Of a stretch of DNA of 64,000 bases, positions 1 through 64,000 are shown one piece after another (the first letter of the stretch is position 1; the number at the start of each line of letters is the position of its first letter). This DNA comes from Progne subis subis (Eukaryota > Chordata > Aves > Passeriformes > Hirundinidae), in NCBI GenBank assembly GCA_022316685.1, contig JAKJHU010000026.1:1302001-1366000 (forward strand), written 5' to 3'. The notes beneath the pieces were generated by a model, which ran no database searches, had not been told where the DNA came from, and saw only the letters and a program-made list of their open reading frames with translations. Position numbers and translations under genes: made by a program.

Positions 1-540
1 ACACTCTGTCAGTATGTCACCCCCCAAGTTCACATTTCTGGTCTGAAGTTGTCGATTTTTATACACTGGATTGCTGAGAGAAAATCAGGACCCCGAGGTT
101 CCCTCTTCCGAGGCAGCTCCATTAGATATTCATGTTCGGGTTCTGGTGTGGTTGAATGGATTTGCGCTGGAGAACAATGTCGTGATTGCTGTGTCCAGGT
201 GCAGTGTAGAGACGTTAATGTCGGGAGGTGACGGATAAGATATCGATCTGATGTAATCATTCGGTTCTCTGGGTTCTCCATCTCCCTTTTCTGTTGTTTT
301 TGTTCTCCTCTAACGATTCCTGGCAGAAGTTTTCTCGTGTCCCTTTTCGTGTAATTCTTGGCATAGTTTTCTCACGTCCCTCCCGTGCAATCTCTAGCAA
401 AAGAATTCCTTGTGCCCCTCTCCGTGCTGTTTCAGTCCCAGTTAACCCGTTGTATACTTGATTAAAAATAAAACTTACATTTACAGAGAATGAATTACAT
501 ATTATAACATTTAACACGAATTAACTTTAGGACATATATC
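1..540. repeat. Possible LTR-like repeat fragment, unidentified
   Basis: This stretch has no coding signal I recognise. It has a TTTTATA-like box near 57, C/T-rich sequence with a three-copy tandem repeat, and an AATAAA near 466-472 followed by ACA. TATA-like box, pyrimidine-rich body and polyadenylation hexamer about 400 bp later are what a retroviral LTR would show. I cannot name a family or find clean TG...CA ends, and the left edge is cut by the window. It could equally be ordinary intergenic or intronic sequence. Confidence 0.25.
316..428 (+). repeat. Three-copy imperfect tandem repeat, about 38 bp unit
   Basis: Three adjacent copies are visible at 316-353, 354-389 and 390-428. Each runs from a TTC(C/T)TGGCA-like start through GTTTTCTC and GTCCC to CCGTG or TCGTG. 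Copies 1 and 2 are close; copy 3 is more diverged. Tandem repeats of this size are common in LTR U3 regions, which fits the surrounding weak LTR call but does not prove it. Confidence 0.7.
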
Positions 541-3500
541 ACACCCTTCATGCATGACGTCTTCTGCCTCTCCTCAGGTACTTCACCTGCCCTGCCTCGC
601 ACATCCCCTGCTTCCATAGCTCGTTCTTCTCTTGCCTGGATGCAGCCTGGATGCACCTGCAGCCCTTGCCCCGGCTGCTGCTGTTTGTCTTCCGGTGCTG
701 CACAGGAGCGCAGCAGCGGGAGGTGGCTGCGCTGGTCACGGAGGTGAATCACCATCCAGTGCTGCATTCTTCTCCCATCACTAACTCCTGCCTCTCTTTC
801 CATCTTGAGAGGGACAGCTTCAGCGTGACAAAGCATTCAGCACTGGGTGGCCGCAGGCTGCTACAGGGGATACTGTGTAGGTAAAAGGACTGTAAAGATC
901 TGCTAATGGCTAGCTGGTGGGAGAGCTCTGAGGCACTCCAGGGGGACTGCACAGGGTATGGCCTTGTGGTGTGCAGGCTTGGTGTAAATCTGGAAAGAAA
1001 TAGGGAAAGCATGTGGCTCTAGATTTTATGCCTTTTCTGCTGTTTCCATAGGTCTTGAAAGATTCTTAACACTTAATTGTTTTAAGTTTTTTACAGCGTG
1101 TTGAAAACTTAGTCTTCCCAATACTTCCTAGTATTAATAGTGGTATCCTAAAATTGTATGCGGCTTGGCTGTTGGGTGGGTTGCGTGTAGATACTGTTTC
1201 TGTGATCAGTTTCCTTAGCCCCTGGTCATCTACTCTTACCTTTCATAGCACTTTTTTCATGCTTGCAGGAATAAAAAGAATATTTGCAATTTTTCATTGC
1301 TACTTGAGGAATAAATGTCTTCAATAAAAATTACGGAGGTTTCTGCTGACTAGTAATTATTATATCTTTGTCCCAGCATTACATAGTTCTAAAATTAAGC
1401 TATAAATATCATACTTGCAGTCATTTGCCAGGGAGAGCTGTAAGTGAATTTCAAGCATTGTTTTTGGATTGTTGTTAAGCGTCCTAGGTGAAGTCACCTG
1501 CAGGGAAAAGCATTCCAAAAGCCTTCTTTTGTGAGACTGGCAGGAAAGCTGTTGGAAGGATTTGGTTAGCACAGGAGACAAGAGTGTGGCCTCAGCTAAA
1601 CCAGCTCTCCTAATTTAGGGTGGCAAGAAGTCTTAAAGCTGATTTGGCACTCAGCAGAAAGAGCCTGCTGAGAAAGAGGATAAAAAGGATCTTCACCTTA
1701 GGATGTAATTCAGTTTGCAATTCAGAAACAGTGCCAGATTGGGCTTCCTGGCCACTCATGCTGGTTCCTATGCATGCTGGATTTGAACAAAACTGAGTCA
1801 GTATAAGACCTTCTCCCCACACCCCCATCTTTTCAGCAGATTATACTCTTTGGCTGGATCAGTTCCCTGCTGCTTTTCATCATGCAGCTGCACAAATACT
1901 TCTGTTGGCACAACAGTGGGAGCAGTGTAGGTGCAGGAATGAGCCACTAGGAACATGGACCCTTTGGATCAGCTTAGGGATCCATCAGCCACAGTCTGCA
2001 TCTTCACTCTGTTAAAGTAGAGGAAAAGTCTCATGATGAGGCTTACGTGAAAGCTTGACTTCCAGGTCTAGAGGGCTATGTGTGTAGTCAAGAGTTTTAC
2101 CTTGCACAAGCTTCTAAGATATATCAATGTATTTCAGTTGAATCTCATTTTAGGTGGAGGAGGCTAGACATCTGAAAATGCCATACTGTGTTGATGACTT
2201 TGCTGTGACTTGATAATCGCTGAGATGCCCTCTGTAACCATTGCTGCAGCCCTTGAATAAAACTATCTGTGGCATGCAGAAGGTATTTCTGATAGTCTTG
2301 ACGGACTGCTGCAAAATAGTCCACAGATGCTTTTAGTACCTCTGTAGATGGACGAGCTGAAGATAGAACATTGGCTTCATTTGGGTGCTTTTGTTCTGCT
2401 GATGTAGTGAAAATGGATCTTGTTTGATTGCGTGGAAAGCTTAGCTTGTCTGATCATTGAGGGTAGTAGGGACTGTGGGATTGGAGCGCTGTTGAGTGGG
2501 GTAGACAGTACCTGATTTCTTCTTGCTGTAAAAGTCCTTGTAAGCTATGCTTGTTAGGGTGAGATCCTTCTGAATAAATTCAGCTAAACATGCAATCCAT
2601 TACTCTATCAAATGATAAATTTAGATAAGATTCCTTGATAAATAGTGTCTCCAACTACTTAAACAGTGACAACTGGCTTTAATTTGTTTCTGCACCGTTG
2701 GTGTCCAAGTATGTTCCCATTTTGTTCAGCACTGGTAGGGGTGGCGTTTTACACTTTCTCTGTTAATATATTCTTTTTTTTTTTTCCCCATAACTAGTGT
2801 GTGGAGATACTTAAAGGGATGAAGCAAACATTAAAACACATGGTTTGTCAGTGGGCTGAATATGGTGAAAGTAATGTGAGAGGACTAAACTGAGATGTGA
2901 AAAGTAACACTTGGGTGTCTGATGGTTCAGTATCATCAGGTCAAGTAATATCTAACATGCAATTGGCAGGAGCATGGCTGGTCAGGTACTCAGTGAAGAG
3001 GCATCTTTCAAAAAACTGTTTCCAAAAAGTCACTTGTGATGTTCAGAATGGGATGTTTAATTGCCTGTTGATGACTGGATTGTTGCACCTCTTTAGCTGG
3101 TGCTTAGGAGCTCCTTGAGAGCCAGTAGCTGTGAGACTTCTACTTGCTTTGCCCTCAAAGGGCATTAACTTTCTGGAAATAGATTTTAGAAAGAATGTTC
3201 CATGTAAATTTTAAGTGGACCCTTGAACGGTATCCCTACAGTGATGCAAGATGTATTTTAAGGGACTGACTCACTTTTGAAATTCTGCCAACATTCTGCA
3301 AAGAGGAGGATTCTGAGTAATATCAGTTAGAAAATAAATCTACAGGGACTGGTAATAGAAGAGAAATTTTTTCCCTATATCTCCAATAAGTTGGGTATTG
3401 TCTGAGGCTGAAGCTCTGTCTACCAATGTGTTTAGCATAGTTGAAGAAGAAGACCAAGTTTTTTTTCTAGGATTTCTTTTTTCCGAAGAGATTTCAGGAT

Positions 3501-5090
3501 TTTTTGAAATTAGCTTGGTATTCAAAAAGTATGGAAAAGTAAGAAAAAAAGTTCTCTTTTACTTGAGAAATCCCACCTGTAAATACAGTCTAAGCAGAGT
3601 AAAGAGTTTCAGATGAAAACTAATATAAAAGCTGTTCTTAGGAAGGTGTTACTGAATCTACCTGCACATAAGAAAATTGGACTCCTTAGCAGTACTGGAA
3701 GCTACTCAAGCCAGTGCATGAAACAAAAAAGTAAAGCAGTGTCAGTTAAGCTAAACTATGAAATTTAGCTCAAATTTTGTGTTTCTGCCAGGCTGAAGTG
3801 GAAAACAGCTTTATTTTTCATGTTTTGTATTAAAGCAGGAGCATAACTAGTACCGTCACTGCCAGCTGCTACCGGCATAGCTGTGTGCAGTTTTGGATAT
3901 GCATCCTGTCCAAGTACTGGCTTTGTGCATTTTCCTGAGCTCTGGGCTGAAGCACTTTGTAGCTCCCATGTTGTTGAATGCTATGGGAGAGAAATACACA
4001 GTTTTGGCTTTGTGACCTATCCTGTATATGGTTCGTAGACATTTCTTTTGGCTGTGAAGCCTTATTTTCAGTTCAGAATTAGAAAAGGAGAAGACATTGG
4101 TGCTGTACTTCATGACCCAGAACTGTACCCTAGTTCTTATTAATAAAAAGGAGACCTGGGACAGCCTTATTCCCTCTGATATTTTCCTGTCTTCCTCATT
4201 TCATTTTATGTTAAAAACAATTTAAACATCACTTTAAGTGAACAAGCTTTCTTGGGCTGTATATCAAAGAAAAAAATATAGTTAATAGCTTTTTATAATA
4301 ATCACACTGCTTAGACAGAAGATAGTTCCTGCTGATAATTAGATACGTATTACTCAAGACAATGGAAATTGGGGTGTGGGGAGAGGTGAGGAGGGACTAA
4401 GGAGTATTTTTTGTTTTCCCTACCCAGTTATACCTCCAGTTCATGGCCTCTTTAAGTTCCTCAAAATGAGAATAGTCTTTATGGAATTGTTGACCTTTTG
4501 GCTTTGAACTTCTTGAACTCTTGCACAGTGGTATGGAAACCTGAAAAAATCGTAGTCTGTATGTCAAGATTTGCTTCATGTACACAAAATGTGTGGGTAG
4601 GGAAGCAAGAAGAAAAGTTGAACCAATGTGTGGATTGTGGTGTTTAGCTTCTGCACCAAGATATGTTGGGTTGGCAATTTCAGGTGTTCTTTATCAGGTG
4701 ACACATGTATATCAGCTGCCTAAATAATATTTTCCAGAATTCTGTTTGTGTTTAGAAGCTTATGACAACATTAGGTTTGAGCCTGTTACTGTGAAGGGAA
4801 CTCTGATTCTGTTAAGAGTAACTCAACTTTCTTCATTATATTAGATGGTCTAGGAGCACTGTGAGAATGGGGTGGAAGCCACAGGAGCCAATGTTGTGAT
4901 CTTTCTTCCAGAAAGATCTAGAGAAATGGTACTGTGATGATAACTAATTTGCATGGAAAGCTTATCTCCAGGGTGGGGGAAACTTAACTATAAAAAGAGT
5001 GAGGTCTGTGCACATGTGCTCCTCAGGACCCTAGACTTCCCAGCTAGATTAACACTGAAGCCAGCACTGGTGATCCCTTTTTTTCCTCTT
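541..5090. other. Non-coding stretch, no gene seen
   Basis: Short open frames on both strands look like chance ORFs: AT-rich, no family resemblance, no consistent splice structure. The part from 545 to 890 is more GC-rich (CTG/CCTG-rich) and ends at a donor-like TAG|GTAAAA near 880. It could be a non-coding RNA exon, but nothing else supports that. A T run lies at about 2771-2784. This is either TRIO intron 1 or sequence upstream of the gene; the window cannot decide. Confidence 0.6.
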
Positions 5091-5098
5091 CATTCCTT

Positions 5099-5133
5099 TC
5101 TCTCTCTCTCCCTCCCTCCCTCCCTCCCTCCCT
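5099..5133 (+). repeat. Pyrimidine microsatellite, (TC)n then (CCCT)n
   Basis: A TCTCTC run passes into repeated CCCT units, giving a pure pyrimidine tract of about 35 bases. Confidence 0.85.
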
Positions 5134-6592
5134 AATTCATCTCTCTTCCTTTTCACCCTATCTCTTTATCCAAAACCTACTGCCATGTGCTGATGTAGGG
5201 ACTAACATACTGATTTCCATGCCAAGTGTGTAGTGACTAATAAAACTTTTAAAGATTTTGTGGGCCTTCTGACTTTTGCCTTCCTTTCAACCATGACTAT
5301 CTATGAATCTTAGGTGCTCCCATCCCCTTATGGGTCAGATGTCACATGGGTTGACAGTTCATAAGGAAGGTTTCCAAGGAAACCTGATCTTAATTGTTTG
5401 GGTGCTTGCTTGATCACTTCAGTGTCTATGTATAGTTTGGTTGGGAAGTTGTGTTTTACTTGTTTCAGTCTAGCTTTAGCAGATTAAATCTCTATATGCC
5501 TAGATAGCTTAGTTCGGCAAACCCTTGTTTGATGGTATCATGGGAGGAACAATAAAAATAAGTTCTTATGATTTTTTTAAGTCTAAACAAAAATATTTTA
5601 AACTGAAATAGCATGAGCTAAACAGCAGCAGCTGCCATTATACAGTTGCTTTATAGACTAAAGCCATAGAAGATGCTAACAGTTCGGAATGTATTCAAGT
5701 GTGAAAGACATACAAAACCTTAACTGGAGGAAAGGACTGAAGTCTCTGGTTGGGCTTCACTGTGTCCAGTGGGTTTGTGTTTGCAAGATTAACCTTAAGC
5801 TTGCTGATGGTCTTGCTGGCTGATGGGTGCACGTGTGAGAAAGCTGCTGTTGAGTCAAGCTCAGGGCTGAAGGTAACTGAGATGTTGGAACTCTCTGGAG
5901 TAGCCAGTAGTAACATTGTCAAGGAAGTGGCCAGTTCTGGAAAAACAAAGCCTTTTCCTATGCTTTTTGGCTTGTGTTATAGACAAACTTCTGAACAAAG
6001 AGGAGATAAATATCCAAACTCCAACTCTCTCCCTAGCAGAAATGGCATTTTATGTTTATTTGTTTTTAATTACACTGTTTTATACTGGAGTTTTCTGAAC
6101 TATCTCACTGCTGTGTTTCTGGGCTCTAAAGTCGTCGTGGGGTTTAAATAGAATAGTTTAGAATGAAGTTTGTAAAACAATGCTTTTTATCAGTTGAGTG
6201 TAAGAGTGTATAAGAAGAAATGATAGATGCAGGCAAGAGGTTAAAAATCCTAAGTTTATAAATGTGTTTTCCACCTGTTCATAATCCATAAATTCAGTCT
6301 TAATGGATTTAGGTTTCAAAGAGGATTTAATGTGTCCTGTAAACGGGAGCCTTTTCATTTTTGCATACATAAGAGAATTTTGTGTGAAATCCATTGTCTT
6401 AAAAAGAATTGTTGGCTGTTTAGTTCAGCTGTGAGTTTATGTAGGTTATCCAGTGATTATCTTGATGACTTACACTAGTGCCTTGAAAGGTACAATCTGC
6501 CTATAGGTGAATAAAAAGGCCATTCACTATTGCACTTGTTTTACAAATCTTCTAGCCTTTATAAATGACTATTACTGTAGGTCTAGTATAGT

Positions 6593-6658
6593 GATTTTTT
6601 TTTTTTTTTCTCAGTGAAATTTCTGTGTATGATTTTTTTTTCCTCAGTGAAATTTCAG
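6593..6658 (+). repeat. Short tandem duplication of a T-run plus CTCAGTGAAATTT
   Basis: GA-T(n)-CTCAGTGAAATTTC occurs twice in succession, at 6593-6630 and 6631-6658. The two copies differ in T-run length, suggesting a local slippage or duplication event. Confidence 0.7.
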
Positions 6659-9600
6659 AAGGTTTTCAGTTGCAGTGCAATGGTTGGTAAGCCAAGGGGA
6701 AAAAAAAAAAAAAAAAGATAGTAGTTCAAATAGAAATTATTGGGGGTGGAATATATTTGGGTGAAGCTCAAAGGTTAGTGTTTGGTTTCTCCTTGTGTCC
6801 TGTTCCTTATGTGAACCTTTTGAAATGGAGTTTGTTTTTACTTAGATGTATCTTTGTGTAAGAATTTGTCATGTTGAAATAGCTTTGTGGATTGCTTTTG
6901 TTCAGGTCTGACCCTCTCAGCTGACTAGTGAAAGCTGGGATATAGAGTTGATCTCTCTCTTCCAGGAGTTAAAATATTTTTTTCAAACCTCAGTTTTCCC
7001 TAAGCGGTCTTGGATTCCACAAAGTCTGGGTGTGGGCTAAACAAAAACCAGTTTATTAATTGGTAAGTGGGCATTAAGAAAAAAGTCAACCAATCCAACC
7101 AGTGACAATTATTCTGGAGAACTGCGAAGTCCTTTTTTAACTGGATAACCTTTTCCATAGATGCAGTGACATGAGTTGGGTGCTCTAACATGTCAGAAAG
7201 AAATGAAAGCATCTTTCAGCTCATGTCAGTCTGATTGCATTGCTGTTAGCCTGTCTAAAGAGATTTGCTCTCTGTTGGCTTGCTTACAGTACATGCATAA
7301 TTTAATAAGATGGTGCAATTGGCACAGCTGAGAGCTGAGCTGGACGTAGAGGCTGAACTGACCTCTTGGCTCTTGATGTACCTGAAACCACCAGAATTGC
7401 ATTTAGGTTACAGGCTGTACTTTGTGCTTAACTGGTGAGTGTGGAATGAGTCTACGTAGTTGTCAAGTCAACCCTGTTCTGGATGACTTTAAAAGTCCCT
7501 TAAAGCAGATAGCTCAGAGAAGAGTCTGTACTTGGAGAAATAGGGATTCCTTTGTAAAGGTTAGGAAATGATTCCAAGAGTACATGAAAGCTCAGTATTT
7601 TACTGCCATAAAAACATAGGAAAATACTATAGATTTTTGTTCCCTGCTTAAATCTCACATTCCCTTGCCCCCAAGCCAAACAAATAAACAAAAGCCCCAA
7701 ACAAAATCAGATCTTTACTCTGTGAATATTGAGTCTTGAACATGAGCTAGTATTTAATAAGGCAGAGGATACCAAAGGCATTTTATTATGTTTTTTTAAT
7801 TTAACCTAAGATTTGATTAAGTGTCGTGGAAAATTTCTAGGTATGTTTGCAGGGAATTTTGCATGTTTGAGACATTTTCTTAGAAAAACTGGAAAAGAAT
7901 TATGTAGAACTTTCAAAGTCTACACAGAATTTTTAAGCATTAGTGATACATACTGATCAGGCACACAGAGCTGAATGTTAGATTGTGTGTTATGGTTGGC
8001 ATTTCACGCTCCAAAATTAATCTCTCAAAGTTCATTTTAGATGTTATGTTTTTTCAAGACTTTAAAGAACTTTGTTAATGTAATTTTTACCTCTAGTCAT
8101 AAATTCATTTTCTCTGAGTAGGAGTTTCACACAAAAATGTATGCTTAACTTCATCTCTCTTACAAAGCATACCTTTTGCCAAGAGGTTTTTTTTGGGGGG
8201 ATTGCAGGTTGGGAAAGAGGAGAAGTCATAAATTGTTATTATATTACACCTATGCTCTTGCCACAAGTAGCCAACTTTAAGACACGCCTGTTAGTTTATC
8301 TCCTTATCTGTTTAAAACAAACAAACCTTTGCTAATTTCCCTGAAATACATCCAGAGATAATCTGTCATTGCAATTTGATCTGAAATTTACAATAAAAAT
8401 AGTTCAAACATTAAACAAAAGAACTTTTAAAGGCAGAGAGATAATTTAGAGATTCAATTGCAGTTTTACAAAAAGTGCTGCCATTGTCACTTGGCATTTT
8501 TTAATTCTACAGCATTACTTTAAAGCATCTTCTGGTGGTTGATATTAATTTTCAAACTTAAATATATGTCATCTCAATGGGATAGAAATGAAATAGCTAC
8601 TTCACCCCAATTAAAATATTTGTGATGTCTAAATAATGTATATATTTACAGAATCATATAAAATCTAAATGCAATTAAGCAAAGCTTCAGGGTGCTAGAA
8701 ACATTTAATGTGAGAAACAAGGTCAGCATTTATAGCATTCTTAGAGTTGAGAAGCTAGTTTTAGAAAATGAGTTATTATCAACACATTTTTAAGTCAGGT
8801 CTGATATTGATGTTTAAAAATGTTTTAGCTGGACAGAAATAATATTTCCAGTTATATAACGTCTGCAGAGAGAGATGCATTTCAATGGCAGATGAAATTG
8901 ATTTTTTAAAAAATAAATCAAATAAGTGTTGTGAGTGACTTGGTGGACTGACCTTCTTAATGTACATCACTGTCATTTTAATATAAAGGAAATGGAATGA
9001 GGTTAGTTGCAAGCGGATGAGGAAGAAAGTTAGATGGTGGAAACTTTTCTGCTGAAATAGGTTTCAAGTGTACAGAAGTTGGGAGGTGCCTAACCTGAAA
9101 GTTGGTAATTAAAAAAAAGTACTGTACATTGCAGGCAGGATTGTTATGCAGGGCTGACCCAGTAGTTAGCTGTCAGTTCTTGAGGGATGCAACTAAAATG
9201 CTTAGTACCTCATCACCTTAGTGTTATAGATGAGGATTATGTCATCTGTGGACTTGAAATGGCTCAGTTTGTCAAATCGGGGGAGCAGAATGCAGAAGCC
9301 AGTGACTATCTCTGTTTAACTGTCAGCTTACAGTGTAAAAGCCCCTGCAACAGAGCCACTGGAGTAAGGGAGATGGGCTTCCTTCCTTTTCTTTTGGCCA
9401 GAGCCTACAGTTACTGCATTGGAGGGACTACCACATGATGGAAAGAGCATCCTTTAAAAAACTATACTGAGAAGTTTTACACTAAGGTGATTTCTTGAGA
9501 GGGTGCAAAAAAATTGAGTAGTGAAAGGAAACACTATATTAAAATGTAATGTGAAACATTACATTTTTGTAATGTTCAGAACTGTAATTGTATCACTTCA

Positions 9601-9984
9601 CTGACTTCCAAAAATTGAGATAATTAGTTTTTCATGAGCGGTGTTTTGAAGGCTTTTGCAACCTGAAGTCTGTTACCATGTGTTTTCTTTGATAATCAAA
9701 CCTGCCAGATATAAATTAGTTTGGATATTTGCTTACCTGCAATTAGGAAGGATTTTCCCAACACTGAATTGCAGTATTTGGAAGACTGAAATTTCTCTCC
9801 TGTGTTGGCAAGAGGAATCGGAAACCACTTGAATGAAGTGCAGCTAAACCTATCACAGTCATAATAGCTAAAAACACTATAATAAGCAGAAGCATTTGTG
9901 AGATTATGTTTTCTGTGATATCTGCACTGATTAATACCATGTGATTAAGTAGGAATGGCAGTATCAGAACTGATCCCTCTTGGA

Positions 9985-10017
9985 CTACTACTGCTGTTTT
10001 ACATATAGCAGTAGTAG
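9985..10017. repeat. Perfect 11-bp inverted repeat (hairpin)
   Basis: CTACTACTGCT at 9985-9995 is exactly complementary to AGCAGTAGTAG at 10007-10017 across an 11-base loop. G-T and T-A pairs at the loop base could extend the stem to 13. No arm extends far enough for a typical pre-miRNA of about 60-70 nt. Confidence 0.7.
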
Positions 10018-11269
10018 AAGTCACTGTGATCAAAACCAAAACAAATGTTGAGTGTAGCATCTGACTTCAGTTGTCTTTATTTAAAGAAGAAAGTAGTTTC
10101 ACCTATTTGGCAAAATCCCTTTTAGAAGCTGTTTTACTTTGCTTCCAGTCAGGGAAGATAAATGTGTTCCTGGAAAGATGATTTATTGTGTGGGCTGTAC
10201 TTTGCAAGCATAGCATTTTTTGTCTAACCGTCCATTATGCTTATTGTATTTCTCAGTCTCCCAAGTAGAATGCCTTATTTGTCTGAAAATCTGCAACAGT
10301 TCTCCTAACGGACTATGACTGTATCTGTTGGATTTTTGGCTTGTTAAAAGGGCACAAGCAACGTTTCATACACATACCTCCAGGACTGGCCAGTTTTCTT
10401 GGATAGAATGTTTGAAATTACAGAGAGCTGCCATTCTGTCTGTTAACCTTTGGCAGAAAATTACTAAAGGGAGGTGGATGCAAGTGGTTGAACTGTTGGG
10501 TTTCCATTGACAAGAATAAATAATCCTACAGGAATTTATAATGTTTTACGAGAATCTTACAGTTTTGAACTAGATGACTGGTTAGCTCAAGATTTAATTG
10601 TTGAAAACATTGCTATGATTTAATGGTCAATAAAAGAATTTTTAGGTCTTCTTTATGTATTTACAGTGCTAGTGTCTCCTCTGTCACTTTTTTTTTTCAG
10701 AGATCAGTTTATAGGCCTGTGATACTGTTGGCATTTAACTATGCCAATCTATTGCCAATATTGCCAATCTAACTACATCTGTTTAACAACTTGCTGCAAT
10801 CACCTGGATTTTTAACAGGAAGATTATTAGTGTGATAAATACATGGGGTTTTCTGAGATGATTCATCGTTTCCTCTAATTGTTCCCTGTTTTAAGCATAA
10901 GCTTGTTTCTGGGTGAGCAAATAAGAGTATAACCATGAGGAATACATTTAGGAAATGTATTTCTAGGTGCTCAGTGGTAACTGTAGAAAGTCCATCTGTA
11001 CTCTTGGACTCCTGGACCAGGTTGTGAAAACTAACTACAGCAAGGAATATCTCCTTGCACAATGAAATCGTCATGTTTTACTTTCCTTCCCACATCCAAA
11101 GATAAAATAAACTTTCGGAGCAACCAGTTCCAGGGGAAAGGTTGAGACAGTGAGTTAAGATATGTCCAAGAAAGTTTGCTAACAGTTAATCTGCAGAAAA
11201 AAATGCCCAATAGCAATGCAAAGGGAAGCAAATGTCCAGCTAAGCTTGAAATAAGAGACAGTGATTGAG

Positions 11270-12085
11270 GGCCACAAGAAGTGCTGCTGCAACATTAACA
11301 AAAGGAGAATAAATAAGGAAAAAATGCTGCTGCTGGGTGGGGTGGATGGATTGATTTCCACTGATGCAGAGGTTGAGTTCCTCAATGCCTTCTTTTCCAC
11401 CACGACGGTCTACCAGGTGTTTGTACCTACAAAGAATATGCAAGGAGGAGAGGATCAACTAACAGTGGATTGATACAGTGTGGGGACTGCATGGTTGATA
11501 GCAGCTCTGTATAGAAATTGCTGGTTGTCCTGGTGGACAGTAGGCTGAAGATGAGCCAGCAGTGTGCTCTAGCAGTGAGGAAGGGTAACAGTGTCCTGGG
11601 CTGTCTCCACAGGAAATCAGCTAGTAGGTTGAGATGATCAGTTTTCACACCGTATTCACTCCCTGGAATATTGTGTTGAGTCCAGCTGGTGAGCCACCAG
11701 CGTTGTTGGGTTGGACACATTACCATGTGAGGGGAGGCTGAAGTTCTGTCTGGAGACAAGGCAGCTTCAGGGGTACCTAATCATAACTTTCTGATACTGA
11801 GAAAGAGGGAACTGAAAAATCATGTTCTTCGTACATATGATAGGAGGAACAAGAGACAGTCATGAGCTGAAACACGGCAGGTTTTCTCTACAAGAATAGT
11901 TGAACTCTGGAAGAAGTCACCCAGAGAGGCTGTGGAATATGGTCCTGGGAGATTTCCAGGACTCAATTGCATTAAAACCTGAGCAACCTAGTCTGACCTC
12001 AGAGCTGATCCTGCTTTGAGCAGGAGACTGAGCTGTGAGCCTCCGAAAGTTCCTTCCAGTCTGAGCCATTCTGTGTTTGGAACCA
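11270..12085 (+). mobile_element. CR1 LINE fragment, 5'-truncated and internally deleted
   Basis: The left part (about 11280-11420) translates to a block ending in FLNAFF, which resembles the CR1 ORF2 linker ahead of the reverse transcriptase. At about 11520 the sequence jumps to the post-RT region, with a reading close to LVVLVDSRLKMSQQCAL. It then runs to the CR1 3' end: CCTAGTCTGACCTCAGAGCT, TTTGAGCAGGAGACTG, and CATTCTGTG at about 12066-12074. The reverse transcriptase core is therefore missing. Full-length bird CR1 is about 4.5 kb, so this is a dead fragment with many substitutions. The family call is from memory of CR1 consensus features. Confidence 0.8.
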
Positions 12086-13484
12086 GGATCCACGTTACAC
12101 AGAGCCAATGGGAGCTGCTTTGGCTTTCAGGGTCCTAAAATGGACTCAGGTACCCTCGTTACCTGAGAATTTTTGGTTTACTTGTTTCAAGTTACAGGCT
12201 TCTGTTCACCTAAAGGGTATAGAAAGAATTTCAATATTCACTGACGTTTAATGTTTTTAAGCAAGAATGTACTGAGAATGAAATTCAAATAAGATTTAAT
12301 ATTTAAAAAAAGGTTTGCAGAATGAGAATTGCTTCTATGACTAGTAAAAAGTTTACCTGTAACTTGCAAATCCAAATCTCTTACATGCTCATGTAAACTA
12401 AAAAGAATGGTTTATGATTTAGAAATTTTACTGGGAAAAATGGAGTAAATTCTAACTTGATGATTTAATACTGCCATGATGCTTTAAGAAAAAATAGAAC
12501 ACTAACATGGGGATGAGACTCTATGAAAGGACACAGAAAATGAGGACAGTGTTCAGTTTATAGCTTCACCACGTATGCTGGTGCTTTCGCTAGGTATGCA
12601 GGCTGTTGCAACAGGATGTGGGTTTGTTCCTTGGAGATGTGTCTGTGTGTGCCGAGGGGTGAGCCAGCGGCTGGTGGTGGTCTCTCAGGGTTACAGGCAG
12701 ATGCAGCTGGGCTCCTTCCTCCCTGTGGAAGCCAGGCTGTGCCAGGCGCTTGCTGGGTAGAAGGGAATAGTTGCAGGCCTGGCCCAAAAGTGCCTGCCAT
12801 TGCAAATGAAAGAGTTTGCTATGTGATCCGTGTTTAGCTTGGAGTTCGGTAGCATGCATGAGACGGTCTTTTTTTTCCCCCAATTCTTTGGGGGAAAATA
12901 GTTTCTTTGATAGGTTTGCCCACATGATGTTGGCAGGGCCAGCTGTAGTACTACACAGATACTTACTGGCCTGTCACAGTGAGCTGCATTCATGTTCAGC
13001 AGTAAACCCTGGCACCCTGTTCTAAGTTGAATTGCTTACATAGTTGGCATAGTCTTACTGAAGTAATTGCTGATGTATGGAGCAGTGTTTTGTGGTAAAA
13101 CGCTCTTTCAAGTGCCTGAGTCATGTTAGAGGCATGTTGTCTGGAAACGACTGAAAGAGATTCCTTGTTGGTTTCCTTTGTACTCTCATTTCCTGAAGAA
13201 GAATGAGGGGTTTATTAATTTTCTTTTTGTGTACACTGACATGGAATTGTGGCGGCCCTCAGCTAGGACAGGCTGTGTCCCAGGTTAGTTGGGAAAGGTA
13301 TTAGTGGTGCGGATTGACACGCTGACTGTGACACAGAGCAAATGCTTTCCCTTTTGTGTAGCTGGCTGCCAGTGACACGCTTTCTGATACGTGCATCAGG
13401 AAGCGTTTTGCTGCATGATGAGCGCAGGAAAACGGTAGAAGGAGATTCTGTCTTTCTTGATTTCCTTAAAAAAGTCTTTTCTTA

Positions 13485-13531
13485 GTTATATATATTATAT
13501 ATATATTTTTATTTATTTATTTTTTTTTAAA
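13485..13531. repeat. AT-rich low-complexity tract, (TA)n, (TTTA)n and T run
   Basis: TATATATTATATATATAT runs into repeated TTTA and then a T run. It is simple sequence, easily unwound, with no other signal. Confidence 0.85.
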
Positions 13532-16500
13532 TGAGCTAATCTGCTGTTAACTGTTTTAACAGAATCATGCTGCTTTGTTTCTAAGTCCTGGAAACCAAAG
13601 GCAGGGTTTGCAAAGTATTGGCAAATTATGCAGGAGTTATCTGGATTGTTCCTAATTTTGCTGTGTAAGTTGTTAAACAAGTCTGTGGAAGACTAGTGCT
13701 GACAGGAGGCTAGAGTGTTTGTCTGCCAAACTTCTGCTGTACAGTACACCAGTAAGATTCCACAGAACAGTGTGTGAGAGAAAGGACTGTCTTAATTTGA
13801 GATCATCATCTTAAATATTTGTCTTTGAGTTCTTTCAGCACTGAAGTGGCAGTTTCTAATTTAAAGCAAATAGGTGTATTACTTTTTTCTGTGGTGTAAA
13901 CTGGGTAACTTAGGTAATGCAGAGGCCAAATCAGAGTTCTGCTTTTCCAGAAGCATTAAGACAGCTGCCTGTGAATAGAGCTTAAACCGCAGTCTGGTAA
14001 GATGTGGCCCTTCACAAGAACTGTCCTGGAGTAGAGACATTGAGTCAGTTTGCCCAGAAATGCTTCAGTTATGGCCTGGGTTTCTTGTGCTAGCACATGT
14101 ATAGCTGTTGGGAAATGACTGAAATTTTTACATTGTTTTTCAGGTTTTGTCTTTGTCAGCCCACTCAAATGAGCCTGTTTTTTTTAATCTGAGTGCAGTA
14201 ATCCCTCATTCTCCTAGATGGCATTAAGAAGTTTAAATCCATAGGTTTTATTATTCAGGTGTGTTGAATTTTGATTTGAGATGTAGAAAGAATAAAACAT
14301 AATCTTTAAGGTGAAGTCGGAGTATTTTGTTCTTCACTGTATTTATCTTACGTTTTATCGTCTGGTGCTGTAGGCACAAGTTGTTACTCACCCTACTAAT
14401 GCTTAGTGTGTTCTTAATTAAATTGTTGATGGAGAGTGTTATCTAATCTTAAATATGTCTTACATTGAAATGATGTATTTATTAGCCAGTTAATAATTGT
14501 GCAGGTTATTGGTTTATATCTTAGAGTAGTAACTAGACAGAATACTGGGATGCTGGTAGAGGTTTTTTAGTTTTGCTTTGGAATGAACTTTCTTGTGGTT
14601 TAGAGATCAGGATAAACTTAAAATATATCACTTCGGTTTTCATTTTCTAAGGCGGTGTGTATGTTGACTTTAGATCATGGCAGTATCTTTCAGGGGGATA
14701 AGCATTTCAGAAACTGGAGTAAGGATGTTCAGGTATAATTGAAGGATTCTATTTCAAGTAAATACAAGCAGAGATGAAATGATTAGAGAAATAATTTTAG
14801 ACTTCATTATATACTTACACAGGATCTCCTTGCTAGCAAGCTCTCATGTACACTGAGATATTTTGAGTGACAAATCTAGATCATGTAATTCACAAAAACA
14901 AAAGATGAAATTTACAGTTGATCCAAATACGAAAAAAGCCCCAGATCCTTGAAGCTGACAGCTCTAAAGGTGGCAGTAGTAACTGAGAATTTAGTGGTCA
15001 TCCGGCTAGTGTACAGATTGTACAGCTGAAATAGTAGGCTTGTGTAAGATGAGTGGGTTGACTGTTGAGTTTGAATTACATGGTGTGTTTTGCTCTTGGT
15101 GGGTGGCTTAAGTCCTGACACTCAGGTGGTGAACTCAGTTATTCCGTTTTATTGGAGTGTCATTGCTTAAAGTAAAAGCATTAGAAAGTTCAGTTTATTA
15201 AACTGAAATTTTAGATAAGGAGTAAGGAGATGTATAATTATATTTTTATTGCCACAGATAAATACACAAAAGATTAATAGCTGTTAATTACAATAGTGGT
15301 CCTTTCTATTACTGAGTTTTGCAGTTTTCTGCAGATTTCTAGCACGTCTCCAAGCTTGTATGTAGCCAGGAAGGCGACTGTGTTTTTAAACTGTCCTCTG
15401 ATCTGGGAACAGTTGCATCTGAGTATTACACAGGATTAAATAGCAATCATTGTCAAAGCCTATTTGGTAGTAAATCCAGGCAGAGCAACTATTAAGCAAA
15501 CTGACAGTCAAGCAAACGGTACAGGCAGAAGATACACATTGACAAAGATGACTTGGATTTGGGACATACACTGTACCTTTTTTCATCTGACTGCTCAAAC
15601 AAGATTGAAAAATGTTTTGACTTGGAAATAGAAGATAGAAAACTAGCATTTATTTATAAACTACATCAAGTTTACTGGGATCTTGAACTCAAATCTGAGT
15701 GTTTTGAAATAGGGGTTCATCTTTCCTGATAAGGCATAAGGGTTTAAATTGCTATTGTTCCCAAGCACTGTTTAGCTTACCCATTCTGTTGGCTGCAGGC
15801 CTGTTGGGTCTCTGGGAGTATGAACAGTGTGCTCTTATAAATGGGATGCAAAACAAAAAACGGGTGTACTGATACTTCTGAATGGTAAGTCACTTCACTA
15901 TTTCTTGAACTTTGTGTTGTACTAGCATATTATCGTATAATACTCAAAATGAAATTGAATATGTAGCTATAATGTGGTAAAATCATCTCTACTTCTTAGT
16001 TAATGACCTTGTAAGATGGAGAAACAGAAAACATAGCTATGGTGGGTGAATCTTGACAGTACTTGACAATGTGTCAAAGCAATTCTGTATTCTTTTACTC
16101 TCCAAATAGATGTGGGTAACACTTCATGTTTTAGCATGATGTAAGTGATAATGGCAGCTATGGTATTAGGTGTCAATCAAAATAGTGTGCTTGTAATATT
16201 AGTCATCCACTGAAGGGAGCATAAATGCAGATACTGAACTCATTATGAAGAAGGAATGCCTGTGGTGTGTTGGGGCGAATACCACTTCCAAGTAAAGGAA
16301 GAAGACTCTAGAGATAAAGGATGTACACAGATAAGCAAATGGCTGCCTCTGTCAAAATAGCATTGCTCACCTGACAACTATTTGTTTAAAGACGATCTTT
16401 GAGCCAGTTGTTTTCTTGCTCTAAAGCTGCTATTCTAGAGAGTGAAGAATTCAGAGGATGGCATTGTAGCTGGCTTGCGTTATGCAGTAATTCTGGCCTC

Positions 16501-19430
16501 TGTAATTTGATCCGTGGCTTTCCGACAAGTGCTCCTGTCTGCTATAGGTTAATATTATTGTAATGCAATGTTTCCATGATGCTTCCCTTAAAAAGAAATA
16601 TGTTTATCTTCTTGGAAACAAAAAGAGCCACTGAAGATCTTTCCCAGCTGAAGACTCTAGCTGGCACATGACATACAGTTAACTTTACAGGTAACAAACT
16701 GGGTGTGCCACAGTATGTTAAAATCCAAACTCAACTGAGCTGCTAATGTGTGGTACCCCTGAATGGAAATATATGGGTACAGTTGGTTTATGTAACTAAT
16801 TTCCTAGGTGTTTAATGGGCTGGAATTTCAGAACTGGATTAGCTCCAGTTAATGGTCAGTAGAACCAGCTCTTCACTTATACACTGCTGTCCTACTGTAC
16901 TTTATCAGTGTGCAGAGATAACCAGGCATGTGTTGAGTAAGTAGATCATATTTTCTCTTGTTTTTTTGATTGTAAGTTTAAGCATAAGGGACTTTTTTTT
17001 TTTAAAGTCCACATTATATGTATCTTTTGCTGTGTGATTATTATAGGCGTATGGGTTAATTATAGGCAGTCACTGTTGATATCCCTATGCCTTCCTGTTG
17101 GAGATGCACGATGTGGATGAAGTGCCCTGATGCTGACCATAAGGAAGACAAAGATGAGTATTTTAGCCTACATTTTTTTTAACAATGATATGTAAAGTGA
17201 GTTACAGACATTTGACTTAACAGGGTAATAGTAGAGCACTGACATGGTACTGATTAATCAAACTAAGAATCCCCAGCCTGCTTTTGGTAATTACTGTAAA
17301 ACTCTGGCTTAAGCTGGCACTGCCACTAAAAGGGAATGCTCACTGAATTATGCTCATGACAGTGTAGTTGCATGGAACTTGACAGAGCCCATTCCTTGGC
17401 TTTTGGTGTGTGCCAGTGCATGTGTGCACACATTTGCCCCCCCAACCATTTCATGAGCTATCAAGAACTGTTTGCACAGATGTTTGTACCAGAAAAATTA
17501 AAATATTTTAGTTTCATAGTGGACTTCTGAGTTAGCACTTTGGTTAAGTCTTAATTCTTAATAATTAATTACCTCCTTTTGAGAAAACTACAAGTGACTT
17601 TCCTCTGAATCTTTGTCTATCAGGTGCCAATATTTGCTTCCTGCCTACCCTAACTGTATCATATTGAATTAATATCTTTGATAGAAGAAGCTACAATGCC
17701 TGGTATAATGAAGCCTTCAATTCAGTTCTAATCTGTTGGCAGGTGCTGATAAACTACCAGGTAGCTAACACTGGGCTAAACTGGTGAAATTGAAGCAGAT
17801 TGGAAAGTTTTACTTCCTATCTAGAGGCTCTGTAGCAATCCTTTCTTGCTATAACTCTAATCTAAGAGTGATTCAGTTATTTGGATATAGCAAAGCAAAT
17901 ATTCAGTGGAGATAAAGAGCTATTGTTCAGAATCATAAGCCATTTCAAACAGTTCAACAGCAACAAAACCCAGGAAATCACAATAAACTTGACTGTCACA
18001 TTTAATTGGAAGCCTTTATGAGAAATCAAATTCTTAAATACCAATGCCTTTTAATGGGGAATAGCATGCTCTAAATTTGAAAGTTAGTCTGACAAAGTCA
18101 GGGAGCTTATATCCATAGAAGGCCATTGAGCCAAAAAACCCTGATGTATGACAGTTCAAAAAAATCTGGATGTCAGAACAGACATTTAAAAAGTGATTTT
18201 AATGGCAGTCAATTACCCAAAGAGGTCAAAAGCAGGCCTTCTGTAAAGATGGGATTATCTCACATCTGCCAGCAACCCTCACATTTGGTAGGGAGCTTAA
18301 GCTTCTGATATTGGCCCCATTTCAGAACTCGTTTGGATTCATTCAAGGTATTTTCTCGTAAATCCAAATAAACTTCAGCTTTGTTGATTTTGAATCTTAA
18401 GTGAACTTCCTTTACAAAACAAAGCTATAAAGAAGGCAAGTAGAGATGCTGGATTGTGGTGGTGTAACTTAGGTTCTTAATGTTAGGCCTATCATTATTT
18501 CAAGCATAAATGACAAAGTAAGTCCTATTAGTTCAAGGTTTTGCTTTTTAAAAGTCTCAAGTAATTGCTTTCCACAGATGTTGAGATGATAGTACAAGTT
18601 TAAGTCTTCTTTGAAACCAGGGCGTTTTTGTTGCTGTTGACAGCATTAGTGTTCTGACTAATATATCCTGCTAGCTTGCTTGCTGCTCCTTCTTTCAAGG
18701 GTTAGAAGCCATGGAGTTTGTGCTTGATGCTCAGTTTCTGAATTCAGAACTCAGTTGGCATTGCAAATTTATTGTTTTGGGATAATTGGGATGCATTTGT
18801 ATACAGCTGAATTGTGTGTGGTAATGGACTGTGTGATGTTGCTGATTCTCAAGAGAATGGAAATATACTGAGTCAGAGCATCTGCTGGAGGAAAGGGTCT
18901 CCAGACATCTCGTACCACTGTACATATACTTCAGGTTCTGTTCAGTAACTTCTGGACTAATCCTCCTGATACGTGTAAATGGATAGTGGATAAAATGCTC
19001 CATCTACTTTCATTACCCCTATGGTCAGGTACTGCCAACGAGCTGACCTGTTGTCAGCATGAGCAAGGCTGATGCAGTGGTAGTGAGGATAAAGTATATC
19101 AGAACTGGATGTAGAAAGGACTTGGGAAGAACATTTTTAAGTACCAAATGCATTACGTGATGCTGGTTGTATACGCTTGTGCTGAGCTAGGGAAGGATAA
19201 AAAGGAGGCTGTTAGATGTATCAGCTATGAACACTTTTGGGGGAGTCTGTTACAGAGAAGTTGCAGTCCACGTCTTACAGTCTGACTGTGCTCCAGTCCA
19301 TAATGTTGGACTCAGTACTCTTCCCCCTGTGTTGAGTCCTGAATACATTTGTTATCTATACCAAGATGGCTTGTGCTGAAAAATTACGTGCTACTACTTC
19401 CTGTTTAAGCTTACAATAGCTGTCAGGCCA

Positions 19431-19454
19431 AAAAAAAAAAAAAAAAAAAAAAAG
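19431..19454 (+). repeat. Poly(A) tract, about 24 bases
   Basis: An uninterrupted A run follows a CC dinucleotide. No recognisable retroposon body lies upstream, so it is best treated as simple sequence. Another A run (about 13) lies at 19650-19663. Confidence 0.85.
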
Positions 19455-21539
19455 ACTCTGTAAACCTCTGACATGAGTTAATATCACAGGATTTTTCTTA
19501 TAAATAATAATAGATATGAGAGTTGGCAATTTGAATTGAATGTCAGGGTATTGGAGCGCAAGAACAAGTGAGAATGACTTGTGTACAACAAAAGTGGCTC
19601 TATACCAAAAGCACTTCAGTACAGAATGCTTCTTATTTAATAATGTACAAAAAAAAAAAAAAATTTGCCAAACTAAACAGTGTAGCAACTGTTGCTGTAC
19701 TGACGCCATAAACTTGTGTTCTAATGTGATGAGAAGGGTTGGGTGTGTAAATAATAAAGATGAAAACAGCTTAAAAGAAATCTAATTCCCCTTTTGTTTC
19801 TGTTCTACTCTACAGAAGTTAATATTTCTAATTAAGCTTGCTAGGTCACTTAGAAATACACCTATGGACTGCTAATTGGTTTTAGAGTTTAAAATCTTCA
19901 GAGACAACTTTGTGAATCTATAATGATGTCAGGAACTGAAGACTTGAAGGCAGAGGCATTGTTAAAATCCTACCTAGTGCTTTTAAAATACATTGCAGAC
20001 TTCTGAAGTAATGGATTCATACCCATGCCAAAGTACTTTGCTGCTTTTTATTGCCATTAAAATGTTAGCTCTTATTGTTGTCTCAAAGAGCTTTTCCAGG
20101 AAATCATATGCATTTAGAATTTTTGGTGGAGTGACTCAGTGTAGTAGAAGACCAAAAAACCCATTTTAATTGAGCTTAAATTAGGCCAGTTTTGTGAACT
20201 TAATTAAAATACTGTTAACTTCCAGTGGCTGAATCATTGTTGTTACCCCGATTTGCAGATGGTATCACATGATATCTATAGGATACTGCCTAATGCTTGG
20301 TAAGTCTCAGCATGTTCTTTAAAGGCATGGATCAGAGGTGCTTGAACATGCCCATGTGAGGAATGCCCTGTATTGAAATAAAATAATATTGAAAACATTT
20401 GCTAGTGTTGATATTTAGCAGGTAGTGGAGGTGAATGGCTGGAAAGTTTGGGCATATAGCATCTTTGTATTATCCATGCCCTAGAAGGGTAAAGCTGATG
20501 GGCGAATACTTGTCTGTGCTAACAGAAAAGTTACTCTATTTGTTATTTCGGTGGGAGCGACCAGATCAGCATCCATAGTCACAGTGCTAAAATTCTGAGC
20601 ATGCAGTATAGAGTTGAATGCTCACAACTATTAGGCTGCATTTGTTGTGCTGGCAGGTAGTAGGAAGTAGTAAATTGCAGTCGAGTTTAAATAGCTTTTT
20701 ACTAGTTTGGTCTATAAAATGAGCAATATTTCATACATGAGCTTATTTTAAGTTGAAGGAGAATTTGATTAATGCACTTGGGAGTACAATGCGGTGTCCC
20801 TGCTTTCAAATAACTGTTTTCCCAAAGAAATATTAATGTAATTAACTGTAAGAAACATTATTGTAATAGATAGCAGTTGTTTGACAATGCATGTGAATAT
20901 TAACGCTGTAGAAACAGTTATCTGGATGTCTTTGGAACATTATATGTACAGATTTCTGTCCTAAGTAGCACTGGGAGCTGCTTCCTTTGTCTTGTATTGC
21001 AAAAGCTACAGATCCTTAATTGTCTTGGTATTGCATGTGCTACATGTCCTTAATAAAAACGAGATTGAAGCTTATTTACTCATGACTCGAGGAGAGGTGA
21101 GCTGCTGAGAAATGCTGGATTTGGGCGCTGAGTTAGGGAGCGTGTTTCTGACCGGAGTCGTGAAAGTGCACATGCTGCATTTATAGTAACATGTAGCTGT
21201 CTGCAGAAATGGAAGAAAGTAAAGGCGAGATGTTAATCTTTTCTCATTGCGATAACGTAGGCGCTGAGTAAGTTTGAGTTCACGAAGAAAACCCAGCCTC
21301 GATTTAGGTTAAATTTGTGTACTTCAGTAGCTGTGTTAAATGTAGCTCTAATGAGATTCGGGCTGCTTGCCTTTGTTATCCGAAGGAGATAATCTGCTAG
21401 AACAAATTTGATAAAAGAACGAAATCTCCCTCTCTTAGTCGTGACAATCTGCAAAATCCTTTCTGTTTATTCTTGTCTGAAATCCGTTCATGAAGCTAAA
21501 CGTGCTAAGGGTCTTTTTCTTTCTAATCAAATTTCCCAG

Positions 21540-21900
21540 AGGGATCAGCTGGGGAGGCTTTTCGGCAGTGCGGGGAGAGGAAGGCTGACGTGACTCCAGA
21601 TCGCTTCTTTTTCTGCCTCCGCGCGGTTTGGGGGATGGATGCGGGGCTGCAGCTCTGGCAGCGCTCCCCGAGCACAAAGGCGGTGATGTAATGCGTGCTG
21701 TAATGCGCTGCGCGGTGCCGGCTGCGGTGCGGCGGGCGGGGGAGCCGCGCTGCCGCCGCCCCCGCCGCTGCCCCGCGTCCGTCCCCCCCGCGCCTCCCGG
21801 GGCGGCCATCGCTTCTCTGCCTTCCATTGTCTTAAAACACCTCCCCCCCACCCCCTTTTTTTTTTTTTTTTTAAGTTCACGCGGCGTGTGTGGCGAGAAC
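21540..21900. promoter_or_regulatory. CpG-rich island, candidate promoter without recognised coding exon
   Basis: CpG dinucleotides, nearly absent elsewhere, are dense at about 21600-21815. A GGGCGGGGG Sp1-type box lies at 21734-21742, with an imperfect direct repeat TGTAATGCG at 21687-21695 and 21699-21707. Long open frames cross the patch on both strands (+ to 22065; - from 22004). They are low-complexity translations of GC-rich DNA and look like artefacts. A C/T tract at 21842-21872 ending in AAG resembles a splice acceptor. It is probably a promoter of a TRIO 5' variant or of an antisense/bidirectional non-coding transcript; direction cannot be told from sequence. Confidence 0.55.
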
Positions 21901-22023
21901 ACACACCTGCTCGGAGTAATTCCGGCTAGAATTTCTAACGTAATCCTTGAGCAAACGAGACTTGTGTTGGACATCCCTTTTGGCGTTCCGTGCTTATCTT
22001 CCATTCCCTTAAAGGCGGGGAGG

Positions 22024-22051
22024 GAGGGAGAGAGAGAGAGAGAGAGAGAGA
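22024..22051 (+). repeat. (GGGA)n/(GA)n purine microsatellite
   Basis: GGGAGGGA runs into about ten GA units, just downstream of the CpG-rich patch. Polypurine tracts near promoters may adopt triplex structure; here that is only a possibility. Confidence 0.9.
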
Positions 22052-22136
22052 CAGGTTGCTGTTAGCAACCGCTCACATCCTAAAAGTGAAACACCCAAGC
22101 TTTAATTCCCCTGCGGACTCCTCGCTGCTACTCTCT

Positions 22137-22194
22137 TTTATTTATTTATTTATCTATCTATCTATCTATCTATCTATTTATTTATTTATTTATT
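22137..22194 (+). repeat. Compound tetranucleotide microsatellite (TTTA)n(TCTA)n(TTTA)n
   Basis: About 58 bases of TTTA units with a central block of TCTA units. It is likely to vary in length between individuals. Confidence 0.95.
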
Positions 22195-22199
22195 ACGAA

Positions 22200-25100
22200 T
22201 TGGACCAGTATGTTAGCATATGTTAATAAGTGTTTTAAGTAAAATCATCTCAGTAAAGAGATAGAACAGGGAGATGCTCTGATGTAAAAGTTTATTTGCC
22301 CCCTTCTAAACGCGTCTGACAACCACACATCTGAAGTTTAAGGGTGGTAAAAAAACAAGCTGTGAACAATGCTTTTCCTCTGTCGTTTGACTGAATAGGA
22401 ACTTGACTGGTTTTGCAACAGAGGATGGAGAAAAGCATCTCCCCCTTCTTACTCGCATAGGTCTCATATATGTGCATTGTAATGTGTTGGAGAAGCTGGG
22501 ATTCATCCTAAGTTTCCTGTGTCTCAAGGCTTTTGGAGCTCAAGCTCCTTACAGTTGCAGACTAATAAAATGGGAATTTGAAGGAATGAGAGCTGTGCAC
22601 AGATCAGGTTATTTGGCATACATCTTGTTGCAAATGGCTAGTTTTTCCACAGAAGGACTATGAAATATCTTGCAAAGAAAGGAAGGGGAAGGAGGATGGA
22701 TATTCAACAACAACAACAAAAGGTTATTTAAGTAGTAATATCTCAAAGTATGAATTTAACTGGGTCTAATTTTTGCATATGTATTTTTGCATAAGGTGAA
22801 GAAAATGTTGTAAAAGTGTGTGCATATTTAAAAAGAAAAAAGGGTGGAGAACAGCAAAAATACTATAACCAATAAATGCCTAATATTAGGATCCATGAAT
22901 GGTAGAAAGCCTGAAAGTAATACTTTATCCTATAAAAACGTATTTTTACTGAAGAATATGCAATCTGTTTTTCGGTATATTTGATTGATTTCAGGGCTGA
23001 TGGAAATAGTTCTTCCTATTGTTGCTCAGGATAAAATAATGCAGGATGATTTTCAAGCTGTTTTAAGTTGCTTATTTTTACTGCCCTTGCTGTAGTCTTC
23101 ATCAATTTCACTGTGAAAAGGGATTTCTCCAGATGGTGGTTTGGAACAAGAGCCAAAGGACATGATCTAAAATGTTATGTTCCAGCTGTTGCTGCACAGA
23201 ATTTAGAAGCTACTGACTTCCACTTGATCTGTGTTTTGAACAGAAAAATAAGTAAGATTGCTTACAGATCTTGTTAAAACTGTGTGTTAAACCAGTCTTT
23301 TATAGGAGACTGTGTACCCTCCTGATAGCCCTGAGAGTGGAGACCTTTAAGCTGTGAGTGTCTGTGGCAGCAATGAACAGGGAAAGTGTCTGACTGCAGT
23401 GGGGGCTGTGTGCTACCCCAACAAAAAGGTTTGCTACCTCAGCAGGGCAGTGAATTGAAGTATCACAGCACTTAGAGATGGATGAGCAGTTCCCAGCAAA
23501 ACAAAAGAATTTCCAGCAATGTCAGTGGGACAGCAAGAACAAATTGAACATTGCTAAGGGACAGAAAAATTTAGGAACGCAGCTCCTCTCACTTAAAAGG
23601 GGAAAACTGGTCAGATTTTGATTGTCTCATCTTAAGTTGCAGTTGAAAAATGGACGCTTGTACTTCGGTCTTACACATTTCATAGGATCAAAGGGTAATT
23701 CAGGTTGGAAAGAACCTCGCTACAAAATATGGATAACTCTAAGGCGCTTGTTACAAACTTAAAATTGCAGATTTTTAGCAATGATTTAGCCTTTGGAATT
23801 CTCTTTAACTTAGATTCTTAAGACAGCTCTTCAACAGATTTTGCCGTATACACCTGAGGTGGCTAATTTCCTGGTAATTGCTCCTAACTGAGGAATAGCT
23901 GGGTATGTCAGCTAACAAGAAAAGCGAGGTTATTCAGTCTGTGAGGTTGATCTTGTCTGAGTATTTGCTGTCGACTACACTAGCAGTCTTCTCTTGTCCC
24001 ACATCTCACTGCATGACATTGTGCTTCTCCCATAATTTGCAGAGATGGGAGGTGTGTCCTGCTGTCAGGGCAAAGAAGAGAGCTATTGAAAATGCGAAGA
24101 GAGAACTTCTTAACACTTAGCAAATACACCAAAATCTGAAAGTGACTTAGAGCTAGTAACCTTCTAATGAATCTCATTTTCTTATTTCAAGGCAATTTCT
24201 CAGCTGTCTGTTTCTGTGAGGTCCTGGTTGCCAGTGCATACCAGCTCGGTCCAGATGTGGTGCAGTTCCCCACAGCAGGTATAGAGAGTGCATAGAACGC
24301 AAAAAAAAAAAAAAAGGAATAGAAGGGACATTTCTGGGAACTGGTATGGTTAAAAGTGAGAGTTTGAGGGTATAATGTTTTTTGATGGGTGGGTCTTGAG
24401 CCTGATGAGAGCTGGAGGGAGTCAAAGGTGTACTCCTGGAGCTGCTTTGAATTCAGGACCAGGATCTTAACATTAAATGATTACATCAAATACTTTGCTT
24501 AAGCTCATGACTAAGACTACTGGCAGAACTCTGAAATCAAGCCACTTCGATGGTATGCCCCTAAACTGTGTCCCTGTTGAAGTCGCCCGGTGATTTCGGA
24601 ATCTGGACTGAGAAAAATGAGTGAATAAATGATGAATGCCAAGGTTACTAATGTTGCCCAGTGATCCGTATGCCGTGAAAAAAACCTGCTGATAGTTACT
24701 TGTTAGGTGTAGGAAGAAAGATCTGCAGTCTTAAAGATGCCATAACAGGTGTACCTAAAAGTTAATGTTCCTGAGATGATTTTGAAACTGGTCATCTGCA
24801 AGCTCATGGAGCTTGAGAAAAGGTCGAAGAATTGCAGTATTTGCCACAATTTTCCTGAATTCTCTTACTTTGTTGCAATGTGAAAGATGGTGTGAGATTG
24901 CTGAGCAGCACTGAATGTAGGCAATGTCTATAACGGGAAGCAGTAACAGTGCAGTTGGTGAATTGACAGCTCTGATTGCTCTATGAATCCTTTACTTGCA
25001 TCCAGAAGTTAAGCCTACCATAAAACTGAAATTGGCACTTGCAAATACTTGAGTTAAAATCAAGCTAGCAGTAATCGCATACATGCAGTAACTTTAGTTA

Positions 25101-28040
25101 CCTTTTGCTTGCCTTTGCCACGACTTTGGGGTATATTCTCGCTTACTGATTGGTTTTTGCCATTTGCTGCTTATGAAAGTTCAGTTTTCTTTCTCACCTT
25201 TGCCTCAGTAGTCTGATTCCATTTATAAAGACTTACTGAGTTCAGCAATCATTTTTTCTAAATATGATTGAAAAAAAAGAATCTAATGATTTTGCTGACT
25301 TAATTATACTGCTTTCTCTGTATTAACTTCAGAATAAGAATATAAAAGTTTGCACAATGACTGCTTATGATTCTCCTCATATCTTGTTTGAAATTATTCT
25401 TAATTGAATAATACCTTATTTTGAAATCTACTCACTGATTGATTATTAAAGCCTCTCCATATTAAAATGGGGAATAGAAACCTGCTTTATGCTTGCTTTC
25501 TGGACACTTGAAAAATGTGGGAGGTAGTGTGTAAATTAACTTGCAGCTGAGGTTTATCATATGCAGTTGTTAACTGATAAAGAAAGTTGAATAAACCTGT
25601 AGGATTCTGGGATTTCCGATCATCTTTAAAATCTTCCAGGATGTCATCATCTTGTGATATGGGGTACGAAAAAGGGCAGATAATGAAACCCTAATCAGTC
25701 TATAATGCACTAATATTATTACATTTGAGCTTCTCAGGTGCCAGGGTGTTTGGGGTGTGTGTTTGTGGTTTTTTGGTTTTTTTTTCCTCCTCTTCTTGCT
25801 TGATTAACTAAGAAGTAATTTGTCTTGAAACATAGCTAGGATAGCTGTGCAAATAAAGGGAGAATAGCTCATATTTCAGTGTTGTGTCATTGATATAAGT
25901 CATGCTGTGAAATACAAAAAATGCTGAAGACATCAACGTGTTGGATTCTTTTTGCTTAAATGTTGATTGCCCACAGTTTTGAGATTTTCTGTTCCAAGAT
26001 AAGGCTAAACACAAAGGGACTGACCAGCAGATGCAAGGAGTTGTGGAGAATGGTTTGCAATTGAGGCTGCCTTGCCTTGGTGCTTTGGTTGGGAAACCTA
26101 GTCTTTCCCACCCATGGAAGTTGTTCTGTCTTTTAGCAGATACTTCTTTTCACTTAGGACTAACCTAGATCAGTACAGTTGTTACCTACTAATAGGTAGT
26201 TAGCAGTTCTGAGTGCAATTTCTGTGTCGGTTTTCTTTTTTCTTTCCTGTAGAATTTAGCATGTGGATTTTTGAGCAAAAATCTTGGATCAGGTCCATTG
26301 AAGTGAATAGAGTACTCTGTTGGAAAGTAACTCACTGAAAGATGTTTCTTCGATTCAGCATGGGACTTCTGTCAAAGAGGTGGGGGTTGAAGTCTGGTGC
26401 TAGAGTGAGCAGCCTGGCAGATGAGGCTCTTGCTTTCTGTTGATGACACAACAGGGAGTCATTCTGAAATCCGAAGAGAGCCTAAAGCATCAAAGTAATC
26501 TGGGCTGAGTCTGGCATTTTTTGTTTATGCCTGTTCAAAGGTATGGTTTTTATTTGGAAGGTGAAAATAAAATTACTGTTCTGTTATTAAGAGTGAGTTT
26601 TTAGGATGAGAGCATTTCCTTTTGGCGTTTGTGTCTTTTTTCAGCCGCGTTTCCGAAAAATTTAAAGTCAGTTGTGCGTGCTTGAGTGCTTGGTCAACAT
26701 CTTGGCTAAGAGATGCTGCTCTTAGCCTCGATTTCTTTTTGTTGTCCTAATTTCTGTTCCCATATTTTATGTTTATTTCCAAAACTGAACGATGCACATC
26801 ACTGAAGTAAACGCTTCAATGTTCTTGGGTTAGTAATGCTTCTTGGAGAAGCTGTTTTCAACATTGGTTTGTATCACAGTTCTGTAATCAAGCTGTTAAC
26901 CTCAGAAGAAGTGTTTAAGGTAATTTTATCTGCTCCCCTTAATTGTGTGGCTGACTAGTTACTGATCATTGCAGTTCAAGATGATTAGCTCAGTTACCTC
27001 GTTTCCTGCGTGTGAAGGAAGCCTCGGCATGAGACTAATCCAGCATTTGTCGGGGTTGTGTGAGTTGCCACACTGAGTACCCGTTTCCTGTTAGCCCTCT
27101 AAAGGTGACTTTCTTGAAGTATTTCAGCACCTCTGGGAAGTTTCAGCAAGCTGGGAATCTGGGGAGCAGCAGAGTTCCCGGAATGCTGTGATTTCTAAGC
27201 AAAAGGGGGCCATGTTACACAGGGTTACTCTGTCCTCCAGGGCAGATGACGGGCAGCTCTGCAGCGAGGTCGTCACCATGGGATTTGGGAACGCTTGCAG
27301 TCCAAATGAGAAGGGGCTGTCCTGGTCGTTCAAATAAAGGGCTCTCTGAAACCTCGTGGGGTGATACCTCTATCCCAAAATGCTGTCTTTTCGTGGATCT
27401 TCTAACTTGGATAAAATCATATATTTTATCAGCAAAATATCTGAATGAGAAAAAGGGTTAATATAGACAAGTCTGCTAAATTTGGCTAGCTGATGGTGTC
27501 TTCAGCTCTGAAGTTGTGGGGGCAAAGAGAAAATGGTGTGCTTGTGGGGAAGACTTCTTAGTTTTCCGATATGTAAAAACGTTTAGGTGACACTTTCTTG
27601 ATTCTATGTTTTCATGATCTTAGTTGTGTGATAGAACATTTAAATAGCTGTTCTTTGATAGGGCTCTGTTTAGTAGGAGACCGTATATAACTCGAGAGAT
27701 TGTGTAATTCTTTGTGAGGGCTGGGGGAAACCTCCTATATTGAAATGGACTATATAATCGTGTGTTACTTATTCTACTGAATATACTGAAGTTAAATATT
27801 AATTAGCATAGTTTGAGCTTCTTCCCTCTTTGCTGGTAGATAGGGAAAAGCACGTGTACGGAGTATGTTACGACAGAAGGGCATATACTACCTATTAAAA
27901 ATGCCAAACTGTAAAATGAGTATTCCTTTAATAGGCGTTGAAAATACGAAGGGCGGTTTTCCAGTTTAAGACTGAAGCGGTCTTTAAAAGATGCAGGATT
28001 TAATATTGAAAGCAGCACATTTTAAGATCAGAGTGCCATT
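22200..28040. other. Non-coding stretch, no gene seen
   Basis: No exon or RNA gene is recognised. A short antisense CR1 3'-end remnant lies near 23682-23730 and an A run at 24301-24315. Open frames are short and unremarkable. Confidence 0.6.
23682..23730 (-). mobile_element. Short CR1 3'-end remnant, antisense
   Basis: CATAGGATCA, then AATTCAGGTTGGAAAGAACC, matches the reverse complement of the CR1 tail (TTCCAACCT...ATTCTATGA) as I remember it. Only about 50 bp is recognisable. Confidence 0.5.
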
Positions 28041-28049
28041 TTTTTTTAG

Positions 28050-28340
28050 GCGGAACAGCATCAATCTCTAGGCGCCGTAGGTGCACCTGGCGCTTTCAGA
28101 GGAGAGGCGTGTGCCGTGGGGCCGCTCCCCGCTGGAATGCCGCGCCAGCCGCGGGGCCCGGGGGTGGCGGCGGCGCCGGTGCCGCCCGTGGCCGCGCGGG
28201 GCGGGAGCTGCGGGCACTGCGGCGGCGGGAGCTGCAGCCGGCCGGCCCGGCGGGGATGACATCACCCCCGGAACATGTGATGCGGCCGGCTGGCGCGGAG
28301 GATGCTGAGCCGCGGAGGGAGAGATTGGTGCAGATATTTA
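28050..28340 (+). promoter_or_regulatory. CpG-rich island: candidate internal TRIO promoter
   Basis: CpG density rises sharply between about 28065 and 28320, in DNA that is otherwise CpG-poor. Sp1-type GGGGCGGG lies at 28198-28205. A CRE-like TGACATCA lies at 28257-28264, inside the candidate coding part. No TATA box is evident. The island sits 3 kb upstream of TRIO exon 2 and coincides with an open frame that splices in phase to it. That makes a TRIO alternative promoter the simplest reading. The transcription start cannot be located from sequence alone. Confidence 0.6.
28137..28259 (+). CDS. Upstream ORF (40 codons) in the candidate TRIO alternative leader
   Basis: ATG at 28137 (G at -3) opens 40 codons rich in Pro, Ala, Arg and Gly, with a Cys/Gly-rich stretch near the end. 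It terminates at TGA 28257-28259. The stop overlaps the candidate TRIO start ATG at 28256 in an ATGA arrangement, a layout compatible with termination-reinitiation or with repression of the main frame. It is seen directly as a frame. Whether it is on a transcript or translated is unknown; GC-rich leaders often contain such frames by chance, and no peptide function is proposed. Confidence 0.35.
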   Translation: MPRQPRGPGVAAAPVPPVAARGGSCGHCGGGSCSRPARRG

Positions 28341-28364
28341 AGGCATTTCATTTGAGTGCGGTTG
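28256..28364 (+). CDS. TRIO: Candidate alternative first coding exon of TRIO
   Basis: An open frame runs through the CpG island and ends at a GT donor (GTTG|GTAAAT, GT at 28365). It ends with one base, G; exon 2 begins with GG, so the junction makes a Gly codon and continues into FRKNDEMK in frame. The in-frame ATGs are 28256 (G at -3) and 28280. From 28256 the exon gives 36 codons: an acidic/Pro-rich start (MTSPPEH...), then RERLVQIFKAFHLSAV before the Gly. That last segment has alternating basic and hydrophobic residues and could form an amphipathic helix. Kalirin, the TRIO paralogue, uses several promoters to make different N-termini ahead of the same Sec14 start. The exon is inferred from phase, donor and island; I do not recall this sequence from a known TRIO isoform. 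Confidence 0.55.
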
Positions 28365-28379
28365 GTAAATGCCTTTTAA

Positions 28380-28398
28380 TTTTTTTTTTTTTTTTTTT
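28380..28398 (+). promoter_or_regulatory. T19 tract just downstream of the candidate donor, possible splicing enhancer
   Basis: A 19-base T run begins 15 bases after the donor GT at 28365. TIA-1/TIAR proteins are known to bind U-rich RNA directly downstream of weak 5' splice sites and help U1 recruitment. The role here is inferred from position only. Confidence 0.35.
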
Positions 28399-30816
28399 AA
28401 TTAAATCCGCAAATCCTCGCATCCACAGATGTGTTTTGTGGAGAAGAGGCTTTGAAAAGGGGGAGGGAGGACCCACCCCAAGCTCTTAAGACCTGCTTAT
28501 ATTGCTGGGTTTTGTTTTATTTTTGCTTCGTTGGAGATAAAAATGATATTTTCCTGGCGTATTCGCCCTCTTTGCTGCCCAGCATTCTTTCATCTGTTGT
28601 AATCCCCACAGTCTTTTCAGTTAAGCTTTAACACTGCAGAACTGAAATAGAAATAGACTGTTTAGAGCAGCAGGAATATGATAATCCCAGGCAGTCAGCC
28701 TTAAGGATATGCAGATGCGGAACGTGAGCCAAGCGCTAACGTATTTGCTAGGGTGTTTACCTTGAGCGGCCCCTTAATAGTCAGAGAAATGTTAGCTAAA
28801 TGTTTCTCGCTTCTTACATGCCACAGGCAAAGTAAAACGTGCAGCTACTGCGCATCGTCATCCGAGGTGAAGTAGTTTAAGGGCTTAGAAATCTGAGCAA
28901 GCAATTGCGGTAACATCAGTGTCTCGGGCAATTTCAAGCTAAGAGAGACAGCAAAGTACGGCACTAGTTTCTGCATGCTTTTTAGGTGAGGAGAAAGTGT
29001 TTTCTATCTCCGAATTGACTGTAAAGAAAAGGAATTGCCATGGTTGATAAGAAAGTTGAGCTTGCTAAATTGGCATTAAGCTTATGGTGGGTAGCTCAAA
29101 GCACATTAAAAAAAAAAAAAAAGGCAAACTCTGGAAGTGTGCCTTTATGCCTTAGCAGTCAACTGAAGCCCAAATATTTCAAGGTGGAAAATGGTATTTG
29201 CTGTCATTTTAGGTAATTTATTCAAGCCCAATATTTTTCTTAAAGCTGTTTAGAGTTTTAGTTCATAACAAACAGAAATGTAATAGGAACAAAACTGAAG
29301 GCAGTTTCAGCAAAAGGCTGATAACCTATAGCCAGTTCTCTGGAGGAGTAGTAATGGCACGAGGTTCCTTTGGCTGTGTCTTAGACTCTTGAGAGCCTAA
29401 GCGCAAACATCAAAGTAAACTCTGCATTGCTTTGCCAGTCTGGAGTTGCTGTGGAATTGCACAATACTGTCCATCATGTAGAAACCCTCCGTGCTATGTG
29501 GTTACCCAAGGAACCAGTTTTCCTGGTCTAGCCTTTCTGAGAATGTGTACTGAATTTTGGGTTTGTTTTTGGTCTGTGGTGTTCATGAAAAAAAACCAAA
29601 GAACTAACCAGGGAACTTCCATCTGGCTGGAAGTTGATTTGTTTTGTTTTCTTTTGTTTGCATTCTGTGAGTGCTGAGACAATGCCCTGGTTGAACACTT
29701 CAGTTGTAGTGAACTTGAGAGACCCATTGCTGACAGACATTTCTCTGAACACATATTTTGAAAATCCCCAGTCGTGGATAGGCCATAGTCTTCCACAGGC
29801 AATCCTATATGCTGTTCACCGTTCTTTCCTTTACAAAATTTCTTGCCATCTAGTAAACCTCTTACTGTAATTCTAGCAAACTTTTGTCACCAGTAGGCTT
29901 TATGTGTTCTGAGGACTGCCACCATGTCTTGCTGCAGTTCTTCAGGTGAAACAGTTGCTTAGAGAATGCCATGAAAACACCTGACCATCTTTGTGCCTAG
30001 GGTGTTGTGCTTGGTGCACCCTGGATCTGTTTTGAAGGGTAGTGCCCATAACTTGATACTGTAGTGGCACAGAAGTCTCGGTACCGCTGCGTGTGATGTA
30101 ATTTACATATATGATTCCCTTAAGTACTGGTTTTATGTTACTTGTTGACCCTAGTTTGATACCTGCAAGTTTAAGTTTAGAAATGCACAGCTTTTTCATT
30201 TAAGCTCAGAACCTGAGACCATAGAATACAAAACATTTGGATATTTTTGAGGAGGAAGAGTTTTGACAGCACTTTTGTGCTTCAGTAGTTAGGGAGATGC
30301 AATGTGCATCCCACTTAACCCAGCAGAGGTACTTGCTTCGGATATAGGATTATTTTAGACAGCACATGAATCCAAACAGACCAGGAAGGGTTGTACAAAT
30401 AAGTTAGTTGAAGATGTGTCACCCAGTTCTTCTTGTAAAATGAACAAAATGGGTCTAAACATGACCAATTCTGTATTGTACAGGTGAAATATAAGGTAAA
30501 AAAAAGCTTCCTAAATCTTCCATGTCAAAGAAGGAAAAACTTTAGAATTTGGCCACAGAATTAGAGTAGTAGAAACGGGAAGCAGAGAAGGAGGGACAAG
30601 CTAATAAAGTGCTGCTTTGCAACATTGACTGTAATCACTCACATTGGGCAGTTTCATACTGCATTTATGTAGAGTTAGTACTATAAAATGTCCTCTCAAT
30701 TGCAAAATGTTGCTCCTGTCAGGCAGCAGAAAAAAATTCTGCTTACAGAAGTGATTTAAGAGAAGTTGCATGTAAATAGTGTTGGGGATTTTTGGTGGGT
30801 CTTTCCATGGTTTTTT

Positions 30817-30842
30817 GGGTGGGTTGGGTTTTTTTTGTGGGG
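30817..30842 (+). other. Possible G-quadruplex motif in a G/T-rich block
   Basis: Four G tracts lie at 30817-30819, 30821-30823, 30826-30828 and 30839-30842, with loops of 1, 2 and 10 bases. They sit on the transcribed-sense strand in a larger G/T-only block. This fits a loose G4 pattern; the long third loop weakens it. Confidence 0.4.
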
Positions 30843-31340
30843 TTTTTTGTTTGGGTGCTTTTGTTTGTTTGTTTGTCTTTGTTGTTGTGGGGTTTTGGGT
30901 GAGGATTTTGGTTTGGGATTTGTTTACTTTTACTGATAATTGTTCTAAGCATACCTATTCCTATTAGCTTGATGCTCTTCCTCCCTTCTGGGAACAAAAA
31001 AAAGAAAAAGAAAGTGGGATTTGGAATGCATAAAAGCCGCAGGATCCATATGATAACTGCTGAAAAAGGCTAATTCTGGTATCTTGTGTTTTACTGCGGC
31101 TTGCTAACAGGCCATGCTATTTATGTTAAGCTGGTCAAAAGTGATGACTTGTCCATTAATATATTTTTAAAGTTTAGCTTATTTTTTGGCAGACTTTTAT
31201 TGTAAGGTTATGTTAATTCCTGTGATCATAACATTCAGAATGTATTCCAGAGGTAAATGTTTTTGAGTTCATTCATTAAATGTAGAAGCTGGGCTTGTCT
31301 GATTTTTTTTACTAATCATCTTGTATTTTCTTTTTTAAAG

Positions 31341-31415
31341 GGTTTCGCAAAAATGATGAAATGAAGGCTATGGAAGTATTGCCAATTTTAAAGGAAAAAG
31401 TTGCATACCTTTCAG
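31341..31415 (+). CDS. TRIO: TRIO exon 2: start of the Sec14 domain
   Basis: The acceptor is TTTTTTAAAG|GG and the donor CAG|GTACAG. The first two bases finish a Gly codon from the preceding exon; the last base starts another. The frame reads FRKNDEMKAMEVLPILKEKV then AYLSG, which I recognise as TRIO just after its disordered N-terminus; kalirin has a related but distinct sequence here. It opens the Sec14/CRAL-TRIO fold that binds lipids or membranes. Length is 75 nt, phase 1 in and phase 1 out, so skipping it keeps frame. In-frame Met codons at 31361 and 31370 could serve as starts if a non-coding first exon is spliced to it. Confidence 0.96.
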
Positions 31416-31879
31416 GTACAGTTATTTTCTCTTGTAGAATGCCCAACTGTGTTGTTAGAAGCATATAAAATGTTACTTTAAATATCATTACAAAATTCAT
31501 GTAGCGCTAGGGCAGCACTGATTCCTCTTGGATATCCTAAACATGACATAAGCATTTTGAAAGGCGTAATGAAAGAGGTATTTGTTTTCTTGTGGAACAT
31601 TGCTAGTTGTTTTCTTGGTCATGTTAAATCCTGCATTCCTCCTGGAATCAGGGGGATTCCTGCACATCATTATTTACAGCAACTTAGAACCTGCTGTACC
31701 AAAGTCATATTCCTTTTCTTATTTCTGGTTCTTCTGATTGCGGAATTTTGCAAAGATGCCTTTGTTATTGGCCCATCCAGAGCATATTCTGGAGACATAT
31801 GTCTGTTGCAGAAGTGAACTTCAGTTCCTTGTCTTTTGAAGCACACGTAGTATTTTCTTGGTGAACTGACTTAGCGTTT

Positions 31880-32655
31880 TGTCTTGGTTTCATAAGACAG
31901 TTGTCTGCCAAAGAAAGCTAAAGCCTCCCTTGGAATGGAGAATGTAAACCCCCTTCCCTCCAAATTATTATAATTTTGCAATTAGGGGCTTTCAGGCAAA
32001 GATATGGGAATAGGAGTAACAGTTCTTTACTAGGAATATTAAAAAAAGGGAAATACAAATGTAGTGGTACAAAAAAAAACAAGCAAGGAAGCAAACAAAA
32101 AAATCCTGGAAAAACCCTGACAGAGTCCGGGATATGACCTGGCAGCTTGGTGCTCAGGGTGTTGGAAGCAGTCCAAATAAGTCCTCCTGGAGTAACAGAT
32201 GTGGTTCTGTGGAGTAGAGATGGTCCTGTAGAAAGTCCAGTGGTGAAGAGATGAGTTAGGTCTTCCCCCGGGAATCCAGTGACAAAAACAGGATACCTTG
32301 TGTCCTTCAGTCCCAGTTTTTATCTAGCTAGGAACAGCTGGCTCCTCCCCCACTGGGTGGAGCATCTCACAATGGGATGATGGAATGTGTCGTGTCATTG
32401 GTGGGCCCTAATGGCCCATTATCAGAAGATGTCGCCCTGGAGGATGGAGGGGTGGTGAAAGAGATAAGAAACACTGCCCCACCTGGTTTTAATGGCTGGA
32501 CCATTATCAGAAGGCATCTGCCCCTCTCCCTCTGGAGTTTCAAGAGAAGGATAAAACATCTCCCAAAAAACAGCTTTCAACAGATGAAATAGAAAACACA
32601 TTTTTAGGTTACATAATCGAAGACGTGTAGTTTGAGGTAGTTCCAGCATACACAT
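31880..32655 (-). mobile_element. Endogenous retrovirus LTR-like element, antisense, degraded
   Basis: The stretch resembles a family of bird ERV LTRs I know in outline, read here in reverse. Landmarks are TGTCTTGGTTTCATAAGACA at 31880, GGAATGGAGAATGTAAACCC, a block ending AACAGTTCTTTACTAGGAA, and CACTGCCCCACCTGGTTTTA. On the minus strand there is a degraded AATAAA-like signal (AGTAAAG) and a TATA-like GATAAAAACT upstream of it, in LTR order. The right edge near 32655 is uncertain. No gag, pol or env sequence is attached, so it is probably a solo LTR. A promoter remnant could in principle drive antisense transcription. Confidence 0.6.
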
Positions 32656-35600
32656 TGAATTTGGTTGGTTACTGAACAAGGAATAGCAGGAGGATTTAAA
32701 AGTGGGATTTATATGAGTTAGTATTGTAATATAGTCTATAACTTCATAAATAACTTTACTTGATGGAATGATGGGCTGGGGTGCTTATTTTTGTAAACTG
32801 CATTTTGGTGTGACTGTCTGTTGGGATTAAACACCATCATTCTCTCAGCCATAATCTTAGTGTCAAATGATTTAGAGGACAGTCTCATATTGGAAAGCGG
32901 ATTTTTGGATAATTTGTCAAAAATGCCAAAAGTAGAACTATTGTCTGTAAATATTAAAAACACATAAAATTATTCCTGCAGTTGTACTCTTTAAGAGATT
33001 TGCTGTACATGGATGCTGATGCTTACTAGTTCAGCATGTAGTACATGTCCACTCTGCCAAGTAAAATAGAGGTGCAAAGCAAAAAGATGTGGGGGTGAAG
33101 TTGTTTGTTTGTTTTCCTTTTTGGGTGTTTTTTTGTTTTTTCCTTAAAATTTCCTGGCAATTGTAATGAGTAAGGCCAGTTTTCCTGGTAGCATGGTAAC
33201 ATGGGGATTGTAGTGCTGATGAAGGCTTGCTTAAAACTCTATTTTTAGAAGGAAAGAAGAGAAAAGGGGCTTAAGCACAATATTTCTATCCCTCATTCCT
33301 CTTTTTCGACCTTGTCTTAGGACATTGAACGAAAATGAAGTCAATTTTCACTCCAAACCTCTGAATTTTCAAGTTGTCCAGTACTTAGTTGAGACCCCTT
33401 AGAAGGGACCTGAAAAGTGATGGGTTTTCCAATGTTAATTTGTAAGCAGATGGCGTTCTGAAAGGCATTAATTCAGTGAAAGTGAAATGGGCCAACTGAA
33501 AGATGAAGATAAATTTAAGAGGAGATGATAAATTGTGAACCAGAATAGAGGAGGTGTTGGCAGAAATAAGTGGTTGCCAACTTGCTTGCATGAAGGTAGC
33601 AACTCCTAATGGAAGAATGGAGCAAACAGCTGTGGGCAGCAAGACTGGCTAGAACTGATCTGCCAGAATCCATCATCTCACATTTCTGTTGCAAGTGAAA
33701 CTCAAATGGAATGAGATGAATTAGTAGTGCAAACGGATTAAGAAACCCTGAAGTACAACAACCTACAACAATGCTCTTCAGTGTGTTCTCCCCCTTCCTC
33801 CCAGAAAGTACCACCATCACTAGGACTTAACCACAGTGGAACTAGAACTGTCAACCATTATACCTGGGAACACAAAGATAAGGAAGAGTATTGGTTTACT
33901 GAACAAATTTTCCCCTCTCTGAGAAGTAAACTGCTTGAGTAATGGATGTTTTACCACCTGAAATAGTTACGTTTCTAGGCTTTTGTATAAAGTACAAATA
34001 GAGTCTTGAATACATTTTTTTGTATTAAGTTTAAACTGAAATCTGTCAAAGTACAAATACTCTCATATCTCTACACATACCTAAGCAAGGAGAGCATGTT
34101 CTTACAAGGTGCAGTTATCTTGGTTTCATATAAGGAAATAACCCTTGGTAGCTTGTCTTGCCATAGAAGTCAAATGTTTAGCTTTCTTTACTGGAGTACT
34201 TTGTAACTAGGTGAAAAGGCATTTCGTACAAAAGCTGCACTACTCAGCCTGTTGGATTTTAGTGCCTTTTGGAGTCCCTTGAGAATACTGCTGTTAGTGA
34301 TGGGCACTAAACAGAAATGTTACACGTTGGGTGACTCACGTGAGTTGATCTGATAGATGTTGTGAGACACACTTTAGCATAAACGGAATATCTCAATAGT
34401 CGGGTGGGGCAGAGTATCAAAGGAAATGGATTAAAATGGATGTCTTACTGATGAAAGCAGTAGTAGCGTAATATGTTTTTGTTAAACAAAGATTAATAGG
34501 GGGTTAAGTTGGATAAAGACTATTGCAAGACAGGAAATTCCCACTGATGCCTCATGCATTGTTGCTTTTAACTTTCCCATTTGTGTATGACACAGGAGCA
34601 TCAGGAACAAAGGAAGTGAGAGTTAGTTATTGTAAAAGGCCTAAGAAAGCTGTCATTAGAGCTGATGACAAAAACCGAAATCTTAGGGACTTTTTAAAAA
34701 AATTATTTGCAATTTTGCTACGTGATTTAAGACTGGATACTGAAGTTCTTTTCTTCTAAAATCAAGGCTGTATTAATTTATTTCTCACCTACGCCTGGAG
34801 TTTGTACATCAGAGTTTGTCCCTGATGTACAAAAGTTTCAGGATATGATTTATCAGAAATTTAAGCAGCATTTTTAAAAATGGGCTTCTTCTGTGACATA
34901 CTCAGAGCTGGAGTCAACTGAAGTGACGTCCAGAATGACATAAAAAGGCCATATTGAGGCATGATACAGGAGCTGCAATGTGGGAAAGGGCTGGGGAACT
35001 CGTCTGAGGTGACTGCGTGTAACAAAGCATTTGCTTAAAATGCTTAAGACAATTCAGCTTATGCTTCTGCCTGCTAGCTGCTGCTTTTCAAAGAATATCC
35101 ACCCTAAGCAATTGAGTTACTTTTTCTGGGGGGCTGGAGTCAGTAGCACTTAGCAGTTGAAACAAATTTTTACGATTTGAAGGTAGTGGCCTGTGGTGCA
35201 ATGAAGAGAGAGAGCATTAAGGGCTGTAGCAGGCATCAGCTACACTTGGTAGTTAGAGCCCAGTGATGGCCCTGGAGCTCAGGGGGGGCCTGGGCTGTTG
35301 GACTCTGTCTTGTCATTGATCATTCCTTTCTCTTACAGCTTCTGTCTTGTTTTTCTCCTGTCATTTGCTCCATAAAAATACTCAAAGCTCTCTGCTTGGG
35401 AAATGAGTCAGGATGGTCAAGGCTTGCCTTTCTCCGTTAGAATGAAACAACTCTGTTTTTCGTCTTAGATCTCACTTAAGAAGGTCACGGAAGATAAAGA
35501 TATGAATTTCCTTTTAAGTTTTGCTTTCTGACACTGACGGAGATTCAAAGATGCATTTGCCTCTTCTGAGTTTCATTTGGTGTCTTCTCTTGGCCTTCCT

Positions 35601-36160
35601 TTCTAAGTGATGTTTGAAAAACTTTGTTTAGCAACATGGAATTACAATAAGAAGCTGATTTGAAATGAGAATTCTGGGCTAAAGATAGTGTTTTTCTACG
35701 TTTCCATGGGTCAGAAGAAAACAGTCCATGCATCTGTGGTTGAAAACATACATGTGAAATTTAACTTGCAAGAAATTTAGTCTGTGCTGTTGTAGATGTG
35801 TTGATAAAGACATCGTACTGGGCTTGAATTTGGTGCTTAGCAATAGTAACATTTTGTTGTCACTAGCAAGGGATTGGATATAGAATATATTTTACTATTC
35901 AACTACAGCAAGTTTGTACGATTTTATGACTGAGATGAATGCATTTAAGTGGAGCACTTCAGTCAGATTTTTTGCCTTTTATATTAAGTGGATTCAGAAT
36001 TTCCTATGTTGCTAAAAAAATTGAAAACTATAAACAATTGGGAATCTGCAAATCAGAACAGGATAAAAATACAAATTAAATGCTTAAATAGTTTCCATCT
36101 GCTCAGTCTATGTATTGAGTATGAAATATTATACACCTAAATTCTTCTAGTAATTAATTT

Positions 36161-38130
36161 AATCATTGAATTACGAGATCAGTTAGTTTGGAAAATACCT
36201 TTAAGATTGTTGAGTCCGGCCCTTAACCCAGCACTGCCAAGCCCGCCACTAACCATGCCCCAAGTGCTGCATCTACACGTCTTTTAAATGCTGCTGGGGT
36301 GGTCACTCAACCTCTTCCTCAGGCAACCAGTTGTCCAATGCTTGACAAGTATTTTGTGAAGAAATTTTTCTTAATACTCAGTCTAAACATTCCCTGGTGC
36401 AGCTTGGGCTCGTTTCCTCTCATCTTGTCACTTGTTACCTTATAGGAGAGACCAACGCTCACCTCACTGCAGCTTCCTTTCAGGGAGTTGTAGAGATCAA
36501 TAAAGTCTCCCCTGAGCCTCCTTTTCTTCAGGCTAAACAATCCCAGCTCCCTCAGAGGTTCCTCATAAGCCTTGTCCTCCGAACCCTTCACCAGCTCTGA
36601 GCCCTTCCCTGGACCCACTCCAGCATCTCAATGTCCTCCTTTGTAGTGAGGGGTCCAGAAGAGGACACAGGATTTGAGGTGTGCCCTCACCAATGCCAAG
36701 TACAGGGGGAATGATCACTGTCCTGGTGCTGCTGGCCACACTATTGCCCATACAGGCCAGGATGTCACTGGCCTTCTTGGCCACCTGGACACACTTCTGG
36801 ATCCTATTCAGGCGCTGTCAAGCAGCACCTCCAGGTCCTTTTCCTCTAGGCAGATTTCCAGCCTCTCTTCCCCCAGCCTGTAACGCTGTCTGAGGTTGTT
36901 GTGACAATAAGATCCCAGCACTTGGCCTTGTTCAGCCTAGTACTACTGACCTTGGCCCATCAATCCACTCCTGCCCAACCTGGCATCACCTGCAGACTTC
37001 CCCTTTATTCTTACCCATAAACAGTCAAATTTATTGACAGATTTATAAGCTGTAGACAATCATAACACTCCTAACGTTCAGGGCTACCTTGCTAGCTCTC
37101 CTTCCTTGCCTATCTGTTCTGAGGAGTTTACAGCCATCCGTTGCAGCATCCCAGTTGTGCAAATCCTCCCACCATGTTTCCATGTTTCCATGATGGCCGC
37201 TCTGTCACTGTTTTCCTGCTTCCTAATGGCTTCCAGCTCCTCCTGTTTGTTGCCCAAGCCATGTTCAGTGGTGTAGATGTACTTCTGTTGGGCTATTAAT
37301 TCTGTCACCTTTTTTTGGGGCAGAAGCCCTGATTCCTATATGACCTTTCTCAGGTTCTTCTATGCTTTCTGACACATCAATGTCTCTTACATCTAGGCTG
37401 CTGCGTGGAACTCTGTTTCTACCTCCTGTGACATTGCAGACTGAAAGACCTTGCCAGTTCACTATTCCTCAGACATGGTGTGCTGCCTCCACGCTGATCT
37501 CTAGCAAGCATGACTTTATCAAGTCTAGTTTAAAGCTCTTTCATTGATACTTTGTGTGCAAAGATGCTTTTCCTCCTTTGAGACAGGTGTACTTTGTCAC
37601 CAGCAGGTTCAATGTCATGTAAACCAGCCCATGATCAGAAAACTCAAAAATCTCCCAGTGGCACCAGGCTCAGAGCCAGGTATTTATCTGATGGCTCTTC
37701 CCATTTCTTCCCTTATCATTCCCTGAGACAGGAAACACAGAGAAAGCACTGAGTGTGCTCCTGATCCCCCAACCAGTCATCCTGAGGCTTCAAGGGAGAG
37801 ACTTCAGTCATATCTCTCTTGATTGTCCTTGGGCTTCTTATTGCAAATCTTGCTATCTCCCTGAAATATGGGTTAATAATAATGGGTTTTCCCAAGGGCC
37901 ATGCCAGGGTAGGAAGCTTTCTCATCCTATCTCTAATCCTGGGCCCAGGGAGGCAGCAGGCTTCCTGAAGAAGTTGGCTCACTGGGTCTTTGTTCCGTTT
38001 AGAAGGGACTCTCCTTTGACAATGGTCCATCTGTCTTCAACCTCCTCACCTCCTCCCCAAGCTCTGTCACTTAGCGGAGGAGCTCCTCTGCCTGGGCACA
38101 CCTCCCATAGCTGTGCTCTCTGCTGCCCTA
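36161..38130 (-). mobile_element. CR1-like LINE, antisense, with deleted endonuclease/RT core
   Basis: Read on the minus strand from 38130 the order is as follows. (1) An ORF1-like piece (38030-37716) has CCLPGPRIRDRMRKL and RSPRTIKRD, resembling the SGNH-esterase-like ORF1 of bird CR1-type elements. (2) A piece at about 37290-37170 has NKQEELEAIRKQENSDRAAI and METWK, like the start of the ORF2 endonuclease. (3) The ORF2 C-terminus (about 36560-36450) has LRELGLFSLKKRRLRGD. (4) The 3' tail, whose end near 36161 is the reverse complement of the TTCCAACC/ATGATT-type CR1 terminus. Most of endonuclease and reverse transcriptase is missing. One internally deleted copy is simplest, but two adjacent insertions are possible. 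The assignment is from memory of consensus features. Confidence 0.75.
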
Positions 38131-38516
38131 TCATCTAAGTACTGGCCTACAATGTAGCATAATTCTGTATTTAAATTAAATCTATGCAATTGCTGGTCAA
38201 AACTTAAATACGTAACAGGGTGCCGTTGCTGGAGATGTCACACTACCTGTCAAACTTGGAGGTGACTGTAATGTGTAAGTGCAATGCTCTGGTTTTTCTT
38301 TGTTTCAATTTTTTTTGGCATTTGCTTTCTCACTATAGGAAGTGTGGCAATATGCTGATCAATACTCCCAAAATTCAATCATAAGTTGGTCTCAAAATGA
38401 CAATGTTGGCATTTAAGTTGAAATAACTTTTTTTAAAGTAGATACTGAAGACTAGTTCTGCAAACAAGAATTTTATGCTATGCTGTGGGGTCTTCTAACT
38501 TTTTTAATTTTTTCAG

Positions 38517-38631
38517 GTGGCAGAGATAAGCGTGGAGGTCCCATTCTAACATTTCCAGCTCGTAGTAACCACGACAGAATACGGCAAGAAGACCTTAGAA
38601 GACTAATTTCATATCTAGCCTGTATTCCTAG
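38517..38631 (+). CDS. TRIO: TRIO exon 3: Sec14 domain, second part
   Basis: The acceptor is TTTTTTCAG|GTGGCA and the donor CCTAG|GTAAGT, a near-consensus donor. The first two bases complete Gly; the exon ends with AG of a Ser codon. It reads GRDKRGGPILTFPARSNHDR then IRQEDLRRLISYLACIP, the highly conserved Sec14 segment shared with kalirin (kalirin reads LVTYL where TRIO has LISYL). Length is 115 nt, phase 1 in and phase 2 out. Skipping it alone would break the frame. Confidence 0.97.
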
Positions 38632-39167
38632 GTAAGTGATCATCTGTTAACCTCTGAGGCTGTGTAACAAAATAAATGGATTATGTTGCAGTGCTCCCAC
38701 AAGCTAGCAGACTGAATGAGTTAATAACACGCACAAATCAATACCAAGTTTTGTCATTTGCTGTTTTCAAATGGCTCTTTGGAAGAGAAATAATTACTCT
38801 GCCTATAAAAGGAAGGCTGCTGGCAGAAGGTCTGGTGGGCTTTAGCTGGAAGTAGTTTGTGTCTCAGAAATGGCACTGCCATGCCGCATTGGTTGTTGCT
38901 GTGTTAAAGACTGCAAATACAACCCAAAGGCTTTCACTACGTCAGTAATTAAAAATATGCTGGTCATCATTCACCATATGCCTCATGTGGAGTGCGGTCA
39001 GCACAGGACTCCTAACTGTTATTTGTGTTAGATAAGTCACAGTGTCCTGATACAACACAGAAATAACCAGGAGAAAGGTATTAGAAATTGCTTGTAAAGG
39101 TCAGCAGTGTGACCCATGAATTGCGGTGAGCTGTTTAAATAAATTGGCAGAAGTCAAATCTGGTGCT

Positions 39168-39222
39168 AGTGTGTGTGTGCATATATACACTGCCACATAT
39201 ACATATACATATATATACGTAG

Positions 39223-39259
<37 letters not shown>

Positions 39260-39262
39260 CAC
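39168..39262. repeat. Alternating purine-pyrimidine tract, (TG)n, (TA)n, (CA)n
   Basis: A GTGTGTGTG run passes into CATATATAC and ACATATACAT units, then an uninterrupted run of about 13 CA units at about 39228-39253, then TATATACAC. It is likely to vary in length and could adopt Z-DNA; no function is implied. Confidence 0.9.
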
Positions 39263-40342
39263 TTCAAGCAAAAGTTCAATACTTTGTATGTCTCTAAAAA
39301 AAGTTTGTTCATATAGAACTTTGCTTTCTGTAGTAATCAAGATGGGGGACAAAAATGATCCAAAGACCCTTGACTTTAGATGCGTCTTGGAACCTGCCAG
39401 CATTTGTTACAGACTGGAGCAGTGCTGACTGTGTTTCACTATGTTTGTCTATGACCACGAGCAGCAGTTGTGATTACAGTTGAAAAAAATTCCTTGGACA
39501 ACATCCCTGAGTGCAGTATCTTCCATGCTTGTGTAACGTGCTAATTTACTGAGATTCTTTGCACTTGATATGATCAAATGTCAGTTTCAGACTGAAAAAG
39601 GTGGTTTGATAAAAGTAACTTCAAGGCATCTATCTGAGAGTGTATGTGGCCTCCTTTTTGTAAAGTTACCTGGTGAAGTTGGGGGACTTAGAGAAAGGAG
39701 AACAGGAAGAAAGCTTGAAATTTTTACTCTCAGATTTGAATGGTGAGGTGTATTCTAGCCATCTAGAGCTTCAAGTTGCTAGAGAAGTTGATAGATAAAT
39801 ATGCATCAAAATGTGTCCCAAGAATTTTTTTAGAGATGATCAGGGCAAGAAACAGTCTTCCTCTGGCAAAAGGTATATGTTAGTTCAGGATCAATAGATC
39901 TTAAATGAGAAGAAAGTTAGTGCCTGTTTTATACTCTTGAAGCATTGGCAAGCTTTTGAGAATAAAGGGAGATTTAGCAAAAGCAAGACTTGTTTTCATA
40001 TATATTTAAGGGACTGATGATGCAACTCTAACTAATTAGAAATCCCAATTGGTACAAATATCCCCAGACTCTTGGGGTGTCTGTCTTATTTGTTAGTTTG
40101 TCAGTACTGTTACTTGATGTAGCTGAAGAATCACATGTATCAGTTGTTTAGCAAGAGATCTAAAAGCTTAAGCTGACTCAATCTCACAATTTTACTGATT
40201 TTACAATTTATCTGATTTAAAAACGTGGCCAAACTTATGTCACCACCACAGCATGGGCCAGATATTTTAGTGTAGCTCAGGCTTACCAATACATGACCTT
40301 TGGCTCCCTAGAACAAATCTTGTGATCCTTGGCCGAAAGGGA

Positions 40343-40442
40343 TTCTGCTTGTGTGAGATGATGTGGCTCCATGATGGAGGACACAGCCACACTTCTGCTT
40401 GTGTGAGATGATGTGGCTCCATGATGGAGGACACAGCCACAC
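40343..40442 (+). repeat. Perfect 50-bp tandem duplication
   Basis: The copies at 40343-40392 and 40393-40442 are identical at every base. Each contains an inverted repeat, TGTGGCT with AGCCACA, around CCATGATGG, so each could fold into a hairpin. The following bases (TGTGTCACACGATGAGG) look like a diverged further part. Perfect identity suggests a recent duplication or an array of variable copy number. Confidence 0.95.
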
Positions 40443-41920
40443 TGTGTCACACGATGAGGGACCACGTTGCACACCCCAGCAGATACGTGCCTTGTGAATT
40501 AGTAGCAAGCACTCCCTGTGCAATCCTCAGTGTGGCAGGGATAGGGATGGGCTGAGCAGCCCTTCTACTGCCATTTGGCCTTTCAGTAATAGGTCTGTCT
40601 TTAAGACAATAGGTTTTTTCCCTTGAATCCTGTGGGGATTTTAGAAAACATTTTCACCATGCCGTTTTTGCCTTTCCTATGGGCAGGTAGGAGAGCCAGC
40701 ATTTATCATGATAAACTTGTTTTTTGAGATGTTATGGGATGTTTAGTCTCTCTTCTTTTCCCTAGCTTTAAACTTTTCAAACTTAAAAAAACATTCCCCT
40801 TCTGAGGAACTCATATTACCACTTCTTCCAGATCTCCTATATCAGTCATAATCCATCTTTTTGCAATGTGGCCAATAAGACTGAGTAAAATATGTTCCCT
40901 GCCTCTTGGACACTCTGAAAACCTCTCCACATGAACTCTAGAATGGCATTTGAATTAGTCACATCCCTGACAGTGACTCATGCTCAAACAATGGACATTT
41001 TGTCCTTTTTGATAGTCCATTGGCTATGATACATTGGTTTTGAAATATTTTCCTTCCTATGGTCATGTTACAGAGTCATGTAGCAAATTCTCCTGGAAGA
41101 AAATCAGAGTTTCTGGTGGTGGTTGTGGTGATTGTCAGTTTTGATCAGTGGCAAGAACTAAATGTACGGAAGATATTGATGAAAAGAAATTAAATCTTCC
41201 ATTCTCTGAGGGGATGCTGGAGAATTTGAGTGTAAGGTCTGTCAACTTTTGGACAGGAAAATTGAGCTCAAATTTTGTAGAAACAGATTGATGTGGTTTT
41301 CTTCACAAACATAAAATACTGTGTTGTTTTTTAACTGTTCACAAATTAATCCTGTTACAGAAGAAATTGTCAATAAATGGGTGTTTTTCCTCTACAGACT
41401 CTAACTCTCAGATAAAATGGTTCTAAATCTGAGACAGTTTGAAAAAGTTGCAAAGTGGTACGTAAGAACAATTTGCTGTCTTCTGTCTTTTAGAGGATCC
41501 CCTCAATCATTAGAAAGACAAGAATAGTGTCATCAGTCAAGTAAGTGTGTGTGTGTTCTGAAGAGTCAGTTATAAACGAATTAGGTATTGCTGCTTTAGG
41601 TAATGGGAAGTTTATTGTGTGTAAGGTGAGGGAGAAACAAGACTGGATGATGAATCATCATGAATATAAACAGTGAAAATGACAGTGAAGATAATGGCAG
41701 GATATCAAATCAGCAAGAAATATAAAGCTATCCCCCACAAGGAGTTTGGCATGGGTGTGAAAGAAGGATCTTGAGAAGTTTGTGAGATCTGCTGTATATG
41801 GTCAGCTAGTCAGTAGTGAGTCCCTGAGGAGACCACGTTCATTAGGCAGTGTGGTGCAGTAGAGTACTGTATTGGAAGTTGAAACACTTGCTTGATAACC
41901 TTTCTTTCTGTTTTCTGCAG

Positions 41921-42113
41921 TGAGGAAGTATGTAAACGAGGATTCACCGTCATTGTAGATATGCGTGGGTCAAAATGGGACTCCATAAAGCCTCTACTGA
42001 AGATTTTACAGGAATCCTTTCCATGTTGTATTCATGTTGCACTGATAATCAAGCCAGACAATTTCTGGCAGAAACAGAGGACTAACTTTGGCAGCTCTAA
42101 ATTTGAGTTTGAG
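41921..42113 (+). CDS. TRIO: TRIO exon 4: Sec14 domain core
   Basis: The acceptor is TTTTCTGCAG|TGAGG and the donor GAG|GTAATT. One base finishes Ser, then 64 whole codons: EEVCKRGFTVIVDMRGSKWD, SIKPLLKILQESFPCCIHVA, LIIKPDNFWQKQRTNFGSSK and FEFE. This is the central beta-sheet and lipid-pocket region of the Sec14 fold. The EEVCKRGFTVIVDMRG and NFWQKQRTNFGSSKF blocks are diagnostic of TRIO/kalirin; CCIHVALIIKP fits TRIO (kalirin has AEIHVALIIKP). Length is 193 nt, phase 2 in and phase 0 out. Reading through the donor adds 15 codons before a stop, an intron-retention product only. Confidence 0.98.
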
Positions 42114-42747
42114 GTAATTTCCCCTGTGGTATACAAATTTATATTTACTTTGTGGTTTTAAATGTTCTAATGATCAGCGCCTTGAAAACTCTCAGATAAA
42201 TTATATCCTGCCTGAAAGAAGAGGTACTTTAGACCAATGATGCTAGAAGAAATGTGGTTTTCTTCAAGTACTTAGGCTAGGTAATTGTGCATGTTGTTGT
42301 TTATATTCTTTTTGTAAGCTCAAGAAAGATTGAATTAAGTTTTTCCCCCTAATGATAAAAACTCTAGGTTTTGTCTCTTTGTTATCTTAGTCTACATTAT
42401 GGTAGTTGTGGTATCTCCAGAATCCAGAGGAAATCAGCTGAATGAACCTTGCTGTTGTCCTGCAGCCTTGCAATACAGAAAGCCAAAACTTAATCAGAAC
42501 AGTAATCAAGAGTGGTTACTCTTTTGTTCTTAAATGTAGTGAGGTAAGAAAGAAATGTGGGGGAAATATGCAAGGCCTCCTGTCTTCTGCTGATCAGAGT
42601 TCATACTTGAAATGCGTGAGAAAATTTGTCATGTGAACTTCATGAGCAAAATGATCAACTCTTACAAAGAGAAAAGCAAAAACTTGAAAGGAAATTTCAA
42701 ATTCATTTCAGTAACAGCATTTTTTTCTTTCCATTTTTATTTTTTAG
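42114..42747 (+). other. TRIO: TRIO intron 4 (634 bp), the shortest intron here
   Basis: It runs from GTAATT to a T-rich tract ending TTTTTAG. No repeats or other signals are seen. Confidence 0.95.
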
Positions 42748-43260
42748 ACAAATATGGTGTCTCTGGAAGGCCTTACCAAAGTAGTTGACCCTTCTCAGCT
42801 AACCCCAGAATTTGATGGCTGTTTGGAGTACAACCATGAGGAGTGGATAGAAATCAGAGTAGCCTTTGAGGACTACATTAGCAATGCAACCCATATGCTG
42901 TCCAGACTGGAGGAACTGCAAGATATATTGTCAAAAAAGGAAATGCCTCAGGACCTGGAAGGTGCTCGCAATATGATAGAGGAGCATTCACAATTAAAAA
43001 AGAAAGTTATTAAGGCCCCTATCGAGGACCTTGATGTGGAAGGACAAAAGCTGCTCCAGCGGATACAGAGCAGTGATAGCTTTCCCAAAAAGAACTCTGG
43101 GTCAGGGAATGCAGACTTACAGAACCTTTTACCCAAAGTGTCCACCATGCTGGACAGGCTGCACTCGACACGGCAGCATCTGCATCAGATGTGGCATGTG
43201 CGGAAATTGAAATTGGACCAATGCTTTCAGCTCAGGCTGTTTGAGCAGGATGCTGAAAAG
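42748..43260 (+). CDS. TRIO: TRIO exon 5: end of Sec14, spectrin repeat 1, start of repeat 2
   Basis: The acceptor is TTTTTAG|ACAAAT and the donor AAG|GTAAGG; 171 whole codons, phase 0 at both ends, the largest exon in the window. It starts TNMVSLEGLTKVVDPSQLTP, closing the Sec14 domain. From about residue 29 (YNHEEWIEIRVAFEDYI) it is helical spectrin-repeat sequence: SNATHMLSRLEELQDIL, MIEEHSQLKKKVIKAPIEDL, and LHSTRQHLHQMWHVRKLKLD near the end. It finishes in FEQDAEK, the conserved opening of the next repeat. TRIO rather than kalirin is clear from CLEYNHEEWIEIRVAFEDYI. The frame continues 24 codons past the donor before a stop. Confidence 0.98.
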
Positions 43261-46200
43261 GTAAGGATTGAGCGAGGAGACTATAAATGGCCAAAACCTG
43301 ATGGCCTTGAAAGAAGTACCAAGGGTAACTGAAAATAGTAACTTTTGTCTTTGAAGTTAATCACTAGCCTTTTAATGAGAAATAAGGGACTTCTTGATTG
43401 AGAGACACTCAGGGTCTTCTGGAGTAAAGGGCATGGGATAGTACTTCTAAGCTGTAAGGAACGCACGAAGCTCTTATCAAGGAGAATTTTAACTGCTAAT
43501 GACTTCAAAGCATTTATTTTGTTAATCATTTGTTCCAGACAGATGCTTTTGCATGCATCAAGTAAAGAATCCTGTATACTTCATGAATACAGATGATTAT
43601 GGACTACATTGGTCTTCTTTTGAGTGATCTTTGGGAAGTGAGTGACAGGCAGTCAACAGAGTCTGAAGAGGCTGACATGGGGAACTGCTTCGTTGAGGCA
43701 GGGATTGAAGTCCTAGGCTAAAAACGGATGTATCTCTTCTGACAGTGCATATGTCATTAACAGAGAGCAGTGATTTCAGAATGTTTGGGGCTAATCAGTC
43801 CCTTCAAATGAGAAAGCCCTTGATTGTCATGGAATTTGAAGAGGAAGTATGGCAGGCAGATCACTTTTAGATGAGCTCAGATAAGGTCTATTTTCATGTA
43901 GAATGGTTTTTGCGATCACTTATTATTGACTTGTTACCATGGAACAAATAGCTATAGGGAAGGGTGTGGAATTTTTCTCTGAGAGTAGTAGTAACTAGAC
44001 TATGCAGTCAAGTAGTAGGTATGTTTTTTATCAGAGCTTAAAATAGTCAGATTTCTTAAAGTATTTTACATAAGATTGTCCTGAACTGCATGAGACCAGT
44101 GGTCCATGTTAAACCAGTATTCTGCTCTCCAGCAGCTGTCACTAGCAGATGCATGGGAAAGGGTAAAAGCAGAGCAAACATATAAAACTTAACTTCTTCC
44201 TGCTTCTTCATTTGTATTCTTCACACATACTTTCCCTTACGCTCATCATTTCAGCTCAGGGTCTTTTTTTACACTACTGTAATGTTTTCTGCTGTGATTA
44301 ATTTCGTTTTTTTTTTTTTAAGTACCATTTAAAACAAATATTTACTGGATGGATATAGCTGAAAATAGTAGGGACATATTAGAGAGTTGGAAAAAAGATA
44401 AAATGACTATCTGTTTCTAAAATGATTTAGAAAATAATGCAAGCTGTTGTTCCAGTGTTGCTCTTTCAGACCCAAATGCTTTTTATCAACCTTGCAGCCA
44501 CCTCATTACAGCATTTAATTATTCTGCATTATAGCATATCTTTCAGTACCATGTGAGCACCATCAAAATATATTTTGTTAATTTTCTCATGTTTTATCAA
44601 ATTGCTTACATAAGTTGGGCTTTAAGAAACTTCTTGTGAAATACTTGAGCCTGTGGGATTGACCTCTGTCCTGCCATGTGGTTGCATAAGCTCCCTATCA
44701 GTGTTTTCTATGTTTCTGATTCCAAGAACAAGTCTACATTAAATAAGATACATCTTTCTGTCAAAAGGGAAATATTGGGCACCTCAAAATGAGGTTGACA
44801 GCAGCTACCATATCTGGGACTGTTTTTCTATTATTAGCCAGTAAAAAGAGATTAAAAAGAAGGTTTGTGTAGTATCCTAACTCACTTTAGGATTAAGACC
44901 CTTGCTTTAATCTACTTGCAGCCTGTATTTTAACTGCATGTGTCAGATTATGACAGCTCATGACTTTTTTATCAGTGTATGCCTGTATTTTACTGAAATG
45001 TGGGAAAGGATGGGATCTTGGTTGGAAAGAGGAAGGGTATTGCATGGGGAGAAATAAACATGTTCCTTTTGGAAGACTTGCTCAATTCAGTGCAAGAAAT
45101 TTGGACTAGTTTAGGAGAAGAGAAGGCAAAAAAGGGATGAGGTGGGAGTGAATCTCAATTCAGTGCAAGAAATTTGGACTAGTTTAGGAGAAGAGAAGGC
45201 AAAAAAGGGATGAGGTGGGAGTGAATCTGACTGGAATTGCCCTTTAAGTGTCTGAAGGCAGCAAATTGAAGTGACCTAGAGAAGGATGGTCACGAGCAGT
45301 ATAGTGTCTGTTTTGAATAATGTTCTAATGCATTTTCACTGAGTTCTAGATAAGAAGCTTAAAATTTTAGGAGTATGTGGTCATCTGTCTCAGTTATCTA
45401 AACTTCAAAAGTTTGGTTTACAGTTCTTGCCATATTGTGATCTGCTTATAATTTAGTTTGTCATGGACTTGGGACAAATACTGGACTTGATAATGTTGTT
45501 CTGTCAGCCAGCATATTTTGAAAGATCTTTAAATGAATGCTTACTGCTTACTCCTACTGTTTTTTCCTGGACAATCTACTTCAGCTTGTCTAGAGAGCAT
45601 GCGTATCTCTTTTGCTGGCATATATCAAAGATTTCAAGACCATTGTGAGCAGGTGGGGTGTTAGACAGCTCTTTGCTGTGTTGCTTAGTCTTTGAAAACT
45701 GTGTCTTCCAGTCCCACTGTTAACATACCTGTGTGCCTTCATTGATGGCTGCTATCATATAAGGTCTCTCCTAAAATTATTTAAAAAAAAAAAGAGCTTA
45801 TTTAAAGATTATTCTTAAATTTCTCTGGAAGAAGGTAACTCTGCTCACGTATACTTTTAATAATTCATCTAGAAATAGAATAGTTGTTTTCAAATCTGCG
45901 ATAAACTTATGAAGTAAAAATACTAAATTTGTTGCTGAAGTACTTGATCAGCATGAAAGAATTTATATTTAATTTCCATGAGTTGCCATTTTCATTCTAA
46001 ACTGCTAAGCTGCTGACATCACTAAGTGCTGACACTAGGGAATGTATAAGCTTGGCAACTCAGGGCTGTGCTCCAAGTCTGTTTGTTTACTATGACTTCT
46101 TTGTAATAATGAAGTTTGTGATTGTGAAATTACTGTAGCTTGTTGAGATAAACACCTACAGTAAAGATAACACTAAAAGCCTCAGCTGTTCGATGAAAAA

Positions 46201-46381
46201 AGACAGGTTTCAGCAATGATTGGGTTAAAATATACCATAACTTACAATGGAAGGAGCGTCAGTGTTAATTTTCATGGCCTTAGACTGTATTCTGTGTTCA
46301 TAGGTGTCTTACATTACTGCTCCATGATTTCTGCCATAACAAAGTACTAAACTTCCTTCTTCCCTTAATATTTTCGTGTAG
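43261..46381 (+). other. TRIO: TRIO intron 5 (3.1 kb)
   Basis: It holds a perfect 73-bp tandem duplication (45081-45226), a T run (about 44309-44322) and an A run (about 45782-45793). No other gene is seen. The acceptor is TTTTCGTGTAG. Confidence 0.93.
45081..45226 (+). repeat. Perfect 73-bp tandem duplication
   Basis: The copies at 45081-45153 and 45154-45226 are identical, and the match extends two bases further (CT). The unit is purine-rich (AGGAGAAGAGAAGGC, GGGATGAGGTGGGAGTG). Perfect identity indicates a recent event or a copy-number variant; an assembly duplication is also possible. Confidence 0.95.
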
Positions 46382-46504
46382 ATGTTTGACTGGATCACAC
46401 ACAACAAAGGTTTGTTTCTGAACAACTACACAGAGATTGGGACCAGTCACCCCCACACGATGGAACTTCAGACACAGCACAATCACTTTGCCATGAACTG
46501 TATG
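46382..46504 (+). CDS. TRIO: TRIO exon 6: spectrin repeat 2, first part
   Basis: The acceptor is CGTGTAG|ATGTTT and the donor ATG|GTAAGA. It has 41 whole codons, phase 0 in and out: MFDWITHNKGLFLNNYTEIG, then TSHPHTMELQTQHNHFAMNC and M. This continues FEQDAEK from exon 5 as helix A and B of the second spectrin repeat. TRIO is distinguished from kalirin by NKGLFLNNYTEIGTS (kalirin has NKELFLQSHTEIGVS). Skipping keeps the reading frame. Confidence 0.97.
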
Positions 46505-48620
46505 GTAAGAACAGGCCTCCCTGCACAGATGTGCTGGCTATTTGTTACATGTTAAGGTAGAATCTGTAAGTACATAGACACAGATCATTCCTTCTTTATA
46601 AGCAGTGAACGTTTGTGTTTGAGCAGTGAAGTTATAACACACAATGGAGGAAAGTGAAGAGTGGTCAGGTACAGAGGTACTGTGATAAAGCAGCAAAATT
46701 GTTTTGACAAATGGCATTGTTCAACACAACCTCAGCACCTCTCAAATGTAAGTGTCCAAGCTTCTAGAACCTGGGATGTGTCTTTGAGTACTATCTTGGG
46801 TCTTGTAGGAAATTTCAGAGAATCGTGTAATAAAGATTTTAGCTCTCCATTCTGAAAGAAATAGCTCTCAGGATCTTCTGAATAGATTTAAAATCAGACA
46901 AAAAGTTCTGAGAAGTAACTTAGCCTGGCGTAATAATTTTCCATGGTTTTAAGAAGACACTTCTCATTTTTGGCACAAGCAGAATGGATCTAAATTTTTT
47001 TCTTTTTGTCAAATATCATCAGTAGGCTGTAAAAAAAAAATTGGATTTTAACTGGCACTGTGAGGAAGCTATTTACTTTCAGTTTCATGAGTTGCTGTTT
47101 GAACATAGGGGCAAAATTCTGAAGTACATTTTAGGTCCTTAACACATCCAGTAGGTGTTTAAATAACCTTGGGAGTCTGGGCCTGAATCCAGTTCCTGTT
47201 TGTTAGATCAATGAAGGAAGAACGCTGCCAGTCTTGTTACAAATTAACATTCTTGGCCGTCCAAGGATGAGAACTGAATTAAAATATGGTTGAAATGATC
47301 AGCTCTTGCAAGAGGGTTTTTCTGTAGAACTGGAAAGTGGCAAATTAAACTTCCCTAGACCATGCATCTTGCAGAAGTAATGGAAGGACTAGTAAGGCAG
47401 CTCTTGTGTATGGTGTAGCTGGAGGTAGGACCGCAGAAGACACGATTAGAGCAGGCACATTTTCTTCTTTTGCAGCTCAGATCTGTTTCCCAAAGTTTAA
47501 AAAAATTAAAATCAGTATGAACTTTCTGAAAAGGGTAAAGCAAATGCTGGTGAACTTGGTAATTAAGTTACATAACATTTTATATGGTTTTGACCATTAG
47601 GTTTGGTTCACAGCATGGGGAATTGCTGCCTTATGAAGCACCTTCTTGTTGTTCTTCACTGCTCTGCATATGAAGTAGAGCAGAAAGACACACAGGATGA
47701 CAGTAGGTGTGATTGACATGAGATGACTTTTGGAATGTAATAATTTTGAATGGCCTTCCAGGCAATTCTTGGAGTTGCATTCTAAAGGTTAAATTCTTCT
47801 ATAAGCCTGTCCTCATATTGGTCACTGTTGTACTCTTTTCTTCAAATTGGATGACTTTTTTATTTTTGTCCCTTCTTTTAGGCTGTTCAGATGCTATCAA
47901 CAGTAGGAAGCACTTGAGCGATGCAGCATAATCCTTCCTGCTCTGTGTTTGCTATTAGTCTTTTCCTGTTAATCTCTCCTTTGCCTTCAGTTGTCAAATG
48001 CATTAATTGCAAGGTTTTTTTTTTTCTCAGCCTGCAAAATGTTTTCTTAAAGCTTACAAGGAGGAGCTTCAATTTGGGGCAAATTAAGCTATCTGAACAT
48101 TTGAAAGTGTAAAAACCAGCTGCATTTTTTTTCTGTAGCATAGCTCCCCCACCCCTGAAGGGGTTCTCTGCCATGGAATAGGAAAATATAAATTCCATAT
48201 GATTGGTCCCTGATTTTGATTTAAGCAGCGTTCAGATTATCTGGGTTTTATTTGGTTAAATGGCAAAACCCTTTCATATAGATTAGGGGAAAAGTTTAAA
48301 CATGACATAAGAAATTACATGAACTGATTGAATTTTGGCAGGCCTTGTTTTTCATTAGCTTTCAACTGGAAAAATGTTGAGCAGTCTTAACTTCTGCAAG
48401 TGTGTACAACTTCTCCCTGACCACTCTCCACATACGTTCTGTGCTTAGCAAGCTGCTGTTTGTTCACTCTTCCTGTCAGTGTAACTCTTCAGTAATCAAC
48501 ATGGATTTAAGGTCTCTTGTATGAATAATCCAACACCTGAAGTGAAATTTAACTTTCAACCTACCTACAACCATGTGAAGTGATTCATTTGGATGGAATA
48601 GAGGAAGGGAGAAAGACAAC

Positions 48621-48671
48621 TTTATTTATTTATTTATTTACTTACTTAATTACTTACTTACTTATTTATTG
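48621..48671 (+). repeat. Tetranucleotide microsatellite (TTTA)n/(CTTA)n
   Basis: About 50 bases of TTTA units turning into CTTA units with one AATTA interruption, ending in TTTATT. Confidence 0.92.
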
Positions 48672-49882
48672 CAGGAGATTTTGAAGTCTTTTCGTTGTGG
48701 CCCTAATTGGAACTTAATAGATCTTTCTTTCTAGTCAATTTTCTTAGGCTCACTTGAGGTAGGGAAGAACTGTTCAAAGAATAAATGCTCCCCAAGCAGC
48801 TAAATACAACCTCATGTGCTTGCTCACAGCTTAACTCTGATAATTGATGTTGCAGCTGCTTTTCCCAACACATTGTGGTTGCAGGGCACATGCTCCCCTC
48901 TACAGCAGGTGCTACCCGCTGTCAATAGCTGGGTCTCTCATGTCCCCTTCCTTCCCAAGCAGAAGTTTGTTTCCAAGAGGTGGAGGGCAACTTCTGCAGC
49001 TGCTTATGCCAAACTTGGCTGCGAGAGTGACGGCCTTTGGGTGAGATGCCAAAATTTTGATCAGGTCTTCCAGTCTGAGGCAAGCCACCTGGATGTAAAC
49101 CATTGTGAAAGCTACTTATTTCCTTTCATGAACAACAGTTAGTTACATCAAGGACAAAGATAATTTGCTGAGGTTTTTTTTTTTTTTGTAAGCAGCTTTG
49201 TGCCATTTTTAGAATATTGGTTTTCAGTAAGAACACAAAATAGTTGAAAGTGTAAACCGAATGTTATAAAACAAAAAGGTAAAGAATACATCCAGAGAGG
49301 AGAATTAACTTTACTTTCACCAGTTTCATTAGCAAATGGTATATTTAGGAATCTTGTGTATTCATGTGGTTGCACTTCAAGGTAACAAGAATAAGTTCAT
49401 GCAAGTCTTAAGCTTAATACACAGAGTAGTTCTCGCTGCAATAAATCTGCCCCAGAGAAAAGCTGGATAGGTGTAGTGCTGGGCATTAAAGAGGGAGACA
49501 TGTTTGGTTACCATGGATTAACACACAGGTTGATGTGGCTAAAAGAGCTACTGACTGAAGGATAGTTCACAGGTGCAGCCATAAGTATGTGACTTCCTGT
49601 TAGTGAATTTGAGAAGCTGTGTGTGGATAAAGTCAAGGCTCTCTCTTTATAGGGCAAGTAGATCCCATGTTCCATAACTGTAGGGAAAAAACCAAAATCT
49701 CAGTGATTTTGCCCTCTGAAGATGAGGATAGATTTTCAGTGCAATTTTAAAGGCCTGCTTTCAGCAACAGTAAATTGCTGTTGTCAAGTCCTGAGATTTA
49801 TTTGGGTTAAGCAATACTCTGTTTCAGCTTGACGTTCCTATTTGGGTGACTAAACCAATGCTTCACTTCTCAAAACAAGTTT

Positions 49883-50446
49883 TTAGTACCTTTTAAGGTA
49901 GAGACTTTCAAATAATGCATCATAGGAGTTACAAGTACAAAAATAATGTGTTGAGTTTTTAAACTGCAAGAATAAAATACCCATGATTATACAATTAGTC
50001 TGTCTTGCATGCAAGCGTGGAAAAGACTGATTATGTGTCTGTCCACTCTTTTTCCTGCCATTTTCTATACATCTACTGAGACGCAAGGAAGACAAGAAGC
50101 CATGTGAAATATGGATGAGGAGGAGAATGCTGTCTGCTTGAACATTTTCTGCTCCTTTTTCTGGATCAGACTGCCTTGCTTTCATTACTATGTTTTGTTT
50201 TACTGTGCCTCTCCCTGCACTGTGGAGGGTTAAAATGCTTGAAGAGTGATGCAGGCAAAACGAAACTTTGTTTGGAGAAAGCTGACACATGCTACTATTA
50301 AAGGATGTGCTGTGACTGCTTCTTGTCTCAGTGGTGATAGGTCCATGAGTAGAAGTTACATTTACTAACTGTAATCCAAAAAATCCTGTCTCAATTGTAG
50401 GCGTATTGCTAAGTTGATTAATGTTCTCAGAACAGGCTGTTTGCAT
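49883..50446 (-). other. Unrecognised antisense open frame, 187 codons
   Basis: An ATG on the minus strand at 50446 opens 187 codons. Another minus-strand frame of 102 codons (50673-50365) overlaps its start by 82 bases in a different phase. The product is Ser/Thr/His-rich with a scattering of Cys and no motif, signal peptide or repeat I recognise. The ORF is long for DNA this AT-rich but lies inside a TRIO intron with no splice or promoter signal. It could be chance, the exon of an antisense transcript, or a decayed retrocopy. It is not asserted to be a gene. Confidence 0.2.
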
Positions 50447-53400
50447 ACACTAAACCATTTTATCAAGGTAGTAATCAAATCCTGAATGCTATCCAAAAAG
50501 TGAGTGTCAGAGATGAGCACTGGTGAGAGCTTTGGGATGTTAAAAGTATGAGCACAACAGTTGAATATCCCTAGGTTTGCAGAGTTAAAAGTTAAGAAGA
50601 TGTCTCGCTCAAATCCAGCCACAGGGACTGGTACAAATGAAAACATGAAGAAAGTCAGGTGAGGTAAAATCACCTTAGCCTAAAGCTAGTGTAATTTTTT
50701 CCTCCTCCTTTTTACCACTGACATATTTCACCCTTGAGATGCTTTTTACTTTAAATATGTGTTTTTGTAACCATGCAGATTTGTCTCGTGAGATAGACTT
50801 AAGCACCATGTGAATTCCAGACTGCCCTTAGTTCTCAGGATTTGGGCAAATGAGAGTAAGACCACAGGTGTACATCCCTAAGAGAATCTTATGGTGCCGA
50901 AGCACTTAATGCTTAGGCACAATATCTGGATGCCACCAGCCTGAGAGTCGACTGAAAAGGTAAAATGAGTTCAGGCTATTTTCAGCTTCTGAGGAGCACT
51001 CCAAAGTCAGCAAGACTAAATAGAGCAGGCTAAATGTGCAATCCTTAAGAGGGAAGAAGCAAACAACCGGATTGTAAAAAGCAGTCAGTTACTGAGGTGT
51101 TAATACAGCAACAAGTATGTTCATGTCAGTGAATCAAAAACTAAAGGAACAGACAGTGTTACTGAAAAGGAGCAAATGTTATTTCACTCTTGGTACTTAC
51201 TGGGGTGGCTGAACTTCAGATTTGTAAAGAAAATGCTCTGATTCAGTTGGTCCTACTTGAGAACTAGGTCCACTTCAGAGCCCCATACTTTGTATTGTAA
51301 TGGGAAACATATACGTGAGAGTGATGTGGCTGTAAGGAGAGTTTGAAGGCTTGGGCATTTACTATGATTAAGTAAATGTGAGTGAAAAGTAAAGGAGGAA
51401 AGAAGGTAATGTTGGTTTTGGACTATATAGTCTTGCAGCAGATTTCCTCAGGTCCACTGTGAAAAAATGTAGGAAAGAGATCGGATATTCGAAGAAAATT
51501 GGAGTGAAATTATAATGCGCATGTTCCAGTGCTGATAGCAGTGGTTAAATGATTACCTGAGAATATTTAGAGGATCCTTGCAATAGAAGAGATCCATGCA
51601 GAAGAACACATTAAACACTTCCCTTAATTGCAGCTTGGATGTTGCCAAGTTTATATTTTTTCGAGGGAATAGGTAAGGTTTTACTTTTAGTTGTCCTGCG
51701 GCCCTCATCATTGAAGTTTGTATTCTCAAACTGACAGTTTTACTGTTGCTTCAAAAATGAGACTAGAACAAACGTTAGAGGATATGTAAATCATTAAGTA
51801 ACGCAGGTATTAATTAATACATTAATACTGCACTGTAGCCATTTTGTGTGAGGTGGCAGATGATTTGAAAATTCCATCACTAAATTGATTCTATCACAGT
51901 AAAATAGTTCGAACTCACTACAGTCTATATAGAGGGGCCACTTCTGATGCTTAAGGACCATGTCACTGAGTTTGATGGCATTTAAAACTGAATGTGTAAT
52001 AGTCTCTGTCAGAAAACTGCTGTTGGAAATCTTGGAGCTAAACAAACATTTTCTAAATGGATCTGGGAAAAATCAGGAAATAAAATGGAACCTTCAGGTC
52101 ACCTGCCAGCTTTATTTTGTGGAAGTGTGATAGAAGTTCAGTTAAGCTGGTACACTGTCACCTGTATTTTTCCCATATATTTGCCTTTCAGGCACACACC
52201 ACAGAATGACACAGCACAGTTAGGCTACTAATCTGTATTACTTTGCTGAGCAATAGCTTTTTGTGTTTGTATACTTTCTTTAGAGGAAAAATCTGCAATG
52301 AGGAACCTTCCAGATACTGTAAGGTGTCCTTTCAGCTTCTGGCTAAAAAGCATTTTGAGAGAAAACAATCATGCTAAGTACATTTGTATCCTTACTAAAC
52401 ACTGTAATGCAGTGACTTGAATTGTTACCTTTTCAATCTTGTTACAATAGTCACATGTGTGACAATGAAAGAAATGCAGTATCACATTGCCCTTTCACCT
52501 TTGAGACAGCTGATACACATTTAAAAGATGCAGGTGCTTTGTGCAGATTCACATGGTGTAAATGAGGTCGCTAAATAAGTGACACTTTATCAGTTATTAC
52601 CTCCTAGGTTACCATTAAATAAGACCAGGTTGTAAATGCATACCATGAATTAGATATCAGTCTCTGGTAAATGAGCAAGAGCTCACTTGTAACAGTGTTT
52701 CTCATCTCTCAAGCAGTGCGGAAAATACGCAGTTTTCTTATAATAATGACATTGGAATTGCCTGTCCTTGTAGGAAACTGAACAAAATTTGTTGATCCTT
52801 CAAGGGTCAATTAAAGACAGCCTAACTGTAATGAGTTGCTATTAGAGGTTCTTTCCCTTCTTAACTAAATCTATCTCATTTGGGTCATTACATTCTGAAA
52901 TACTGACACTTAAAACTTTGGTAGATATATCACTCAGTGAGGTAAAAGGTTTAGATTATTGTAAGTTGTTTTTTAGTTGTCTGTTTTTTTGAGGAAAGGA
53001 ATCTGGTGTATATAGCTTGGAAAGTGTTCAACTGTCAGCATTTTAATTCATATTCATATTGCTACAGGCTGTATTCTTCCAGACGTGTGAAGCCTGATTG
53101 CCATGGGAAAATGAATACACGTTAACCGCAGCTCAGTTTTAATTTGTTTTACTTCATGTTTATAGTGCCATGTCCTTCATTTTTAACTGCTGTTCCAGAA
53201 TTTCCAAGATTGCTTTATTATTATGTTACAGGAAGAGTTCAAATGGCAGTCTACTATAGCCCTTATTCTTTTCTCTTTTGGCACTTGTTTCTTCTCACGA
53301 CTGTAAAGACCATCTAAGGGCTTCCTCTATTCATTTAGCAGTCTTGCTATTTATGCTATATATACTTCTAATAGGCCTAAATGCTTTCCAGTCTTTTAAA

Positions 53401-53639
53401 ATTTGTTGGAAATAGTGGATTTTTACTCTGCCGGTTGTTTGGCTGTGCTTAAAAAGCAGAGCATAGATGTGTGGGATAACCTAAAAAAGTAAGAGGTAGT
53501 ATTGTGCAGAAAGGAAAAACAGCCAGCATGATGCTGGTGTGCTCCTTGTATTGAGTGGACCAGCTGGGCTTGTAGGCTGTGTCAGGTATGCTCCTGCTTG
53601 CATACATGCATGCAGTTTACAGTCAGTAGGGACCTGTCC

Positions 53640-53807
53640 TAAATGCCACTCATCTGAGTGTGGACAGTGAAGCCTGGAGGAGCTGCAATACTTGCTCCAG
53701 CCAGTCTGGGCAATTGCTGGGTGCTAGCAGGTCATGGTTCCACCTGAACTCAATGTCTGGTGGTTGGACTAGATAATCTCCAACCTCAACAATCCTGTGA
53801 TTCTAAG
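53640..53807 (+). mobile_element. CR1 LINE 3'-end fragment
   Basis: The stretch reaches GGTGGTTGGACTAGATAATC, TCCAACCTCAACAATCC and TGTGATTCTAAG, matching the CR1 3' terminus (GGTTGGACTnGATGATC...TCCAACC...ATTCTATG) as I know it. The left limit is uncertain; no ORF2 sequence is recognisable. Confidence 0.7.
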
Positions 53808-54596
53808 AACTTCATTCTAGGGATATAGGAGTCTGTCCAGCTGAAGAAAGTATCAACTCTGTGTTATATGCACGTAGCTCTGAAAGAGCTACTCAGAAAG
53901 TTTTTAGTGGCGGAGTTGTTCCTGTTTTTCTTTGCAGGAATCAGAAACTCTTGATTGAAAATTAGACTAAGAGCCATCAGTGACTAATGCCAGTATGCTA
54001 GAGTGTGCTTCTGATCTTGGACTTTATTTGTCTAATTTTCAGCGCTAGTTCTGAGGCAGCGTAGCGGCAAGAAAATAAAATGTAAAAATTTAGCAAGTCA
54101 AACTTCTTGTAGCTCAGAGTTCTTTATTTTGTTTCTTTAAGAGTTTCAGAAGTTTATGTAAAGGTTCACAGGTGTTGCACACATGCATACTGTTGATACA
54201 TCAAGAGCTTAGTAATCATACTTCAGTTTTCCTGTACTGTGTGTGTCTGAATGTCTTGTTGATTTGAATATCTGTAAGCATTTTTACTGAGGTTGTTGTA
54301 AAATATGGTTACTTCTTCCTCTTTATTGTAATAATATGTCTTCATGTAATATAAATTGGCTTTAGCTTATTGTTAACATGAGTTTTAGACTGATTGTTTC
54401 AAGTCATCATTCTCTCTTGTCAATTATGGATAGACTGCTACATTATACACCTAGGTTCCAAAATTTGGCATGCATAAACTTGCAAATAAAACCAGACTAT
54501 TGATCAGTACTGTAATAAAATAGAATTTTTTAGGAATGTACTTGTTTATTTAGTTGGTCTGCTGACTTGCACTAATTTTTCCCTCCTTCTCCACAG

Positions 54597-54788
54597 AATG
54601 TGTATGTAAACATAACACGCATCATGTCAGTAGCAAACCGCCTGATCGAGTCTGGCCATTACGCTTCACAGCAAATCAAACAGATTGCCAGTCAGTTGGA
54701 ACAGGAATGGAAGGCATTTGCTGCAGCCTTGGATGAACGTAGCACGTTACTGGACATGTCCTCCATCTTCCATCAAAAAGCCGAACAG
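54597..54788 (+). CDS. TRIO: TRIO exon 7: spectrin repeat 2 end and start of repeat 3
   Basis: The acceptor is CTCCACAG|AATGTG and the donor CAG|GTTAGT. It has 64 whole codons, phase 0 in and out: NVYVNITRIMSVANRLIESG, HYASQQIKQIASQLEQEWKA, FAAALDERSTLLDMSSIFHQ and KAEQ. These are helices B-C of repeat 2; FHQKAEQ opens repeat 3. From memory human TRIO has NINRIMSVANRLVESG and ends KAEK, so N-to-T, V-to-I and K-to-Q differences are visible; they are conservative and do not suggest a pseudogene. The donor GTTAGT is slightly weak at +3 and read-through adds 32 codons. Confidence 0.97.
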
Positions 54789-57700
54789 GTTAGTGAATGG
54801 GGAGGGCATCAGCAAAAGTTTGTGTGCTGGAATGGGGACTTGTGCAGTTTGCTTTTGCTTTGGACAAAAGTGAAAGAAAATGATTGAAAATGTTTTAAAG
54901 AAAGCCAGAATATTTATTTCTGCCAGTTTCGATACTCAAACAAAATTTCATTCTCCTCAGTTTAGCCCACTGGCCTTAAATTCTCCACAAAATGCTTTGC
55001 CCACATCAGTGCAAGATAAAACACCCAAATTAGCTATATAAATCAAAATTAATTGGACTGAAATGCTTAAGTATATAAGGCTTCTAAGTATCGATACAAT
55101 GCCTTTCCTACATCTAGAAGCTGTCACTTCATCTGTTGTCCTCACCACTTAACTCCTATCGGTCCTCAGGTGTCAAGATTTAACTCATAATAACTGCTTC
55201 TAGAAAACATAAGTTGAACTGGCCTGAAAGTTGAGAAGTTAATTAACTGCCTTCTGAATCCAAACTTGTGATGGGAGATGTTTACTTAGTATTCCATAGG
55301 AGATTCCTCCTATGCTAAAAAAACATTTTAGCTTTAGGCCTATACCAATTATTTTAATTAAGTCATTAACCATGTCTAACTGCCAGAGAAGACGTATATG
55401 TAGGGGAAATAGGAATAAATATCCCCAAGTTAATAATCCTAATGGTGAAAGCATGTTTTGCCCTCAAGGGAGTTCAGTTCTGAAGGAGTTGCTGTGTGTG
55501 CAGTCGAGTCACCTGCTGATCTTGTAGACTGTCTGCTCTGCACATCCCTTGTGTGTTTGGAGAGCAGAGGTTCTTGGATGGGTATGGCTGATTTGCTGTG
55601 TGTAGATACTTTTCTTTTCTTTCTTTTACTCAATTTTGCCTTGCTAAATTATATCCAAGGACAGGTCTCATGTCTGATATAACTTTAATTTGAAATGAAT
55701 GAAGGAAGCATGTGGGAGCTGAAAACTTCAGAAATAGAGAAAGGTGGTGCAGTTGATTTTAAGACATTTTTTCCCTGATTTCTGCTACATGGATATTTAA
55801 CTTGATAAATATCTAGACATTAGAAATGAGAATGTATTAAGATGCAAATACACATTACTTCTAATTATGTTAGTGGTGACATTGGTTAAATATCCTTAGA
55901 CTAAGATAAATTATATAAAATGATGCCACTATAATAAGTCCTTTTAGCAGGTTTTACAGAAAAGTTACATAAAAATGAGGTGAAGGAATTGTTTTCTGAT
56001 AGAAAAGTCAACAGTCAGCTTGAAGTTTTGATAGACACATTTCGGTACCTTGTCAATATTGATGCTTTTCTAATTACTTGGGTCATTTTGGGTTTGCATT
56101 TAAGCACTGAGCCGTACATGCAGGAGAGAGATGAATAAAATGAGAACAGGTAGGTATAGCTTGGCTCAGATGCTGTCATTTTTCATAACAAAAATAATAA
56201 ATTATATTCATTGGAAGTCAAGGGACTAAATTTTGTGTGTGATTGTGCGCTGGGCAACTATAGCAAAGGTCAGAGTTAGTTACCTTCTTTACTACTGAAT
56301 GTAAGTGTAAACAGGAGGAAGGATAAAAATGAGAGAAAACAGTGCAGCATCTGCTGGGATTAATTTACTTTTAATTGCTCCTTCTGCAGTTTTCATTTTA
56401 TGATTAGCTGTGATGGATGGCCCTAGTACAATACCTGCCTGTGATATATTAGCTGTTTCATTAACAGTGGAGAGCAAGTTCAAGGAAAGAGGGTTTGGAA
56501 TGTGAGGAATGACCCCTTTAGAGACTGGTGATGCTTGACCTACATAAAAAGATTAAAAAGTAAGCAGCCCAAGAAAAAACACACCCTTTCTTGAGTGCAT
56601 GTGTTCTCTTACAAGTGACAGGTAAGTGTCGCTGCCTACTGTCAGGCACAGTGAGGACTGCACCAGCTATCAGTGCCTGCTCACTGGTGCTTCTGTTAAC
56701 GTTCAGTGCTTAACATTAGAGATTGTTTAAATTGGCCCTTAATGAGAATTAAATGAGTATTTTACAGCTAAGTACTCCACCATCCTTCTGCCCAACTATC
56801 AAACAATAGAAGAGTACCAGAAGTGATCTATGAATTCATTTTTCCTCAAAAGACTACGTGTACTCCAAGAATTAAAATATGTATGATGCGACAAATAGCT
56901 TGGTGTCATAACTTTTGAGTCTTGAACTTGACATGAATAGAGAAAATTTACTTTACAGAGCTGACATATGGCCGTACTAGGTTTAGCAACTATGAAAACT
57001 CCTAGAAAAACAAATTCCTTTTTCCTCTTTCCCTTCCTAGCACAACAGAGCTATAAAATTCATGCCCCCTAGCTGTGAAAAAATAAGTCGGCAGAACTTC
57101 TGCTATGCAGAAGTGTGATGGCAGTTTCCTGTCTGTCAAGACAGCTTAAACTTCAGAGATAAGTTAAATTGTCTGCAGAAGAGATTTCTGTTGGAGTATC
57201 CTCAATTTCACCTGAGAGGCTTGACTTGAGCAGCTATGCTGGCGTAGCTGTGTGCTCAAAGGTCAATGCTAGTCCTGAGAGACCTCCGCTTAAGTTGTAA
57301 ATCCCTTACATGCTTCCTGCTGTAGTAGCTTGCCAAATGGATTTAGTGCTTCTCTGCATGTAGAAGTTAGTTCTTTGGGGACTGAGGTGTGAATTCGCTT
57401 CTTTGATAACCTCCTCCCAGCAAAAGACAATTATGGAGTGTTTGAGTGAATGGTTCACCAGTAATTCTTTGTGTGCATGTGCAAAGTAACATGGCTTTCT
57501 CTGAAGAGTAAAAAGAGGTGAAGTGATAAATTTCATGATACCATGCATATCTATATGCACAAGAAGCTGATAGGTAAAAACCAAGAATCTGAACTTGAAA
57601 GCTGTAGCATGTGTGGTACTTCCTTGTGTAAACAAGACCTTAATTGGCTTTCATGTTTCTGAAATGGTAGATGCAGGTTAAAGGAAACTTTTTCTTAGCT

Positions 57701-58035
57701 GCAAAATCAAGAAAAGGAGCAAGAGTAAACTTGAAGCATCAATATTGCCAACAGTTAAATTGGTTCTAAGGACTGCCAACCTACAGCTGAGCCTGCCTGT
57801 AGCTCAAAGAGTTTCAGATACCTAAAAGCACAAGTATAGTCAGACTTGAGTATTTCTTTCTATTCTGATCTAAACTTCTGGTCCTTTAAGAGAGAAATAC
57901 TGTAAAGGCTTTTTGCTTAAAAAGGATCTTTTCAGTGTCTGTCACACAGATGAGCATCCTTTTGTATATTACCGTCATGCATGTGCTTAATGGTAGAACC
58001 TAAAATCAAAGCTGAATGTTTCTTCTCTGTTGCAG
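54789..58035 (+). other. TRIO: TRIO intron 7 (3.2 kb)
   Basis: No repeats of note and no other gene. A short stretch at 56643-56686 can fold into two mutually exclusive 7-bp stems. The acceptor is TTCTCTGTTGCAG. Confidence 0.93.
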
Positions 58036-58167
58036 TACATGAGCAATGTTGACTCATGGTGTAAAGCTTGTGGTGAGGTGGAGCTTCCCTCAGAACTGCA
58101 AGATTTGGAGGATGCTATCCATCATCATCAAGGGATATATGAGCACATTACCTTGGCTTACTCAGAG
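58036..58167 (+). CDS. TRIO: TRIO exon 8: spectrin repeat 3, first part
   Basis: The acceptor is TGTTGCAG|TACATG and the donor GAG|GTCAGT. It has 44 whole codons, phase 0 in and out: YMSNVDSWCKACGEVELPSE, LQDLEDAIHHHQGIYEHITL and AYSE. It forms helices A-B of repeat 3 with the characteristic W of a spectrin helix A. TRIO is clear from YMSNVDSWCKACGEV and IYEHITLAYSE (kalirin has FLSGVDAWCKMCSEG and LYEQVTQAYTE). In-frame skipping is possible. Confidence 0.97.
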
Positions 58168-61100
58168 GTCAGTGTCTTGTTTGTTTCATTAGATAAAATT
58201 GTGTCGTGTTAAGTTTGGATCATGAATGAGTATCACTTGTTGCATTGGGAGTTAATTGGAAACTCAAGTGCTGAGCTTTGTTTTAAATTATATGTACTGG
58301 ATTTTGCTACTGTTGTTCAAAAGTGAAGTGTTAAAAGTCTTCCCTGTAATCTTCATAAAGAAGTTAAAAGTTGAGATTTAACCATGTGTGGTACAAAAAA
58401 CACTTGGAGCACTAAAGTACTAAGTATGTTTTAATTTTCATTTGCATATTACTGCCTTTTAATAGCAGTGGTATACTGCTGTTCAAACATTTACTTGAAG
58501 GGAAGTTAGCTGGGCATTTCTTGGGAAGGTACTCTGTTGACATGGATTTCTCTAAGTGTGTGAGATGGAAAATCCATCTCTGAAATTGCCTCACAAAAGA
58601 GACTTAACTATCAAAGGATGTCATTTGAGAAGCCAGAAGGTAATGTACTTTAGTTTCATCAGCCTCAGAGACACTTAAATGAGCTGAGATGCCTATGTAG
58701 TCAGTATTTGTAAGATTAGTGTATCCTGTGCTGGTGCTCTAATCTTGGACTCAGCACACACTGGAATCATAATATTTGTCACTATTTCTAGTAGTTGTAT
58801 TTACAACTTAAGATAAAAAGCTTATTCTGAATGTTGTCTAGAAAGTTGTGACTCAACTATCTTTTTTTGCCTTTTTTCCAAATTTTTAGTTTTCTGTTGT
58901 GCTTTACTTAACTGAAATCAAATCAGTATTCACTATTATTAGCTAACAGGTATTTTCTGCATTTCCTGCTTTACTTGCCTTTCATTCTTCGGTCAGGGTT
59001 GTTCTCATTGTCGGGTAAAGCTGTTTTTACTATTCAATAGGACTGATTTTTTTTGGATTAAATACAGTAGTTTTTGTACTCAGGAATTCTGTGCTTGGTC
59101 AAATCATGGTAAAAATGATCAGTGGACACAGGATAGCTTAGGCCACAGCTTGCACCTGTCTTTAAAGGAGGTCATGTGGGCTTGAATTAATGGTTGTGAT
59201 TTATGCATGACATTAAAGTTAAAACTACTTTCTGATGAACCAGTTTTATGATTGGAAGCTCAAGTCTGGTCACATTTCATTTAGCGCAGTAAAGGAGTGT
59301 AAGATTAGATCTGATGATCCATCCTATTGTTAGTATATCAAAACTGGGTTTTTTGAATACCTGCCACCTTAGGGCCTGCATAAACTTTGTGACCATGAGT
59401 CAGATGCCAGGGTTCACGAATTCTTGTTCTTCTGTGTAAAATATACATTGATACTGCTATTCTTTCTCTGTCGCCCTGCTGTGTCAGCTATCTAATGACA
59501 TACAGCTGATAATGCTTGCAATTTTACTTACACGTAGCTCTCTTAACTCATTCTTGAAAGCGTGATTTGTAGTAAGGTTATTTTGTCTTCATTATAAGCT
59601 TTCATCATTGGAAGGGGCAGAAATATAGCATGTAACAGATTTTAGAGAGGCAGTCTGGGGTGCATGCTTCAGAGTGCAGCAAGGAGGAGGAAGGCTAGAT
59701 TTCTCTAGAATAATGATTATAAAGGGTTGAGATTGAAATAGTGGCTTTTTTCCTACTTGGTTCTGTTTGGTTTGAGTTGGTTTTGTGTGGGTTCTTTTCT
59801 TTGGCAGGGATGTGACTGGGTAAGCCTGCTGTTAAGTGTAAATAAGTACTGTGGATTAGCATGTTAAATAATGTTTGCTTGCTGGTGATGTATAAAGAAA
59901 ATAAATTGGACTGGTAGATTATAGGATTGCTTTGGAACATACCTTGAAATATATTTAGGATTTCAAAGCTGTAGCTTTTGACTTCAGGATTGCTAGATAT
60001 TTTAACAAAATCTTCACTGGTACTGCTCGAAGGAAGAAAAGAGCACTAAGTGCCTTTCTTCTGATTTCTGGTCATTATTCTTTTTTTGTCTTTAGCAACC
60101 AGAATTGGTGCAGTAATAATAAATGTATGCATATGTACAAATTGTGTTCCTCCTCTGGGCAGAAGGTTTTATTTTTCATTTTTCAAACATTCATTCGTTT
60201 TTGAAGATTGATGGAGGCATCTTTCTGTGTCAGGGTATTACAGCACTATTGCTTATCATTATTAAATGTAGGACTTCATTTCTGTTACAGTATGGAGCTC
60301 CTTTCATTTTGTGATGAATGAACAGTGGGGGAAAAGAGAGAGCAACACTATGCTTCACAACACTGTCATTCATTTTTGATTGCAATGTCTTGACAACACG
60401 ACTTGGTTGCAAAGTAGAAGACAGTAATTTTACGAAAGTAAATGCTTTTGAGACTAGACAGTCGGATTTTACAGAGAGTAATTTCTATATACTACTGCTA
60501 AAGCAACATACTAGCTTACAGGGTGAGAACTGGTATGCCTGAAAATCTGACGGATGTGCCTTAAATGAAGTTATAGATATAAATAAAGTTATACATCTCG
60601 CTGAAGTCTTAAGGCAGTCATGCACTATGAAGGAAGAAAATTTTAGTGCATTAATGCCAAAGTAAAAGCTGTGCACAGTCATTTGTTTATTAAGCTAATA
60701 AACTAATTGGATCAAGGGGCTGTCACAATTACTTTTTTTCACCTAGATTTTATGGATTCTGAATGGATAATTGAAGTCCATTATCTTGAAATATTTGATG
60801 GACTTACTAGATAATTCTTTTGGATACAGAAAAGAAGAAAGATAACACTGTAACTATGTTATGAACTATGCATTTTTTTCTGCTGACTTAACTTTACTGG
60901 AGCTACTTTCAGAAGTTAGCATCATTCTCTGTGTTAATACTCATTGCTGAAATGGAAGAGCTTGAACTGGAGCTGAGAAATAAACTGCCTTGTAACCTAA
61001 TTATTAGGAAAGAATTTTCATTTGGATCTGTTTGACTACTGAATAACAAATTTAAAATGTGCCTAGACTTAGTAAAAAGTTGTTGAGAATTGCAACTGGA

Positions 61101-62170
61101 GGAAGGCCTTGGCAAAGTTGCTTTTGCTGACGTGGTGTTGATTTGATGGACTTCAGGTTATTGTTTATACTCGAGTCTTGCAATTTCGGATGATTTTTGT
61201 TCCTTCCTGCTAGATGAGCTGTTAGAAAAGTTCTTTATAGATGTCTGAATGATACTGAATTGTAACATTTCCCTGAGCTTCGTGCTAAAAGTGACAAAGT
61301 AAATGCCAATGAAACGTGCTTTTAGCACTAAATGTTGATAGTGACCAGATAAGAGAGGATTATTGCTTTTTAATTAACATGCAAGGTCAATCTGTGTATT
61401 TCTGCTGTGGTTTAAATCAGAGTAGACAACAGTTAGAAATGGCAAATATTTCCTGTCAGTATCAGTAGTTAAATACATTTTGGAAAACAGTATCTTTCTG
61501 TACTGCGTGGAAAGGGTTTAAATGATTTAGTCAGAATTAAGTTTGCCTTAACAGCAGTTTTCCCTTGGTTTACCAGTAACGGTAGTAATTTAGAAATTGT
61601 AAATCATGTCAGATTGAATCACATACTAAGTTTTATATCCGTTGGTTTAAATGTATTTGTCAAATTAATATTAACATACAGAAAGTAACTTCCCTGTTCA
61701 CCTTTACAGCAAATGAAGAGAGAGATTGTTTTGAAAGGATATTTCTGGACAAATGCATAATTTTAGGTGTTGTGTTGACTACGGAAAGAGCTTGTAGAAT
61801 ATTTATTCAAAGTTAGTTTCGACTAGATTTTAATAAACCCCAAAACAACAACAAAAACCTCAAACCAAACAGCACATCCCAACGCTTTAAAGGAAAGTCA
61901 TTCTGAAAGTAATGAAGAAATGGAAAGATAGGCTGTTATTTAGAAGAGTGCTGCTTGTTCATATTATTTTAAATAGAAAGAAAATAATTTTTTTTTTTCT
62001 TTCCTATGACAGCTGCACGTAGGTAATCATTCCCTCAATGAAACGAGTCTTCATCATTGCTCCCTAAGTTCTTGAAGGCATTTAAAACTGGAAGAAGGGG
62101 TGGGATACAAAGTAGTAGCCCAACAAGCTTTTGGCAAGACATGTAATTCTTTGTCCTTTCTGCTGGTCAG
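58168..62170 (+). other. TRIO: TRIO intron 8 (4.0 kb)
   Basis: Nothing beyond short low-complexity stretches is seen, for example T/G-rich 59744-59805 and a C/A-only run at about 61836-61876. The acceptor is TTTCTGCTGGTCAG. Confidence 0.93.
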
Positions 62171-62401
62171 GTGAGCCAAGATGGGAAGTCACTCCTTGAC
62201 AAACTTCAGAGACCTTTGACTCCTGGGAGCTCCGATTCCCTCACCGCATCTGCCAACTACTCAAAAGCCGTCCGTCATGTCCTGGATGTCATCCATGAAG
62301 TGTTGCATCACCAGCGCCAACTGGAAAATATCTGGCAGCATCGAAAGGTCCGCTTGCACCAGCGGCTTCAGCTCTGCGTTTTTCAACAGGATGTTCAACA
62401 G
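62171..62401 (+). CDS. TRIO: TRIO exon 9: spectrin repeat 3 end and start of repeat 4
   Basis: The acceptor is GCTGGTCAG|GTGAGC and the donor CAACAG|GTAGGT. It has 77 whole codons, phase 0 in and out: VSQDGKSLLDKLQRPLTPGS, SDSLTASANYSKAVRHVLDV, IHEVLHHQRQLENIWQHRKV, RLHQRLQLCVFQQDVQQ. FQQDVQQ opens repeat 4; the following exon (VLDWIENHGEAF in TRIO) lies beyond the window. The exon begins with GTGAGC, itself donor-like, but protein continuity with exon 8 places the junction after CAG. From memory human TRIO has KAVHHVLD, so H-to-R is a visible change. Confidence 0.97.
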
Positions 62402-64000
62402 GTAGGTTTTACGTCACTTTGTCTGAATGCCGTTGTATTCTGTCAGCCTGATTGCACCGGCAGGTGAGTTTGGACTGCTAAAACCCGTGTTCTTTTGTAC
62501 AACAAGTGAATAGTTGCGTGAGATTGACTGAATGATACCAAGTTCTGTGCATTATCTCAACTTGGGTATTGGCTATTATGGATAACAATTGTATTTGAAA
62601 GTTAGTTCGACTTCATTTTTTCTTGATTTTAAATTAATTTATTTACTTTAAGTCATATATGATGAAAAAGATTTTTAATATAGACAGCTCTTCTGAGTTT
62701 GTGCTGGAAACTGACATTCGCATTATAGGTAAAATTCTAGACTTACGTGTCAGAAAGACTTCTTGTAACACACAAAAATTTAATAGTGTTATTTGGTGAA
62801 ATTTTTGATTTTAAACCCTCAGTGATACTTAATTGACTTAATAGTGTTTCCTTAAAACCTGAGAGTAGTATAATAAGGAATTATAAAAATTACAGATGAG
62901 ATTATTTTCTGATAATAACACTGTTCTTGAATTAATTGTTATCAGCTGCTATTTTTTTATTATTATGCCAACATCTGTAAAAGTTAGTAGTTAAGTACAG
63001 GCATTAGTATCTCTGACATAGCTTTTCCTTTTTAAAGTGAAACAACATAAAAGTCCTTGGTTGATGGATTTTTAATAAGCATAAAATGTTGGCTTTGGAC
63101 TGAAGTAACAGAGATAGTAATTTATCCTTTAACCGCTCATCTTCATACAAAAGTAAAGATGGCCAGTATTTGCTGATCATGTTCTTTCATTTCAGTGTAA
63201 AAGTGTTCACAAATCACAACTTCTGAATGGGGTTTTTAGATAGATGGGCATAGTTCTGGTTAAACTAATCTTTTTTCTTCAGAATTAGTTGCACTTTAAG
63301 CTAAATTTCTTGTACTGTTCTGTTTTAAGAAGATACTGGATGTGAGCAGTTTGGAGTGAAATAACTGATTTTCATCATTTACAGTAGTTGGAGAAGGTAA
63401 TTTAGGCAGATGGTGGGGAAACTGGGCAATCTTCATGACTGAACTTTCTTCTGCATCTGGTGAATGTCTCTTCATGTAGTTAAAGAAAATAATTTAAATG
63501 CTTTAGCAGTAAATCATGTGAAAACTTCAAAACTTTATTACTTATTTTTTTATCTAAAAGGAGGAATACATTGAAAGACAGGCTGTTATCCAGATTGTCA
63601 GTGCTGAGATGTGGCAAAGGATGTGGAAAGGCGTGAAAAATATTAGCTGACAAAAAAGTGAAAGATAGGAGAGGGAATGTTATGAATGGTCAGCAAAGGC
63701 ACAGAGAGCCAAAGAGTCCATTCATTATGCCGTTGTATAAATCCTTGAGGCTCTCCACAAAGGTTACAACATAAGCAGTGGCCTGTAAGGAGGGTCCAGT
63801 GCTGGTACTTGAAAGAGTAGTCAGTGAAGAGCAGTTCAGAATATGCTGTGATTCTATGATGAGGCACAGTCCACAAATGAATCACTTCTTAAATTGAAAA
63901 GGCGTCATAAGGAATCCTCAGAAACTGAAATTAACTCAGAAGTTTGATTCTCATGGAAAAATGTACATCCTCTCAGTAGTCTGGTGCCAGCAAGTATGGA
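62402..64000 (+). other. TRIO: Start of TRIO intron 9, truncated by the window end
   Basis: No further exon is found before 64000. A CR1-tail-like TGATTCTATGATGA lies at 63848-63861, but the sequence before it does not match CR1 by eye. Confidence 0.85.

What the first reader, a model, noticed from the sequence alone, without database searches (positions are those of the whole stretch)
28050..28364. Candidate alternative first exon gives TRIO a different N-terminus with an amphipathic helix
Seen: a CpG-rich patch 3 kb upstream of exon 2 holds an open frame that ends on GTTG|GTAAAT. Its leftover base is exactly what exon 2 needs to make Gly and read on into FRKNDEMK. The encoded tail RERLVQIFKAFHLSAV alternates basic and hydrophobic residues. 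Known: kalirin uses multiple promoters to put different N-termini on the same Sec14 domain, altering membrane behaviour. Inference: TRIO has a parallel internal promoter, and this N-terminus would flank its Sec14 domain with a membrane-binding helix. The match of island, phase and donor by chance is possible but unlikely.
Basis: partly seen in the sequence, partly recalled or inferred. Interest (0 to 1): 0.85.

Follow-up and report, generated by a model that had tools for sequence, protein, structure and literature searches.

The report
Possible alternative TRIO first exon
In a songbird genome, a small CpG-rich patch 3 kb before TRIO exon 2 could act as an alternative gene start, but the protein end it would encode looks poorly conserved and is not a convincing membrane-binding helix, so this is an ordinary, unproven candidate.

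Summary
The sequence observation is correct. A frame open from 28010 to 28364, with ATG at 28256, ends at G|GTAAAT in phase 1 and would join exon 2 (31341) to read ...FHLSAV-G-FRKNDEMK. The patch is a CpG island with no second full copy found in the genome. The coincidence is weaker than claimed: 15-26% of simulated island-like sequences do as well, and the donor scores below the eight TRIO donors in the window.

A barn swallow gene model carries the same front peptide, so ATG, frame and splice phase recur in another passerine. That gene set is ab initio Augustus. All four differences over 561 aligned residues fall in the 36-residue front peptide. Two passerine UniRef models use the same island in other frames; one needs an extra base just after MTSPP.

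A helix is predicted, but its 18-residue amphipathic moment is unremarkable, and net charge is 0 here and -3 in swallow.

Best reading: an internal promoter with a loosely constrained first exon, KALRN-like in layout. A membrane-helix function is not supported. I had no transcript data.

The parts
27971..28410 (.). CpG island in TRIO intron 1 (41 CpG), candidate internal promoter
   Evidence: Composition scans. A whole-genome DNA search found it once in full, plus three short partial matches of 56-78 bases at 77-85% identity.
28256..28364 (+). Candidate coding part of an alternative first exon: MTSPPEHVMRPAGAEDAEPRRERLVQIFKAFHLSAV plus one base
   Evidence: Translation. Swallow model P0001 matches 32 of 36 residues, same length and phase.
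28365..28370 (+). Candidate donor GTAAAT after TTG; a second GT lies four bases upstream (after 28360), used in effect by passerine model P0022
   Evidence: P0022 ends GISFEC-G-FRKND. Donor score -0.03, against 0.85 to 7.25 for the eight TRIO donors.
28137..28259 (+). Upstream overlapping reading frame, 40 codons, whose TGA overlaps the ATG at 28256
   Evidence: ATG list with stops.
28199..28342 (+). Promoter-like words: GC box (GGGCGG at 28199; another at 28182), CRE-like TGACATCA (28257), TATA-like TATTTAAG (28335)
   Evidence: Word scan. TATA-like words are common: 33 in the window. No evidence of function.
31341..31415 (+). TRIO exon 2, start of the Sec14 (CRAL_TRIO) domain, common to both first exons
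   Evidence: tblastn with recalled human TRIO, exon joining, and PDB match to kalirin Sec14 7ur2_A, E 6.4e-76, aligned from residue 36 on.

Best explanation
The patch is an internal CpG-island promoter in the 69 kb first intron of TRIO. Transcripts starting here would use 28364 (or 28360, four bases upstream) as donor and join exon 2, giving TRIO that has the Sec14 domain but lacks the canonical ADIAAFFRSG front peptide. Shown: island, open frame, phase, an intact canonical exon 1 with its own 2 kb island 69 kb upstream, and gene models in other passerines that place a first exon here. Inferred: that the island starts transcription, that the junction is used, and that the first exon is loosely constrained, so that its main role is to give a second regulated start and the front peptide varies by lineage. 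Some products might instead start at the in-frame ATGs of exon 2 (31361, 31370).
For: Island and frame. Whole-genome search finds it in full only once. Canonical exon 1 intact, ending at C1779:1264315 with GTGAGT, phase 1. Swallow P0001 encodes the same exon. P0015 and P0022 also start in the island. Loose constraint: 4 of 36 residues differ in swallow against 0 of 525 in the shared exons, Fisher p 1.4e-5; three of the four codons hold a CpG. P0022 uses window base 28270 in two successive codons, so its genome must hold an extra base there. The layout is known in KALRN: four promoters, 1.4 to 180 kb upstream of exon 2, encoding N-termini of 5 to 38 residues (PMC3048553, passages).
Against: No transcript evidence. 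The donor is weak and there are four other ATGs in the exon, one in frame and three starting other frames. The swallow model is de novo Augustus (PMC6324554, passages). P0015 would need a non-GT donor on my back-translation, which makes that model doubtful. 85 of 88 database proteins show no front peptide from this island, although clustering at 90% identity hides isoforms. The TATA-like word at 28335 would put a start near 28365, after the exon.
Confidence: 0.45

Rival explanations
1. Chance: a CpG-rich patch in intron 1 holds an open frame ending on a weak GT in the right phase. Nothing starts or splices here; the gene finders were drawn to the same open frame as the first reader.
For: 15-26% of simulated island-like sequences do as well. 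Three other such readings exist in the upstream 30 kb. The swallow gene set is ab initio. The peptide diverges faster than the rest of TRIO.
Against: The island itself needs a reason, and the region is modelled as a TRIO first exon in swallow and in Junco with donors four bases apart.
Confidence: 0.27
2. The patch is a promoter or enhancer whose transcript does not use this frame: for example a start near 28365 set by the TATA-like word, a transcript on the minus strand, or an unspliced enhancer RNA. The apparent codons are regulatory DNA.
For: GC boxes at 28182 and 28199, CRE-like word at 28257 and TATA-like word at 28335 lie in a promoter-like order. A 64-codon minus-strand frame overlaps the island.
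Against: Short words are common (33 TATA-like words in the window). The passerine models include the upstream part of the island in an exon.
Confidence: 0.16
3. One reading: a coding first exon that gives TRIO a basic amphipathic helix to bind membranes beside the Sec14 domain, like kalirin's exon 1C.
For: AlphaFold2 without an alignment predicts a helix at residues 17-34, mean pLDDT 95 for residues 21-30. The 11-residue core ERLVQIFKAFH has moment 0.578, reached by 6.8% of 514 TRIO windows and by 2.1% or 11.5% of shuffles depending on the scale. Swallow keeps ERLVQIFKAFHLS unchanged.
Against: 18-residue moment within the peptide at most 0.159, and 78.5% of TRIO windows reach it; extended into exon 2 the best is 0.33. 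Shuffles of the 16-residue tail reach its moment in 61% or 37% of cases. Net charge 0 here, -3 in swallow, which loses three arginines. The exon 1C peptide is positively charged (PMC9823006, passages).
Confidence: 0.12

Closest known systems
KALRN alternative first exons 1A-1D (and human 1G)
   Same: Paralogue of TRIO; several promoters upstream of a shared exon 2, each with a short front peptide before the Sec14 domain (passages of PMC9823006, PMC3048553, PMC11630257).
   Different: KALRN starts were mapped on RNA (5' RACE, PCR). Exon 1C gives a positively charged helix that binds phosphoinositides; this peptide is net neutral and the start is unproven.
TRIO canonical exon 1 (ADIAAFFRSG front peptide)
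   Same: Same phase-1 junction to exon 2; CpG island.
   Different: 69 kb upstream, 2 kb island, present in at least 44 of 88 database proteins examined (that regex missed some fish).
Other TRIO and MCF2L front peptides
   Same: PMC9823006 states that alternative splicing gives TRIO and MCF2L isoforms different front peptides (passages). Database models with MQTHRW-like starts occur in caecilian, bat and dunnart.
   Different: Those sequences do not match this patch, and no MQTHRW-like exon was convincing in this bird's intron 1.

Membership tests
Alternative first exon of TRIO | Open frame and donor in the phase of exon 2 | tested here: met
Alternative first exon of TRIO | Transcription start and splice junction seen in RNA | not testable with these tools
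   No transcript data available
Alternative first exon of TRIO | Same exon in another species' gene model | tested here: met
   Swallow P0001, 32 of 36 residues, but ab initio
Alternative first exon of TRIO | Conserved reading frame and protein-level constraint | tested here: inconclusive
   4 of 36 against 0 of 525 changes; other frames used in P0015 and P0022; only protein records, no bird DNA to count synonymous changes
Membrane-binding amphipathic front helix (KALRN exon 1C type) | Positively charged peptide | tested here: not met
   Net charge 0 in the window, -3 in swallow
Membrane-binding amphipathic front helix (KALRN exon 1C type) | Helix with a high amphipathic moment | tested here: inconclusive
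   Helix predicted; 18-mer moment ordinary, an 11-mer fairly high
Membrane-binding amphipathic front helix (KALRN exon 1C type) | Binds phosphoinositide liposomes | not testable with these tools
   Needs protein and liposomes

The most novel reading that the evidence does not exclude
Passerine TRIO has its own internal promoter whose first exon makes a fast-changing helical front peptide, so that the lipid behaviour of the Sec14 domain of an otherwise almost unchanged neuronal RhoGEF is retuned from lineage to lineage.
Probability: 0.08. Interest if true: 0.5.

Novelty: new member of a known kind. Interest (0 to 1): 0.22.

Why it matters
If real, it would show in birds that TRIO, like its paralogue kalirin, uses an internal promoter to change what stands in front of its Sec14 domain, which bears on how this neuronal RhoGEF is placed in the cell. 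If it is not real, it is a good example of how CpG-rich patches produce convincing first exons in ab initio gene sets.

Tried and rejected
Chance and composition controls weakened the coincidence. Rfam: 0 families in the window. Text search for RERLVQIFKAF: 0 papers. Other paper searches gave no bird TRIO alternative promoter among the listed titles; I read only listings and passages. Two papers on kalirin front peptides were not held. A search for Junco annotation papers gave a listing only, so I do not know the evidence behind P0015 and P0022. Protein searches at three query lengths gave 83 of 99, 2 of 19 and 3 of 5 candidates at E up to 10. Only one of these proteins carries the frame. The MQTHRW-like front peptide was sought in this bird's intron 1 by a gapless BLOSUM scan: best score 29, not convincing. 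Repeats in the patch: one 12-base direct and one 12-base inverted pair, nothing of note. The Turdus model P0031 places a front exon near window 720-850, unrelated to this patch.

Full report
What is there. The window lies on contig C1779 of a 1.17 Gb genome in 2896 contigs. tblastn with recalled human TRIO finds TRIO exons on the plus strand; the edges of the eight exons downstream of the patch are 31341-31415, 38517-38631, 41921-42113, 42748-43260, 46382-46504, 54597-54788, 58036-58167 and 62171-62401. The canonical first exon is intact, ends at C1779:1264315 with GTGAGT in the same phase, and lies 69 kb upstream of exon 2 in a 2 kb CpG island.

The reading. The frame runs from the stop at 28007 to G28364, with in-frame ATGs at 28256 and 28280, and joins exon 2 as V-G-FRKND. 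The same stretch holds a 40-codon frame from 28137 whose stop overlaps the ATG, a two-codon ATG-TGA at 28275 and a 17-codon frame from 28302. The donor TTG|GTAAAT scores -0.03 on a recalled matrix; the eight TRIO donors score 0.85 to 7.25.

Chance. In window 1000-31300, 59 donors score as high and have a phase-1 ATG frame; 4 have at least 36 codons, this one among them. In 2000 simulated sequences per setting, 25.5% and 14.9% match or beat the observed reading. The coincidence alone is therefore weak evidence; what speaks for the exon is its place in an island and its recurrence in other birds.

Other birds. A search with residues 1-62 of the joined protein returned 83 proteins of 99 candidates. 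One, barn swallow DUI87_08117 (P0001), has MTSPPEHVMQPAGAEDAEPWSERLVQIFKAFHLSVV before GFRKND. Its annotation was de novo Augustus with chicken gene models; 'RNA-seq' and 'Iso-Seq' have no occurrence as terms in the main text, and the authors name RNA/IsoSeq annotation as future work (PMC6324554, passages). Against the window the first 561 residues differ at four places, all in the front peptide: R10Q, R20W, R21S and A35V. Three of these fall in codons that contain a CpG. Because only protein is available, synonymous changes cannot be counted, so mild constraint is not excluded. Two UniRef models, P0015 (Junco hyemalis) and P0022 (labelled n=3, Passeriformes), also start in the island but in other frames. 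P0022 reads MTSPP in frame 2 and then GTCDAAGWRGG in frame 1, using base 28270 in two successive codons, which leaving bases out cannot produce; so that genome carries an insertion there, and 30 bases of the window between 28303 and 28341 have no counterpart in the model. By my own back-translation a shorter frame from the second ATG could stay open there. P0022 leaves the island at the GT after 28360, four bases before the proposed donor. Over all 88 proteins examined, 3 have front peptides from this island.

The helix. AlphaFold2 on the 36-residue peptide alone gives a helix at 17-34, mean pLDDT 80.2 overall and 95 for residues 21-30. The helical moment over 18 residues is at most 0.159 within the peptide, and 78.5% of 507 TRIO windows reach that; running into exon 2 the best is 0.33. 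The core ERLVQIFKAFH has 0.578, reached by 6.8% of 514 TRIO windows. Net charge is 0 in the window and -3 in swallow. The charge test is not met.

Judgement. The most likely reading is an internal, KALRN-like promoter with a loosely constrained first exon (0.45); then chance (0.27), regulatory DNA without this exon (0.16) and a functional membrane helix (0.12). That alternative front peptides exist before the Sec14 domains of kalirin, TRIO and MCF2L is already in print (PMC9823006, passages), so the kind is known.

Noticed in passing
Database proteins P0019, P0027, P0087: A different TRIO front peptide, MQTHRW- or MQARSW-like, occurs in models from a caecilian, a bat and a dunnart, and may be an old tetrapod alternative first exon. 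No convincing match in this bird's intron 1 by a gapless scan.
   Followed up: partly
21471-21970: A second CpG island in TRIO intron 1 (44 CpG), 10 kb upstream of exon 2; another candidate promoter or enhancer.
   Followed up: no
720-850: The Turdus rufiventris model P0031 takes part of its TRIO front sequence from a stretch matching this place; probably a gene-model artefact.
   Followed up: partly
Database proteins P0012, P0039, P0049, P0087: Some models carry extra residues between the first exon and exon 2 (DHGLYLSSEACG in marsupials, a different insert in fishes), which suggests cassette exons there.
   Followed up: no
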